A program made the translations under genes and the position numbers. DNA of 64,000 nt, from assembly GCF_020520425.1 (NCBI RefSeq), contig NC_079492.1, forward strand, positions 138,698,361 to 138,762,360. Reading direction: 5' to 3'. The stretch comes from Spinacia oleracea (lineage: Eukaryota; Streptophyta; Magnoliopsida; Caryophyllales; Amaranthaceae). A model generated the notes under the pieces. It was not told the origin of the DNA and did no database searches. It was given only the letters and a program-made list of their open reading frames with translations. Shown in pieces: positions 1-64,000 of this stretch. How positions within the stretch are numbered: position 1 is the first letter of the stretch; each line of letters opens with the position of its first letter.

Positions 1-957
1 CAAAAATAAGGAGTAACCAAACAAAAAACCTACTCACGAGAACACTTAATATATATGCCTTCCCCTTGAAGAAAGAAAATGAAATACAAAATTGTATGAA
101 GTTGAAAATATAAGCAGTTTCAATGCCGGTATTACTGTTTATCTATGTAGTAATCATGTACTTCACTTCTTCCGTTTCTTTTTATTTACAATACTTGAAA
201 TTTCACGTTTGCAAATGCATAACTTGAACAATTAATATCTTTATTAAAAAAGTTAACATTCGCAAAATATACATCAAGACGAATCTAACAAGATCCCACA
301 TGAATATATATATTTCCTTAAGTATAAATCATCAAAGATAACCAAAGTAGAGTATGTGAATAGTGTATAAATCAAAGCGTTGCAGATAAAAAGAAACGGA
401 GGCAGTACTATTCCAGTTCCAAAAGTTTGCACTATCTAGTGAGTAGTGAGTTAGTGACAAATCTCTAAAACAATTTATATACATTATCATTTGCAAGAAA
501 AAGTATTATGCCTTACCTTTGTCAAGAGGGACAAAGAACATAAAACTTTAAGAACTGATGCAGCAAAGCATGGGATGTGAAGATAATATCTGCAAAGCAC
601 AAGAGGGAGAATATTATGGGATGTAAGTAGAAGTAACCTAAGACTCCACTAGTGGTAGGGGATCAAACACTACAAATTGCATAAAATTACATTATGAGTA
701 ATCAATTCAAAGCCTGACATATAGAGGAACCACCGAACCAGTATTAGTACGTAGCATTGTGCGTCCTGTATTTCTATTTTATTTTCAATCATTCAAAAAA
801 CAAACAAGCAGAGAAAATAAAGGAATATGGTCACAAATGGCATCATTTGAATTGGGATGCCAATGGAAAACAGAATAGAAACCATTTTTGTCCACTTACC
901 AAAAAAGGAAAAGATAATACATAACAAAGAACTAAAACGAAGCAGAATCAAAGAATA
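1..957. repeat. Upstream part of tandem duplication, unit A
   Basis: No coding region is seen. This stretch is the 5' flank of the first His-rich gene and is plainly homologous to about 4390-5164. Shared landmarks include the run starting acctactcac, the stretch gatgcagcaaagcatggga near 556 and 4673, and tatagaggaaccag near 720 and 4840. The copies differ by many substitutions and small indels, so the duplication is not recent. The left border lies outside the window. Confidence 0.75.
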
Positions 958-1005
958 ATGCAAGCATCAGGACAAAAAAGAAGGACGTGGGATTCTTCTG
1001 ATTGT

Positions 1006-1013
1006 TATATAAG
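1006..1013 (+). promoter_or_regulatory. TATA box of His-rich gene copy 1
   Basis: TATATAAG lies 101 bases before the ATG at 1114. The same motif stands at the same relative place in copy 2 (5138-5145). Transcription would start near 1035-1045, leaving a leader of about 70-80 bases. Confidence 0.6.
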
Positions 1014-1113
1014 ACAGCTTTATCATCTCACATTTCTCATCAAGCTACAAGCTCAGAAAAAAATCCCCCTTTGCACTAAAAACTCAAGTGCCCACAGCCC
1101 ACTCACCACCATC

Positions 1114-1924
1114 ATGGCTTGTATGCAGATGTCCAGGAGCGAAGCCGAAAGGATGAAGTGCAACAATGGCTCTCAAGGTTACTGCTCGTCTGATTACAAG
1201 CAAGAGGTGCACCAAGCAGCTGGGTGTGCAGTGCCCCAAGCTGGGAACCACAGCATTGCAAGCAAAGCTGGATGTGCAGCTAACCAAGTTGGGCACAACA
1301 TGGGAGCTGGATGTGCAGCTAACCAAGTTGGGCACAACATGGGAGGCAACCACTCTTCTGGTGGCCACGGCCATGCCATTCATGGCTCTGGACACCACGG
1401 CCACTCCAGCCATGGCTCTGGCCACAATGGTCATGCCATCCATGGCTCTGGCAACCACGGCCATGTCAGTCATGGCTCTGGCAACCACGGCCATGTCAGC
1501 CATGGCTCTGAAAACCATGGACATGTTAGTCATGGCTCTGACCACCTCAGCCATGCCAACCATAGCTCTGCCCAACATGGCTGTGCCACTGCCAACCATA
1601 ACTCTGGCCAACATGGAATCAACCACCACAACTCTGCCCACCACGGTGCTACCCACCACCACTCTTCACACCATGCAAGCTGCGAAGAGAAGAAAGAAGA
1701 ACACAAAGTCTATAAATCAGGACACAATAAGGGTGAGAAGATCAAGAAAAAATCGTCCAAGAAGTGCAGTGATGACAGCAGTGACAGCGAGAGTGACAAT
1801 GAAGGGCATGGGAAGGCAAGTATTTGATTAACTTGTTTCAAACATAATACAAAACATTCTAAACCTTTATTTCTAATAACTAGATGTGCTTATATCTTTT
1901 TTCTCTTGCTTACAGAAGTGCTAA
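1114..1924 (+). CDS. His/Gly/Ser-rich disordered protein, tandem copy 1 (two exons)
   Basis: CDS join(1114..1815, 1916..1924), 236 residues. The start is the ATG opening MACMQMSRSEAE; copy 2 begins identically and upstream residues are not conserved. The N-terminal 60 residues hold scattered Cys, followed by two tandem 12-residue units of the AGCAANQVGHNM type. A 10-residue array (SHGSGNHGHV type, about seven units), a His/Asn stretch, a Lys-rich segment (EKIKKKSSKKC) and an acidic Ser tail (SDDSSDSESDNE) complete it. The intron is 1816-1915 with a GC donor (AAG|GCAAGT) and a cag acceptor. The last exon gives only Lys-Cys-stop. No signal peptide or membrane segment is seen. I do not recognise the family; the composition suggests a disordered, metal-binding or dehydrin-like stress protein, which is inference. 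Confidence 0.7.
1352..1560 (+). repeat. 30-bp coding minisatellite in copy 1
   Basis: Tandem 30-base units of the type catggctctggcaaccacgg with variations, each encoding ten residues (His-Gly-Ser-Gly-x-His-Gly-His-x-x). About seven imperfect units. The unit length is a multiple of three and free of stops in several frames, so long overlapping open frames arise here on both strands. Confidence 0.85.
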
Positions 1925-2340
1925 ATAAGCAGAACTCAGCAGCTGACACCAGATCACACAAGACCAGAAACTGGAGATTAGATACTGCTGATAAAATTAT
2001 AATTACGTTCAAAATTTCGTATTTCATTAATAATGCCCTACTACTAGCATCGCTGAGGCGCCATTTGGATGACTTTCCCATTTGTACTACGTGTGTTTTC
2101 TTATGAATGAACAGTGTATGTTATGCACTGCTATTAAAAACTATTGCAGACTTTTCCAAGCAAATGTTTACCAATGAACCAAAACCTATGGACAATCGTC
2201 ATCAAACCATGTAGAATATGGGATCGCTATCTAGAATTCTTCATTTAGAATTTATCACTCCACTCAAACAGGGGAAAAGAGGATTATTGAAGATTGGAGC
2301 ATCAACTAAACTTTTGCAAGTTGCAATTACTTGCTTAAGC
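1925..2340 (+). other. 3' flank of copy 1, end of duplicated unit A
   Basis: This 3' UTR-like sequence is homologous to 6127-6590, for example tatgcactgct near 2123 and 6360, and accaatgaaccaaaa in both. Homology fades after about 2330, near the gattggagcatca stretch. No coding potential is seen. Confidence 0.6.
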
Positions 2341-3403
2341 TTAAGAAATACCTAAAAGGCACAAAACCAAAACAAGTGAGAAAGCCAGGGTCAAGATAGC
2401 ACGGTTCCAGCTTTCCCGTCACTAAGCCTGCTTCTCCCACAATTTTCACTTTCTGGACCAACGCGAATCTGCCCTTGAAAGTCTCTCAGCATTTTGAGAG
2501 CAGAGCATGCAAATTAGAGCAATGGATCTTCAAAGAATTCCGCCATACTGTAAAACGTTGCAAGCCTGTTTTCTGGCAGAAGTGGTATCTCGAATTGAAT
2601 CAGCTCAACGCGAGACCCGGCAAAGGGACCAGACCATGGATCAGAAGGCAAAGTTTCATTAGTTCCCTACGTCTCTAATCTCCTATTCACCATTCTAGTG
2701 TTCTGTGCTTCAGGAACAGGAACAGCTGGCAAAAGGGAAGAATCTCCAGGAAAAGACTAGTCTCTCTCTTTCCCTTTAACTGTCCTGGGCAATCCTCAAA
2801 GTTAGATAGAAAAACCCCTTTACTGTGTTAAATTCGCCAAACCCTTGTGTCATTACAGAATACAAAATACAGATTTAAGGCTATTGCCGACAATGAGCTG
2901 GCTTTCAAAAAAGAAAGTAAGCCCAGTGCTACAGAAATATATCACATTAATCATCCCATTAGATTCAAGATTTCAAGAGGCATGAATTTGCACTCTCAGT
3001 TTCAGCAGCTTTAACAGTGAGACATAACCACACCGAGGAGAATGAAGCCTTAACCCACAGATGAGTTTCAGCACTATCAAGGGTTTGTTTCAACTTATAT
3101 TTTGACTTATTTCATAAAAGTTTTAGACAGTTTTAGACAAAATAAGTTTTTTCACACGATTTCAGACAATTAAGTTTTTTTCTCGACAATATAAGTAGAT
3201 AATTTGATTTCCGTCAAAATCAGATAAACCAAACAGAGCCTAAGAAGCATGTCCTAATAAACCATGAGTTGCAAAAAGTCTTTATTTGGCATAACTTTTG
3301 TTTTCGACTGACCAATTACATGAAACTACTCTTTTAGTTAATTGTCTTGAACTTTTTAACTTCACATATCAGTATGTTGAGAAACTCGAAATTTAAACTA
3401 TTA
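2341..3403. other. Non-coding spacer with a possible small hAT-type MITE
   Basis: No gene is recognised. Around 3078-3241 the ends gggtttgttt and aaaccaaacagagcc form a poor inverted pair. This resembles hAT-type MITEs with GGCTCTGTTTGG ends, but no target duplication is clear. The rest shows nothing. Confidence 0.3.
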
Positions 3404-4253
3404 CTACTTTCGTTTCTGAATAGATACATCACTTGCCTTATTCCGCCGTTTCTTAATAAATGCATCACTTCCATATATAGCAACTGATTGCAACTTAATA
3501 TTATCTCTCTCATCTTTCATGGTCCCAGCTAGACCTGTCAAAAATTGACCCGACCCGAAAATATTGGGTGAACATGATTTTGTGACCCGTAACCCGATTT
3601 TATCCGAACCCGAGAAACCCGAAAAGCATTGGGTCAAAACCCGACCGAACCCGTTTTGGACCCGACCGATTGAAAATCATTGTGTTTATAGTAATAAATG
3701 AGATTATGAGAAAATTTAAGCATAATAAACACGTGTTTACTATAGTTGTGTGTAATATGATTTTAATTTGAATTATACGCCATTTTATGGTTGAATTTGA
3801 CTAAATATAAACTTGTGTAGGAAAATTTGTTAATTTGTGCCCATATTTTGTATATTAATCACCTAAATTAATGAAAATATAATACGCGTTTTAAAATCTC
3901 TCAACCCGTTGGGTCGGCCCGAACCCGAAAGTTATGGGTCTTGAACAAGCATTTGTAAACCCGAACCCGAAAGTGACCGACCCGACTCCCCGAACCCAAA
4001 AATATTTTTTTACAACCCGCCCCGACCGACCCGTTTGACAGGTCTAGTACCAGCCCATATTTCTTTATTGTATCTCTCTTCATCTCTCATTGGCTCAAAC
4101 ATTTTTTATTGTTTCACTCTCTTATAAACCTCATTTATTAGATTAAACCATTCATCCACTATCCCCACTCGCACAATATAATACTAATATCAACAAACTC
4201 TCATAAAACTATGTACAATTGCAAGTAATGCATCTATTCAGAAACGAAGGGAG
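3404..4253. mobile_element. Stowaway-like MITE, split by a nested hAT element
   Basis: The left end reads ctactttcgtttctgaatag; the right end, read on the other strand, is ctcccttcgtttctgaatag. The pairing continues through gatgcattacttgc. TA dinucleotides flank both ends (3402-3403 and 4254-4255), as for Tc1/mariner-derived Stowaway elements. Removing the inner element at 3530-4046 leaves about 330 bp, a usual MITE length. Confidence 0.75.
3530..4046. mobile_element. hAT-type non-autonomous element with CCCGACC repeats
   Basis: The termini tagacctgtcaaa and tttgacaggtcta are perfect inverted repeats. They are flanked by near-identical 8-bp target copies, GTCCCAGC (3522-3529) and GTACCAGC (4047-4054), diagnostic of hAT. 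Subterminal regions are packed with cccgaccga and cccgaaaacccg words, which may be transposase-binding repeats. No transposase is encoded. Confidence 0.85.
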
Positions 4254-4385
4254 TAGTTGCAAATTTTGTATATACATACCAAAAATAGCCAAACAATACC
4301 CTAATGACATAAACTTATAGGATCCTGCAGTTGCATAATTAACCCTTGTGTCCCTACTCCCTACGCACTTTAAAGTTGGCGTAAT

Positions 4386-5164
4386 CTATCTAGTTTCAAA
4401 AATACGGATTCGCCAATAAAAAAACCTACTCACTTGAACATCTAAGAATATCAGAAACAAAGTTGTATGAAATTGAAGATATAAGCAGTTCCAATGCTTG
4501 TTTCTCTGTGTAGATATCAAATCCTATACGTTACTCCAGTTCCGGAAAATTGCAACATCTAGAGGAGTAGTGACGAATCTCTAAAACAATTATTACAAAT
4601 TATCATTTGCAAGAAAAAATATAATGCCTTATCTTTGTCAAAAGGGGCAAAAAACAAAAAACTTTAAGAACTGATGCAGCAAAGCATGGGATGTGAAGAG
4701 AATCCCTGCAAAGCACAAGAGGAGGAATATCTGCAAATTGTGGGATGTAGAAGTAACCTAGACTCTCTCGTGGTAAGGGTCAAACAATACAAATTGCATG
4801 AAAATTCCCTTAAGAGTAATGAATCAAAAAAACTTGACATATAGAGGAACCAGTATTAGTAACTAGCATTATGTGTCCTGAAATTTTTAATCATAAAAAA
4901 AAACAAATCAGCAGAGAAAATGAAGGATATGGTCACAAATGGCATCATTTGAATTGGGATGCCAATGCGCAATGGAAAACAGAACAGAAACCACTTTTGT
5001 CCACTTACCAAAAAAGGAAAAGATAATACATAACAAAGAACTAAAACGAAGCAGAATCAAAGAATAATGCAAGCACCTCACTACCAACTAGCAAGCATCA
5101 CGACAAAAAAGAAGGGCGGGGGGATTCTTCTGATTGCTATATAAGATAGCGTGATTAACTCACA
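4386..5164. repeat. Upstream part of tandem duplication, unit B
   Basis: Homologous to 1-957 at an offset of about 4.1 kb. It carries the presumed promoter of the second His-rich gene. No coding region is seen. Confidence 0.75.
5138..5145 (+). promoter_or_regulatory. TATA box of His-rich gene copy 2
   Basis: TATATAAG stands 101 bases before the second exon break-free start near 5246 and is conserved with copy 1 at 1006-1013, in an otherwise diverged flank. Confidence 0.6.
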
Positions 5165-5245
5165 TTGATCATCAAGCTCCAATCTCAGCAAATAATCCCC
5201 CTTTGTACTAAAAACTCCAGTGCCCGTAGCCCATTCACCACCATC

Positions 5246-6126
5246 ATGGCTTGTATGCAGATGTCCAGGAGTGAAGCCGAAAAGATGAAGTGCAGCAATG
5301 GCTCTCAAGGTTACTGCTCGTCTGACTACAAGCAAGAGGTGCACCAAGCAGCTGGGTGTGCAGTGCCCCAAGCTGGGAACCACAACATTGCAAGTAATGC
5401 TGGATGTGCATCTAACCAAGTTGGGCACAATATGGGAGGCAACCACGGCCATGCCAGCCATGGCTCTGGCCACAATGGTCATGCCATTCATGGCTCTGGC
5501 CACAATGGTCATGCCATTCATGGCTCTGGCCACAACGGCCATGTCAGCCATGGCTCTAGCCACAACGGCCATGTCAGCCATGGCTCTGGCCACAATGGCC
5601 ATGTCAGCCATGGCTCTGGCCACAATGGCCATGCCATCCATGGCTCTGGAAACCATGGTCATGTCAGTCATGGCTCTGGAAACCACGGCCATGTCAGCCA
5701 TGGCTCTGGAAACCATGGACATGCTAGCCATGGCCCTGACCACCTCAGCCATGCCAACCATAGCTCTGGCCAACATGACTGTGTCACTGCCAACCATAAC
5801 TCTGGCCAACATGGCTCTTCCCATCATGGAAACAACCACCACAACTCTGCCAACCATGGTGCTACCCACCACCACTCTTCACACCATGCAAGCTGCGAAG
5901 AAAAGAAAGAAGAATACAAAGTCTGTAAATCAGGACACAATAAGGGTGAGAAGATCAAGAAGAAATCGTCTAAGAAGTGCAGTGATGACAGCAGTGACAG
6001 CGAGAGTGACAATGAAGGGCATGGGAAGGCAAGTATTCGATTAACAGCATAATACAAAAAATTCTAAACCTTTATATCTAATGACTAGATGTGCTTATAT
6101 CTTTCTCTTGGTTACAGAAGTGCTAA
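5246..6126 (+). CDS. His/Gly/Ser-rich disordered protein, tandem copy 2 (two exons)
   Basis: CDS join(5246..6028, 6118..6126), 263 residues. The N-terminus (MACMQMSRSEAEKMKC) and C-terminus match copy 1. The array is longer, roughly eleven 10-residue HGSGHNGHA-type units, while the 12-residue Cys repeat occurs once instead of twice. The tail is Lys-rich then acidic Ser-rich. The intron 6029-6117 again has a GC donor (AAG|GCAAGT) and cag acceptor, and the last exon again gives Lys-Cys-stop. Both copies keep an open frame and the same exon structure despite indels, which suggests both are or recently were functional. Function is unknown; metal binding through His and dehydrin-like chaperoning are guesses from composition. 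Confidence 0.7.
5450..5745 (+). repeat. 30-bp coding minisatellite in copy 2
   Basis: About ten imperfect 30-base units around catggctctggccacaatgg. There are three or four more units than in copy 1, so the array has changed in length since the gene duplicated, always by whole units. Confidence 0.85.
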
Positions 6127-7574
6127 ATGAGCAGAACACAGCTGTGAGCACCAGTAAACCCAAGATCAGAGACTGGAGATAAGATGCTGCTGAAAATATT
6201 ATAATTTATGTTTTAAATATAGTATTTCATAAATAATGTCCAACTACTAGCATAGCTAAGCACCATCCCTGGTGGATACTGTTCAGTGTGTATTATGCAA
6301 GAATGGATTATTTTCCTTATTGTACTATGTGGTTTTCTTATGAATGAACATTGCACTTTATGCACTGCTGTTAAAAAGCTCCTGCAGACTTTCCAAGCAT
6401 ATGTTTACCAATGAACCAAAAAGTATTGACAATTGTCATAAAACCATCTACAAAATAGGATTACTATTTAGAGTTCTGAATATAAAAAGTCATCACTCCA
6501 GTAAAGCAACGTAAAAACACGAAGATCTTTGAAGATTGGAGCATCAGCTGAAATTTTGCAAGTCGCAACTACCTTAGCTATGTTCATAGTTAGCCTTATG
6601 TAATGCACCAGTTATGAGGAAGGGCAGATTAGGAAGTGAAATTATAATTCGGTTAGTGATATCTTGAGAAACAAGGAGACCTTAGTAGACAAATAGAGGA
6701 GTTTAGGCAAAGAGAAATATGATGAATATTGGTGAGAAGATTTATTTTGTTTTGGTTAGCTTTGCTTAGGGAGTGTCCAAAACACTCGAAGGTCTGGGAT
6801 TGTGGCGACCATATGATGATTTATGCGCATCAAATCACAATCAACTATTAAGTTTTCCCTGAAATATCTTCTTCCTTATTACAAACAGTGTTGGATATGA
6901 AGTAATACATCAAAGTTTGTCAGTATAATATCGCTGGGTTTACAGTTCACGTTTTAAGTACAAATATTACCCATATGTTAATAAATTTTGCTATAATACG
7001 ATGAATTTTATACCTTTTTTATACTCCTTCACAATGCTATGCACTCACCTAATCGGCCCAAGCAACCAGTCCTGTACACCTATGCAAGAAGAAAACAAGT
7101 CACGCAAGGAGAGGAACAAGCCCAGGAGAGCATGAGAGCAGAAAAGTTGGCATGGGACACTGTCTAAGGGTGGCAGCCACCACAAGCCAAACAGTCACTA
7201 AGGGAGCATTAAAGCCTTGTTGTCTTTTGTCTGCTTTATGTTTATGTGTTTTGTCTTTAGTTAGCATAGTGTAATTGAAAGGGAGGGAGAGCATGGAATG
7301 GAAATTATCTTGAGAGTATTGACTAAGTCATTGGGGGAGAAGGGAACCTCTCAAAAGTTTTCACTTCTTTAATTGTAAGCTTGTGGTGGCTAGCTCTATC
7401 TATCAGACAAACATACAACCTTCCGTTAACTACATTTGAGTGCGAGTATCTGAATTCATTACACACTACCCCATCGGCCATCGCCCCATATCCTTCTCAG
7501 TTAAAGAAGGGGATGGGAGCATGGGACAAAGAAACAATAAAAATAGTCAACTATCAACCATTAGTAATTGCATA
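6127..7574. other. 3' flank of copy 2 and non-coding spacer
   Basis: To about 6590 this matches the 3' flank of copy 1. Beyond that no gene is recognised. 7095-7480 vaguely resembles the end of an LTR (gagagcatgagag, then a T-rich run and ctatctatcagac), but no partner repeat or target copy was found, so no element is called. Confidence 0.4.
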
Positions 7575-7834
7575 CTCCCTCAATCCCACAAAAGGCTTCC
7601 GATTTTGACTTTTTACACTATTTGGATATTTATCTTGACCGTGTTTTCTACTAATATACTGTAAATTATAAATATTATTATAAAAATATTGGCGGGTTAG
7701 TCTCAATGTATATTTTAGAATATCAACTTTAAAAAATAGTTGCAAATGAAAAATTAAAGATATCCATAGTCAAAGTTGTGTGTTGGTAAATGTGCCCAAA
7801 AGAAAAGGGAAGTTTTTATGTGGGGCAGAGGGTT
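7575..7834. mobile_element. Diverged Stowaway-like MITE
   Basis: The left end ctccctcaatcccacaaaag pairs with the right end, which read backwards is aaccctctgccccacataaa. TA lies at both borders. The body (tttgactttttacacta ... gtcaaagttgtgtgttgg) matches the MITE in the knottin intron at 23495-23754. Confidence 0.6.
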
Positions 7835-8590
7835 TACTTTGATTCATGTATGTTGAGACTAAATATCTTATGACCACTTTAGTTCATTCAATAAATTATA
7901 CAGTCTGGATTTCTCTACTCCTCTACACCTGGATGGGCTGGACCTTAACATTACATACCTAACAATACATCACAATCAACTAATATCCCAGGGAATAATG
8001 TGCTTCCTATCTCTTCTTGGAAAGATAACTCAAAGTTATTCTAAACTCTTCTATGACTTTTGGATTATAAGTGTATAACTCAGTGGAAACTGTCCACATA
8101 TCCTATTTGACAGACAGTTCTTGCATATCAAATAAAGATCAACTAGAAACGACCATTTTGTTATGTCGGGAATACGGATGCTACCATCAAATAGGAATTT
8201 CTTCAGAAGTTTTGTGGTAATGTTGATGTCAATATGCAATGTCTTTTAAAGCTTCCTATTCTTCAAATTTTAAAGTTGTACTCCAACGTGTCTGCTTATT
8301 CTTTTTATCTACATTGTCCAGAGCTCCAAAATCCTAACTGATTTATTCCTCTTTTCCATTACAGTTATCTTCTACAGCTGATATCTGGCAGTTATTCCAA
8401 ACCATGTGCTTCTATATCAATTTTTAAAAACAAAGAATGTTATTACTTTGGGGCTTTGTGTCTTTTATAAACTTATAAAGCGTTGGAGTTCCCTCAACAA
8501 CATCAGGCAAGAAAGAAAACTCAAAGGAAAATTTCATCAAATAAAAAACCTTCAAACATTCTCAACACATTACCTCATCCAAACTGCAGA
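7835..8590. other. Non-coding spacer
   Basis: AT-rich sequence; no gene, RNA or repeat pair is seen. Confidence 0.4.
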
Positions 8591-8624
8591 AACCCACAAA
8601 TGAAGAATAAAAATTTGCACAGAA

Positions 8625-9190
8625 GATATCAGAGGTGACTGCTTGGGTGAAGCAGGGTGTTCGGATACAAACAAAAGAACACCAAGCAGTGGCCAAACCA
8701 CCAAACACTGTACACATGCCAATGATCCGCACCAAAGGGCACAAAACCAACATGTATTCATAACAGAAGAAAGAACATGCTAGCACCATAGTTGTCAAAG
8801 ACATGAAATATGGTGCTTACACGGCGAAAGAGAAGAAAGAAGGAAGAGCATGTAAATACAGTCCACAAGGATGCCAAGCATACTTCACGCATAGAGCTGA
8901 AGAAGGAAAACAAGCAAACAACAAATGTTCAGACAAAAGGATTCTGCGCAGCCTGTTGGTGCTGGATGAAGAAGAAAGAAAAGAAGGAAAAACATGCAAA
9001 AAGCAAGACAACTAACTCATGTAACGCATTGAGCAAGAAAGAGCACAAGAAAGAACCAACCAACCAATGCTTTTCAAGCATGGAAGATCATTGGAAGGAG
9101 AAGATTCTGAGTGAGGAGGAAGGCCAAGGAAGGCAACTCCAAAGAGTAGCAGCATTGACAGTGAAGAAGAGTGCTGTGGGATAATAAAGG
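8625..9190 (+). pseudogene. Lys/Cys/His-rich remnant, possible third member of the His-rich family
   Basis: Purine-rich sequence whose coding-like character shifts between frames. One frame at 8640-8770 reads DCLGEAGCSDTNK and, further on, Cys/His-rich. Another, from about 8803, reads KEKKEGRACKYSPQGC. The third, 8810-9184, reads KKEEHVNTVHKDAKH and on to an Lys/Glu-rich end. Near 9150 agtagcagcattgacagtga resembles the acidic Ser tail of the 1.1-kb and 5.2-kb genes and is followed by an aag|gtatgt donor-like site. The reading shows an in-frame tag near 8783 and frame changes. It may instead be an unrelated Lys-rich gene with unseen introns. Confidence 0.35.
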
Positions 9191-9696
9191 TATGTGTTCA
9201 AACAGAAGATATCCCATTAGGCAAATATCCCTTCAACTTCTACACTAACTTCCCAGCATGAATTTCACAAAATTCCATACATACATCGAATAGCTTCCAG
9301 CTTATCCAGAGGTGTGCTACCCTTAAACCCCATCCGATCCCAAAAAATCAGAAATAAAGTTCTGTCAAGATATACATCACGCTACTCTCAAAACACGATG
9401 AAAAATGGTTTCTAGTTAAGAAACTGATACCTGCGCAAGTACGACAGTAACTGTGAGCTGAACCAATATCTCATCCCGTATAGCTGCTTTCTCCCCGAGA
9501 GAACAAGTCTTATCAAATGTTATATATGCGCCATATTCCCTAAATAATCAAGAGTAACATCATCAGAAAACCATTATTTCATCATCTTTAGCTAAATCAA
9601 CTGCAAAATATTAATGTAATAATTATCCATATGATTAGTTAAAAGTAAACCTTCATTGGGTATCCCAAACCAGCGTGTCCCCAGTGTGATCAGCCA

Positions 9697-9715
9697 CACC
9701 ATCAACTTGATGGTG
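9697..9715. repeat. Palindrome at left edge of minisatellite
   Basis: caccatcaacttgatggtg is a 9-bp-arm palindrome with a one-base centre. A diverged copy, caccgtcaagttgatggta, lies at 10166-10184 on the other side of the tandem array. Confidence 0.6.
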
Positions 9716-9749
9716 CGACATGCGCACGCAACTACTATAGAGAAGGTTA

Positions 9750-10117
9750 TTGACTGGTGTTACTTGGCTTTCTATGCTGGGGTTACGTATACATTGTATT
9801 CGCTGTTACTTTTCTTGTTTATTGCAGTTTCTTGAATTTCATGTTAGAGGTTCCTTGTATAGATTGGTGTTACTTGACTTTCTATGTTGGTGTTACTTAT
9901 ATATTATATTCGTTGTTACTTTTCTTTTTTTTTATTGCAGTTTCACGTTAGAGGTTCCTTGTATAGACCGGTGTTACTTGAGTTTCTATGCAGGTGTTAC
10001 TTATGCATTGTATTCGCGGTTACTTTTCTTGTTTTATTGCAGTTTTTTCAATATCATGTTAGAGGTTCCTTGTATAGACTAGTGTTACTTTATTCTCTAT
10101 GTTGGTGTTACTTTTAG
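9750..10117. repeat. About 110-bp minisatellite, 3.3 units
   Basis: Units run from ggtgttacttg through attgcagttt and gttagaggttccttgtatag, and repeat at roughly 9757, 9866, 9971 and 10080. Each unit contains ttactttt and attgcag, so it resembles a repeated splice acceptor. The array lies between blocks 1 and 2 of the hydrolase pseudogene, that is in a former intron. Open frames across it are by-products. Confidence 0.8.
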
Positions 10118-11100
10118 GTTCCGTTAACCAACTCGTTGGACTCATTTATACGTGTGAACACGCCACACCGTCAAGTTGATGGTATGACTGAACGCATAAT
10201 AAGACTTGACGATCCCAAACAGGCTATTATCCCGTAATTACTGAGGGAATGAGAATAAATCTAAGTGTTATTTGGCAAGAAAAAAATACCATCAAAATAT
10301 CCATAGTAATGAAACCTTATCTCAAACTTGTTATTTTCTTCATAAATTTGTGTTCCACCCAATACCATTTCCCAAATTGTAGGGGATGGTAATGAAAATT
10401 TGCAAAGAAAAAATCTATAATTTTGAGCGAACTAATATTGCCATATTTTCCTCGCAAATTTACATACAAATTCAGTCCCATTGATAACATTTAAACAAAA
10501 CGGGCCCTAATGTCTTTCTGAATTGCCAGTTGCCACCATGCAGCTAACTCGGCAATGGGGGGTTCCCCATTGTCGATAAAGATGCAACTAGTTTCCACAC
10601 TCATTTTATCTGATTACTTCAGTAGTAACTTCACTGTTGTATCCATAACTATGTGTATACTGTAGAGGTTCAACCTAAACTGAAAACTGATAAATCAAAC
10701 TTGTGAAATAAATCGAAAATTGATAAATTGTAATCAAACTTGTGAAATTCTGTCTGAAATGAATGAGTTTAAACTGTATGAATATGTGATTTTACCAAAA
10801 TTTCAAATTAACTTCTGTAGCGTGTAATAATTGCAACTATAGAACCGAAATCTTGAGTAAAATTAGAAAGAGGGAGAAACTTATCGTCCAATCGGAAGAG
10901 GAAGGAGCGCCAGCACCGTGAGCGAGGACGATTAGCGGGGACAAACTCTTGAGATTCGACAATGTCTTTTTGAGCTTCTTGGTAGTCAGTACGACGGCGT
11001 TTCGACGACGGAGTGAATCCGCCATTGTTGTTGAATTCAGTACTCGGACACTGAACATTGCAAATGGAAGGAAGAGAAAACTGAAGTGGCTAGACACCAT

Positions 11101-11532
11101 GGCCTAGTGAAACTGTGGAAGTGCTGGAAGCTGCACAAGTTCAAAAGAATGGGCTTTGGGAAGATTGAGGGAACAAACCCATGTGTATGGATTGAAGACA
11201 TTTGGGCTCCTGAAAAAAGAAGGTCACGGAAGTCAACGCTAAAAAGAAAAGTGAACGGTTGAATACCGTCATCATTTACCTTATTACAAAAAGTCAAAAA
11301 CAAAAACAAAACACTTCCAAAATTGTAGGCCTCTTTCGGTATCAATTTCAGTTCAATCCCACTTACATGGATCACGTCTACGGTATTATTAGTGTAGATC
11401 ATGGTATTTTAGTTATTTTACGAACAGCATTTAAAGATGGCATGGATCGACAATATTCATGTGATCTAAAATAAAACACGTGGCCCATATAATAACTCTT
11501 ACATTGATATAGTTGTACTTATAAGTAATATA
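11101..11532. other. Non-coding spacer upstream of the hydrolase pseudogene
   Basis: Would contain the former promoter of the minus-strand hydrolase gene. No motif is convincing. Confidence 0.3.
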
Positions 11533-11858
11533 CTCCCTCCGTCCCTTAATACTCGTACCGCTTTCCTTTTTGGGCCGTCCCTTAATACTTGCACCGCTTC
11601 TATAAATGAAAATTTTTATCAATATTATATCATTTCTCACACTTATCTACTACCCCACTTACATCCCTACTCCCTACAAAAAAATCATTTAAAAATCCAC
11701 ATCTCTCACTCACCACTCCTCACCCTTACGCATTTCCCACTAACTATATTAAAAAAATACTCCACTATCAACTAACTTCCATTAAATTAATAAGTCAATT
11801 CAAATGTCTTAAACTCCGCACCGGTCAAACCGGTGCGAGTATTAAGGGACGGAGGGAG
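11533..11858. mobile_element. Stowaway MITE
   Basis: Ends ctccctccgtcccttaatac and, reversed, the same (gtattaagggacggagggag), with TA at 11531-11532 and 11859-11860. The inverted repeat extends through actcgtaccg / cggtgcgagt. Length 326 bp; no coding capacity. Confidence 0.9.
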
Positions 11859-11864
11859 TAGTTA

Positions 11865-12579
11865 CTTTACTAGTCATACGGTAAACTTTAACAATATAAT
11901 TATTAATATATGTGACACGGTTACTACAAAGATCATATAGTAACTCTTAAATTTTAACAATATAATTATTAATATATGTAATATAAGTACTCTAATAGTC
12001 ATATAATAACTTTTTTTATGTCATTTTTTTATAAGAATCCAATTATTAATTATGTATATATACACGAAGATATTGATTGTTTTGTATCATATAGTAAATA
12101 TTTCTATCGTATAGAAATACTTACTCTTCTATATCATATAGTAACTCTTTTTATTCTATAGTTATTATTATATATCATATAGTTAATGTTATCAAAAAGA
12201 GTAACTATATCAAAAATAAGAGTAATATTATATTCATTCTTGCAGACAAAAGTAGTAAATTATATAAACTATATGTTCAATAAAGTAACTATATCTTCAG
12301 AATAGTAACTATGAAAAAAACATTAATATAGCCATTTCGATAAGAATAACTATTCAATCTAAAGATTAACTATATCATATAAAAAAATAATTTTAACTAT
12401 AGAACAACTACTATATTATAAGATAAACAATATGATATAGATGCTTTAGAGGTCATATAGTAATTTTTTCTATTATATAGTTAATATTATACATCATGTA
12501 GTTACTATTATATATCATACAGTTACTGGAAAAAGAAAAAGAAAAAAAAAGGTGTAAGTATATCAAAAGTAAGAGTAAT
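11865..12579. repeat. Patterned AT-rich tract with atatagtaact words, part 1
   Basis: AT-rich sequence in which atatagtaact and its complement agttactatat recur many times, often as catatagtaactctt or tatagttactattatat, in both orientations with irregular spacing. The same vocabulary returns at 14910-14974 and 17582-18480, on the far side of the two LTR fossils. The three pieces were therefore probably one tract before those insertions. No gene is seen. Confidence 0.6.
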
Positions 12580-12583
12580 TATA

Positions 12584-14904
12584 TGTAACACCCCACATTT
12601 TCAAAACATGTTTTATTAATATTTTATTATTATCATTAGCTTAAAAACGTCAACTTTTAATTTTTATAACGTATTATTAGTAGAATAATTTTATTATTTT
12701 TCATTTAGGAATTTTTAAATATAATGATTTATGATTTTTTTTTAAAAAAAACTAATCACGGGACTGGTATGACGAGTTAAGCCCATTTAACCAAATCACT
12801 CATACCCAAAATCAGAAAATTATCCAAGTGGCTGAATTTACGATTTTACCCCTAAGTCAACAAAGGAACAAAAGTCCATCTTCTTCTTCATCTTCCTCTA
12901 TACTCCTCCCTTACGTGTAAATGGAAGACCATGAAGGTCAATGTTTCTTGACAAATGTCTCACATGCTGCTTGCTCCAGCTAACTCAGCAATCGCAAAGT
13001 ACCCGGTTTTATTCTTCCTATCTAAAAGTTTCCATGGTATTGAATTTGGATGTTTTGAAAAACCATTAGCATGAGCTCATAGCTTACGTGATTTCTTTCT
13101 TCTAAACTCCCTATAAATACTCATAAAATCTGATCATACTCCTCACTGAACCAAATTCGATTTACAGAAAAATAAGTACAAGATATTAGCTACACAGGTT
13201 CCCGTAAATTTCCCGTGTTTCGTATACATTGTCGCCACCACGGCGGCACGGCACCACCACCTATACAACCGAACACCATTCTAAATACCTTCTCTCGTTG
13301 AATAATACCCAGGAGAAACCATTATAATCCTAGTTCTAGCAAACCGTTGCCGAAATCGAAACCCAAAATCATGTACACCATCTTTTCTCTCTCCTCACCG
13401 ACGCAGACCACCGCCACCACTGCTGCCCAGAATCACCGTCGCCACCTTGCTGCACCCACCTGAATCCCTCCCTGTGACACCCTTACCCTTGTGTCTCTTG
13501 CTACCTCACGCAAACCTCTGCCCAGCTCCTCCTCCTTCTTCGTACTTATCTGTTTTTAGACCAAAAATGCTACTTTTCCAATTTCCTGATTTTGTTTAGA
13601 ACCAGGAGACATAAAAGTCAAAAGTCAACCATTAGGAACTTTTCTTAACCAATGAGCTAAAAGATGTAAGTGAACCTTGTTTTATTCTTTTGTTTTACGA
13701 AGTGGTTTATGAAAGGGTTAAAGAAAAATAAATTTCAACTACTTAAGTTATGATCGTACTATACAATGACTAATTAATAATTTTATATTCTAATTACTCT
13801 ATAAATAGAGTTCGGAGCTCAGGAAGAACGATCCATCGAACGGGAAGTATAAAATTTCGGTTGAGGTAACATCTATTGCTAACACCCACAATCCCTTTTG
13901 TTTTATGAGATTATGAAATGTGTTTATAATGATATGTTTTTATTGGATTGTGGGATATGAAATGTATTTATAAAGTTTGCTTTATGCATGATGATATTCA
14001 AATATGTTTATGAATGATTTTATAAGACTGATGTTTATATATGAGTTACGAATAAGATACGAAACATGATAAATAAAAGTGTAACCGGTTCTGGCAGTTA
14101 GTGGGGTTACTATTTCTAGGTCGTGCACGTACCGCCGTACCGCGGGACACCCAATAAGGGAGAGTGCTCCTTGAGGGTTACCGCAAGCTAAAAAAAGAAA
14201 CTAATTAGGTACGGGCATATGTCCAACAAGGGAGAGTGCTCCTTGAGGACTATCGCAAGGTGGGAGACGTCCCGCAAGGCTAACTTGCCAGTTACCAAGT
14301 AAAATGAAGGTTTTATGAAAGATAATGGGAACTACTAAAGTTTCAAGTTATAAATGATGTTTTATTACTATGCTTTTGTGAAAGTGATTTAGTATATTCT
14401 ATTCTCCCTGTTTGCAGATTAAGTAAAATGAATTGAAATGAATTTACGTTGTTAGGGTAGTATGTTACTGGGCCTCGGCTCACGATGTTGCTTTTGTTTT
14501 AGGTACGAAGAAGATCATGGAATGCCTTAGAGTGAGGATGCAACCATCAAATTCACGATCGATGTTTAATAAAGATAATCTTGTATCACTAGTAATAATG
14601 GATGAACTAATTAAACTCTAAGTCAAATTTCAATTATTGAGTTGGATTTTAATATTTATGTTTAATCAATGTTAGGAATATTTATTAAATTTCATTTAGA
14701 TTTCGATGTAAATATTAAAGAATTAATCGAAGTGAAGTATAATTACTGTTACTCAACAGTAGTCAGTAAATGTAAAAAGGTTATGTCGCCTTGTATTTCC
14801 CACGAGGGAGGTACGGCATGTGACGCTCCGACTAAATTAGGGTTTCCGCTGCTAATTAAAGATAATTAACCTAATAAATGGTGTTTAGAAGTCGGGGTGT
14901 TCCA
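12584..14904. mobile_element. Fossil solo LTR (2.3 kb), probably Gypsy-type
   Basis: Begins TGTAACACCCC and ends GGGGTGTTCCA, with a 5-bp target duplication TTATA at 12579-12583 and 14905-14909. No second LTR, primer-binding site or internal coding region is seen, so it is best read as a solo LTR left by recombination. Large LTRs with TGTAACACCC-type ends are common in plant Gypsy families; that assignment is inference. Confidence 0.7.
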
Positions 14905-14974
14905 TTATAATTCTTGAACAGTAATTAAGAAAAACATTAACTACATAGTTAGTTGTTTTTAGCTATGACATTCT

Positions 14975-16106
14975 TGTAATAACCCGTATTAATTACCTAA
15001 TATCTTATTTTATCTATGGAAATATTTTATAAAAAAAAACGTATTTTAATAACTCGTATTAGTTACCTAATATCTTATTTTAACTATGGAAATATTTTAT
15101 AAAAACGTACTTTACTAAGGATGATAGTAATAATTTATAATATCTTTTTATTTAATAAACTATAATTTTTATTCATCTGTTAAACCTACCAGAATCTAAA
15201 GGATAAATCTATACGTTATTAATCAAGCTAAATACCCTTCCCCACTCTTACCTTATTTCGAATTCACATAACCAACTCCTAAAGATCACACAAACTAACC
15301 GTCATTGACTAAGTCCTTCTAACTTTGTTCTCATCATTCAAATTACGAAGTTGTAATCTCCATCATTATCTTTTCTTGATTTTGAAAAGTCCAGCAAGTA
15401 TTATCCAAAGAAAAAAAGAAAGAAAAAGAATCTAAACTAAACTCTATCATTGAGTCTCAAACTATACAGCCGTACTCTCCGCAACTTACTCAACTGATTA
15501 CCCAAAGTCCACCAATCACAGTGGATCCTTAACCCTATGAGATTATCTTATAATCTAACTATAAATACCTCTTACTTGACTCCCTCGTCACATTTGGCAA
15601 ACCTCTTATAACTCAATTCATCAGAGACGCAACTTTCAAATTACCAAACCACACATCGATAACCGAAGCAAGTGTCGGCTCACGTTCGGCACAACCGAAT
15701 CACCATCAACCTATACCGAAAATCACCGCGAAAAACACCAGCTCGTAGTCCTCACATCCCTCTATATCCACAATCTTCCATCTCTAAAAACCGATCATAA
15801 ACAAAGGTAATGTATCATCTCAAAGATAGCCTTATGCCTCCGTAACTACTCGGTTCTTACCTCTTTATTACTTGAGTTTGGGCAAATAAACCATTTTCTT
15901 TAAGCCATCCTTCAAGGCCACGTGAGTTTGAAGATACCAACGTGGACTCTTCTTATCTTATTCCACCAAATTGTTTCAAATGGATTAACTTTATTGGTTT
16001 TATTTACAGTATAAATTATTAACCAAACTATTTTGATATACTAATAATAAATTTTACTTAATTAGCCTAATCATTATCTTAATAAATTCCGATACCTGTA
16101 TCATAC

Positions 16107-16184
<78 letters not shown>

Positions 16185-17576
16185 TTTATAGGTATAGCCT
16201 ACACCCGGATCGCACACATGTTGACACCAATTATTTTATGATTTTATGTAGAGTACGTAGAGCGTGAAGAGACCTACTAGTGATCGTTTTGTACAGTGAT
16301 TTGTGAAGCTAAACTTAATAAGGTAAGTTACTATGTTCACCGCTTTTCTAAGCCTTGTAAAACATGATTTTGATGTGACAATGTGTGCTCTATGCATGAC
16401 GTGAAATTGTACTTTGGTACTACATTTCATTTATTTTATGTTTACTCAATTATACGTGCAGCTTGTTCTGTTTTACTCATGGATAAGTGTCATAGAATTA
16501 AGCTATCTATCATGACAATAGTGACCAACTGTGTAAGATTTTGTACCATCATCTAGTTTGGTCAGACTTGAAAAGGATTAATGGTACTCGTACCTATATG
16601 TTTAAGAGTATTTTCATGGGTCTAGACTTGGTTTGGTTGGAATATACCTACCTTAATTACTCTAACATGTAGTGGAATAGATACTCTTGCAATTAATTTA
16701 ACTTTGTACCTTCAGCGAGTCGTATTGCATACGTTGAGTTATGCGCATGTTCTGTGATGAAGTGGTAGTCAGTACGTATGGTCATGCTCATGTTTATAAA
16801 ACAGTAATCACGTAAAGAGAAATACACTTGGTTGGTAAGACATCTTAGGCAGGATTCCCCTAAGGTGATGAACACATTGGTGGTAAGACACGACGTGTCT
16901 CAATATTTTAGTCGGAGCTAAATAGCACGACCTAGGCTTATTCTACCCCTTTGAGTTAAAAACACTCACTGGGAGGTGTGCACACTTAAGGACTAAGACC
17001 TATTTTGGTGGTTACACCCATTAGGGTGGTAGTCTTGAACTACATTTATGGTGGAATTATCTTGTTCTCTTACCTTTAAGTAGTTAATTAACTGTTAATT
17101 ATGGGTTGAGTGCGTGTGCTTGTTACGTGCTATCTGTGTATGAAATGTTTTAAGATAAAATGTTTTCCCAAAATAAGAAAAAGGTCTTCGAAAATTGTTT
17201 TACAAGGTGAAGTAGTACTTACTCAATTTCCACTGATTTGTGGTTTCTTTTCTGTATATGTTTTTCCAATTTACAGGTATGCATGGCACGTCATGAGCGG
17301 CCGTTTCACAACAGTAGTAGCAAGTTATTAATAACGTAGATCACCTAAAGACAATCAGTTGGATTTTATTTAATTCAGTTTGTAACTACATTTTGGGTAG
17401 TTGGTTTAAGTTATCTAATTGTGACAATGTTGGTTTATTTATAAAGGATGGATTGTTGATGGATAATATAGCCTTACATTTGGGTTGTAACCTAAATGTG
17501 GCGGTAATACCCTTAATTCATTATTTTATGCTTCCTCTATAAGTCTTAAACAGGTATTGAAATTGGGGGTGTTACA
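14975..17576. mobile_element. Fossil solo LTR (2.6 kb), probably Gypsy-type
   Basis: Begins TGTAATAACCC and ends GGGGGTGTTACA, flanked by the 5-bp duplication ATTCT at 14970-14974 and 17577-17581. It contains the (AT)n run at 16110-16182. No internal coding region is seen. Its ends are related to those of the element at 12584-14904, but the bodies do not look alike by eye. Confidence 0.7.
16110..16182. repeat. (AT)n microsatellite
   Basis: About 36 uninterrupted AT units. Confidence 0.98.
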
Positions 17577-17581
17577 ATTCT

Positions 17582-18990
17582 AATTATTTACATTTATTAA
17601 ATAAACAACATTAAACTCAAGTGATTTTTGAACTAAAAAAAACACTAATCGCCACTTACACGTCCCTTCCTTCCACCAGCACGTCCTCTCCTTCCTGTAC
17701 CACGTGCTTGATTTTATTGTTGTTATAATTTTCTTCTTCTCCTACTTTGGTTTTCCTTGCAGAAGTTATTCATTGCAGAACTTCAATTCTGGATGCATCA
17801 TCTTTGTATTTTTGAATCAATAACATATAAACTAAGTTAATAATTTAACATTTAAATATGAAAAAAATAATATAGTAACTATGTAAAACATATAGTTTCT
17901 ATTATACATCATATAGTAACTCTTAGATTTAATGATGGTAAGATACTCGCAGAACTGTAGATATAGTTATTGTTATAGTCATACAGTTATTGTCATAATA
18001 ATATAGTCACTCTTATTACTAATAACATAGAGTACAAAAAAGAACATAAAAAGAGCATAATGATAACATAGTAACTATTAAAAATATATAGTTACTGTTA
18101 TGCATGATATAATATATCTTAATATTAATGATAGTCATATACTAGCAGAGTTGCAGATATAGTTATTGTTATGATCATATAGTTACTGTGATCATAACAT
18201 AGTAACTCTTATTACTAATAATATAGAGGACAACAAAGAACATAAAAAAAATATTACAATATACATAGTAACTATACCAAACATATAGTTACTATTATAC
18301 AAGATATGGTCATTTAGTCACAGATTTTCAGACATAGTTGGTGTGATAATAATATAGTAATTAACTCTATCACTAAAAATATAAAATAACATCAAAACAT
18401 GCACAGAACATAATAAACTAACATAGTAACTATTTCAAACATATAGTAACTATTTCAAACATATAGTAATTTAGCAACTGGAGAACTTGTAGGCCCTATC
18501 CTTTTTCCAAATTCTTGCATCGATTTGTAGAAGAGCACAAACCTTTTGGATTGTAGTCACATAATCGTGAAATTCATAGTCAAATATAGTCGATAAATAT
18601 TATAACATACAATAAGCAAATGTTATAGTTAAAATCGCGTAGAAACTCTAAAAATCACATAGTACCTCTTTAAACCATAAAGTTACTGTATAACTCATAT
18701 AACTATTTAAAATCGCGAAGTCACTGATCGAATTCGAGAAGTAAAAATGATATTTCGGAAAAACACAAGCGTTAATTTCTCCAAAACAACAAATATTTTC
18801 AATTTTAAATAAAATAGACTTAAAATACTTTAAAAAACAACGAACCGAGATGTTATCTCTCAAAATTCTTGCGATGATTTGTAAACGAGCACAAATTTTT
18901 CGATTTCGTTTCGGTAACGACAAACCTCCTTCTTGATCTACTTTATCAAAATTTCGAGTTATGATCGATTACGGGTTCGAACGGTTCAGG
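17582..18990. repeat. Patterned AT-rich tract, part 2
   Basis: The same atatagtaact / agttactatta vocabulary as 11865-12579, dense to about 18480. After that come two related stretches, ttcttgcatcgatttgtaga near 18512 and ttcttgcgatgatttgtaaa near 18866, an internal duplication about 350 bp apart. No gene is seen. Confidence 0.55.
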
Positions 18991-19365
18991 TCGGATTTTC
19001 TAATCGGATCAATTTTTGACAGCTTAGCTCCAATAAATAATAATACTCCATTATATTGATTATTGACTTTGGGATGTTGAAACGTGGGAGCACAACTGCA
19101 CAAGTGGCACTGAGTTGGATTGATTTTGATAGATACTCATAAACGGACAGACGCATAAAATGAAGTTTTTTTTTTTGCACATTTAAGTTTTTCTTTTTTT
19201 TTTTACTCACATGAATATACATTTTTTTTTTGCTCATTTGGAATATTGTTTGCTCATATGAAAATTTTAGAAGATCGAAAGGCAAGTTGGGGTTTGAAAA
19301 GGAAACGGAAAAAAAGATTTGGCCATTCATTGGTGAACCTACTTGTTTATATCCATACTTAATTA
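18991..19365. other. Non-coding spacer with T-runs
   Basis: Several T homopolymers at 19167-19227; nothing coding. Confidence 0.4.
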
Positions 19366-19714
19366 CTCCCTCTGTCTCTTTTTTTCATTACGTTTGGTAT
19401 TTTTCACGCGTTTTAACGACTAATTAATTTGCATCGAGATTCCTCAATTTTTTTATTCAAACAAGATAAATTACGTTTATTTATAATGTTTTCACTTTTA
19501 TCAAAATTCTGATATTGAAAAATGAGAAAAATTTAATGTCCGAATAGAAAAGTGTGAGATATTAAATGAACCAATGAATTTAATTGGTTAAAATAATAAT
19601 TTGACACAAATTTTGATAGAATACTAATTCATTTATGTGATAATATAAAAAGAAATGTAAAGAACATTTTGAAAAACCCAAAAAAAACGTAAAAATAAAA
19701 AGAGACGGAGGGAG
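19366..19714. mobile_element. Stowaway-like MITE (349 bp)
   Basis: Left end ctccctctgtctctttttt and right end aaaaagagacggagggag are inverted repeats with TA on both sides. The body (attacgtttggt ... aaaacgtaaaaa) matches the elements at 42208-42525 and 44546-44901. Confidence 0.85.
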
Positions 19715-20348
19715 TACGTACTACGAACTTATGGAGTATGGATAAAAGAGATTCGTCAGCAAACTTAATGCATGTTTCTTTCATATACTTACGTCCGTTT
19801 TTGAAAATTATTTATGCTTTTCGTTTTAATCCGTTTATGTAAGTTTTTACACTTTATTTTATTCATTTTTTGACATATAAAATTCACATTTACACCCTTA
19901 TTTGCCTTATCACAACATACAAATTGCAATATTTTATTATGGGAGTCAAACATAACTTATCCACTCACAATACTTTAATCCCTCTTAATAATTTTCATCC
20001 ACTTGCATTGTTAAACAACTTATAATCACTCATTTTCTCACTCGTTACCTCTTTATCACATATTCACCAAATTTTTTAAATTACCGTGCAAACAGTAAGT
20101 TTAAAGAGCATTTATATAAATTGTTGTTTGCCACCTAATTAAAACGGAAAAGTTGAGAAAATCGTTATGTGGGGACAGTGTATCGACGTATCGTCGCCAG
20201 TTTGGTCATGGAGATACTCCAAACCGGGGGCTGGCGTTTGGTCGTGCTTGAGTTACAGTTTCATATATTATGCTCTCTTTACTTTGTAATCTCTCGAAGC
20301 GTCTTTACTCCACCCGAGAGAAATTGCCCGCCTGATTTTTTTTTTTTA
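19715..20348. other. Non-coding spacer
   Basis: A possible MITE, acgtccgtttttgaaaatta (about 19790) with aattaaaacggaaaag (about 20137), is suggested but not clear. Nothing else is seen. Confidence 0.3.
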
Positions 20349-20617
20349 CGCTATAAGAAATTGTATCATTAACGGCGGTAAATTCCGTCATTTAAAGTCC
20401 CATAATCGTTGATTATTGACCAGATTTTCTGTCGCAAATCCGTCATAAAGGGGCCCGTCGTTAGTGGAAAATCTCGTCATTAACCTGTCGTAAAAGACAA
20501 TTGCGACGGTTATTCCTGTCTTTATTTGGTTGTTAGCCCCGTCGCAAAATAATTTTGTGATGGGACTTTTGACCCATAATAATTAGGTTGTCATTAAAGT
20601 TACAAATTCTCGTAGTG
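20349..20617. mobile_element. CACTA-type MITE, diverged
   Basis: The right end ttctcgtagtg and left end cgctataagaa are mutated forms of the TTCTTGTAGTG / CACTACAAGAA termini seen intact at 41452-41684. A TTA duplication flanks both sides. The internal words attccgtc, cccgtcg and gacgg are shared with that element. Confidence 0.75.
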
Positions 20618-20797
20618 TTACCAAAAAAAAAAAAAAATTAATCATGGAAGGTTTTTGAGTGGCTATATAAAAAGGGTAGCCACTGCAACTTATCAAATCT
20701 CAGCCCTTTATTATAATTGACTAATCTCAACCATTCATTTAGTTGACCATAAACAAAATAAAAATAAGTTAAACAATAAAAACATTAAATCAAAGGA

Positions 20798-21230
20798 AAA
20801 TTTGCCAAATACAACCTTATAAAGTTCTCTATTTGTCAATTACAACCTTAAATTTTTATTTTTGCCAATTACAACATTAAACTTATACATCCATTTTAAA
20901 TTACAACCCGAAGTTATTTTCCGGTAAAAATCACCGAAAAATGATGTCATAATGTTATTAAAAAAAAAAATTACGTAATTTCTATAAAAAAAATTAAAAC
21001 GAAAAAAATAAAATAGTTGAAAAAATATTTTTTTTATAGATATTATGTACTTCGTAAGTTTTTTTAATAACGTTATGACATCATCTTCCGGTGATTTTTG
21101 CCGAAAAATGGTTTCGGGTTGTAATTTAAAATAGATGTACAAGTTTAAGGTTGTAATTGACAAAATTAAAAATTTGAGGTTGTAATTGACAAATAGTGAA
21201 CTTTATTAGGTTGTATTTTACAAATTTGCC
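20798..21230. mobile_element. Foldback MITE with long inverted arms
   Basis: Arms of about 180 bases pair almost throughout: aaatttgccaaatacaacct / aggttgtattttacaaattt, the caattacaacctta series, and the region around tgatgtcata / tatgacatca. The centre is A/T runs. Transcription would give a long hairpin. The open frame on the minus strand here is a by-product. Confidence 0.75.
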
Positions 21231-21693
21231 TAAATCAAAATTACCCACGCTTCATCCACAATCGTCTGCTTCTCTCTCTCCCTTAAACTTTCTTTTTAAC
21301 TTCCACCGTAAAGAAAAAAAGCCAACTTTCCTTAAGTAATAATTAGCTAGTTCTTTCTTCGATTTTTTGTGCGTTCTTCTGCAATGTCATCTTTAATTAT
21401 CTAGTCATTCTTTTTCCATTTATGTGAGAAGAGCTTTGGCAAGGATAGAGCCATAGAGGTGTTTATTACGACCGTCCAAACGAAGAGAAGTTCTTATATC
21501 TGTTGTTCACCATGGGCAAGAAAAAATAATTACAAAAATATATGGACATACTACGGACATTTTAAGTTTATGTTCCTAATTTTTTTGCGGACAATTTTCT
21601 AACTCTGTTGTTGGATTGAGAACTACAGAGTAATATACTTTGACATTTGAATTTGTATTTTCTCAATAATTTACAAGTCCTATATCATTCAAA

Positions 21694-22129
21694 CTAGAGT
21701 AGATCCCGTGCACACACGGATTTTGATCATCTTTTTCACAAAATATTTAACTGAATATCTCCAAAACTACTGCATAGTTATAACATTTTAATATACTCGT
21801 TTAAATTTATTCATCTAATATGCATATTTAAAATGCTAATATGGTAATTTGACCAAAATATTGAGTGACATATTTTCCATTATTAATATAGCGATTTGAC
21901 TAAGATATTACCAATTTATGATAATTATTATTACGCCGTATCTATTATTGTCATAACTTATAAACTAAATTTTGTTTCCATACATAAAGTTTATATAAAA
22001 AAAGGTAGAGAATAAATATAAAATCAAACGGATACACTTTTTTTGGGAAAGTGATTTTTGGCGGAAAAAAATCGCACCAGGAATTGACACGTGTTATTCC
22101 TGGTGTCTCTTTTAATATATAGTAATAGA
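21694..22129 (-). mobile_element. Non-autonomous Helitron (436 bp), second family
   Basis: On the minus strand the 5' end reads TCTATTACTATATATTAAAA. The 3' end reads CCGTGTGTGCACGG (hairpin) then gatctactCTAG, followed by host T. These are standard Helitron ends. The base before the 5' TC is T rather than the usual A. No coding capacity. Confidence 0.7.
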
Positions 22130-23137
22130 AGTGGGAGATCGATTTAATTAAATGTATATAGTACGCAGTCTATGTGATGTTCGGTTTAGATAAGCCAAAT
22201 TCTTTCTAATCTCAATATCTCATCCAAACAAAAATTCGGTTTTTGAAATATTAACTCCATTCTGATCGATTTGAATTTCTATCAAATTTAATACATCAAC
22301 CACAAACGAACGAGAAATGATTTGTCCTACAAAGCTATTGAAGGATTGGTAAATTTTACAGATAAATTAAACATGAATTGTTGAGCAAACGCAAATTCTC
22401 TGTTTCCTAATTCGAAAAACTGATTAATGGAGTATCACAATTATTCAAATTACGAAGTAGATGATATAAGACAATGAGTTTAGGCCTTTAGGAGAGAAAT
22501 GGAGAGATGAATTGCGTAGGTGGTGGGAATAAAATGGAGGAATTTTATTCATTATCTTTATTTATTTATTTTGTTAATAACCCCATCTAACAGGTTTAAA
22601 GTCCACTATATGGATGAACAAGATCAGTCATTTTATTGAACGGTTGAGATTCAATAAATTACAATGGCTACCATTTTATTGTAGCTATTGTAAAACTATC
22701 CTTAAATCATACGTAGCCTATATCGACATACCGTGTGTATGTGAGAGCAATTGCGACTTCACTAAGCTCTTTTTTTTTTTAATTGCGACATTACCAAGTT
22801 AGTGTTAACTTTTTTTAAAAAAAATTAAATTTTTTATATTATACAGTACATCTGTACATGCACTCCATTGACTTTGGGAGATTGAAACTTGAGAGTACAG
22901 ATTGCATTATTACTGGCTTTTAAAAATAAAATAAAATATATAATCATAGATTATATTGTAATGTATTAATAATGCATGCAAAACGTTGAGTTTTATAATT
23001 ATAGCTATTTGTATATGGTAATACCTAATTATAACGTAGTACTTGTGAATTTTTGATTGGTGGACAGGCAAAATTATAATATACTAGTACTACGTACGAA
23101 GTAATATTATATTGGGGCTGGTCCGAAGGCAAAGTAG
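22130..23137. other. Non-coding sequence upstream of the knottin gene
   Basis: Apart from the right arm of the possible 2-kb element, no repeat or gene is seen. It includes the presumed knottin promoter. Confidence 0.4.
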
Positions 23138-23145
23138 TATAAAAA
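23138..23145 (+). promoter_or_regulatory. TATA box of knottin gene
   Basis: TATAAAAA lies 120 bases before the ATG. A start near 23168-23175 would give a leader of about 85 bases, A-rich before the ATG. Confidence 0.6.
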
Positions 23146-23257
23146 GAGGGTCTGGGCAAGTAGAATGATGCACATCGATCTACACAACATAAATCATAAG
23201 AATTATTATTTCTTGAAGATCGAAAAAAGAAAACCTAGAAATAATTCGATCAATATC

Positions 23258-24201
23258 ATGGAGGGCAAGCGGGTTTCTTACCAGAAAAACATAGCAACAG
23301 CACTCCTCATCTTTGCAATGGGTAAGTAATTATACATATTGCATTTTTCTTCATTTTTCACTAAGTATATATTAAAATTGCCGTAGCCATTTTTATTTAT
23401 CAATATATATTCAATATTAATGCATTATTATTTGTCAGTTTCAATTCAATATACTACCGTACCAAGCTAATAGCTACGGAGTATATATGCATTACTCCCT
23501 CTGTCCCTTAATACTCGCACCGTTTTGACTTTTTGCACTATTCACATAATTCACTTTGACCTTATTTTATTTCTAGTATATGAAAAATAAATGTTAGTGT
23601 ATAATATATTGTTGGCTTCATCTTAATATATATTTTCAAAATATTAACATTTTATAAGTTTTTATAATATGTAGTTAAAGATATTGGTGGTCAAAGTTGT
23701 GCATTGGCATGCGTGTCCAGTCAAAACGGTGCGAGTATTAAGGGACGGAGGGAGTAGTACTTAATTACGGAAGCTGATACGTACATATACCCTCTGGGTA
23801 TGGACTAGTGTCATACCCTGTGCTCCTATTGGTTGTTTTCACAAAAGCAACCCCACATGTGATTTAAATTTAAATCTAAAATAGCAACCCCACATAGAAT
23901 TGTTCAATCTAAACTAATCACAACACAGGGTATGACACTATTTCATACCCAAGGGATATATGTAGCCTTTTTGCTTAATTAAGTATGTAACGTCTGTACG
24001 TACTTGTGCGGAATCTAGTTGTTAAATTAATGTTGTAACCACTTTCATGATGAATCTGCAGTGCAACTGATGTTCGTTGGTAAAGCACAAGGTTGTGGTC
24101 TTGCTGGGAACGGCTGTGGTTTATTTGACTGGTGTTGTAATGGTTTTATTTGTTCCAATTCAGTTACAGGAGGTGTTTGTCAAACAAGTAAGTCTGATTA
24201 G
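23258..24201 (+). CDS. Secreted six-cysteine knottin-type antimicrobial peptide precursor
   Basis: CDS join(23258..23321, 24062..24201), 67 residues. Residues 1-31 form a signal peptide: a basic start (MEGKRVSYQK), a hydrophobic core ATALLIFAMVQLMFVG, then KAQ. The mature part, from about Gly32, has Cys at 33, 40, 46, 47, 52 and 61, spacing C-X6-C-X5-CC-X4-C-X8-C. This fits an inhibitor cystine knot and resembles Caryophyllales peptides such as Mj-AMP and PAFP-S (known from memory). Those are secreted antifungal peptides acting on membranes. Splice sites are g|gtaagt and ctgcag|tg, splitting a Val codon inside the signal peptide. The 740-bp intron carries two MITEs. The usual Tyr/Pro-rich loop before CC is absent, so target range is uncertain. 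Confidence 0.85.
23495..23754. mobile_element. Stowaway MITE in knottin intron
   Basis: Ends ctccctctgtcccttaatac and gtattaagggacggagggag with TA on both sides; 260 bp. Shares ends with 11533-11858 and body with 7575-7834. Confidence 0.9.
23782..23964. mobile_element. MITE in knottin intron with 41-bp inverted ends
   Basis: Left tacatataccctctgggtat and reversed right tacatatatcccttgggtat pair over about 41 bp, ending in gtgtcataccctgtg. The body repeats gcaaccccacat twice. The superfamily is unclear. Confidence 0.75.
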
Positions 24202-24390
24202 ATTGGTTTAGCTATATTTATCGATTCAGATAATATATTGACGATCTTCAATTCATATAACCTAACTTTTTTTTTTCCCGACCACTTGCTCATAAGGTAA
24301 AAATACATGACCAAAGAATTGACTTTAACGTGGTCACTCATAAAACTACAAAATACCAAGCTATGTCTTAACATAAAGGAAATTATTATA

Positions 24391-24540
24391 CCTTCCAACC
24401 AAAAGGTTGGGAGTCCAATTCCCCACTAGGGGCACTTTGAGGGAGACCGTTAACCCGAGCGATTTGACCTGGCCTGAAAAGTGGTAGAACACTTCATCTT
24501 CCGGCCTATTTACAACAATATTATTGTGCAGGCTAGACGG
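24391..24540 (+). mobile_element. Possible tRNA-derived SINE fragment
   Basis: aaaggttgggagtccaattc resembles a tRNA B box in a SINE head (ggttcgaatcc type), followed by a G/C-richer body unlike its surroundings. No A box or tail is clear. Confidence 0.3.
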
Positions 24541-24551
24541 TTTATAAATAA

Positions 24552-24582
24552 CTAGTATTTTATGCACGCGATGCGTGCGTGC
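24552..24582 (-). repeat. Helitron 3' terminus: hairpin plus CTAG
   Basis: On the minus strand a 6-bp stem (gcacgc, loop atc, gcgtgc) is followed by ten A/T-rich bases and CTAG. Such hairpins act as the rolling-circle stop signal in Helitrons. Confidence 0.8.
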
Positions 24583-24778
24583 ATTTTAGAAACTTTATTG
24601 TGCCTATTATTTCATGCACATCATTCGCAAAGTCCATATTTTGCGACATTGAGGTCATACAATACTCGTAGCCTTACATGACGAATTTAAAGCTATTAAA
24701 AAAATGTAACATTATTTTGATACAACTAACATATCCCATTGGAAAACCAAAATTGAAGTACATACAAAATAGTAATTA

Positions 24779-26805
24779 TCACTTTCTTTTTTTGCTCGCA
24801 ATATATTTGTTTAACCACATGCACTCCTCCGCCCAATCGATATGCAACACATATCCAACCGTATACGAATGTTCAGGATTAAAAGCTTCAATTGGTGGAT
24901 GTAGCACCCATGAAAAAGCTTTGTTTCCGAAGCATGCAAATACTTTTTCCATCACTCGATTACGTCCATTAGGCTGCATGAACGTTAAAAAATATATTCA
25001 AATGTAAAATCAACATGAGTTAATTTTTTTTAAACAATTATGTTGTTAGAGTATTAGATTGAAACCTGTTGAAGTACTGATTTTATTTCAGTAGCTAAAC
25101 AACCTAAGAGGTGTTGTGCAAGATCGTGTAATATTGTGACTTTCAAATTACCACTTTTATCAAATATGGTAAGTCGAAGAAGCAACCTATAAAACGAAAT
25201 TAAATCAATTTATTAATATAGATAAAAATCAATATATAATGTGTGTTTAAGTATAAAAAAGATTTAGATAATTACCTTGGGATAGTTACAGTGTTGGTGA
25301 GATTGCAGGATTGACATTTTTGTAGTCCTTGAAAAATGACAACCTTTTTAAGACAACGATTGCATGCCTCATATATGATGTTATCAACACTATCAACGCG
25401 ACATGCATATGCAGCAACTCGACAGTATTGAACCTACCAAAAAAAAAAAGCAAAGTTAGACAATTAAGTACATAATATCGTATTTTGTTGACAACACTTA
25501 AACTTCAAGGTTAAAAACGATACCTTTCTCACGCTAGAGAATTGAGATAATCGGATACGGGGAGTGTTAGAAATGTCAATCGAAGACTTTAACGAAAAAG
25601 TCGACGAACGAAACCAATCTCTCCTTATATTTGCCAGTTTTTCCGATTTATACCTATACGTGAAAAAAGTTATGAGCATAATACTTAAGGTTATGTTGTA
25701 CATGTATTTGGCGAAATTGTACATACCATGTAGATAAGGATGTTGTTTTTTCATTAACCGGGTTAACATAAACCCTAGTGTGGTATCCCGTGGAAAGATA
25801 TGTACCTGTTTGTATTTATCAATTAGAAATATTATCACAGGTGGATATATACTTTAAACTACATATTACAAAGACATCATCTACAAAATAATTTAATTTG
25901 GATGATGTACCATAGAAGCTCTTGACATGCAGACCACATGCTACAATGATTGGACAAATGTCAACATGATTAAGATTTTCATCAAGAACGTGCACAAAAT
26001 CATTCCAAAGTGTTAATTTAATAACAGTCCAGCTGCAAGTAGAAATGAAAACAATATTAAGACAAAATATTCGAAATACAGGTAAATTCGATAAGTAATT
26101 AACATTATAATAATTTAGCGGACTTACGTTGTATCCATTATTGCTACGTCTCGCTTGACTGAATCCACACCAATATTCTCAACTGGTGAAACGTATAGGA
26201 CCAATCCCATTGCATCTAAAACATCATCAATGTTTCAATTAATAAACGACATATGCATGATAACTGAATATTGAAAAAAGGCAAACAAAAGTACCATAAA
26301 CTCTATTGGTACAGTCGATGTGACAACTTAATCGGTTCAACTGAACCAAATTATAGTGGAATGAAGGTATGGAAATGTCATCCTCCTCTTCACGTATCAC
26401 ATTTGTTTCTTCTTTAATGATCATCTGTTTCCAATTGGGGACAATTTTGTTTTTCCCTTCAGCAAATATCACTTGTACAGCAAGGAGTATATAAATGAAT
26501 CCCTCTTGAAACCGTCCTACAAACTTTTCAATCGCGGGGCCGAAAATATTGCACTGTATGCCCTCACCCTACAAAAGGAAACACATGCAAAGTTATGATA
26601 TAGTGCAGATTCAATGAAAATTTAAATGAAGCATAAGGTCATTTACCTCAACATCGACAAAAAGCATTTTCCATGTTTGCTTGGTTTTTCCTTTATGGTT
26701 GTAGTTGAAAATATCATAATTGCGAATCAGTCGGGCTCGTACATCATATCGTTGTACCCCGCTAGGATATAAATGCTCAAAAGTTGGATAATGGTACTCT
26801 GTCAT
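24779..26805 (-). CDS. Helitron RPA1-like single-strand DNA-binding protein
   Basis: A multi-exon gene 254 bases downstream of RepHel on the same strand. Clear exons: 26805-26647 (MTEYHYPTFEH ... FVDVE), 26568-26295 (GEGIQCNIFGPAIEKF ... CTNRVY), 26215-26128 (DAMGLVLYVSPVENIGVD) and one starting near 26040 (WTVIKLTLWNDFVHVLDE); these join in frame by normal GT-AG sites. Further exons near 25830-25500, 25435-25280 and 25170-25070 follow, the last ending IKSVLQQ. The final exon at about 24970 gives QPNGRNRVMEKVFACF to the TGA at 24779. OB-fold segments and a CNRC ... CQSC zinc site match RPA1. Such genes accompany RepHel in plant Helitrons and presumably coat displaced single strands. Middle exon borders are not certain, and I saw no clear break. 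Confidence 0.75.
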
Positions 26806-27058
26806 CCTGTAAAGTTAGTTCAGTTCAAAATTAGAATTACATAAACCGAAATTCACAATGTATGAATAGGTATATCACATGAAAAGAAAGCTATGTACAT
26901 GAATACATTTAATTACTCCGATATATAAAATTCACATCTCTCAATTCGTCTGTAGTTATATCATAAAGCAATTATTATTATAAAAACTACTCAATGTGAG
27001 TACAATACCGTTTATTATAAAACTGGGAAATAAAAAACAATACTTTAATTCCGTATCT

Positions 27059-30000
27059 CTAATCATAAGACAACAAAACTTCTTTGTACACAATATTTTT
27101 AGTGAATATGCCTTCACAACCTTGAACCTTTCCCTTTTCTACCACGATCTTTGTCGTGTTCTCAGAAATTCCTCGTGATAATGCCACATATAGCTGGCCG
27201 TGGCTAAATACATGATCGGGGAGGTATATCCCAACATGTGGAATAGTTTGTCCCTGAGACTTGTTGATAGTCAAGGCAAAACTCAACTTCACAGGAAATT
27301 GCTTTCTGACCATCTCGAATGGCAATTTAATATCTTCAGCAGTTTTCAAGGGAATTCTTGGCAAAAACACTCTGTTCCCCCTAGAATGTCCGGTTAATAT
27401 CTCAGCATCAATAAAATTGTCCTTTAATGAATGGCAAAGCAGCCGTGTTCCATTGCAAAGACCATGTTTAGGATCAATATTTCTCAAAAGCATTAAGGGT
27501 ACCCCAGGTTTCAGGGTGAGAGCATGGGGAGGCAATCCCGACGCAGAAATCGAATTCAAAAACTCTTGTTGGTACAAATTTCTCTTATCTTCAGGAACAG
27601 AATCAAACGAATAATACGTTTTTCCTTCTCCGAGAAACTTTTCGACAACCTTATTATTTATTCTATCAGCGTCTTCGTTCAGGGGTGTGATGATCGCCCT
27701 TTCAACTATAAAATTTCCATCACCAACGTGCTCACTTAAACTTGGAAAGATTTGGTCGATCAAAGCCTCGATCGTACTATCTGCCACTGTTGGCATAATC
27801 ATGGCAGTTGGTAACCTTATCATCTGATCTGAAACAGTAGGTTCATTACCGTTCCCAACAGAGAGTAAGAAATTAGCAAAGCCGTTATCATCAATTGATC
27901 TCATATTTTCTCTCAAACGCAAAATACGAATATGTCTCCACATAGGGGACCTGACAAAAGATGCGTCAATCATTTGAGCTCTAGTTCCGTTTCGAACCAC
28001 CGGTAAAACCTGTCTGAAATCACCACCGAACACAATAATTTTCCCCCCAAACGGCAAGTCATTCCCCATTAAATCCTTGAGTGATCGATCAACAGCTTCA
28101 AATTGATATCTGTGTGTCATTGGGGCCTCATCCCATACGATAATGGCAGAATTTTTTAGGAGAATTGCAGTTTTAGAACGTTTGGTAAATGAGCAAGTTG
28201 ATGAGCTGTCTGGATTAAGTGGAAGCTGAAAAGTCGAATGTGATGTTCTTCCCTGGTGCAACAACGTTGCTGCAATTCCAGATGTTGCAGTGGGGATAGC
28301 TATTTCGCCTCTACTCTTTACAGTAGCAAGAAGGGCTCTGTATAAAAATGTTTTCCCGGTTCCCCCAGGACCATCGACGAAGAAAGAACAGCCAGCCTTT
28401 GAAATGACAGCATTCATTATTGTGTCGTATGCAACTTGTTGGTCACTATTGAGAGTGCCAACGCATGCCAAATCCTCATCTGGAACCGGAACAGAAAAGT
28501 ACTCTTCCATGATAGAAGGAAGCTCGTCAATGTCATCAGTACATTCAGGTAAGCTTGGCAACTCCGTGTAGTCAGAAATCCTTTTTCTAAGTGGTCTTAA
28601 TAACCTATCTATGTCTTGCAAAAGTTTGTTAGTGAGGAAAACAGAATTACTTGTTGTGTTTGAGGCTGGATAATCCTCAACCATGTAAGGGAAAAACTCA
28701 TCCCAGAGTACTCGTAATCCAGTTGGTTGACAGTATACCAATATGGTTGCAAATAACCGACGTAATGCAGATGGCATTCGTACTGAACATGCTTCTAAAA
28801 GACATTGACGAATGCTTTCGTCATTTTCGATTAGACCGAGGGCTTCAGCTGCAGCCCTGAATGTAGGGTGTGTGACGCCATTGATCGTTCTTAAATGTTC
28901 GAACGATGTACGCTCCCTCACATGATTGAGTAACATTCTCAAATAAAATCGTTCTCCTTCCGATGGTGAAGCTACATACAATCGACCCATAACTCGTTGT
29001 GTACTTTTTCTCTTCTGCCATTCACGTGAACTCGTTAACCATCTGTAATGCTCAGGAAATTCTCGATAAAGATATTTCCTTGCATTTGGATCGACTGAAT
29101 TCATCTTGAAAAATTCAGTGAGCATCGTCTTAGAGTTTCTTGGGTTCGCTAACACGCTTGAGATTTGCTGGTTCCCTTCGAACCTCACTTGATGCATGTT
29201 TGGCAAATGAACCTGCAAACGATCTACGGCAGGACAGATTCTAGTCATGGGGAATTTGTAAAGTTTCCACATAGCTTCGGGTGCACAAATCCACCGTGCA
29301 TCGACATATTGTGCAATCTCATCTCCGTTATGAACTTCCATTGAAACTCTATCTGAACCCTTATGGATGTACTTATACAGATATTTGACACACTTGATGC
29401 TGCTGCATATCTCAATATTGATGTGACAATCGTACTTTAAGAGCAAAAGTGGATTATATGGGACTACCCACTGATTATCTACACGAACTCGTGAATTCTC
29501 ACGCAACGGTACTGCTGGACGATCTTGTGGACGACGGTAAAGAGGATATGAGTCATTGCCTTGCTTTGTATCATTGGAGAATTCCTTAGGGAATCCTTTC
29601 TTACAACTTCCTTGTTTCATACACGGGGATTTGTGGTTGAGAACACCACATGGGCCATGAATCATGTGTTTAAGAACTGCCTTATACAATTTTGGTTCTT
29701 GTTGTTCATCAGGAATCACTGCTCTCACAATCTTATCAAAGTCATCCGGAGTGGTTAGCTTGTCATTTTGATCAAGAATTAATAACATATGAACATGTGG
29801 AAGACCCCTCTTTTGGAATTCAATCACATATACATAAGCAACAACCGTTCCGAGGACGCCCCTTTCTAGAACATCCTTTTTCAACTCTTCAAGTTTAGCA
29901 TGAAAAACCCGTGTCAGCAGATCTGGACGATCGTTTGGAACTTGTCCGGCCAACAATTCTGATTGTATCTCTGGCCAAGATGGATTGCATGTCATTGTAA

Positions 30001-32080
30001 GAAATATATCGGGCTTGCCGAACTTATGAACCAATGCCATGGCATCTTGATACCTCTGGTGCATACCTCTTGGACTTCCAACGAATGAAGACGGCAGTAT
30101 GGTCCGTCGTCCAACATTTTCTGCAAATAGACATTATATAGACAAACTTTATTGCATGTGAAACAATGTATGAATTATTGAGTATAATCGCTTAACTTAA
30201 ATCAATATGGACCTGTGTTATGCTCTCCAGCATGTAAAGAATCCTCTAAACCCTTGTACAAATCAGCACGTATCTTATCTTGGTTGAGTGCAATCCACCT
30301 CAAATTATTGGCTTGCATTTTCACACAGTTATCGACAACAAATTGTTGCAGTAGACGACCGCCTCTTAAGATTAGAGAATCAAGATGTTGCCGCATCTAT
30401 AACACAAAATACTTGTTTTGGTCATAAAGGTCTAAGTATATGATTTTTAGGATAAGGCTTAAAAAAGAGTTATTAGAAATATGCACCTGAAACATGTATG
30501 CATAGAATTCCCGGCACGTCAACTTTTTACCAGTGGAACTTCGACTGTTTAAATCCCAGCCGTAAGAACCATAAGGGAACAGTAGAGGATACTGCAGTGG
30601 GTCATAATAACCGGCAGTGTCTTTGATATAACTTAGTTGCCCAGTTACTGACTCTACCATGATGTCCCTATCCTTCAAGTTGGAAATGTCATCACCTCCA
30701 ACGACAACTGCTGCTACTTGCGAAGCTGTCGGCATCGAGTATTGATGTTTATTTGTAGGTTGCTCTTTGATGACAAATTTGCAATCACTTAAGTCACTAC
30801 GCTGAGCAAGATGGCGGAGATTGTGGACAAAAGGATTGTGAGCATTCAAAATATTCTTGATTCTGTCGATGACATCGAGGCGTAATGATGAATTCTCTGC
30901 TGCACGATTTTCATTTTCATGCTCAGTATCATAAATGTAGAGTTGAAGAAATCGAGGACGATCTCCTTCGTTCAAAGGTAAGAAACCTCCAATACGATGG
31001 TAAATTGAACCTTGTGCACGGAATGTGTAAACGCCTTGACGTGCATTTGCTAGTTCGTCATCTAAATGAACTCCCATTGAAGTGAATGAAAAGACGTGGT
31101 TGTACTTACGGATGTTTTGCCTAAAATGAGCCCCATATTCCGATTGATCAGAATATAAATCAAGCATATCAGAGGATAATGGAAAATCAGGTAAGTTGAC
31201 CTTCCCACTTAAGCAACATAGTTCAGGAGATTCACAATGGAAAAGTCGTGCTTGGCAATGCGGACATGTTTTCATGGGTGGCAAACTGAATATAGGAACC
31301 CCTTGACTCTCTTGGTAATTTCTTGCACAATTTTTATAACCAGTTCTCCCTACTTTCCAGACCCTTATATCATCAGAAATGGGGTTTGATATGTTGTTGG
31401 TGTCGATTGCACGACTTTCACCGACATTGAATAATATGCCAGGCATGCGTATTTCATTTTCCGCCTCAACAAAGCGCGGCAATTCCCCATCGTCTGAAGT
31501 AGGGTATGGTATACGTGCATTGGTTGTACTGCTCTCGCCAACACAAAAGAATCGATTGGGCATGCCGCTTGAGTTTGATGTTGGGTCTGGGATGGTCACA
31601 GTGGTTGCGCTACTTTCACCGACACTAAAAAACCGATTTTCTAGATTTGCCCGAGTATCGAGTAAACGAAGTTCATCAATAGGTTGCACTGCATTATCAA
31701 ATCATGTTTTTGATTGGTTAGGTAAGTTGTCATGTTTACATACTTAAAATGAATTGATTATGTTCAGATTTCTTACTTTCACGCCTTTCATATCCAGTCG
31801 TGACATTATGGGCACGATTTGTGATGTCTGCCATAGCCCTTCTAACTCCCAAAGTGTTGGGAGTATTGGTAACAATCACAGGCCCTTCCGAACTTGGAGT
31901 TTGAGGTTGGCTTTCAGGAGTACCTATAACATCTGATTGGTTTTCACATGCATAGCTGAGTCGCCTTTTTGCATTTTGACAATCTCTTTGTTCTGGAGTG
32001 AGTGATTTTCTCTGTTGTCTTTTTTTATCCCTCCATATCGACCTTTGATCTTGCATACATTGATCTCCGTTCTCGTCCAT
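27059..32080 (-). CDS. Helitron RepHel: HUH nuclease and PIF1-family helicase
   Basis: CDS complement(join(27059..30120, 30213..30396, 30487..31688, 31777..32080)), 1,583 residues, all three introns GT-AG and in frame. The start is MDENGDQCMQ; exon 1 is basic (RSIWRDKKRQQRKS). A zinc-type region (CPHCQARLFHC ... CC) lies in exon 2. Rep motifs are FLTMTCNPSW (about 603), LPHVHMLL with the HUH pair at 672-674, and YLYKY at 810-814 with two tyrosines four apart, as in active Helitrons. Helicase motifs are GPGGTGKT (1147), WDEAPM (1226), FGGDFRQVLP (1261), then SFALTINKSQGQT (1510) and LYVALSRG near the end. This is the enzyme that nicks, unwinds and moves the element by rolling-circle replication in the nucleus. 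No key residue is missing that I can see. Confidence 0.92.
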
Positions 32081-32488
32081 TATGAAACTCTAAAACTACA
32101 CATTAATTTGGTTACTATAAGTTGTTTGTATTGTAATTTTGTTGCAATATAATAGAGATTGATAAATTAAATATTTTATTTTAATGCATTTTTTTTCCTT
32201 TTTTGCTAAAACGAACGTATAATTTTAAAATAAATTGAATATTTTATTTTGTTTCCTTTCGCTTTTCTGTTTTACTTAAAGGAAAATTTATATTTAAATT
32301 AAATTAAATATTTTATTTGAATGTTTTTTATTCTATGCTTTTCCACTAAAATGAAAGTCAATTTTAAGTAATCAAACATAATTTGTGTGTTTTTTTTATT
32401 TTAATTTTCGTATTAATATTCTTATAATAACTTTAGATGATACTTCTCTCGCCATTTGGTTCCGTTTTTTCGGTTTAGTAAAGCTAAA

Positions 32489-32868
32489 GCCCATTTTATT
32501 CTAAAAGCCCAATCCTTTCTATACTTAAGAACGTAAACCCTATCTGATGTTTGTTGTTATCCGCCGTTCCTCTTTTATGTGGAACCTATTTTCATTTGTC
32601 TCCTTACTTTCTCTCTCTCCTTCCTCTCTCAAACGATCTCCTTCCTAGATCTCCTTCCTCTCTCAAACGTTCCTCTCTCATCGTTTATCAGATCTCCTTC
32701 CTCTCTCAAACGATCTCCTTCCTCTCTCATCGTTTATCAGATCTCCTTCCTTTCTCTCCTTAAAGAATGGCGATAAACCTCAAATTTGGTGAAAATATGC
32801 GCTCAAATGCCTATCCTTTCAAATTCCGATCAACATATTGCGAAAATACTCAGATCAAGAAATATAAG
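32489..32868 (+). other. Captured host promoter, leader and first exon inside the Helitron
   Basis: Facing away from RepHel: two GCCCA site-II-type motifs (32489-32493, 32507-32511), a telo-box-like aaaccctat (32535-32543), a CT-rich leader, an ATG at 32767 and 34 codons (MAINLKFGENMRSNAYPFKF and on) to an AAG|GTTAAT donor at 32868. Together these look like the 5' end of a housekeeping-type plant gene, as Helitrons often capture. I do not recognise the peptide. No following exon is certain; 35079-35110 (cag|AGGAATGAACTCC) is a possible one. Confidence 0.45.
32610..32760. repeat. CT-rich tandem repeats
   Basis: Units such as ctctctcaaacgatctcctt and tctcatcgtttatcagatct repeat about four times in the leader-like region. 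Confidence 0.8.
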
Positions 32869-33069
32869 GTTAATCTCTCGCCTTACCCTCTCTCATCTTT
32901 TCTAATTTAACTAATTCAACTCAGATTAAGGGTTTTATGTAAATTACGCGCAAGTTTTTTTTTCTGATTGGAATGGGTATTTAGGATTTAATTTAGCGAT
33001 TAATTGTTGATTAACTAACTGATTTTTTTGTTTGCATTTTTTGGTTTGCATGTCGTATCAATGTGGAGG

Positions 33070-33205
33070 GTAAGGTCGCTGGCGTGGCGGTGGAGAAGCG
33101 ATGGCGAGGCGAGGCGAGGCGCGGGGCGAAGCGATGGCGAGGCGCGGGGCGAGGCGATGGCGAGGCGCGGGGCGAGGCGATGGCGAGGCGAGGCGATGGA
33201 CAATG
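33070..33205. repeat. GC-rich minisatellite (gcgaggcg)
   Basis: About 21-bp units of gcgaggcgcggggcgaggcg and gcgatggcgagg, six or so. This is very GC-rich against an AT-rich background. A weaker relative occurs at 33945-34005 after a similar ggtttgcatgt lead-in, so the array and its flank appear duplicated about 870 bp apart. Confidence 0.85.
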
Positions 33206-35560
33206 GTCAGGTTCTGTTTAATATAACTTTGTTTTAATTTGGTGAGATTTGTTGTTACTATTCCAAGAGTACAATTATTTGTATGTTTCTTGAATTTAAC
33301 GTTAATTTAACCATTATTGGGGTTCGTCAAATTTTTTTATCTGTTAATTTGAGAATTTGTTGGGGTTTGAGAATTTGAGAATTTAACCATTGTTGGGGTT
33401 TCGTGTTTTAAATTTGAGAAATTGAGAATTAAACCATTATTGGGGTTTTGTCTAATTTGGTGTTACTATTATCGGTGTCTAATTGTTTGTATCTGGTAAA
33501 AGTCTTATATGCACGCATATTAGTAATTAAAACTTAGATTCGTTTGACGTTTCATGAATGTTCTAGAGCATGTAAAAAGTCTCCTCTCTTCTCCCAAAAC
33601 ACACACATACAAATACGCCTCGTAATGAGCACCAAGCAACCAATTAGTAAACTACTACATTCCGGTAAGTAAAAATTAAATGTTTTTCTGCTAAAAACGA
33701 AAATTATAATTTAAAACAAAAGTAAAAGTTTTAATTAAAAATAAATTAAAAATGTTGTTTTGATGCGTTTCATTTTTATGTCTTTCTGAAATATTCATTT
33801 TCGTTTTAGTAGAATTCAGTAGTTGGCCCATTTTTAAGCGGAATATCAAAATTATTGTTGCTTAACCAAATTTTTTTGCAATTTTGGTTTGCATGTAGAG
33901 TCCCTCTATTGGTTGGAGAGGAAGGTGCACAGATGTTGGGCAAGACGCGTGATGGGCGATGGGCGAGGCGGGGAAGGCGATGGGCGAGGCGACCGAGGCG
34001 CTGGTCAGGTTATAAGTTGTTTAAATTGGGTGAGATTTGTTACTACTTTGGGTTCGTCAATTCTTTTAAATTATAAACTGATTTGGTTGTTTGAATTTTA
34101 TTTTATTTGTGTGATTTGGTGGTATGAATTTATTTAGATTTGGTGGTATGATTTGTTGTTGAGTCTTGATAAGATTGGGACTTTGAGAATTGAACATGTT
34201 TCGGCTTTTTTTTTGATGGAATTTGTTTTTTTGTTGCCTTTTGTTTTCTCTTGCTGCAGTATTACTGGCTCAAATTCCTATTCTAAATAATGCTCAGTTA
34301 TCTTATATTTGTAAGCAATGGTCTATAAATTCAGTTTAGTTGGTTAAATCGTGGGCCATGACAATCAAATGTAACACCTAATATTTTGGGCCATTTATAT
34401 CTTGGTGTGTACCTAATATTCTGCTCTACCCAAGCAGCATTATGAATTGGTGTTGTTTGTTTGTAGAAATATCCTCATTTTTTTGAGTTGAATGCGGAAA
34501 TTAAGTACTTTAGTGAAAATCATGATATTATTTTCAGTTAGTGTGATTTGTAGGGGTTTAATTAGGGGTTTGATCTTGTTGTTTAGATAATTTTGTGTGT
34601 TTTTCTAGTGGATTGTCTTGATTTTCTTAATGTTATTGTTTATTAAAACACAAATCAAAACTAAATTACCTAAATTGATGTGTTAATCACATATTGAGCT
34701 CTAGATCAACCCCGTTATTGAGTACCTTGATGTCGTTGTCACTTTGTTGAGCCGAAACATGTAAATACAACTATTCTTGCGACTCGAACTCCCATTATTC
34801 ACTCTGTAATTTTGGTTAATTCAAGAAGAGATGAGGGATTAGGTTAGTTCACTATGCATGGGTGAGATCATTGTGCGTGGGTGAGGGGAGGAGGGAGATG
34901 ATGGGTTTTTAATACTGAATTTTGAAACAATGTGCGTGGGTGAGGGGAGGAGGTGAGATTAATATGCTTGGGTGAGATCATCCTGATGTAATTTTTTTTA
35001 GATGTATTTTTATTTATTAATTACTCACTATATTTTAATCGAATAAATGCATTTACTGATGCTCGCTACACAGAGGAATGAACTCCTTAAAACTAAGGCG
35101 TTGCAGAAGGATTCGGTTATTTCAGGCTTATCTTTTTTGTTCTTGATTTACAATTGATGCCGATTTCTGCTTGAATTCTGATGTTTTTTTTGTTTAATTT
35201 AGTTTTGAAATATATTAGGGTTAGTTAGGGTTTAAGACATGTTTTAACGGACTTAATAACATAGCTTGAGTGCATGGGGTTATATTCTGATTTGAATTTG
35301 AATTTTATTGATGTTTTATTTGTTCATCTGATTTTGCTGTTTTTCATGAGACTATTGGGTGTTATTGGATCAAATGTGACTGTATGTTGTTATGGTGAGA
35401 TTTGTTGATTTAGTTAGAATGAAATTTGATGATTTTCTTTTCGTTCCATGTAATTAAAAGCATGATCTAAAATCTGTAATAGTTAATTAAAATTTGTAAA
35501 CGCATGTATACAACTTATTCAATTAAAATCTTAGATAACTTATTCAATTAAAATCTGTAA
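33206..35560. other. Helitron left-arm non-coding sequence
   Basis: T-rich, intron-like sequence with a partial duplicate of 33.0-33.4 kb at 33.85-34.2 kb and a small duplication of gtgcgtgggtgaggggagga at 34873 and 34930. No recognisable gene. Confidence 0.45.
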
Positions 35561-35561
35561 T

Positions 35562-36052
35562 AACTTATTCAATTAAATTAAAAGCAGGAAAAGTAATCTG
35601 TAATAAGTAATTAAAATCAATAAAAAGCATGCATACAAATATTATGTTTAAGAGATTGGTTGGCCACATACCTTATGCCGTTGTTATAGTATGCCTTGAT
35701 GAACTTAACACCCAACTCAAAATCAAACTAAAAACCGAAATTATAACCTGCAAAAGAACAATTTATTTCAGATTTTTATAGAACACATGTTTAACTGAGT
35801 TACTTGATAATTAAAAATGAGAAGGGTATAACAACTTATTCAATTAAATTAAAAGCATGAAAAGTAATCTGTAATAAATAATTAAAATCAATAAAAAGCA
35901 TGCATATAAATATTATGTTTAAGAGATTGGTTCGCCACATACCTTATGCCGTTGTTATAGTATGCCTTGATGAACTTAACACCCAACTCAGAATCAAACT
36001 TAAAACCAAAATTATAACCTGCAAAAGAACAATTGATTTCAGATTTTTGATT
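35562..36052 (-). repeat. Tandem duplication (271-bp period) with an exon-like segment
   Basis: Two copies, about 35562-35783 and 35833-36052, are about 90-95% alike by eye. Each holds, on the minus strand, a stretch opened by gcag, reading GYNFGFKFDSELGVKF in the right copy, and closed by ataag|gtatgtgg. This looks like an exon of about 79 bases with both splice sites kept. It may be a captured host exon; the source is unknown. Confidence 0.55.
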
Positions 36053-37050
36053 TACTTAATGAACAAACCCTACTTCAAACCCCTACTAAATTCTGCATTA
36101 AAACAAATGTAAGTCAATTATATTTAAAATCATAATTCTAATAACAAAAAATTATATTATCACAAACCTTCGTTGTTGAAATCTGCAATTAAAAATTAAA
36201 AAAATTATGAGAGATTATTTAACCAAATGCATAAATTAAGATATAAAATAATTAATTAAAATCTATAGAAGCAAGAATATAACCTACCTTATATTTTGAA
36301 ATCTGCAAAATAAATAAGCACCACAATATTAGAAAAGAACATTTATTTTGTGCATACAGTCACAAATTTAATTTCTGTTCTTATTTTTTATAGTCTTGTA
36401 TAAATAAAAATGATACTGTTATGCGTACAACATTCCTTGTATTTTTATGATATACACAGATTTAAATATGCCCATACAATTAAAGTTTATGATTTATTAT
36501 TATAGAAAAATGGTTGAATTCTGTTTGTATTTTTTTTACAGAGGATTCATACGAAAAGTGTACTTACATGTGGGAGCGACTTCAAGAAGAAACAATGGTG
36601 ATGTGGTTCTTTTGAGAACGGATTTCTTCTGGGAATCAGCGGGGAGAGGTTTCTTGTTTTATGGTTTCTGGAATTTTTCTTCTGATTTCTGGTTTAGGAT
36701 CTGGTTTAGGATCAGGGCTTCTGCAGTTAATTAGAAAAATTTATTCTTTTAGATTTGTAATATTTTTCGTTTCATTTGGTAACTGCAATAAGTGTAATAT
36801 TTTATTTTCCTTATTTGTTTTTCGTTTCATTTGGTAACTGCAGTAGTTGTAATATTTTATTTTCCTTATTTTCATTTATTTCCTGATTTAATCAATCAAT
36901 CAACATCAGCTTTGGTAATTGAGATAAAAAGGATTGATTTTGGGCGTCACTTAAGGTCTGGGGTGCAATTAAACTGTAGAACTGCGTTGGGGTATTTTAG
37001 TCTTTTAACTGGGGGACACGAAAAGCCAAATTACAAAATAGACCTCAGCT
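36053..37050. other. Helitron 5' arm
   Basis: A short direct repeat (ttcgtttcatttggtaactgca near 36766 and 36822) and otherwise AT-rich sequence leading to the 5' end. No gene. Confidence 0.45.
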
Positions 37051-37070
37051 GTTCCTTTATAGAATAGAGA

Positions 37071-38118
37071 TAAAATAAAAAAGTTACCCATTTAATACTC
37101 CCTATTTACTGGCCATGCTCATACATTTATTTTTTGTTTTTGACATCAATATAATTTGTATAATTAAAAAAAAGGTATACACACTAGCTAGCTAGCTATT
37201 ACATTTCTTTTTTTTTGATAGTACACACTACTGTAGTACGGAGTAGTACACTAGCTAGATTAGGTCAATGACCCGTGCATGGACGAATATTCTAATTCGG
37301 AGTGTTATTTGACTATTTTTTTAATAATATATTTGACTGAAATACTTAATAAATCTAGCTTTAAAGTACTCGTTTAATCATCTAATACAAGGTATGCAAT
37401 TTCCGTTCAACTATGTATTACGTGTTTTATACACTTGATATGCTTTTGACCAAAATATTCGATATATTTTATTATTATTATATTACTTATTATTTATATT
37501 TATATTATTATTATTATATATAACTAATTATTTTTTATTAATTACTATAATTAATTATTTATCATTTATTATTATTTTAGTAATTAATTACGGATTATTA
37601 ATTATTAATTATATAGTCATTTATTATTTAGTTATTAATTATTAATTATGAATTATTATTAATATTTATCATTCATTATAATTATTTATTAATAATTACA
37701 GATTATTATTATTTATGATATAGTTATTTAGTTATTAATTAACATTTTTATTATTATTTTGTAATTACTAATTATTATTTTATTTTTTATTATTTATCTT
37801 TAATTATTTGTTATTTGTTATTTATTATTTATTATTACAGCTAGTCCAACTACTCCCGTTTCCAACATTATGTTCCAAGTTCTACCTTTACACATTTTGT
37901 ATCATTTATTTTTGTATATCTTAACGTATTTGACCTTATTCTTTCTGAAACTTTTTTTTTCCAGACGAGTTCTCAAATTGCGGTTGAGAATTCGATTCAT
38001 GTGGTCTCACGGTAGGCCAGTGCTGTGGACCATTAACCTGCACAGGCACCTTCAGTGGAGAGTGCACAAAATAGCAAGTTTGATTCCAAACGAAGCCGGC
38101 CTTATAGTCCATTTCCAT
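37071..38118. other. AT-rich spacer with TTA-rich simple sequence
   Basis: 37455-37840 is low-complexity TTATTATT / TAATTATTAATT sequence. 37862-38118 shows nothing recognisable. Confidence 0.5.
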
Positions 38119-38119
38119 T

Positions 38120-38300
38120 GATTTTTTTTTTTTTTTTTTGGTGTACCATCCGGTTCACCCTTAGGGCTAATCCGGAATCGGGGCGAGTTCTGAGTGGATA
38201 GGTTTCATTCCCCTCCCAATTGTTGTTGCGGGGGATCGAACATGGGTCCTCCCTACGAAGTTCAGCTTCAATCACCACTGAACCAACAGTCAATTGGTCC
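38120..38300 (-). mobile_element. tRNA-derived SINE
   Basis: On the minus strand: an A-box-like tggttcagtggtga (38285-38272), a B-box-like ccatgttcgatcccc (38245-38231), a body ending ggtgtacacc-like gatggtacacc, and an A tail (plus-strand T run 38122-38139). Flanks tccatttcc (38108) and tccattccc (38298) are likely target copies. Resembles the plant Au-type SINE group. Confidence 0.75.
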
Positions 38301-38688
38301 ATTCCCTTTGAATTTGGTTGACGTGTTTTGTTTTGTTGATTTGATTTGATTTCATTGCTTCGGTATTTTATTTCTTTCTGTTAAGTTTACATTGATTTAA
38401 TTTGGTGGTTACGTTGATAGCTAGTCCCATCTTCCCGGCTTTCGGGCTACTGGAGGCCGGAGGTTGTCTAAGGACATGTAATTTTTATTTTTTAAAAAAT
38501 GTGTGCTAATAATGATGGCAAGGCTTCTGCACAAAACACTTTCTATCCATTTACGTGATACTCCTAATCTCCCATGTGTCGCACTTCTTCCGTTTAAGTA
38601 ATTGTTTCATTTTAAAATGGAAAAATTGACAAATAAAGTTAGTCACAACTATGGACGTTCATCTTTAAAATGGCTCGATTATGGATTA
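38301..38688. other. Non-coding spacer
   Basis: No gene or clear repeat is seen. Confidence 0.4.
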
Positions 38689-39112
38689 TTAGTCTTATAT
38701 GCGTGCGATGCGTGCGATGATATATTATATTATGTAGAAAAAAATTAATCGCAAACTTTCTCAACAGAAAAAGTAATACATCAAAATCATTGGGGGGTGC
38801 ATTTTTGTTACGGAGTATATTTGTTTAAAATATTTAAATTAAAATATGATTTATTTTGAAAACATAAATTGTGGCATAATAAAATACGGAGTATTAAGGA
38901 AAAAATAAATTATGTATTTAATAAGGTGTATATTTGGCTATGATTAAGTGTTTTATTGTCACTTTTTTTTTCCACTTTTTGTATGTTGTGATTAAATGTG
39001 GTTGACTAACTATTTTTCTTTTATTCTTTTTTATTTTATTTTTCAATTAATGTCAATATCGGGGACACCAAAAAGGCATTTACAAAAATGACCTCAATAG
39101 TTCTCTTATAGA
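38689..39112 (-). mobile_element. Non-autonomous Helitron (424 bp), same family as the 12.5-kb element
   Basis: On the minus strand the 5' end reads TCTATAAGAGAACTATTGAG then gtcatttttgtaaatg and ggtgtcccc, close to the large element's 5' end. The 3' end reads GCACGCATCGCACGC then atataagaCTAA, followed by host T. Flanking A and T fit the Helitron A|T target. It could be moved by the RepHel of the large element. Confidence 0.75.
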
Positions 39113-39229
39113 TTTAAAACGACGGTTATACACAAACTAAAATTATGTTATTATAATTAATCACCACAAAATAATAAGTAAGAAAAATTGTTTACAAAGT
39201 GCGATCATCAAAAGAAAAAAATTCCGATG

Positions 39230-40601
39230 AATTATATAAATAAACCCTTATTGAAACCTTTCGATGAAGTTTTCAATATGAAGAGAGTAAATAGTGCATT
39301 ATACGCCCTCACCAAATTTTCTTTTCCCAAGGGAATCAAGAGAGACTACTCATTGTTTTCCAAAATTCTGAAACCATTGTACTTGTCTATGTTGATGATC
39401 TCCCGTTGACTGGAGATGATGAAGCAGAAATAACAACATTCAAGAGAGAATTACATGAAGCTTTCACTGTGAAGGACCTTGGTGGGATAAGATATTTTCT
39501 TGGCGTTGAAGTTTCCAGGAACTCTAAAGGAACTATGTTGGATCAAAGAAAATTAGAAGATTGCAAATCCACTAAATTTCCTTTTCCCAAGGGAATCAAG
39601 TTTTCTGTTCAACAAGGGGAGATATTGGAAGATCCTGAAATATACAGAAGATTTATTGGAAAGCTACTTTACTTGAACCATCACAAGACATGATATCTCA
39701 TACAGTGTTCAGTAGCTGAGTTAGTTCATTACCGAACCAAGAAAACCACATATTCCCGTTGTTATCCATGTGGTGAAATACTTAGGTGGAACCCTAGAAT
39801 GGGGATTATACTACCCTGCGAACTCTGAGATCAAGTTAACAGCTTTATGTGACTCAAATTGGGGTAATTGTGCATTCAATGCTAGGTCTCTTACTAGATA
39901 TTGTGTGTTCCTAGGAGAATCCTTGGTCTTATGCATGGAAGACAGATAAGCAAAAACCCACTTACAAATCAACAACATAAGCAGAATATAGGTGCACGTC
40001 TCACACTACAAGTGAGATTGTGTGGTTAGATGCATGGTATTCTGGAAGATTTTGGGTACCCTGTACCAAGCCTATTGATCTCTTTGTGGTACCAAATCAA
40101 CCATGCATTTGGATCACAACCCTATTTTTCATGAAAGAACTAAGCACCTCAACGTGGATTTTCACTATGTAAGGGGTCACTTACAAGATGGTACTTTAAA
40201 TGTTCTTCATCTTCGATCTTTCTTACAACTATAGCAGACTTGATGACTAAGTCATTAAGTGAGCAGCAATACAAACATCTATCATACATGTTTCCATAGT
40301 TCTAGCTTGAGGGGGATATTGAGTAAATGAATTTAATGAAGTGTTGTTGCATATAGGAACACCAATATTTACTTCCCTACACCTTAGCACATGTAAATAA
40401 TTCCTTGGTTCACATGTCTGTGTAAGCAGCCTTTTTGTATTGATCCTAGATAGATATCACATGTGACTTTTTGTCATTTCGTACAACTCTTCCTAGGTTA
40501 ATGGTGTAGCCTTTGTACATAAGGTAGCAAGGGTTACTTGTTGCCGTTTTGTAACAAAATACACACAAAAATATAGAAAGAGGAACAACCTCAAAACATC
40601 A
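39230..40601 (+). mobile_element. Fossil Ty1/Copia element, 3' part with LTR
   Basis: Remnant of pol: reverse-transcriptase region (ending in the variable-loop motif and LTGDDEAEI), then a stretch typical of the connection and RNase H domains. A purine tract (gagggggat, about 40309-40317) follows, then an LTR from about 40320 (tgagtaaatg) to about 40601 (aacatca). The 5' part is absent from this place. The coding part is broken in several places, so the copy is old. Confidence 0.75.
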
Positions 40602-41451
40602 GAATTTCTAGTGGAAAAAATTATTTGTTTGTTAAACTTCTTTAATTATGCACATTACTAAAAATTCTCGAGAAATTGGTAATACGTTTGTGATTCTTTG
40701 AGTGCAATGCTTGAAAATCAATTCAAGTTCGGAATATTATGCAACAATCCCTAGCTACGTAAGCTACCCCGAGTTCCCCAATCCAGCCCAAATGATCAAA
40801 TCATGTTCGTGTCGGCTCACTATCAATCCTAAGTGTAACTGCGAGTCCAATACTGAGGCCCAATCTAACCCATAAGCCTCAATTGTCTTGCCACCTGATC
40901 CAATATGAAGTGGGCCTCGTGGTTTTGTTATTTTCCTCGGAATTCTTTCTTTTTGGTCGTTTCCCTTTTACGAGTAATTGTTTTCATGCAATTAAGGAAA
41001 GTTTGGAGCTTTGTAGAATTATCATCAACTTCTTAATTATTAATTAATGGTTGTAGCAGAAAGCTAAGCTTCAAGGCAAACTAAAGGTTATAGGGACTAG
41101 GGAGTATATATGCCAATGATTGTACTTTGAGAAGTTGGCTTATATGAAGTATTCAACATCGACATCAAACGTGAAGCTGTCAAAAAAAAAAAAACATCAA
41201 ACGTGATAACGATGGAACATACTACGTAAATTTGTAAGAATGTCGATTAGTTTATAATGATAAATTAATCAACTAATTGAAGATTTGAAGGTCATGATAT
41301 CATTCCCTAATATCCTCTCAATATGTTTACAAAAACAAACACATTCTAATAGGTAAGATACTCACTTATAAGGTCAATTAGTTTTTATCCGGTTGTATAA
41401 AACTGTTTGGTAAATACACTGTTTTTTTTTTTGAGTAAAAAATACACTGTA
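40602..41451. other. Non-coding spacer
   Basis: No gene; a few A/T runs. Nothing recognisable. Confidence 0.4.
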
Positions 41452-41684
41452 CACTACAAGAAATTGTACTATTAACGACGGGAAATTCCGTCGCGAAAGG
41501 CCAATAATCGTTGATTAACGACGGGATTTCCTGTCGCGAACCCGTCATAAAAGGGGGTCGTCGTTAATAGAAAGTCCCGTCGTAAACCCGTCGTAAAAGA
41601 CATTTGCGGCGGCTATTCCCGTCATTGTTTGTTTGTTGACCCGTCGTAATTAGGTTGTCGTTAAATATACAAATTCTTGTAGTG
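41452..41684. mobile_element. CACTA-type MITE (233 bp)
   Basis: Ends CACTACAAGAAATT and AATTCTTGTAGTG are perfect, with a 3-bp target copy GTA on each side (41449-41451 and 41685-41687), as for CACTA elements. Inside, gacggg and cccgtcg words repeat, likely transposase-binding sites. No coding capacity. Confidence 0.9.
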
Positions 41685-42207
41685 GTAGTTATTAGCCGAT
41701 TTATACAATATTATAAATAAAGTACGGAATATTTGAATGTTTGGTAAAGGTTAGTAGATTTTAACCAACTGCTGGATGTTACCTACAATTATTTCAACTT
41801 GAATTCACAAACTTACCTTCCAACAAACCTATAAGCGTTTTGAATATAAGTCCTCTTTCAATCTTCTTCCAACTAAACGCTCCCATTAGAAATAGGACTT
41901 ATCTCCATAAGAGTAGTTAACATTTTCTGTTTTGCGTCAAAACGTTTTTTTTTGTTTCTAACCTCGTCTCAACCAAGTAGGCAAGTACTTATATTCTGTT
42001 TTACCAAAACAAAGTTACTCAAGAATCCGATATTTGTATTCTGTTTGCATTTATGTTTGACTGACTACTTTTTCGGAGGATTTAATACTTCAATGTAACG
42101 GTCTAGAGACTATAACTTGTTCATTTATGCATTAATGCGTATGAAGTCATGAAGATAAGAGAAAGAGAATTAGAAATACAGATCCAGTAGAAAAATTGAA
42201 ATTCCTT
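41685..42207. other. Non-coding spacer
   Basis: Nothing recognisable. Confidence 0.4.
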
Positions 42208-42525
42208 CCTCTGTTTTTTTTTTTTTGTTATTTACATTTTTCTCTTTGGGTGTTTCAAATTATGTTTTATATTTCCTTTTATATTATCACATAAATGTTT
42301 TAATATTCTATCAAAATTTATGTCCAATGATTATTTAACCAATTAAATTCATTGGGTTATTTAAAATTTTCTCATTTTTCCAATATCAAATTTTTGAAAA
42401 AGGTGAAAACATTATAAATAAACGTAATTTTCCTTGTTTAAATAAAAAAATAGAGGAATCTCAATGCCCATTAATTAAACATTAATAAACGTGCAAAATG
42501 TCAAACGTAAAGAATAAAAAAGACG
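42208..42525. mobile_element. Stowaway-like MITE, worn
   Basis: The left part (ttcctctgtttttttt, ttgttatttacatttttctc) and right part (gtgcaaaatgtcaaacgtaa, agaataaaaaag) match the family at 19366-19714 and 44546-44901. The right terminal bases are lost or diverged. Confidence 0.6.
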
Positions 42526-42528
42526 AAA

Positions 42529-42852
42529 ATGATAAAGGTCGCAACATGCGACCTTTAAGACGTGTCACAGTGATGACATGTCATGTTTACGTGTCATGAT
42601 TTAAATTGGAAACTGAAATATATAACCTATTATATATGTACAAAAAATGCGGGAAAATCTTAATATTCTAATTTGTTTCCTTTTTTATATCGACTACCTT
42701 ATTTACATATTTTCATAGTAAAAATATTGAATTGGTAGTAAAAATATTCGGATGATGCATAGCCTATGTGGCGCCTATATGTACCAATTAAACTGCGACA
42801 CATAGATTGAGACAACTAAATGTTGTCGCAACTTGCGACCTTTATCATCACC
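42529..42852. mobile_element. MITE with tgataaaggtcgcaa ends
   Basis: Left atgataaaggtcgcaacatg and reversed right tgataaaggtcgcaagttg are inverted repeats. The superfamily is uncertain (Mutator-like is possible); no target copy is clear. Confidence 0.55.
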
Positions 42853-42875
42853 CTAAAAAAGAAACGAAGAAAATA

Positions 42876-43250
42876 CTCCCTCCGTTCCAAAATATTTGTT
42901 ACGTTTGGACTTTTGCACGTTTATTAACGTATAATAAAGATTCTTTTGGTTTTTTATTAAAAAAATAAACCAAGTAAAACCTCAATCCACTAATAATTAC
43001 AACAACCAATAAGATTGTTTTATTTATCAAAATGAACCAATAATGGAAAAGCACAAAGATTGCTAACTTAACATACTTGGGAAATTGTAAAGAAATTTAA
43101 TGAGTTGAAAAAATTGGACCAATTAAAATTAAAAGTTGGCACAAAAAATAATATTATAATAAGTTTATAAAAGGAAAGATTCCCCCATGTAACAAACATT
43201 TTGAAACAACCTAAAAGAAATATGTAACAAACATTTTGGAACGGAGAGAG
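42876..43250. mobile_element. Stowaway-like MITE (375 bp)
   Basis: Left ctccctccgttccaaaatat and right attttggaacggagagag with TA on both sides. The inverted repeats extend through tttgttacgttt / aaacatt. Confidence 0.85.
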
Positions 43251-44424
43251 TAGTATTTTAAACTTTTTTTTTTATTTTATTTTTTGAGGGAAAAACTAGT
43301 ACTGTAATAACCAAGAAGAAAGGGAACATCATTGCATGGCAGTGGCATAATGGCATCCTTGGAAACTTAAGCATTTTAAAGTTTTACTCAGCTGTATCAT
43401 ATCATACCCCCTCTCTTGTTATCTTGTTACCCTTGGATGCACAATACACCGAAATTTACTTTACATTTTTTATCAAAAAATATTTCCGTAGTTTTCACTT
43501 TGACTAATTAACCCTGCAAAAAAAATATCACTAAAAAAAAAAAAAAATTAACCCGAAAACACTAGCTACCTTACGGCCTAGCCTATCGACTGGTCGGTTT
43601 CACCAACTCCTCCGGACATGTTGACAACTTGTAGGACACTAAAATTGACACCCTACCGTCCCTTTTCAATTCTCCTAATTAGGACACTAATCATTGTTTC
43701 TTTTCCACTAATTATATCACGAGGCCCCCTCAACTCACAACTAATACCATAAGATATGGTTTTATACAATTCTTATACTTATATTTTTTTTATTAAAAAA
43801 AGATATGGTCCACTAAAAAAAGTATCTTTTTCTCACGAGTGTCCTCCTATGATTGGTCATGTGTGTCTCGCACCACAACACGTGGCACCGGTTCGGCTTG
43901 TGTCACACTAATGCGGTACTAATGTATTATGCTCGTGTCACCGACTATTTTAATTTTTAGAGGGGCACCTTCTGTAATTTCACCCACCTACTATATCGAG
44001 TATGTTTTCTAAGAATACAATAATGATAAAAGGTCTCACATTTACCGGTTAGGTTAGGTTACCAAACCCTTTTTCAATTCGGCTCACTTTAGCTAATGGG
44101 TCCGTTTATTAAATGAAACGAAAGTAATACTAGCATAGTAGCATTTGACTATCCGTTACTCCGTTTGTTCCTCGATTCTGAATCCTCTATCCGACAATTT
44201 GTATAATTACTTGTATATTAAAGAGTATAGATAAAAGAACTTATGTGGTTTTAGATATTTCTTCCGTATTTTAAAATGATATATAATTTGACCGATACGT
44301 AGTTTTAGGAAAGTAATTTGAATTTATTAAAATAAGATGAAAGTGGGGTAGTGGGTGAATTATTTATTATAGTAAAAAGATAATGTGAGTAATTGTGGCT
44401 GTGTGGGGACCACAAGAAATATTA
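43251..44424. other. Non-coding spacer
   Basis: No gene or clear repeat. AT-rich with short A runs. Confidence 0.4.
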
Positions 44425-45117
44425 CTCCATCCGTTCCTAAATATGTGTCCTATTTGGATGAATGCGCGGTGTTTAAGAAAAATGAGAAGTGTGTAAGAAA
44501 AACAACAATGGTGGTGTTTTTTTTGGAGAAAAGATAAAGTAGATACTGTCTCCGTTTCTTTTTGTTATTTACGTTTGGTTTTTTACAAGTTTATTAACGA
44601 CTAATTAATGTGCATTGAGATTCTTCTATTTTGTATTTAAGCAAGAAAATTACGTTTATTTATATTTTTTTCACTTTTATCAATATTCTGATATTGGGAA
44701 AATGGGAAATTTTTAATGTCCCAATGAAAATGTGTGAATGATTAAATGACACAATGAATTTAATTGGTTAAAATAATCATTGGATACAGATTTTGATAGA
44801 ATATTAAAACATTTATGTGATAATGTAAAAGGAAATGCATGTAAAGAACATCTTGAGACACCTAAAAAGAAAAATGTAAAGAACAAAAAGAAACGGAGGG
44901 ATTGATTGTTTATTGCTAAAGTATAAATAAAAGTGGATGTGGGGATTGAAAAGTGGAAAAAGTGTAGAATGTGTAAGAAAAGATAATCATGATTTATAGA
45001 AAAGTGATAAAAGTGTGATATAAAAGTGGAAAAATTGTATGTTTAAAAATAGAAACATGACACTTATAAAGGAACACTATTTTTAGAAACAGGACACGTA
45101 TTTTGGAACAGAGAGAG
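44425..45117. mobile_element. Stowaway-like MITE split by another MITE
   Basis: Left ctccatccgttcctaaatat and right tattttggaacagagagag with TA on both sides; gtgtcctattt pairs with aacaggacac. The inner element at 44546-44901 interrupts it; without that it is about 335 bp. Confidence 0.75.
44546..44901. mobile_element. Nested Stowaway-like MITE
   Basis: Left ctgtctccgtttctttttgt and right aacaaaaagaaacggaggga are inverted repeats. The body (ttacgtttggt, gactaattaatgtgcattga) matches 19366-19714. Confidence 0.75.
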
Positions 45118-45454
45118 TAATATAATGGAAGTCGGGACCAAGACATGTCAAAAAAGAAAAGTTTATCTCTTTTTAAAATACGGTCGTTTAAGAAAAAATG
45201 TATCTCTTTTTAAAATACGGAAAGAGTATGAAAATAAAGTAGTTAATGAATTATTAATATAAACCAATATGGAGTAAAAAAGAGTGACATACAAGTAGTA
45301 CATTGATAGTGAGATAGGAGATTTTGATTCGTGTTCCTCCCTTCACTCTTGAGTACTTCTCTATCTATACTACAAAATAATAAATATTTACTCGAAAAGT
45401 TGCATGTCACATGTAACTCTCTTAAAATTACAACTCAAACTATGATGTACTGAG
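45118..45454. other. Non-coding spacer
   Basis: Contains a short internal duplication, tatctctttttaaaatacgg, at about 45164 and 45200. Nothing coding. Confidence 0.4.
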
Positions 45455-45901
45455 AGTTTGATTCGAGCTTTTGCTACCAACTTTGGCATTTGTACAACTG
45501 TATAGAGCAGAATTAATGGCAGTTCAACTAGGGCTTGAGCTGCTGAGACAATGGGAATTCAAAAGATAATTTTTCGAAGGATAACGAAGTTTGCATAGAA
45601 GTACTTAAAGATGAGGATCACAAAGGAGGAGAATGCATCCACATTTTGAATAACTGTCGAAACTTGATCACCTCTTAGGGGTGGGAAGCAAACTCACTCA
45701 TTGTTATCGTGAAGGAAATAGGGTAGTTGACCATCTTGCTAATGTAGGTGTTGTCTAAGAGGAAATAGCATTGCATTTTGATGCTTCGCCATACCAAATC
45801 ACTAGTACGTCTTTCTCCAAGAGGACGGTATGGGTATGGCCTTGCCACGGTTCGTTAGTTAATTTTTACGATGTTCTCCCCTCTCTTGCATCAAAAAAAA
45901 A
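45455..45901 (+). mobile_element. LINE (L1/RTE-like) 3' end, 5'-truncated
   Basis: Coding-like remnant of a plant LINE RNase H domain: RAELMAVQLGLELLRQWEFK, then the FEG-NEVCIEVLK region in another frame, then EANSLIVIVKEGNRVVDHLA and a short tail. It ends in an A run (45890-45901). Internal stops and frame changes (for example tag near 45504 and taa near 45574) show it is dead. The 5' part is missing, as is usual for LINE insertions. Confidence 0.7.
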
Positions 45902-46126
45902 AGGTAGTGAGCATAAAAACAGCATAAAGGGTAAAACATTGTAATTGAAAGTAAATCAATAAAGGTCCATTATTTCATACAATTATAAATTTATAATCTA
46001 TGGTGAGTTGGTACAATAATAGAGGTCAATTATTTTGATACTCCGTATTTGATCCTTCGGTAATGGATTAAAAGCTAGCAATCTTTTGGTCTGCACTGAT
46101 TTAATACTCCGTATGAAAGAATACAA
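45902..46126. other. Short non-coding spacer
   Basis: Nothing recognisable except the left target copy of the next element (46115-46126). Confidence 0.4.
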
Positions 46127-46358
46127 ATTTTTATGTAGGGCGGTCTTACACAAAAGACCACATTGGTGTCATATAAGTTAAAGAATAAAATCAATTAGTT
46201 AAGCACTGCAACTAATTAGTTAATCAATAATACCAATTAGTTAAACAATGAAACTAATAAGTTAAGAACTAAAACTAATTAGTTAAGAAATGAAACTAAT
46301 TAATTAAGCAATCAAAGTGGTCTTTCCGGTAAGACGGTCTTACACAAAAATTACCACC
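46127..46358. mobile_element. Mutator-type MITE
   Basis: The ends (atttttatgtagggcggtct and reversed right aatttttgtgtaagaccgtc) are inverted repeats. The 12-base word GAAAGAATACAA stands on both sides (46115-46126 and 46359-46370), a long target copy fitting MULEs. The centre has about five 22-bp units of the type actaattagttaag. Confidence 0.75.
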
Positions 46359-46568
46359 GAAAGAATACAAGAATTTTGTATATGCAATGAATCGTCAAAT
46401 AATTATATATACTCCTTTAGTTCCTGATTGTCGGTGTCTCATAGAATAATGCATAGCTATGTACGGGATATTTTAAGTCGTCGAACTAAATACTCCCTCC
46501 ACATTGTCTTAACATGATGATCACACAAATTATCATTCTTAGTTTCTTACTACTCCAAGTCACTTAGG

Positions 46569-47360
46569 CTATGTTTGGCAACATTAGTTGAAATAGAGCT
46601 GAAACTGATAAGCTAGCTGAAACTGATAAGATAACCCCTGAAACTAATAAGATGCTGATATTGATCCGGTAATTTATCACATTACCTGTTTGATAGAGCT
46701 AGTTTTTTAAGTACCTGAAATAGTACTATTCTACAACATCTATAAATGTTTTACGTATTTTTAATTGTTATTCTATTTACTTGACAATTTGACATTTATA
46801 AATATTTTCTCCCCCACCCCCCAAAAAAGAAAAAAAGAAAATATATCTTTGTAACAACAATTACAAATAAGAAAAAAAAAATATGTTTTTTGATGTTAAC
46901 AATATATAATATTTTTTATTACGATCTACGGAGTATATTTATATGTTAGTATTATATACTCCCTTCGTATATTTTTTTGTTTGTTAGTGTTGGTAAAAGC
47001 AAATAACCTCACAAGTCACAACTGCTAACCTTCAACTTAATTACGGTCAATTTGTCCGAAGCAACAGGCCGAACCCCACTCAGAAGAAGAGAAGTACATA
47101 AAAATCTGAATTGCAATTTTTTATTGGCCGCTAAACATTAATGTTAACGAAGTAGCGCTACATAGTTCTTATCAATCTTAAGAATTTCAGCCGACTGAAA
47201 GTCAGACGTTATCAATATTAACGTCTCAAAAGAAGTCATTTTATCCACCTTAAATTTTATTTCAGCTCTTTACCAAACACTTCTAATTATATAAGATAAC
47301 TTATATTTTAAGCACCTAAACATTTAAGGTGACTGAAAGGGTTTGCCAAACAGAGCTTTA
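46569..47360. mobile_element. hAT-like non-autonomous element
   Basis: Left aggctatgtttggcaa and right ttgccaaacagagctt are inverted ends of a common plant type. The body repeats gctgaaactgataag. No 8-bp target copy could be confirmed. Confidence 0.5.
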
Positions 47361-49151
47361 ATTTGAGCCAGTAATGACGTAATAGCTAGAAAATCAAGTT
47401 TTAATCACCTTTTTAGAGAGTATGACCATTTTTCCAAAGTAGCCTTCCATGAAAACATAGTGTTCTTTCTTATGTAAAGTGCACCGCCATAAACAAAACC
47501 GCCAATTTAAATGATGGTTTACTCTAAAACAAAACCGCCAGGATGAGATGTTGCAAAGGTTGTTTCTTGCAAGAAATTCTTTTTAAGATCTAACCATTGC
47601 AAAAAAAAAATGTTGTTTTTCCAAAGTCAAATATATATAAGGTCTATTTTGAGGGACTAAACTGCTCCTTTTGCAACTAAAGGGACCAAACTGCGTTTTT
47701 TCGCAAAGTTCAGGGACCTTCAGTCCTATTAGCTCATGAACAAACTTAACGTGACCCGATCCGTTTTCAAACTTAGATTATCTCTAATTATAAGGTTCTC
47801 CTACTTGGCAACAAGTAGTCAACTAACAAAAATGGGAAAACCCCACAATAAATAATATGAAAATCTTTCTTCCTCATGTGTGAATCACTCTCACAGTCTC
47901 ACACAGAGAATGTTGGGCTGTGAAAAGAAGATTATAACACCACCTTGCTTGATCAATTAATTAGCTGGGTTCCAGACTAATATTTAGCAGCATTCAAATC
48001 AGCACCATCACTTTCACAAGAGGCTCATTTTCACCTCGTTTCATGCTAATTACTTCTCTTCATGATAATGATTCATGAATCAACACTCATTACAAGGATA
48101 CAACCAATTACACTTGCTAAATCTGGGAATTATATGATTAATGTTGTCAAACAATAAATAGATTGTTCTATAATAGAACTACTAGTAACAATGAGATCGA
48201 GCGAAAAGCAACAAAAAAAGAAATTAAACAAAATTAATCTAAAAATATCTAAAATACGTGAGTGTAGGTATCTCCAACTTACAAACATACCTAAAATAAA
48301 TTAGGGATTCAATTAGACAAGAGGAAGTTAGATGGGGACCAAGGAGGAAATATAGTCAATAATTAAAAAGCTCATTAAAAGGTCACAAAGTCATGTCTAG
48401 TCTACTAAAGCATAATATACAAAAAATAAGTGACCCCATGAAAAGGAAATTACATTGACAAAACCCACAATCAAACAACTAAATAGGACTTTTAATCTTA
48501 ATGTCATGTTTATTCCAAAATGCTGCTATTTCAGCCAACACCATCAAAACTGAATTTTACAGTCTTACCTCTATAACAGATTAACAGCTTCTGAGTTCCC
48601 TGTAAATTTGCTAATTGACTGTAACTTCCGAAAACACGACAAAAACAGGAATTAGAACAATGAATAAACAAAAGGGTTACTGAAATCTGGACTTGAGATG
48701 CAACTAGTGTTTTTATAATAACAAAAGGCATCAAACAACCACGTTAGTCCCCGTTTAGGCATAAAGAAGCCAGATTTCGGATTCCTTGAAGATCATTAGG
48801 CTACAAATTAACCAAATCAAGAATGAAATTAAGATCTTCGATACTCAAGTCACGATAGCGACACTTTGTACCTAACACCAAAAGGACCTAATAGAATAAC
48901 ATGATTTTCCATTTATAAATGATATGAGGTACAACTTCTCTACATTTCAATATACCCATACCCTTTTTCTTTATAGTGGGTAGTCAGTGGGATCCAAAGA
49001 TTTTCAACATGGAAATGTTTTCTGGAGATAATAAAACTACAGATAAAATTAATACAGTAAACTGAAAAATAAAGCACATGAACTAATTAACACTAACAAA
49101 ATGCTTCTAATATTTTTTTTTGTTTTTTTTTATCTCTATTGTTCACAAGTT
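47361..49151. other. Non-coding region downstream of the glycosyltransferase gene
   Basis: Holds the probable 3' UTR of the minus-strand gene near 49151. 47450-47730 has MITE-like words (gggaccaaactgcg, aaaccgcca twice) without clear ends. Otherwise nothing is seen. Confidence 0.4.
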
Positions 49152-52100
49152 TTATACTTCAATGACCTCACCTCCCTTACATACACCGACATCTACAAGC
49201 ATAGTCCCGTTCGTCCTTGATTTCAATACTCTGCAGCAATTCCTTCTTGGAGACTGTTGGAAATCAGTAAAAAAAGAAAATGAGCATCAATCAAAATATT
49301 CTTTCACATGTCATGAGAAAATCAATCTTGATAGTAACAAATAATAACGATGCTGATGAAATTGCTTTCCCGTTAAGTACTCGTATCACTTTCCCGGGAC
49401 ATGGTTATTAAAAAATGACATTGAAAAAGCCTGCCAATCTCTTTGGATAGCAACGCAAATCAATTAGCTTTTCGAACGTGATATTTGATCAAAATAGTTT
49501 TGAGTGGTTCCGTTCGAAGTTAAAATAATGCAATTGCGATTTGCAAGGTCTTAGATCGCAATGCATTACCAAAAAGCCTCTTAAACATTCAGCTTACACA
49601 TGCAAAAAAGTATTTGAATATGTCTAATAAGCATACATCACTAACAACCAACTTTCTGTGACATTGATGACAATGCAAATTTTGGCTACTTCTTGGGCAA
49701 CAATGCAGAACACAAGGCTCTTTGAAATGTGCACTTCCAAATGAGATGGCACATGAAGACTGACTAGTGATTAGTAGGAGTTTTAATCTGTATTAGGCCG
49801 GACAATATTGTGGGGGCTAGCCTTAATGATGCATTTAAAGCTAAATGGAGTGTAAAATATTCTCAAATGCACGATTACAAATGCAAGACAAAGAATTTGA
49901 TTAAAGCAACAAAAGAGATGTAATACAATGAAAATGGAACTTACCCTAGTCCACAATAGTGGATCTTGTTTCTTGTAGACTATGACCTTATCAATCGTTG
50001 AAGGCTCAGTCATTCTCCATCGGCAAAGCGGGTGTTGCACACGATGCCGCAAGTACTCGCTCACTGTCTGATTCTTCTCCTGATCAAATCTAGCTTTCGA
50101 CAAGTAATAAACAAAGGGCTTCTGGCAAGGATTTCGGGCCACGGGACGAGTGTTGAATGCATACGCCGTGTAGTCAGCCCGTCTATACCAATTCAAGAAC
50201 GTCCTTGTAGGCATCTCCATCTCACGGGGCGATAATACACCCCGTATTATTTGAACAGCAAAACCCCAAGACACCGAGATGGTCCATTTCTTCGGTTTGT
50301 AGTAGCATACAGATTGCTGCATAAGGCCAGCAGAATCCAACTTCATCGGGACCATAAGTCGTTGTATGGCTTGAACCTGAGTCGCGTTCGGGAAGATGGG
50401 TTCTACCACGTCCAAGTGATGCAGGGATACAAACGGCGTAACAGGGTGTGCAGCTAGCAATCCAAATAAGTTTCCATAGACATCATACTGGTTTTTTGCC
50501 AAGTTCCACCAAGAAAGGTTTGCTGTTAGGAATTATTAAAGACCAATAACTACAAATATTATCATACAATCAATCTACATATATATATATATAGCATTAT
50601 TTGTGTAACCACAAGCTAATCAAACAATGCGCCTGTTTTGCTTGTAATTAGGAACTTGAGCATTTGTTGGTTATAAAAAAATGTAGGATATGAGGGGGAA
50701 ACAATGTTCACACATACCCATTCATACTTCACACAAACCAATACCCCATCTAGAACTCTTTCGCATTAACTTCGAAAAATTTACCTATATGCTAGTAAAA
50801 AGTCAATTTTGTTAAGTAATTACTCTTATAAGTTTAAATTAGTTTTAACCGGTAAAAATTGGTTGAGCTCATCGAACTAGCCAAGCTAAAAGAACACTTC
50901 CTATAATAAAATTAAAGCATTTACAGTAAGATAGTTCAAGGTCCCTAGGTGAGGGGTCAATGTAGGCTGACCAACCTTTTGCTTTAGGGCAACAGTTATT
51001 TTCCAAATACAGCTTGCGTATTAACTACTTAATTTGTACTCCTAAAACTAGGTTATATACACATAAACTCCTAGTACTAATCTCACCGACAATCCCAAAT
51101 AGAATTTTAAAAACATTAAAAACCTTATTAAACCTCGAAGAGCTCAGAATCACACAGTTCTGCCTTAACCAGGATAATCAGTGAGCGGTGCTCTACACGC
51201 GCGAAAACAATAAAAGTGGGCCTAACAAAACGTTGGAATTCACAAATGTGGGTCCCACACCACTCAATCTCATTATATGCCAAAAGAAACAGGTCACTCT
51301 AAACTCAATTTTCACAATTTTAGCACCAAAATTGAGCAAATATACTACGCCACAAAGTTGCCCATTTCTTCAATCATTTCACTTGCATTTCCCATTTCCA
51401 ATTTCACCAAAGTTTGTTTTACCCAATTATTTACAATTAAAGCAAGTAAAAGTTTCTTACTAAGATTTTTCAACAATTTACCAAACTTGACCCAATTTCC
51501 ACAATCAACAAACAAGGTGACAAATTCCCAATCACTTGAAGTTGAAACACTTCCAATTCAACATCAACACTAACCAAATTATGACCAAATGTCGTCTACA
51601 TTATTGCCCTTGCGATTTCTCTATAAGGCACAACAAAATGAACCAAAAAAAGAAAGGTAAAAGAACAAGAATGAAGTAAAAACTGAGTTAATACCTGATG
51701 AAAACCGAGTTCTTTAGTGAGTGGAACACCGAGTTCAGCCATGCAAGCTTGCATTCGATCATCACTACCATAAAGAACAGGATACCTTTGAATACACCTA
51801 TCTTGCATCTTCTCCAAAGCAACAGCTAAAGGATAACTAATAGCAAACCCACCACCACCATACGCCATTGCATAAGAGAAATATATATTCTGCAAATGAC
51901 TCTCTGAATTACTCCCTATGTAATAATACTGTCTATGATCATACTTGTTCAATACTCGAACCAAATTGTCCGTCACAAACACGGTGTCGTCGTCTCCCAT
52001 TACGAACCACCGTACATCTTTAATTCCTAGCCTCAATGTCTCGGAAATTATCCGGGAGATCCGTATCGCCGACCGATGACCTTGTTTGTTAGTGTACCTG

Positions 52101-52669
52101 AACTTTGAGGTGTCCTCGGAGATTCTAATTTCCGGCAGATTTTCATCTGGGTCGCTCTTTTCAACTTCTCCGTCAAGCCATACAATGCCTCTCATCTCGG
52201 ATTTGTTGTACCAAATCTTGATGTATTCTTTTCTACCTTCCCATAAGCTGGCCGACCCGCCAATGCCGAATACTATGTGTGATATGTTCGTCGTCCCGGG
52301 CCCGGTGTCGGTCTCGACCTTGGCTAATTTTGTTTTAGTAATAGAGGTTGTTGAAGTTGCTAGCTTCCGGTGTTCGTTTTCGGTGGAGGTGGAGTTGGAA
52401 AGAGAGAGGACGGAGGAGATGTGGTGTTGGTTGTGGTGGTGGTGGCCGAGGGGGTCGAATGTGGTGACGGTGGGGAGGTCGCAAGGGTGGGGATTGGAGA
52501 CGAGTTTGAGGGTATAAACAAGATAAGTGACGGAAACAGAGAGGATAAGCCATAGCATGAGTTTAGGGAAAAGGGTTCTGTTTTGGTTGGAACCCCCGAC
52601 ATTGACGGACGATGGGCTTCTCATCTGATCCCAAATCAGCTTCTCCGGATCTTTGTGAGAAAACTTCAT
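49152..52669 (-). CDS. DUF604-type beta-1,3-glycosyltransferase-like protein (three exons)
   Basis: CDS complement(join(49152..49253, 49945..50487, 51695..52669)), 539 residues. The start is MKFSHKDPEKLIW. One membrane segment at about 36-55 (KLMLWLILSVSVTYLVYTLK) makes it a type II Golgi-type protein. A Ser/Thr/His-rich stem runs to about 125, then the catalytic domain: HIVFGIGGSASLWEGRKEYI, the metal-binding DDD at 226-228 (WFVMGDDDTVF), GGGGFAISYPLA, GSDDRMQACMAELG and FHQ. Exon 2 continues YDVYGNLFGLLAAHP and SLHHLDVVEPIFP. Exon 3 gives SPRRNCCRVLKSRTNG and ends GGEVIEV. Splice sites are CAG|GTATT, ccag|TATG, AGG|GTAAG and caacag|TCTCC. Length and layout fit plant DUF604 proteins (GT31-like), whose sugar substrate is mostly unknown. 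The frame is intact. Confidence 0.92.
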
Positions 52670-52778
52670 CCCGGAGATTATTGAATTGAATAGAATTGGT
52701 TTAGTTTTCTGGGTAATTACCCAGAAAAATTAAAAAAATGAAATAATTAAAATGAATTGTTTCAGCTGAGAAATATAA

Positions 52779-52796
52779 GGGGGGGGGGGGGGGGGG
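52779..52796 (+). repeat. G18 homopolymer
   Basis: Eighteen G in a row, 110 bases upstream of the glycosyltransferase ATG; the length may be an assembly estimate. Confidence 0.9.
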
Positions 52797-52857
52797 ATAA
52801 GAGTCCGGATCTAAAGGGGTGTTTTAAAGAAGAGATAGAAAATGAATGTAGAATGAC

Positions 52858-52900
52858 GGTGGTGGGGGGTGGGGGGTGGGGGGTGGGCGGTGGCGGGATT
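52858..52900 (+). promoter_or_regulatory. G-quadruplex-capable ggggggt repeats upstream of the glycosyltransferase gene
   Basis: Four or more G-runs (ggtggggggtggggggtggg type) on the plus strand, the template strand for the minus-strand gene. They lie 190-230 bases before the ATG, in the promoter or leader. Confidence 0.6.
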
Positions 52901-53029
52901 GATTAATTAGGGCGGAGTAATGGTGGTGGAGGTGGTGGGTGTTATTGAAGAGAAGTAATGGAAAAGATAAAAAGGGGAGAGTGCATTGCTGCCAGGTTGC
53001 ACACTGTAGTCAGCAGATTACAGCCAACA

Positions 53030-53075
53030 AAAATGGGAAGAGGAGAGAGAAAGAAGAGAGAGGAAGAGAGAAGTG
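53030..53075. repeat. GA-rich simple repeat
   Basis: gagagagaaagaagagagag-type sequence, CT-rich on the gene strand, as often found in plant leaders and core promoters. Confidence 0.6.
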
Positions 53076-54054
53076 TGTTGTGTTGCAAAAATTGCATTTG
53101 ATACTCTTTGGTTAGATTTCCTTTTTATTGTAGGAGGTAGCTGGGTATCATGTTACCAGCAATCATAAATAAATCTAATAAATCAAATCTAATAAATAAT
53201 CTATCTGCTTATCATTAAAATAAATCCAAGTTTTATGATATTTTTAAAAAAATTATCATTCTTGTTTTTCATATGTTAGATTTAGGTGTGTTTTGGTTTC
53301 TCAATCTATATTTGACCCATACATAACTCGACAAAAAAAAAAAACATACCATTATACAGTAATTATATTTCACTTTTTGTTATTAATTTCAAAATCAATA
53401 TGATTAGCGTAAATAAGAATTTTAAAATTTAATATACGGAGTAGTACAATTTTATTTGTATTACTCATTTGTGCTAAAGCTCCATTGAATATTAATGTTA
53501 AAATCATTAAATCAGAAACTGAAACTAAAAATGATAACGTACAAACTTCAAATAAGTTGTTTTAAGTTGAGTTTTTCAAAATTGTTTATCCTAACTAGCC
53601 AACACGAGTAACCCATTTATGTAAATGAAAAGAGACTAATGAGTATTGAGTGTTCAGAAACTACATACTCTGCAATTAGTAAACTCCAACTTGTGTTTAA
53701 ACTTTTAGGAGAGGTCATTGGCAAAATCTGAACTAGTTTTAGTTTGTCAAATCAAGCTATTAGCCTAAGTTGAGCTAAACAAAAATTGTGATTTGTGCTC
53801 GTGAAACTGCTCCGTGGTTACTACGTAATTGTCAAGATTTGTTTCTATATGTCTAGATTAAAAGGTTTAATTGGTCAACACGACTAACCCCTTTTATTGA
53901 TGATTTGGGTTAAGTCAAGTACATTGGACAATTTAAATACTCTCTCTATTTATGTTAAGTTAGTGTAATGAAATTTGAAACACAATCATTTTTAACTTGT
54001 ACAAATATAAATCCAACACGACACGATATACTGACTTAAAATTACTCTCTCCGT
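53076..54054. other. Non-coding spacer
   Basis: Nothing recognisable. Confidence 0.4.
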
Positions 54055-54168
54055 ATTTTTTTAAGAGATACACTTGGCCGGGCACGGGTATTAAGAAGAA
54101 GAATTGAATGAAATAAAATAATAAAGCAAGTGGGGTTGAATAGATATTTTAATAATTAAACATGTGTG

Positions 54169-54295
54169 TGACATTGCTTATAAAATTATCGGGATAACTT
54201 GATTTATCATTAGAAAGAGAGAAAAAATAGTGGATGACATTGCTTATAAAATTATCGGGATAACTTGATTTATCATTAGAAAGAGAGAAAAAATA
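54169..54295. repeat. Perfect 61-bp direct repeat
   Basis: tgacattgcttataaaatta and what follows is identical at 54169-54229 and 54235-54295, spaced by five bases. It lies beside a lone MITE end (ctctctccgtatttttttaa at 54046). Confidence 0.9.
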
Positions 54296-55364
54296 CGAGT
54301 ACTAAATTAATCCTGCTAAATGAATGAAGTTAAGACCAATTATCGCTGATTTAAGCTTTGATATGCATTTTATTAAATGAAGGCTACTAACATTTGGTAG
54401 ATTGAAAGTCGTCTGATAATTGTTTCTAGCTACTCCATTGGACTGTTTTAAATATGGAGGTGGCGTTTAAGTGTCTCATACACATAAAAGAGATTTGTCA
54501 ACAATAATTCTCAGAGTTATTGGGAGACTGGGAGTATATGAGTATTAAATAGGCACTTAAGGAGTATTAACACTAATCACAAAACATATTGTTTTGCTTG
54601 ATTTAATTTATTCTACTGGCCTCATTTAGTATCTTATCTCTTGTATGTCACAATATCTACACATTTTAACCCATTGAATTATTTAATTTTTCTTACACCT
54701 ATACATTTTATTTTTACTCTTTTTTGTTACAAAGTAGACTTGGCAAATGGGTCATGAGGTCATTTCAGGTTGACTTAGTCCAGTTGTTACCAATATTTCT
54801 AGGTAGATAAGATGAAGGACTTATCAGGCCGTAACCCCTTTTTAAATTAACTTAGTCCAACTTATTGGTTCATTCACGTTGCGAGTTGAGGGGGTCTAAA
54901 TGTCTAATGTAAGGGGAAATACTCATACTAGTAGTCTTTATTAGAGATTGAACACCAACATTGAAGTTGGAAATTTGGAATGGGTTCTTATTTTCACTAT
55001 AAACCCTTACGAACTGGAAGTGAAGTACAATTTTAGCACATCCCAAAGAAGAATACTAGCAGAAAACTTCTAAATTGTGAGCTGAAAACTGTCGGCAACC
55101 TCCTTAAATTTCTAACAATAAAATACAGTGTGTCATTTTCGTTTATCCTTTCTTATGTAAATAAAATGAGAAGCAGTACAAAATATATTGTCTGCAATAA
55201 TGTTGTTCGATTAACAATTAGGAACAGAGAGAATTAAAGCCCTGAATTCAGTAAGGGGCATGAGTTATGGGAGTAGGCTGTCAAAAAGGGGTTCGTTTTG
55301 ACTGATATCCGACGAAAAATTAAAGTGATCCCACAAAAATATATTTACATCTACATACGAAATA
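54296..55364. other. Non-coding spacer
   Basis: Nothing recognisable. Confidence 0.4.
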
Positions 55365-55622
55365 CTTCATCTGTTCTTATTTATATGACACAATTGAATT
55401 TTAGACACTATTCACAAAAGCTCCTTTGACTTGATTTTGTGGTTTATACTTAAGAAAAAACAAAGTCGTGTGGGGTCTTATTAGATGCGTCTCAATAAAT
55501 ATTTTTTAAATATCAACTTTTTATAATTTTTTCTTTTCCAAAATTAGAGATATTAATGTTTGAAATCGTGCATTGGCAAACGTGCCTAAATAATTGTGTC
55601 ATTTAAAAAAGAATTGAGGAAG
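55365..55622. mobile_element. Stowaway-like MITE
   Basis: Left cttcatctgttcttatttat (then atgacacaatt) and right aattgtgtcatttaaaaaag (then aattgaggaag) pair, with TA on both sides. The body shares ttgactt ... cattggcaaacgtgcc with 7575-7834 and 23495-23754. Confidence 0.8.
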
Positions 55623-57375
55623 TATATATATTACGGAGTTTTTCAAAGCAATTTATGTCATCTCTCTATGTGTTAGTAATGATTTGGTAAATAATATGGC
55701 ATCATCGCACCATGTTATACACATACATAATTGTTTATTGTGTCCTTAAAAAAAATATTGATACTCATCCTTGAACCTATTACCTCTCATATATTAATGC
55801 AAAGTTTTATCCATGACTCCAACAATAAACTTATAACTCTAAAACAATTAAAAGAAAAATTGTTCTTTTGAATGTATAAAAATTTAATGCCCAAATTTAC
55901 ATACGGAGTATTTCAGTAACAATTTATGATAACAACTTTTCCCTTAATTTTTATTCATTTACTAATCAAATCATATATTTTTTCTAAAAACTTATTTAAA
56001 TCAAACATAAAACAATAAAATTAACAGAGAAAGGAATAAGAAAAAATAACTATGCGCTTTCTTTTAGCTAATCAATTAATATTTTTTTTTCTCTCAATTG
56101 TATTTCGACTTCGTAACTCAATTATAATTGTAACTTAACAAACAAATTTAACTTATAAGTAAAGTAGTACAAAAAATAAAGTTTTACCCAAATAAAAATT
56201 ACTCAAAAAATTAGTACACCAATTATTGGTTAAACAATTTTATTCTTAAAATGCATATGTAATGAAATTCATATTATTCTCAAACTGCATATATAGTAAA
56301 ATTTATATTCCGTAAGTAAATTTGAAATGAATAAAAAACAAAAAAACTAAATGCAACACTTTAGGATATCGTCCGAGCTACCAACTAGTTTATTTCGTGT
56401 GTACTCCGTATAAAATATTATCCGATTAGGCTGAACTAATTAAACCTAATAGCGAACCAATTAGATGCGATTTATAATCATCGGAAGATCCGATTTGATG
56501 GCCATATATGAGACTGTAAGAGTACGTAACGTTAAAAAAACAGGTTCATGGGGCAAAAAAGGGGGGGCCGTTTAAAAAAAGTTAGGATGGGATGTGTGCA
56601 ACTGCAACTCAGCAACTGTGCATGTGCCCTTGTTTCATGTTTGGGCCTGTTCTTTTTGTGCATTTTACTTGCTTTCTCCCGTAAGGAATAAGCCATTGTA
56701 TTTGTAACGTTATTGCCTTATTGGAAGTTGAGTCTTTGATGCTCTAATTAAAGTTCTAACACCCAAATTCATCATATAACTAATACTTTATGTTAGTATT
56801 TTATATTAATGAGTTTCATTTTTAAGGTGTGTGTATTTAAAATAATTTTTTTACATAAGGTTTATTTAGTACTGAGTATGAGTAGCAGTCAAATTATTAG
56901 TAAGGTTAAAATTCAAGGTCTATCTAGTACCGAGTATAAGTATCAGTGAAATTATGAGTAAGGTGAAATGAATAATGTGTAATTTACAATAATAATAGGA
57001 TTTTTTTTCCTCAAAAAATAAGAAAAATTAATAATAAGATTTTTTGGGTATTTACTACCTTAAAAATACACCACTTTTGTATTTACTACCTTATGAAAAT
57101 TTTATTTTAATTCAATACCGTAAAGTATGTTTTTGCTTGTAATTACTACTACGTACCACTTAACAGTTTTCTCATTTTAACATTAAGATATCTCTTTCGT
57201 TTCTTAATCGTCATATAACGTTTTATCAAAGAGAGTTTTACGGTGCTAATTTTCGAGAAATGATTGTAAAATTTGGCACAACACAAGGTAGTACTCAACT
57301 CCTCATCATCAAACGGTGTGTAAGTTGGCAGACGGATGTGGTGATGAATTGTGGTTTTATTATTTGGTTGAATCA
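55623..57375. other. Non-coding AT-rich spacer
   Basis: Near-repeat words aaggtctatctagtaccgag and the like occur near 56860 and 56920. No gene or element is seen. Confidence 0.4.
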
Positions 57376-58954
57376 TGAAGAAGTTCTTAAACAATCAAAG
57401 AGATCGAGAAAGACTGGATTTTATTGATTAAGAGAGTTAAACTCTCATCTTGAACAAGAAGTCTATACGTTGTTGTTATGTTGTATGAGGGATTCATCAT
57501 TAAGATATTGGTCTTTACTTGTAAATGTTTCTTATGTAGTTTCATTAAAAGATGAATAAGCCTTTCTTCTTCCTTTTCTTGCAAGAATTTATGACTAACA
57601 TTACATGTACAGCCCGTGCAAGTAGGGGTGTGCAAAAATATCCGATCCATTTGATCCGATCCGAAAATCCGATGATCCGTTCCGAAATTTCGGATATCCG
57701 ATCCAGTTTTAAGATTTCGGATATTTCGGATCGGATATCTGGAAAAAATTCGGATTTTCGGAACAGATTCGGATTAATAATTTTTTCATTTCGGATATCC
57801 GAAATATCCGAAATGTTTCAATATTTTTTTAAAAAAACAATAGAAAATCCGATAATCCGATCCAAATTTGTGGATATCCGATCCGATTTTAAGGTTTCGG
57901 ATATTTCGGATTGGATATCCGAATTTTTTTAGTTTAAAACGTGATTATTTTTTAAAATTCGGATAGTTTTGGATATCCGATCCGAAATATCCGGATATCC
58001 GAAATTTTCGGATCGGATTCGGATCACGTTTCCCCGATCCGAAAATTCCGGATCGGATCGGATCGGTTCCGATATCCGAAATTGAACACCCCTAAGTGCA
58101 AGCACATACTGTAAGTCTGTAACTGATTTAGCACTACTCAGTTCATCCCAAATCATCTTGATCTTGGTAAAAAATTCAGTAATACTACTGTCACCTTGAG
58201 ATATTTCACTCAAACTTTGTTGCAGACCATGAAATTGTGGCCCTGAAGTAACTAGAAAACGTTCCTCCAAATCCTTCCATATTTCTCTTGTAGTGGAAAA
58301 AAACACTACACTCTTAGCAAGTGTAGGACTCAAAGACGTTAGTAAGTATGACACCACCATACTGTTGCATCTATCCCAAGCTTGATAATCAACATGACCA
58401 ATAACTAGCTTAGGCAAGGTACCGTCGATGAAACTGACTTTGTTCTTGATTGAAAAAGCCAACAGAATACCTCTTTTCCATTTTGCAAAATTTTCTCCAT
58501 CAAACTTGTCTGAAACAATTGTTGCATATGGATTTTCAGAAGAATGTATGAAGTAGATATTGTTAGAATCTTGCATGGGAGGAATAATTGTCCCACCAGG
58601 TGTTGTCATCTTTGATTCGTAGACCATAAATCAAACAAGAAACAATCACAAAACTCAAGTTACTTTGAACTTGATCAACAATCATTTTATCTGCTGAATT
58701 TCAGCAGTTTCAAGTGTTTGCGGATTAAAAGAAAATTGGCAGAATCTATGCCTGCTCTAATACCATGAAGAAGTTCTTAAACTAGAACTTCGAATCAAAG
58801 AGAGAAAGGCTGAATTTTATTTATTAAGAGTTAAAACTCTTATTACAAGTTCAAGCTTAACAAGCTACTAAGCTTTTGTACTGGTGTGCTTGCATACAAG
58901 GGATCACTGCTATAAGGACCATTTAGTTACAACAAAATTTTGCAGCCTCTAACA
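57376..58954 (-). mobile_element. Fossil Ty1/Copia element with Gag remnant
   Basis: On the minus strand: a 5' LTR at about 58954-58766 (TGTTAGAGGCTGC ... ACTTCTTCA), directly followed by TGGTATTAGAGC, a primer-binding site of initiator-tRNA-Met type. Next is a Gag region (about 58627-58100) with the Copia N-terminal and UBN2-like parts (DKFDGENFAKWKRGILLAFS). A related LTR end lies at about 57376-57560. An hAT MITE has inserted at 57623-58094. The element is broken and far shorter than an active one. Confidence 0.75.
57623..58094. mobile_element. hAT-type MITE with atccgatccga repeats
   Basis: Ends taggggtgtgcaa and reversed taggggtgttcaa; 8-bp target copies CGTGCAAG (57615-57622) and AGTGCAAG (58095-58102). 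The body is a dense run of atccgatccg, gatatccga and tttcggat words, likely transposase-binding repeats. Length 472 bp. Confidence 0.85.
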
Positions 58955-59095
58955 ACCTAGTACAGGTCAGCAATTTGTGTGAAGTGCAGACAAGTCAACA
59001 ATATGTGTGTCTTGATCCTCAAGACTTAATAATTGAGTCACCAAGGTAGTGAGCAACTGGTTGTTGTGTTTGTTGTTGCTAACTGATGTGTTGTT
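58955..59095. other. Short spacer
   Basis: ttgttgtgtttgtt repeats near 59060-59103; nothing else. Confidence 0.4.
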
Positions 59096-59480
59096 GTGTT
59101 TGTTAGTGCCTGCTGGATCATGTACTCCAATAAATCACTTTGTCAATGGTTGGTTATCCTTCATGTGATATTAAGAGATATGATACCCGCTTTCCGTTGG
59201 ACCAAAAGATTTAAGGTTTTTGAGCTTGATGTTAAAAATGGAGAAGTCAAGGAAGTGCAAAGTTTGGGGAACAGAGCAATTTTAGTAGGTTCAAACTCAT
59301 CCTTTTCTGTGGATATATGAATCTCGTGCCTCTGGCTTTATGGCTTTAAGGCTAACTGCATCAACAAGCCGATGACTATGTAACATGGATATCGACTGGA
59401 TGTGGGGCTAATTGCAATGACCCTTGTGTTTACAATTTAGAGGTTGGAGAAGTTAGACTATGGTTCATCACACCCTAGCA
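59096..59480 (+). pseudogene. F-box/DUF295 protein, C-terminal remnant
   Basis: The first part reads RFKVFELDVKNGEVKEVQSL then GNRAILVGSNSSFSVD, the standard core of plant DUF295 proteins, and stops at 59318. Beyond the stop, in other frames, come GFKANCI-like sequence (about 59340) and DDYVTWISTGCGANC then VYNLEVGEVRLWF (about 59370-59470). These match the rest of that domain, where the family reads CIYFTDDY. The upstream F-box half is absent. So this is a truncated fragment broken by a stop and frame changes. The family match is from memory. Confidence 0.65.
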
Positions 59481-60739
59481 AACGCACACCCGTCATTTAG
59501 GTCGAGTCTCCTATTGTATGATTCCATCAAACTATCCAAGTTGTACTATTAGACTTTTAATAATTGAACTTGTCCATCGCTATAGTTGATATTACAATTG
59601 GTAAAAATCAAAAAATGCTGGTAACGTGTTTCAGGCCGTTAACTAATAGTAGCTTATTAGGTATTATTAGCAGTTATAATTTTTTCGCCAGTTACTAAAA
59701 GTCGTGTTTACAATGAAAGTGTACTATTAGTATCTGGCGCCGAGTTAGGCCTGTTTCTAACAATAGGATTTAGTTTATGATATTAATTCTCTCATTTCAT
59801 CATTAATTCTTTACTTTTGAATCAGTTCTACTCACATTTACGAATTCTTTATTTACTTTTAAATTGATAAAAAAATATATTTAAATACATACTTGTATTT
59901 TAGAGCAAGCATAATAACTATTTTGAATCAAATAGATGATAGAAAAGTAAAACAATTTTTGTTACTTTTAGAACAATTTATTTACAGGTTAATTTTCTTT
60001 ACTTTTATAGTTTTTGCACACTTTAAATGAAAAAACTTTATAACACTTTTCTAATTTTCTTTTTTTAATTTAATGAAACAATAAAGTCTTACACATTCAC
60101 AATTTCTTCGCACGTAGAATTAGTTACACGATGTACTATTAATCTACTCCCCCGTCTCAAAATTGTAGTCATATTTTTCAAATCGGGCGTTCCAAAATTA
60201 TAGTCTTATTTTTATTTTGGCTATTAAGGTCCTCACTTTCTCATGTACTTTATTAATTAAAAATGCATTGAAAACACAACAAAACAAAACAAAAACGAGT
60301 GGAGTACTATAATCCACTTCCCCTTGTACTATATTTCTATTTTCCATGTATTTTATTCCATTTTTTTTTAATACAAAGCAATCATCATTTGTACTTTATT
60401 CTACTTTTCTATACACTCCGTACTATATTTCATTTTTCTTTAAACCCGTATTTTTGGTCAAACGGGACTATAAATATGGAATATTACACATTCAACAACA
60501 ACGATTGAGATTGTGAGATCAAACACGATGTTGATCATTGTACTAGAGCTGACGTTCTTAATCCATTATCAACCAATAACGCAAGATGAAAAAGATTTTA
60601 AGAAAACCCAACAACACTGATTGCTTCATTGCTTACATTTCTAATCAACGACTCATGATATCATATTCGTTCGTCTACCTTTCTTATCAACTAAAACCCC
60701 CTCAAAACCCCAGCAAATTTTCCTACACCTGCATAATGC
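59481..60739. other. Non-coding region upstream of the PPR gene
   Basis: Around 60147 a MITE-like end (ctcccccgtctcaaaattgt) appears without a clear partner (ggactataaatatgg near 60466 may be its relic). The promoter of the PPR gene should lie near 60400-60700; no TATA box stands out. Confidence 0.4.
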
Positions 60740-63184
60740 ATGAAGAGGTTCTTGTTCAGCACACCCAACATTCACTCTCTTTCCTCCATAAAACACCTCA
60801 TAGCTCAGAATCTCCATCCTCAAGCTCTAAAAAACTCACTTTTTCTATCCTCCCCCTCCCTCACTGACCAAACCTACGCCCTTTTCCTCAAATCCGGCCA
60901 TGTTCTCGACACATTCCTGGCCACCTCAATTATCACCCATTTCTCAAAATCCGGCGACTTTTCTCGCTCCAATGGCTTCCTTCTCGACGCACACGGCGTC
61001 GACACCGTCGCTTTCAACGCTATGCTTTCTGGGTATGCGCAATTTCACCAATCATCTCCCTCTTTTGCTTTGTACAATAAATTGACATGTTATGGACTTA
61101 GCCCAGATAAGTATACTTTGAGCTCATTGATTAAATCATGTGACAATCTAGAGAAAATTAGGGTTTCCCATGTTATTTGTGTTAAATATGGGTTTAATTT
61201 AAATGGGTTTGTGGTTAGTGGGCTAATTCATAAGTATGGGAAAGGTGGGGATGTTGAATCAGCTGAGAAGTGTTTTGAGGAGTGTTTGGATTTGGATAGT
61301 GTTGTCTGGACTGCCATGATTAATGGGTATGTTTGGAATGGGGAATTTGAGAAGGGTAGACAGATTTTTATGGCGATGAGAGGGTTAGGGTTGGAATTGA
61401 ATGAGTTTAGTTTGACTGCTGTAGTTGGGGCATTGAGGGAGGTCAGAGAAGGTGAGCAGATTCACGGGTTTTCTTTTAAATTTGGGTTAATTTTTGACGG
61501 TTCGCTTCATTTGAGTAATGTGGTGATGAATATGTATTCGAAGTGTGGGCATAGACTTGATGCTCTTAAGGTGTTCGACGAAATTCCTAACCCGGATGTT
61601 GTATCGTGGACTTCTCGGATTGGGGCTTCCCGCGATGGTGGTGAAGCTCTAGAAGCTTTAAAATTTATGCTGCTGAATAATGTGGCAGTGAATGAGCTTA
61701 CCGTTGTTAATGTATTAACAATAATTGAGGAGCCTAGGTTGTTGATCGCTGGGAGGCAAGTGCATTCACTTTGCCACAAGGCTGGGTATTTGACAGTTTT
61801 ATCAGTTAATAATGCTCTTATTTCCATGTATGGGAAGTGTAGAGAGATGGACGATGCTAGGCTTGTTTTCGATGAATTGGATTTTTATGATCCTATATCT
61901 TGGAATTCTTTGATTGGGGGGTATTCTGATAATGGATTACTTAGTGCAGTACTCTGTATATTCCATCAAATGCGTGATCTTGGTGTTCAACACGATCTGT
62001 ACACCCTTGCTAGTGTTCTAGGAGCAGTTACAGGTCCTCAATTTGTTGATCTTGTGATGCAAATCCATTCCCACATTATAAAGTCTGGATTAGTATCTGA
62101 TGACTCAATGATTTCTTGTTTGATATCTTCATATGGTAAATGCTCTTGCTTGGACCACGCGAAGAAGGTATTATCTTCAACACAAGAGGTTAATATTGGG
62201 CATCTCCAAGTAATGGCTGCCACTGCTGTCACTGCAGGATATCCTGCTGATGCCGTGGAATGCTTCAAATCTGCAATGAACTTGTGGTCTGAAATGAATG
62301 GTACTACTTTAAGTCTAATATTCAAAGCTTGTAGCTCTTTGACAAATCTGGGACAAGGAAAGGCTATTCATTGTCTGGCTTTGAAAGCTGGACTGGGAAG
62401 TGATAGGTTTGTTGAGACTGCTATTGTTGATTTTTATTGCAAGTGTGGAAGCATTGCTGATGCAAGGAACATATTTGTGGATGTCTCTAGCCATAATTTG
62501 GCTGCATGGAATGCTATGATTATGGGCTTTGCTCAGCATGGTTGTTATAATGAAGTCCTTTCCCTGTTTCAAAGGATGACTGAACTAGGTATCAAGCCTG
62601 ACGAGATAACATATCTTGGAATCCTTCAATCATGCTGTCATGCTGGGCTAGTGAATGAAGCTAACATTCATCTAAATTCCATGTCCGAGCTTCATGGACT
62701 TCTCCCGTGTCTAGAACACTATGCTACTATGATTGACTTGCTAGGCCGAGTTGGCCTTTTAAAAGAAGCAAGGCTTGTCATTGAGAAATTGCCTGTAACC
62801 CCTGATGCTCAAGTGTGGCAGAGTCTGCTGTCAGCCTGCCATAACTCTGGTAACCTGGAAATTGGAGAAGTTGCAGCAAAGGAACTTCTTAAATTGCAGC
62901 CTGAAAATGATTCTGCATACATTCTTCTGTCAAATCTTTATGCCAGAGCACATGATTGGGATGCTGTGAGAAGACTGAGAAGGGAAATGAAAGATAAATT
63001 CATTTACAAGGAACCTGGTTCTAGTTGGATTGAAGCTGGGGGATCTGTCTACCACTTTCTGGCTGAGGATACTTCTCATCCGGAGAATGAAAAGATCTAC
63101 TTTTATCTACAAAGCATTGCCCAGCAAATGCTACCTTTATCAGAAGTAACCGAAGATTCCTTTGTCTGCATGGATGGTTGGTGA
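60740..63184 (+). CDS. PLS-class pentatricopeptide repeat protein, E-type
   Basis: Single exon, 814 residues. The start is MKRFLFSTPNIHSLSS, a Ser-rich basic N-terminus fitting a mitochondrial or plastid targeting peptide. About 18 PPR units follow from residue 60, with typical words: FLATSIITHFSKSGDFSRS, VVWTAMINGYVWNGEFEKG, NVVMNMYSKCG, VNNALISMYGKCREMDDARL, AAWNAMIMGFAQHG and IKPDEITYLGILQSC. From about 690 the E and E+ motifs appear (VWQSLLSACHNSGNLEIGE, YILLSNLYARAHDWDAV, EPGSSWIEAGGSVYHF). There is no DYW deaminase domain. Such proteins bind specific organelle transcripts, usually for C-to-U editing with a DYW partner in trans. The frame is intact; the RNA target cannot be told here. 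Confidence 0.93.
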   Translation: MKRFLFSTPNIHSLSSIKHLIAQNLHPQALKNSLFLSSPSLTDQTYALFLKSGHVLDTFLATSIITHFSKSGDFSRSNGFLLDAHGVDTVAFNAMLSGYAQFHQSSPSFALYNKLTCYGLSPDKYTLSSLIKSCDNLEKIRVSHVICVKYGFNLNGFVVSGLIHKYGKGGDVESAEKCFEECLDLDSVVWTAMINGYVWNGEFEKGRQIFMAMRGLGLELNEFSLTAVVGALREVREGEQIHGFSFKFGLIFDGSLHLSNVVMNMYSKCGHRLDALKVFDEIPNPDVVSWTSRIGASRDGGEALEALKFMLLNNVAVNELTVVNVLTIIEEPRLLIAGRQVHSLCHKAGYLTVLSVNNALISMYGKCREMDDARLVFDELDFYDPISWNSLIGGYSDNGLLSAVLCIFHQMRDLGVQHDLYTLASVLGAVTGPQFVDLVMQIHSHIIKSGLVSDDSMISCLISSYGKCSCLDHAKKVLSSTQEVNIGHLQVMAATAVTAGYPADAVECFKSAMNLWSEMNGTTLSLIFKACSSLTNLGQGKAIHCLALKAGLGSDRFVETAIVDFYCKCGSIADARNIFVDVSSHNLAAWNAMIMGFAQHGCYNEVLSLFQRMTELGIKPDEITYLGILQSCCHAGLVNEANIHLNSMSELHGLLPCLEHYATMIDLLGRVGLLKEARLVIEKLPVTPDAQVWQSLLSACHNSGNLEIGEVAAKELLKLQPENDSAYILLSNLYARAHDWDAVRRLRREMKDKFIYKEPGSSWIEAGGSVYHFLAEDTSHPENEKIYFYLQSIAQQMLPLSEVTEDSFVCMDGW

Positions 63185-64000
63185 CTTGTCGAGGACTTGA
63201 GGGTATAGTGTCATACTGTATATAATTTATGCTTTTGACATCTATGAAAAATGCCTTAAGATGCAAATTAGTTGATTACATTCATTGTTTTGAAACAGTT
63301 ATCATGATAATGCTTATGAGAAAAATCTATCTATTTAAGTTATACTCCATATCAGGTCAGCATGGCTTGAATAATTCTTGCGTTGTGTGGTGCTTGATTG
63401 CTCCCACTCAAAACTCCACCCCATTTCTCTCCTTTGCCTAAACAATTGCTGAATTTCTGCGCTAGTCATACGCATCTGAAGCAAGATTTTCTTTTCTTTG
63501 TGCTGCTTGAAACAGGGAGATCTGCTTTGATGCTTTAGATATTGTTGATAACATTTGAGCTTGATACACAATTTACTTTGCTATTTCTATGGTTTTCCCA
63601 TGAGTTTTAGTCTAGACTAAGTTAGAGGGAAACTGCTTGTGTGAACCTCCCTAGACTTTTCTAGTAGGTACGTAGTAATTGTTGTTTGTTAGTAATTTGG
63701 TTTTTGTATACTCTGCTCGTGCAAGTAAGGTGTAAATCCAGTGAGGATTTACCAAATTACTAGTTGATTGAAGCCATAGTACATCATACTTCTTTACTCT
63801 CCTAGCTAAGTGTCCTGGTGACTGGGCTTTTCCTATTATAGGTTCTGAAGCTACTGTCGGGGGAATAGGACAGGATAATATCCTTGTGTAGTACAGAATT
63901 ACAGAGTCACAATCAATGAATTTTCTGGGCAGCATGCATCAAGAGTTAATAGTATAGAAAGTAGTTGGTACGAGTATGTGGCCTACACAAGTAAATTACT
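63185..64000. other. 3' flank of the PPR gene
   Basis: Probable 3' UTR then spacer; no gene, MITE or RNA is recognised. Open frames here are short and unsupported. Confidence 0.4.

Follow-up and report, generated by a model that had tools for sequence, protein, structure and literature searches.

The 64,000-nucleotide stretch of spinach DNA analysed here (C6:138698361-138762360, referred to as the window) contains a 12,519-bp Helitron on the minus strand, which occupies exactly positions 24552-37070, its 5' TC beginning at 37070 and its 3' CTAG finishing at 24552. We consider it, with a probability of about 0.9, to be a structurally complete plant Helitron of the autonomous type, which encodes both a RepHel protein and an RPA-like protein and belongs to a recently mobile family. 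It displays the hallmarks of Helitrons, i.e., TC/CTRR ends, a 3' hairpin, insertion between A and T without target site duplication, and the RepHel domains, and we assign it to the RPA-bearing plant Helitrons, a known group of which it is a new member. The coordinates of its features are collected in Table 1.

Table 1. Components of the spinach Helitron, in window positions.
Feature	Position	Strand	Evidence
Complete Helitron	24552..37070	-	End positions same in 11/11 copies, A/TC...CTAG/T
5' terminus TCTCTATTCTATAAAGGAACAG	37049..37070	-	76 exact genome matches, control 0
5' non-coding region, ~5 kb, mosaic between copies; 220-bp direct repeats (35558-35777, 35829-36048)	32081..37049	-	Copy comparison
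Recombinant junction, element bases 2023/2024, marks five-copy subfamily	35047..35048	-	Pattern at 5 genome places, control 0
RepHel exon 1 (304 bp)	31777..32080	-	Open, GT-bounded in 5/5 other copies read
RepHel exon 2, with Cys/His-rich stretch	30487..31688	-	Partly aligned to distant RepHel of same genome
RepHel exon 3	30213..30396	-	Joins 2/3 and 3/4 inside one open frame of distant RepHel
RepHel exon 4: HUH, YLYKY, PIF1-type helicase; stop at 27059	27059..30120	-	Pfam, Helraiser 7lcc
RPA-like gene, nine exons, 441 aa	24779..26805	-	Pfam, PDB chains; exons 7-9 open to stop in 5/5 other copies read
3' terminus: hairpin, then AAAATACTAG	24552..24584	-	Fold; last 26 bases have 166 exact genome matches, control 0

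We searched the whole genome (894,210,420 bases in 242 contigs) for copies of the element. In all 11 copies whose ends were read (that of the window and ten others), the sequence takes the form A/TCTCTATTCTATAAAGG...CTAG/T between unrelated flanks; the element starts with TCTCTATTCTATAAAGGAACAG and closes with CTAG, and homology ends at the same base, preceded by A and followed by T. A misplaced 5' end is ruled out by this common halt of homology. The 3' hairpin, with an 8-bp stem and a 7-nt loop, stops 10 nt short of the 3' end (the definition of Helitrons calls for a hairpin of 16-20 bp or similar, 10-15 nt from the 3' end). Its folding energy is -9.1 kcal/mol, compared with -3.84 (sd 1.51) in shuffled sequences, and none of 200 shuffles equalled it. 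The limits, hairpin and CTAG proposed in a preliminary description of the window therefore hold, and the genome search for copies sharing both ends, which that description had suggested as a check, gave agreement in every end-read copy. The preliminary description also had the 5' TC matched by a short relative; the relative does align near the 5' end, but only from element base 8 onwards, so that the exact TC end rests on the full-length copies. This relative, which is diverged and Helitron-like, lies at 38690-39112 in the same orientation, ~1.6 kb beyond the 5' end, and at its other end aligns to the hairpin and CTA of the element. Since 40 RepHel matches were scored among 92 candidates, many of the exact genome matches to the first 22 bases (36 forward and 40 reverse) and to the last 26 bases (92 and 74) must be shorter relatives without RepHel. 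A search of the whole 64-kb window against Rfam returned no matches.

In the RepHel model, three GT-AG introns (88, 90, and 92 bp) separate four exons, and the product has the same 1,583 aa as the earlier in-frame reconstruction. The HUH pair, the YLYKY tyrosines and the helicase motifs mentioned earlier were likewise located (HUH at residues 672-674, YLYKY at 810-814, and GPGGTGK at 1147). In the frame of the last exon, Pfam recognises PIF1 (7.3e-71), Helitron_like_N (2e-47), and Pif1_2B_dom (3.3e-20), and residues 7-1020 of this frame align with Helraiser K1068Q (PDB 7lcc, E=2.4e-250), pairing LPHVH, YLYKY, and GPGGTGKT of this element with LPHAH, YLFKY, and GPGGSGQT respectively. The joins between exons 2 and 3 and between exons 3 and 4 are supported by the distant, 44% identical RepHel L005 from this genome, which runs as one open frame across both; the alignment is gapless at join 3/4, has a two-residue gap just past join 2/3, and does not extend to join 1/2. 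The join between exons 1 and 2 is predicted from conserved splice letters, exon length, and a raw pN below pS: exon 1 was open, 304 bp long and flanked by GT-AG intron ends in all five further copies read, and pN/pS values were 0.033/0.079, 0.017/0.047, and 0.090/0.363 in the three comparisons made.

The RPA-like gene is modelled with nine exons and eight GT-AG introns, running from 26805 to 24779, and its 441-aa frame is open throughout, which rules out a broken gene. The spliced protein matches Rep_fac-A_C (57.9 bits) and REPA_OB_2 (29.5 bits) above the Pfam cut-off, with DUF223 (N-terminal OB, E=0.035) and Vps52_C (E=0.0025) below it. Among PDB chains, the best match is 4gnx_C over residues 17-429 (1.9e-17), followed by the RPA70 chain 8rk2_A (3.9e-15). 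The gene is recognisable only once spliced, because the five single open stretches of RepHel and RPA other than the last RepHel exon gave no Pfam family at E 0.1. By sequence, the element has what characterises the PHRPA type, namely an RPA70-like gene beside RepHel whose product contains OB folds and the C-terminal domain, and the open exons bear out the earlier view that this gene is intact.

Both genes were then compared across the best 30 copies (including that of the window) of 40 scored helicase-exon matches, out of 92 candidates. Fifteen of these best-matching copies (L009, which is the window copy, L010-L013, L019, L022, L024, L027, L029, L031-L033, L035, and L036) have GT-AG introns and uninterrupted frames in both RepHel (residues 118-1583) and RPA (exons 1-6); since the 30 were the best matches, this proportion does not stand for the whole genome. 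In L017, RepHel is open and RPA is not, while the remaining 14 of the 30 are broken in RepHel, some of them in RPA also; decay is therefore also common, with 15 of the best 30 copies broken. L017 has a neighbour, L015, ~8.5 kb away in opposite orientation (C4:90.55-90.57 Mb), and RPA is diverged or broken in both. Four copies were checked from start to stop in both genes, namely those of the window, C4:5.06 Mb, C4:167.4 Mb, and C3:151.8 Mb. The expectation that intact two-gene Helitrons are uncommon does not apply to this genome, given that half of the 30 best-matching copies, hence at least 15 in all, are open where checked, and for the same reason several other copies are as good candidates for a source element as that of the window.

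The copies fall into subfamilies. Four copies differ from that of the window by 6, 7, 8, and 12 of 6,126-6,141 bases, and within the five-copy subfamily that they form with it (the window copy and L010-L013) mutual differences amount to 3-12 of ~6,140 bases. Divergence from the window copy is ~2.2% for L019-L024 and ~6% for L029 and its kin. At a substitution rate of 7e-9 per site and year, 3-12 differences would correspond to roughly 35,000-140,000 years. Because several near-identical copies are dispersed through the genome, we conclude from these comparisons that the family has transposed recently.

Substitution patterns between subfamilies were estimated by the Nei-Gojobori method over 1,462-1,465 codons of RepHel and over 277-284 of the 441 RPA codons (exons 1-6). 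For RepHel, dN/dS was 0.11 (window-L019), 0.14 (window-L024), 0.13 (window-L029), 0.17 (window-L034), and 0.14 (L019-L029); for RPA exons 1-6, the same pairs gave 0.31, 0.33, 0.31, 0.37, and 0.30 respectively. These ratios show a signature of purifying selection on both proteins between subfamilies. For two pairs involving the broken copy L038, the ratios were 0.36 and 0.52 in RepHel (1,358-1,361 codons) and 0.38 and 0.72 in RPA; we give them little weight because L038 aligns badly over the first 1.1 kb.

To find empty insertion sites, we took 75 bases from either flank of every end-read copy (11 in all), joined them and compared the result with the whole genome, where 40 of 2,982 candidates were scored; seven of the 10 loci returned were aligned. 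For three of the 11 insertion sites we found uninterrupted paralogous sites in which A joins T with nothing gained or lost. The site at C3:7.5 Mb has two empty paralogues ~13 kb apart (98-99% over 300 bases), that at C4:165 Mb has one (98% over 300), and for that at C4:167 Mb identity is 92% over 251 columns at one place and 100% over 194 at others. The other eight sites, including that of the window, had no match through the join among the 40 scored of 2,982 candidates. The suggested check for A/T empty sites, run here on paralogues within the same genome, was thus positive for three copies of the family and negative, among the scored candidates, for the window copy itself.

These insertion sites bear directly on whether the near-identical copies might be segmental duplicates or assembly errors rather than products of transposition. 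One pair could be read in that way, L031 and L032 (C3:4.99 and 4.96 Mb), which are identical over 6,139 bases and lie ~36 kb apart on one contig, and which may represent either a duplication or two insertions. The 11 flank-read copies, however, have 11 different flanks, and three of their sites have uninterrupted paralogues, so that duplication is refuted for those 11 (L031 and L032 being outside them) and scarcely credible as an account of the family. Nearly as improbable, in our judgment, is an origin of the RPA-like gene by capture from the host, as a passenger with no working part in the element. Helitrons do capture gene fragments, and the dN/dS of RPA exceeds that of RepHel; still, an RPA ratio of about 0.3, the fact that the three subfamilies all have the gene with its introns and an open frame, and the account of PHRPA genes in PMC4683698 as an ancient part of many Helitrons in plants all count against capture.

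The 5' 5 kb is strongly divergent among copies whose gene parts are nearly identical, as seen when five of the ten other end-read copies, L078 among them, were compared with that of the window in this region. Bases 1-2023 of the element are 96-98% identical to the copy at C4:167 Mb, which belongs to another subfamily, and bases 2024-3241 are 98% identical to the copy at C4:165 Mb, while each of these two copies is without the other's part or carries it at 67-94%. The similarity switches from one base to the next at element position 2023/2024 (35048/35047 of the window), with hardly any shared letters. A search for the junction pattern that allowed up to two mismatches found it at five places in the genome, all of them free of mismatches and corresponding to the five near-identical copies, and at none in the control. 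The occurrence of the junction at exactly these five places indicates that one chimera with an exchanged 5' end founded the subfamily and was itself mobile. We think it probable that new autonomous Helitron subfamilies arise in this plant by 5' terminal exchange, and that the five-copy subfamily stems from one chimera, which placed ~2 kb of 5' sequence resembling that of another subfamily on a different body and then transposed. With about the same degree of confidence, we would picture several subfamilies with intact two-gene copies amplifying side by side, with exchange of 5' ends giving rise to new autonomous ones. The exchange may have come about through template switching during replication, through unequal recombination, or through gene conversion. 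In practice, the junction provides a simple marker of one founder lineage.

The two copies through which the junction was compared are those at C4:165.09 Mb and C4:167.41 Mb (L060 and L061). Elsewhere in the 5' region, the copy at C4:5.06 Mb has a number of 220-bp repeats unlike that of the window copy. The A+T-rich part upstream of RepHel also contains G+C-rich direct repeats with units of ~23 bp (e.g., GGCGAGGCGCGGGGCGAGGCGAT) at 33080-33204 and 33948-33993.

By analogy with Helraiser and with Helitrons generally, RepHel would introduce a nick at the 5' TC, one strand would be peeled off and copied through the action of the HUH/two-tyrosine domain and helicase of RepHel, and the 3' hairpin would signal the end of the element. 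The copy would then enter a new site between A and T, leaving the target unduplicated. A probable role of the RPA-like protein is to coat or protect the single strand. The five-copy subfamily itself goes back to a single chimera that had acquired its 5' 2 kb from a related subfamily. Whether the window copy still moves is a separate matter. We see an even chance that it was inserted recently and is now silent, i.e., that its letters are intact and it moved within roughly the past hundred thousand years, but has since been methylated and immobile. Most plant transposons are silenced, and the 3-12 differences per ~6,140 bases in the five-copy group leave room for tens of thousands of immobile years; nothing counts against such silence, and sequence alone cannot tell a silent copy from an active one. 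The window copy may also be an active source element today.

Among large plant Helitrons, Hel-It1 of Ipomoea tricolor also has RepHel and RPA genes, with a defective RepHel frame in contrast to the open one of the spinach element. In maize, the search for an intact autonomous Helitron had reportedly been unsuccessful up to 2011 (PMC3288121); this agrees with the general remark in the preliminary description that intact elements are uncommon, but not with the present genome. Helraiser, the reconstructed bat Helitron, has to our knowledge no RPA. Its RepHel (PDB 7lcc) aligns with that of the spinach element over 1,014 residues with the HUH, tyrosine, and Walker A positions conserved, and the spinach element, for its part, has introns and an RPA gene.

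Rice Helitrons with both RepHel and PHRPA are treated in PMC4683698, where PHRPA is described as a gene of monocot and dicot Helitrons. The putatively autonomous sister-family of rice Mothra shares RepHel and PHRPA with the spinach element, and Mothra also has TC/CTAG ends; it differs in host and sequence, and five copies are described, compared with 15 intact of the 30 checked in spinach (PMC4683698). The same paper gives 8,064-15,513 bp for the rice two-gene elements (12,519 bp in spinach) and a re-annotated PHRPA of 472 aa in eight exons, compared with 441 aa in nine exons here (PMC4683698). Feng8 of the wheat Xuan-Feng family, as presented in PMC13286980, encodes a similar RepHel (1,676 aa compared with 1,583 aa, with HUH, two tyrosines and helicase) and has TC/CTAG ends and AT insertion sites in common with the spinach element. 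Its RepHel has seven coding exons instead of four, and its mobility is proven experimentally, whereas the spinach element is known from its sequence alone (PMC13286980); the word RPA is absent from the main text of that paper. Intact two-gene copies with near-identical sisters provide, in a dicot crop, naturally occurring material on which to test the questions recently opened by the Feng8 work, namely which copies are transcribed, whether RPA is needed, and whether mobility persists after exchange of the 5' end. In spinach, 1,297 Helitrons were reported by use of HelitronScanner, and the part of the source that reports them names no autonomous family (PMC6337768). Our literature search found no paper that describes this spinach family by sequence, which is not proof of absence.

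Two further observations concern the sequence around the element. A small Cys-rich frame (GCGLAGNGCGLFDWCCNGFICSNSVTGGVC) lies at ~24060-24200 on the plus strand, ~350 bp beyond the 3' end of the Helitron; its 51-aa peptide matched no Pfam family at E 0.1, and it is perhaps a gene for a small secreted peptide. Near the start of the window, two similar open frames on the plus strand (925-1827 and 5159-6052, 300 and 297 aa respectively) contain many HGSGNHGH-like repeats, with a weak Pentapeptide_2 match below the cut-off, and apparently represent a duplicated gene.
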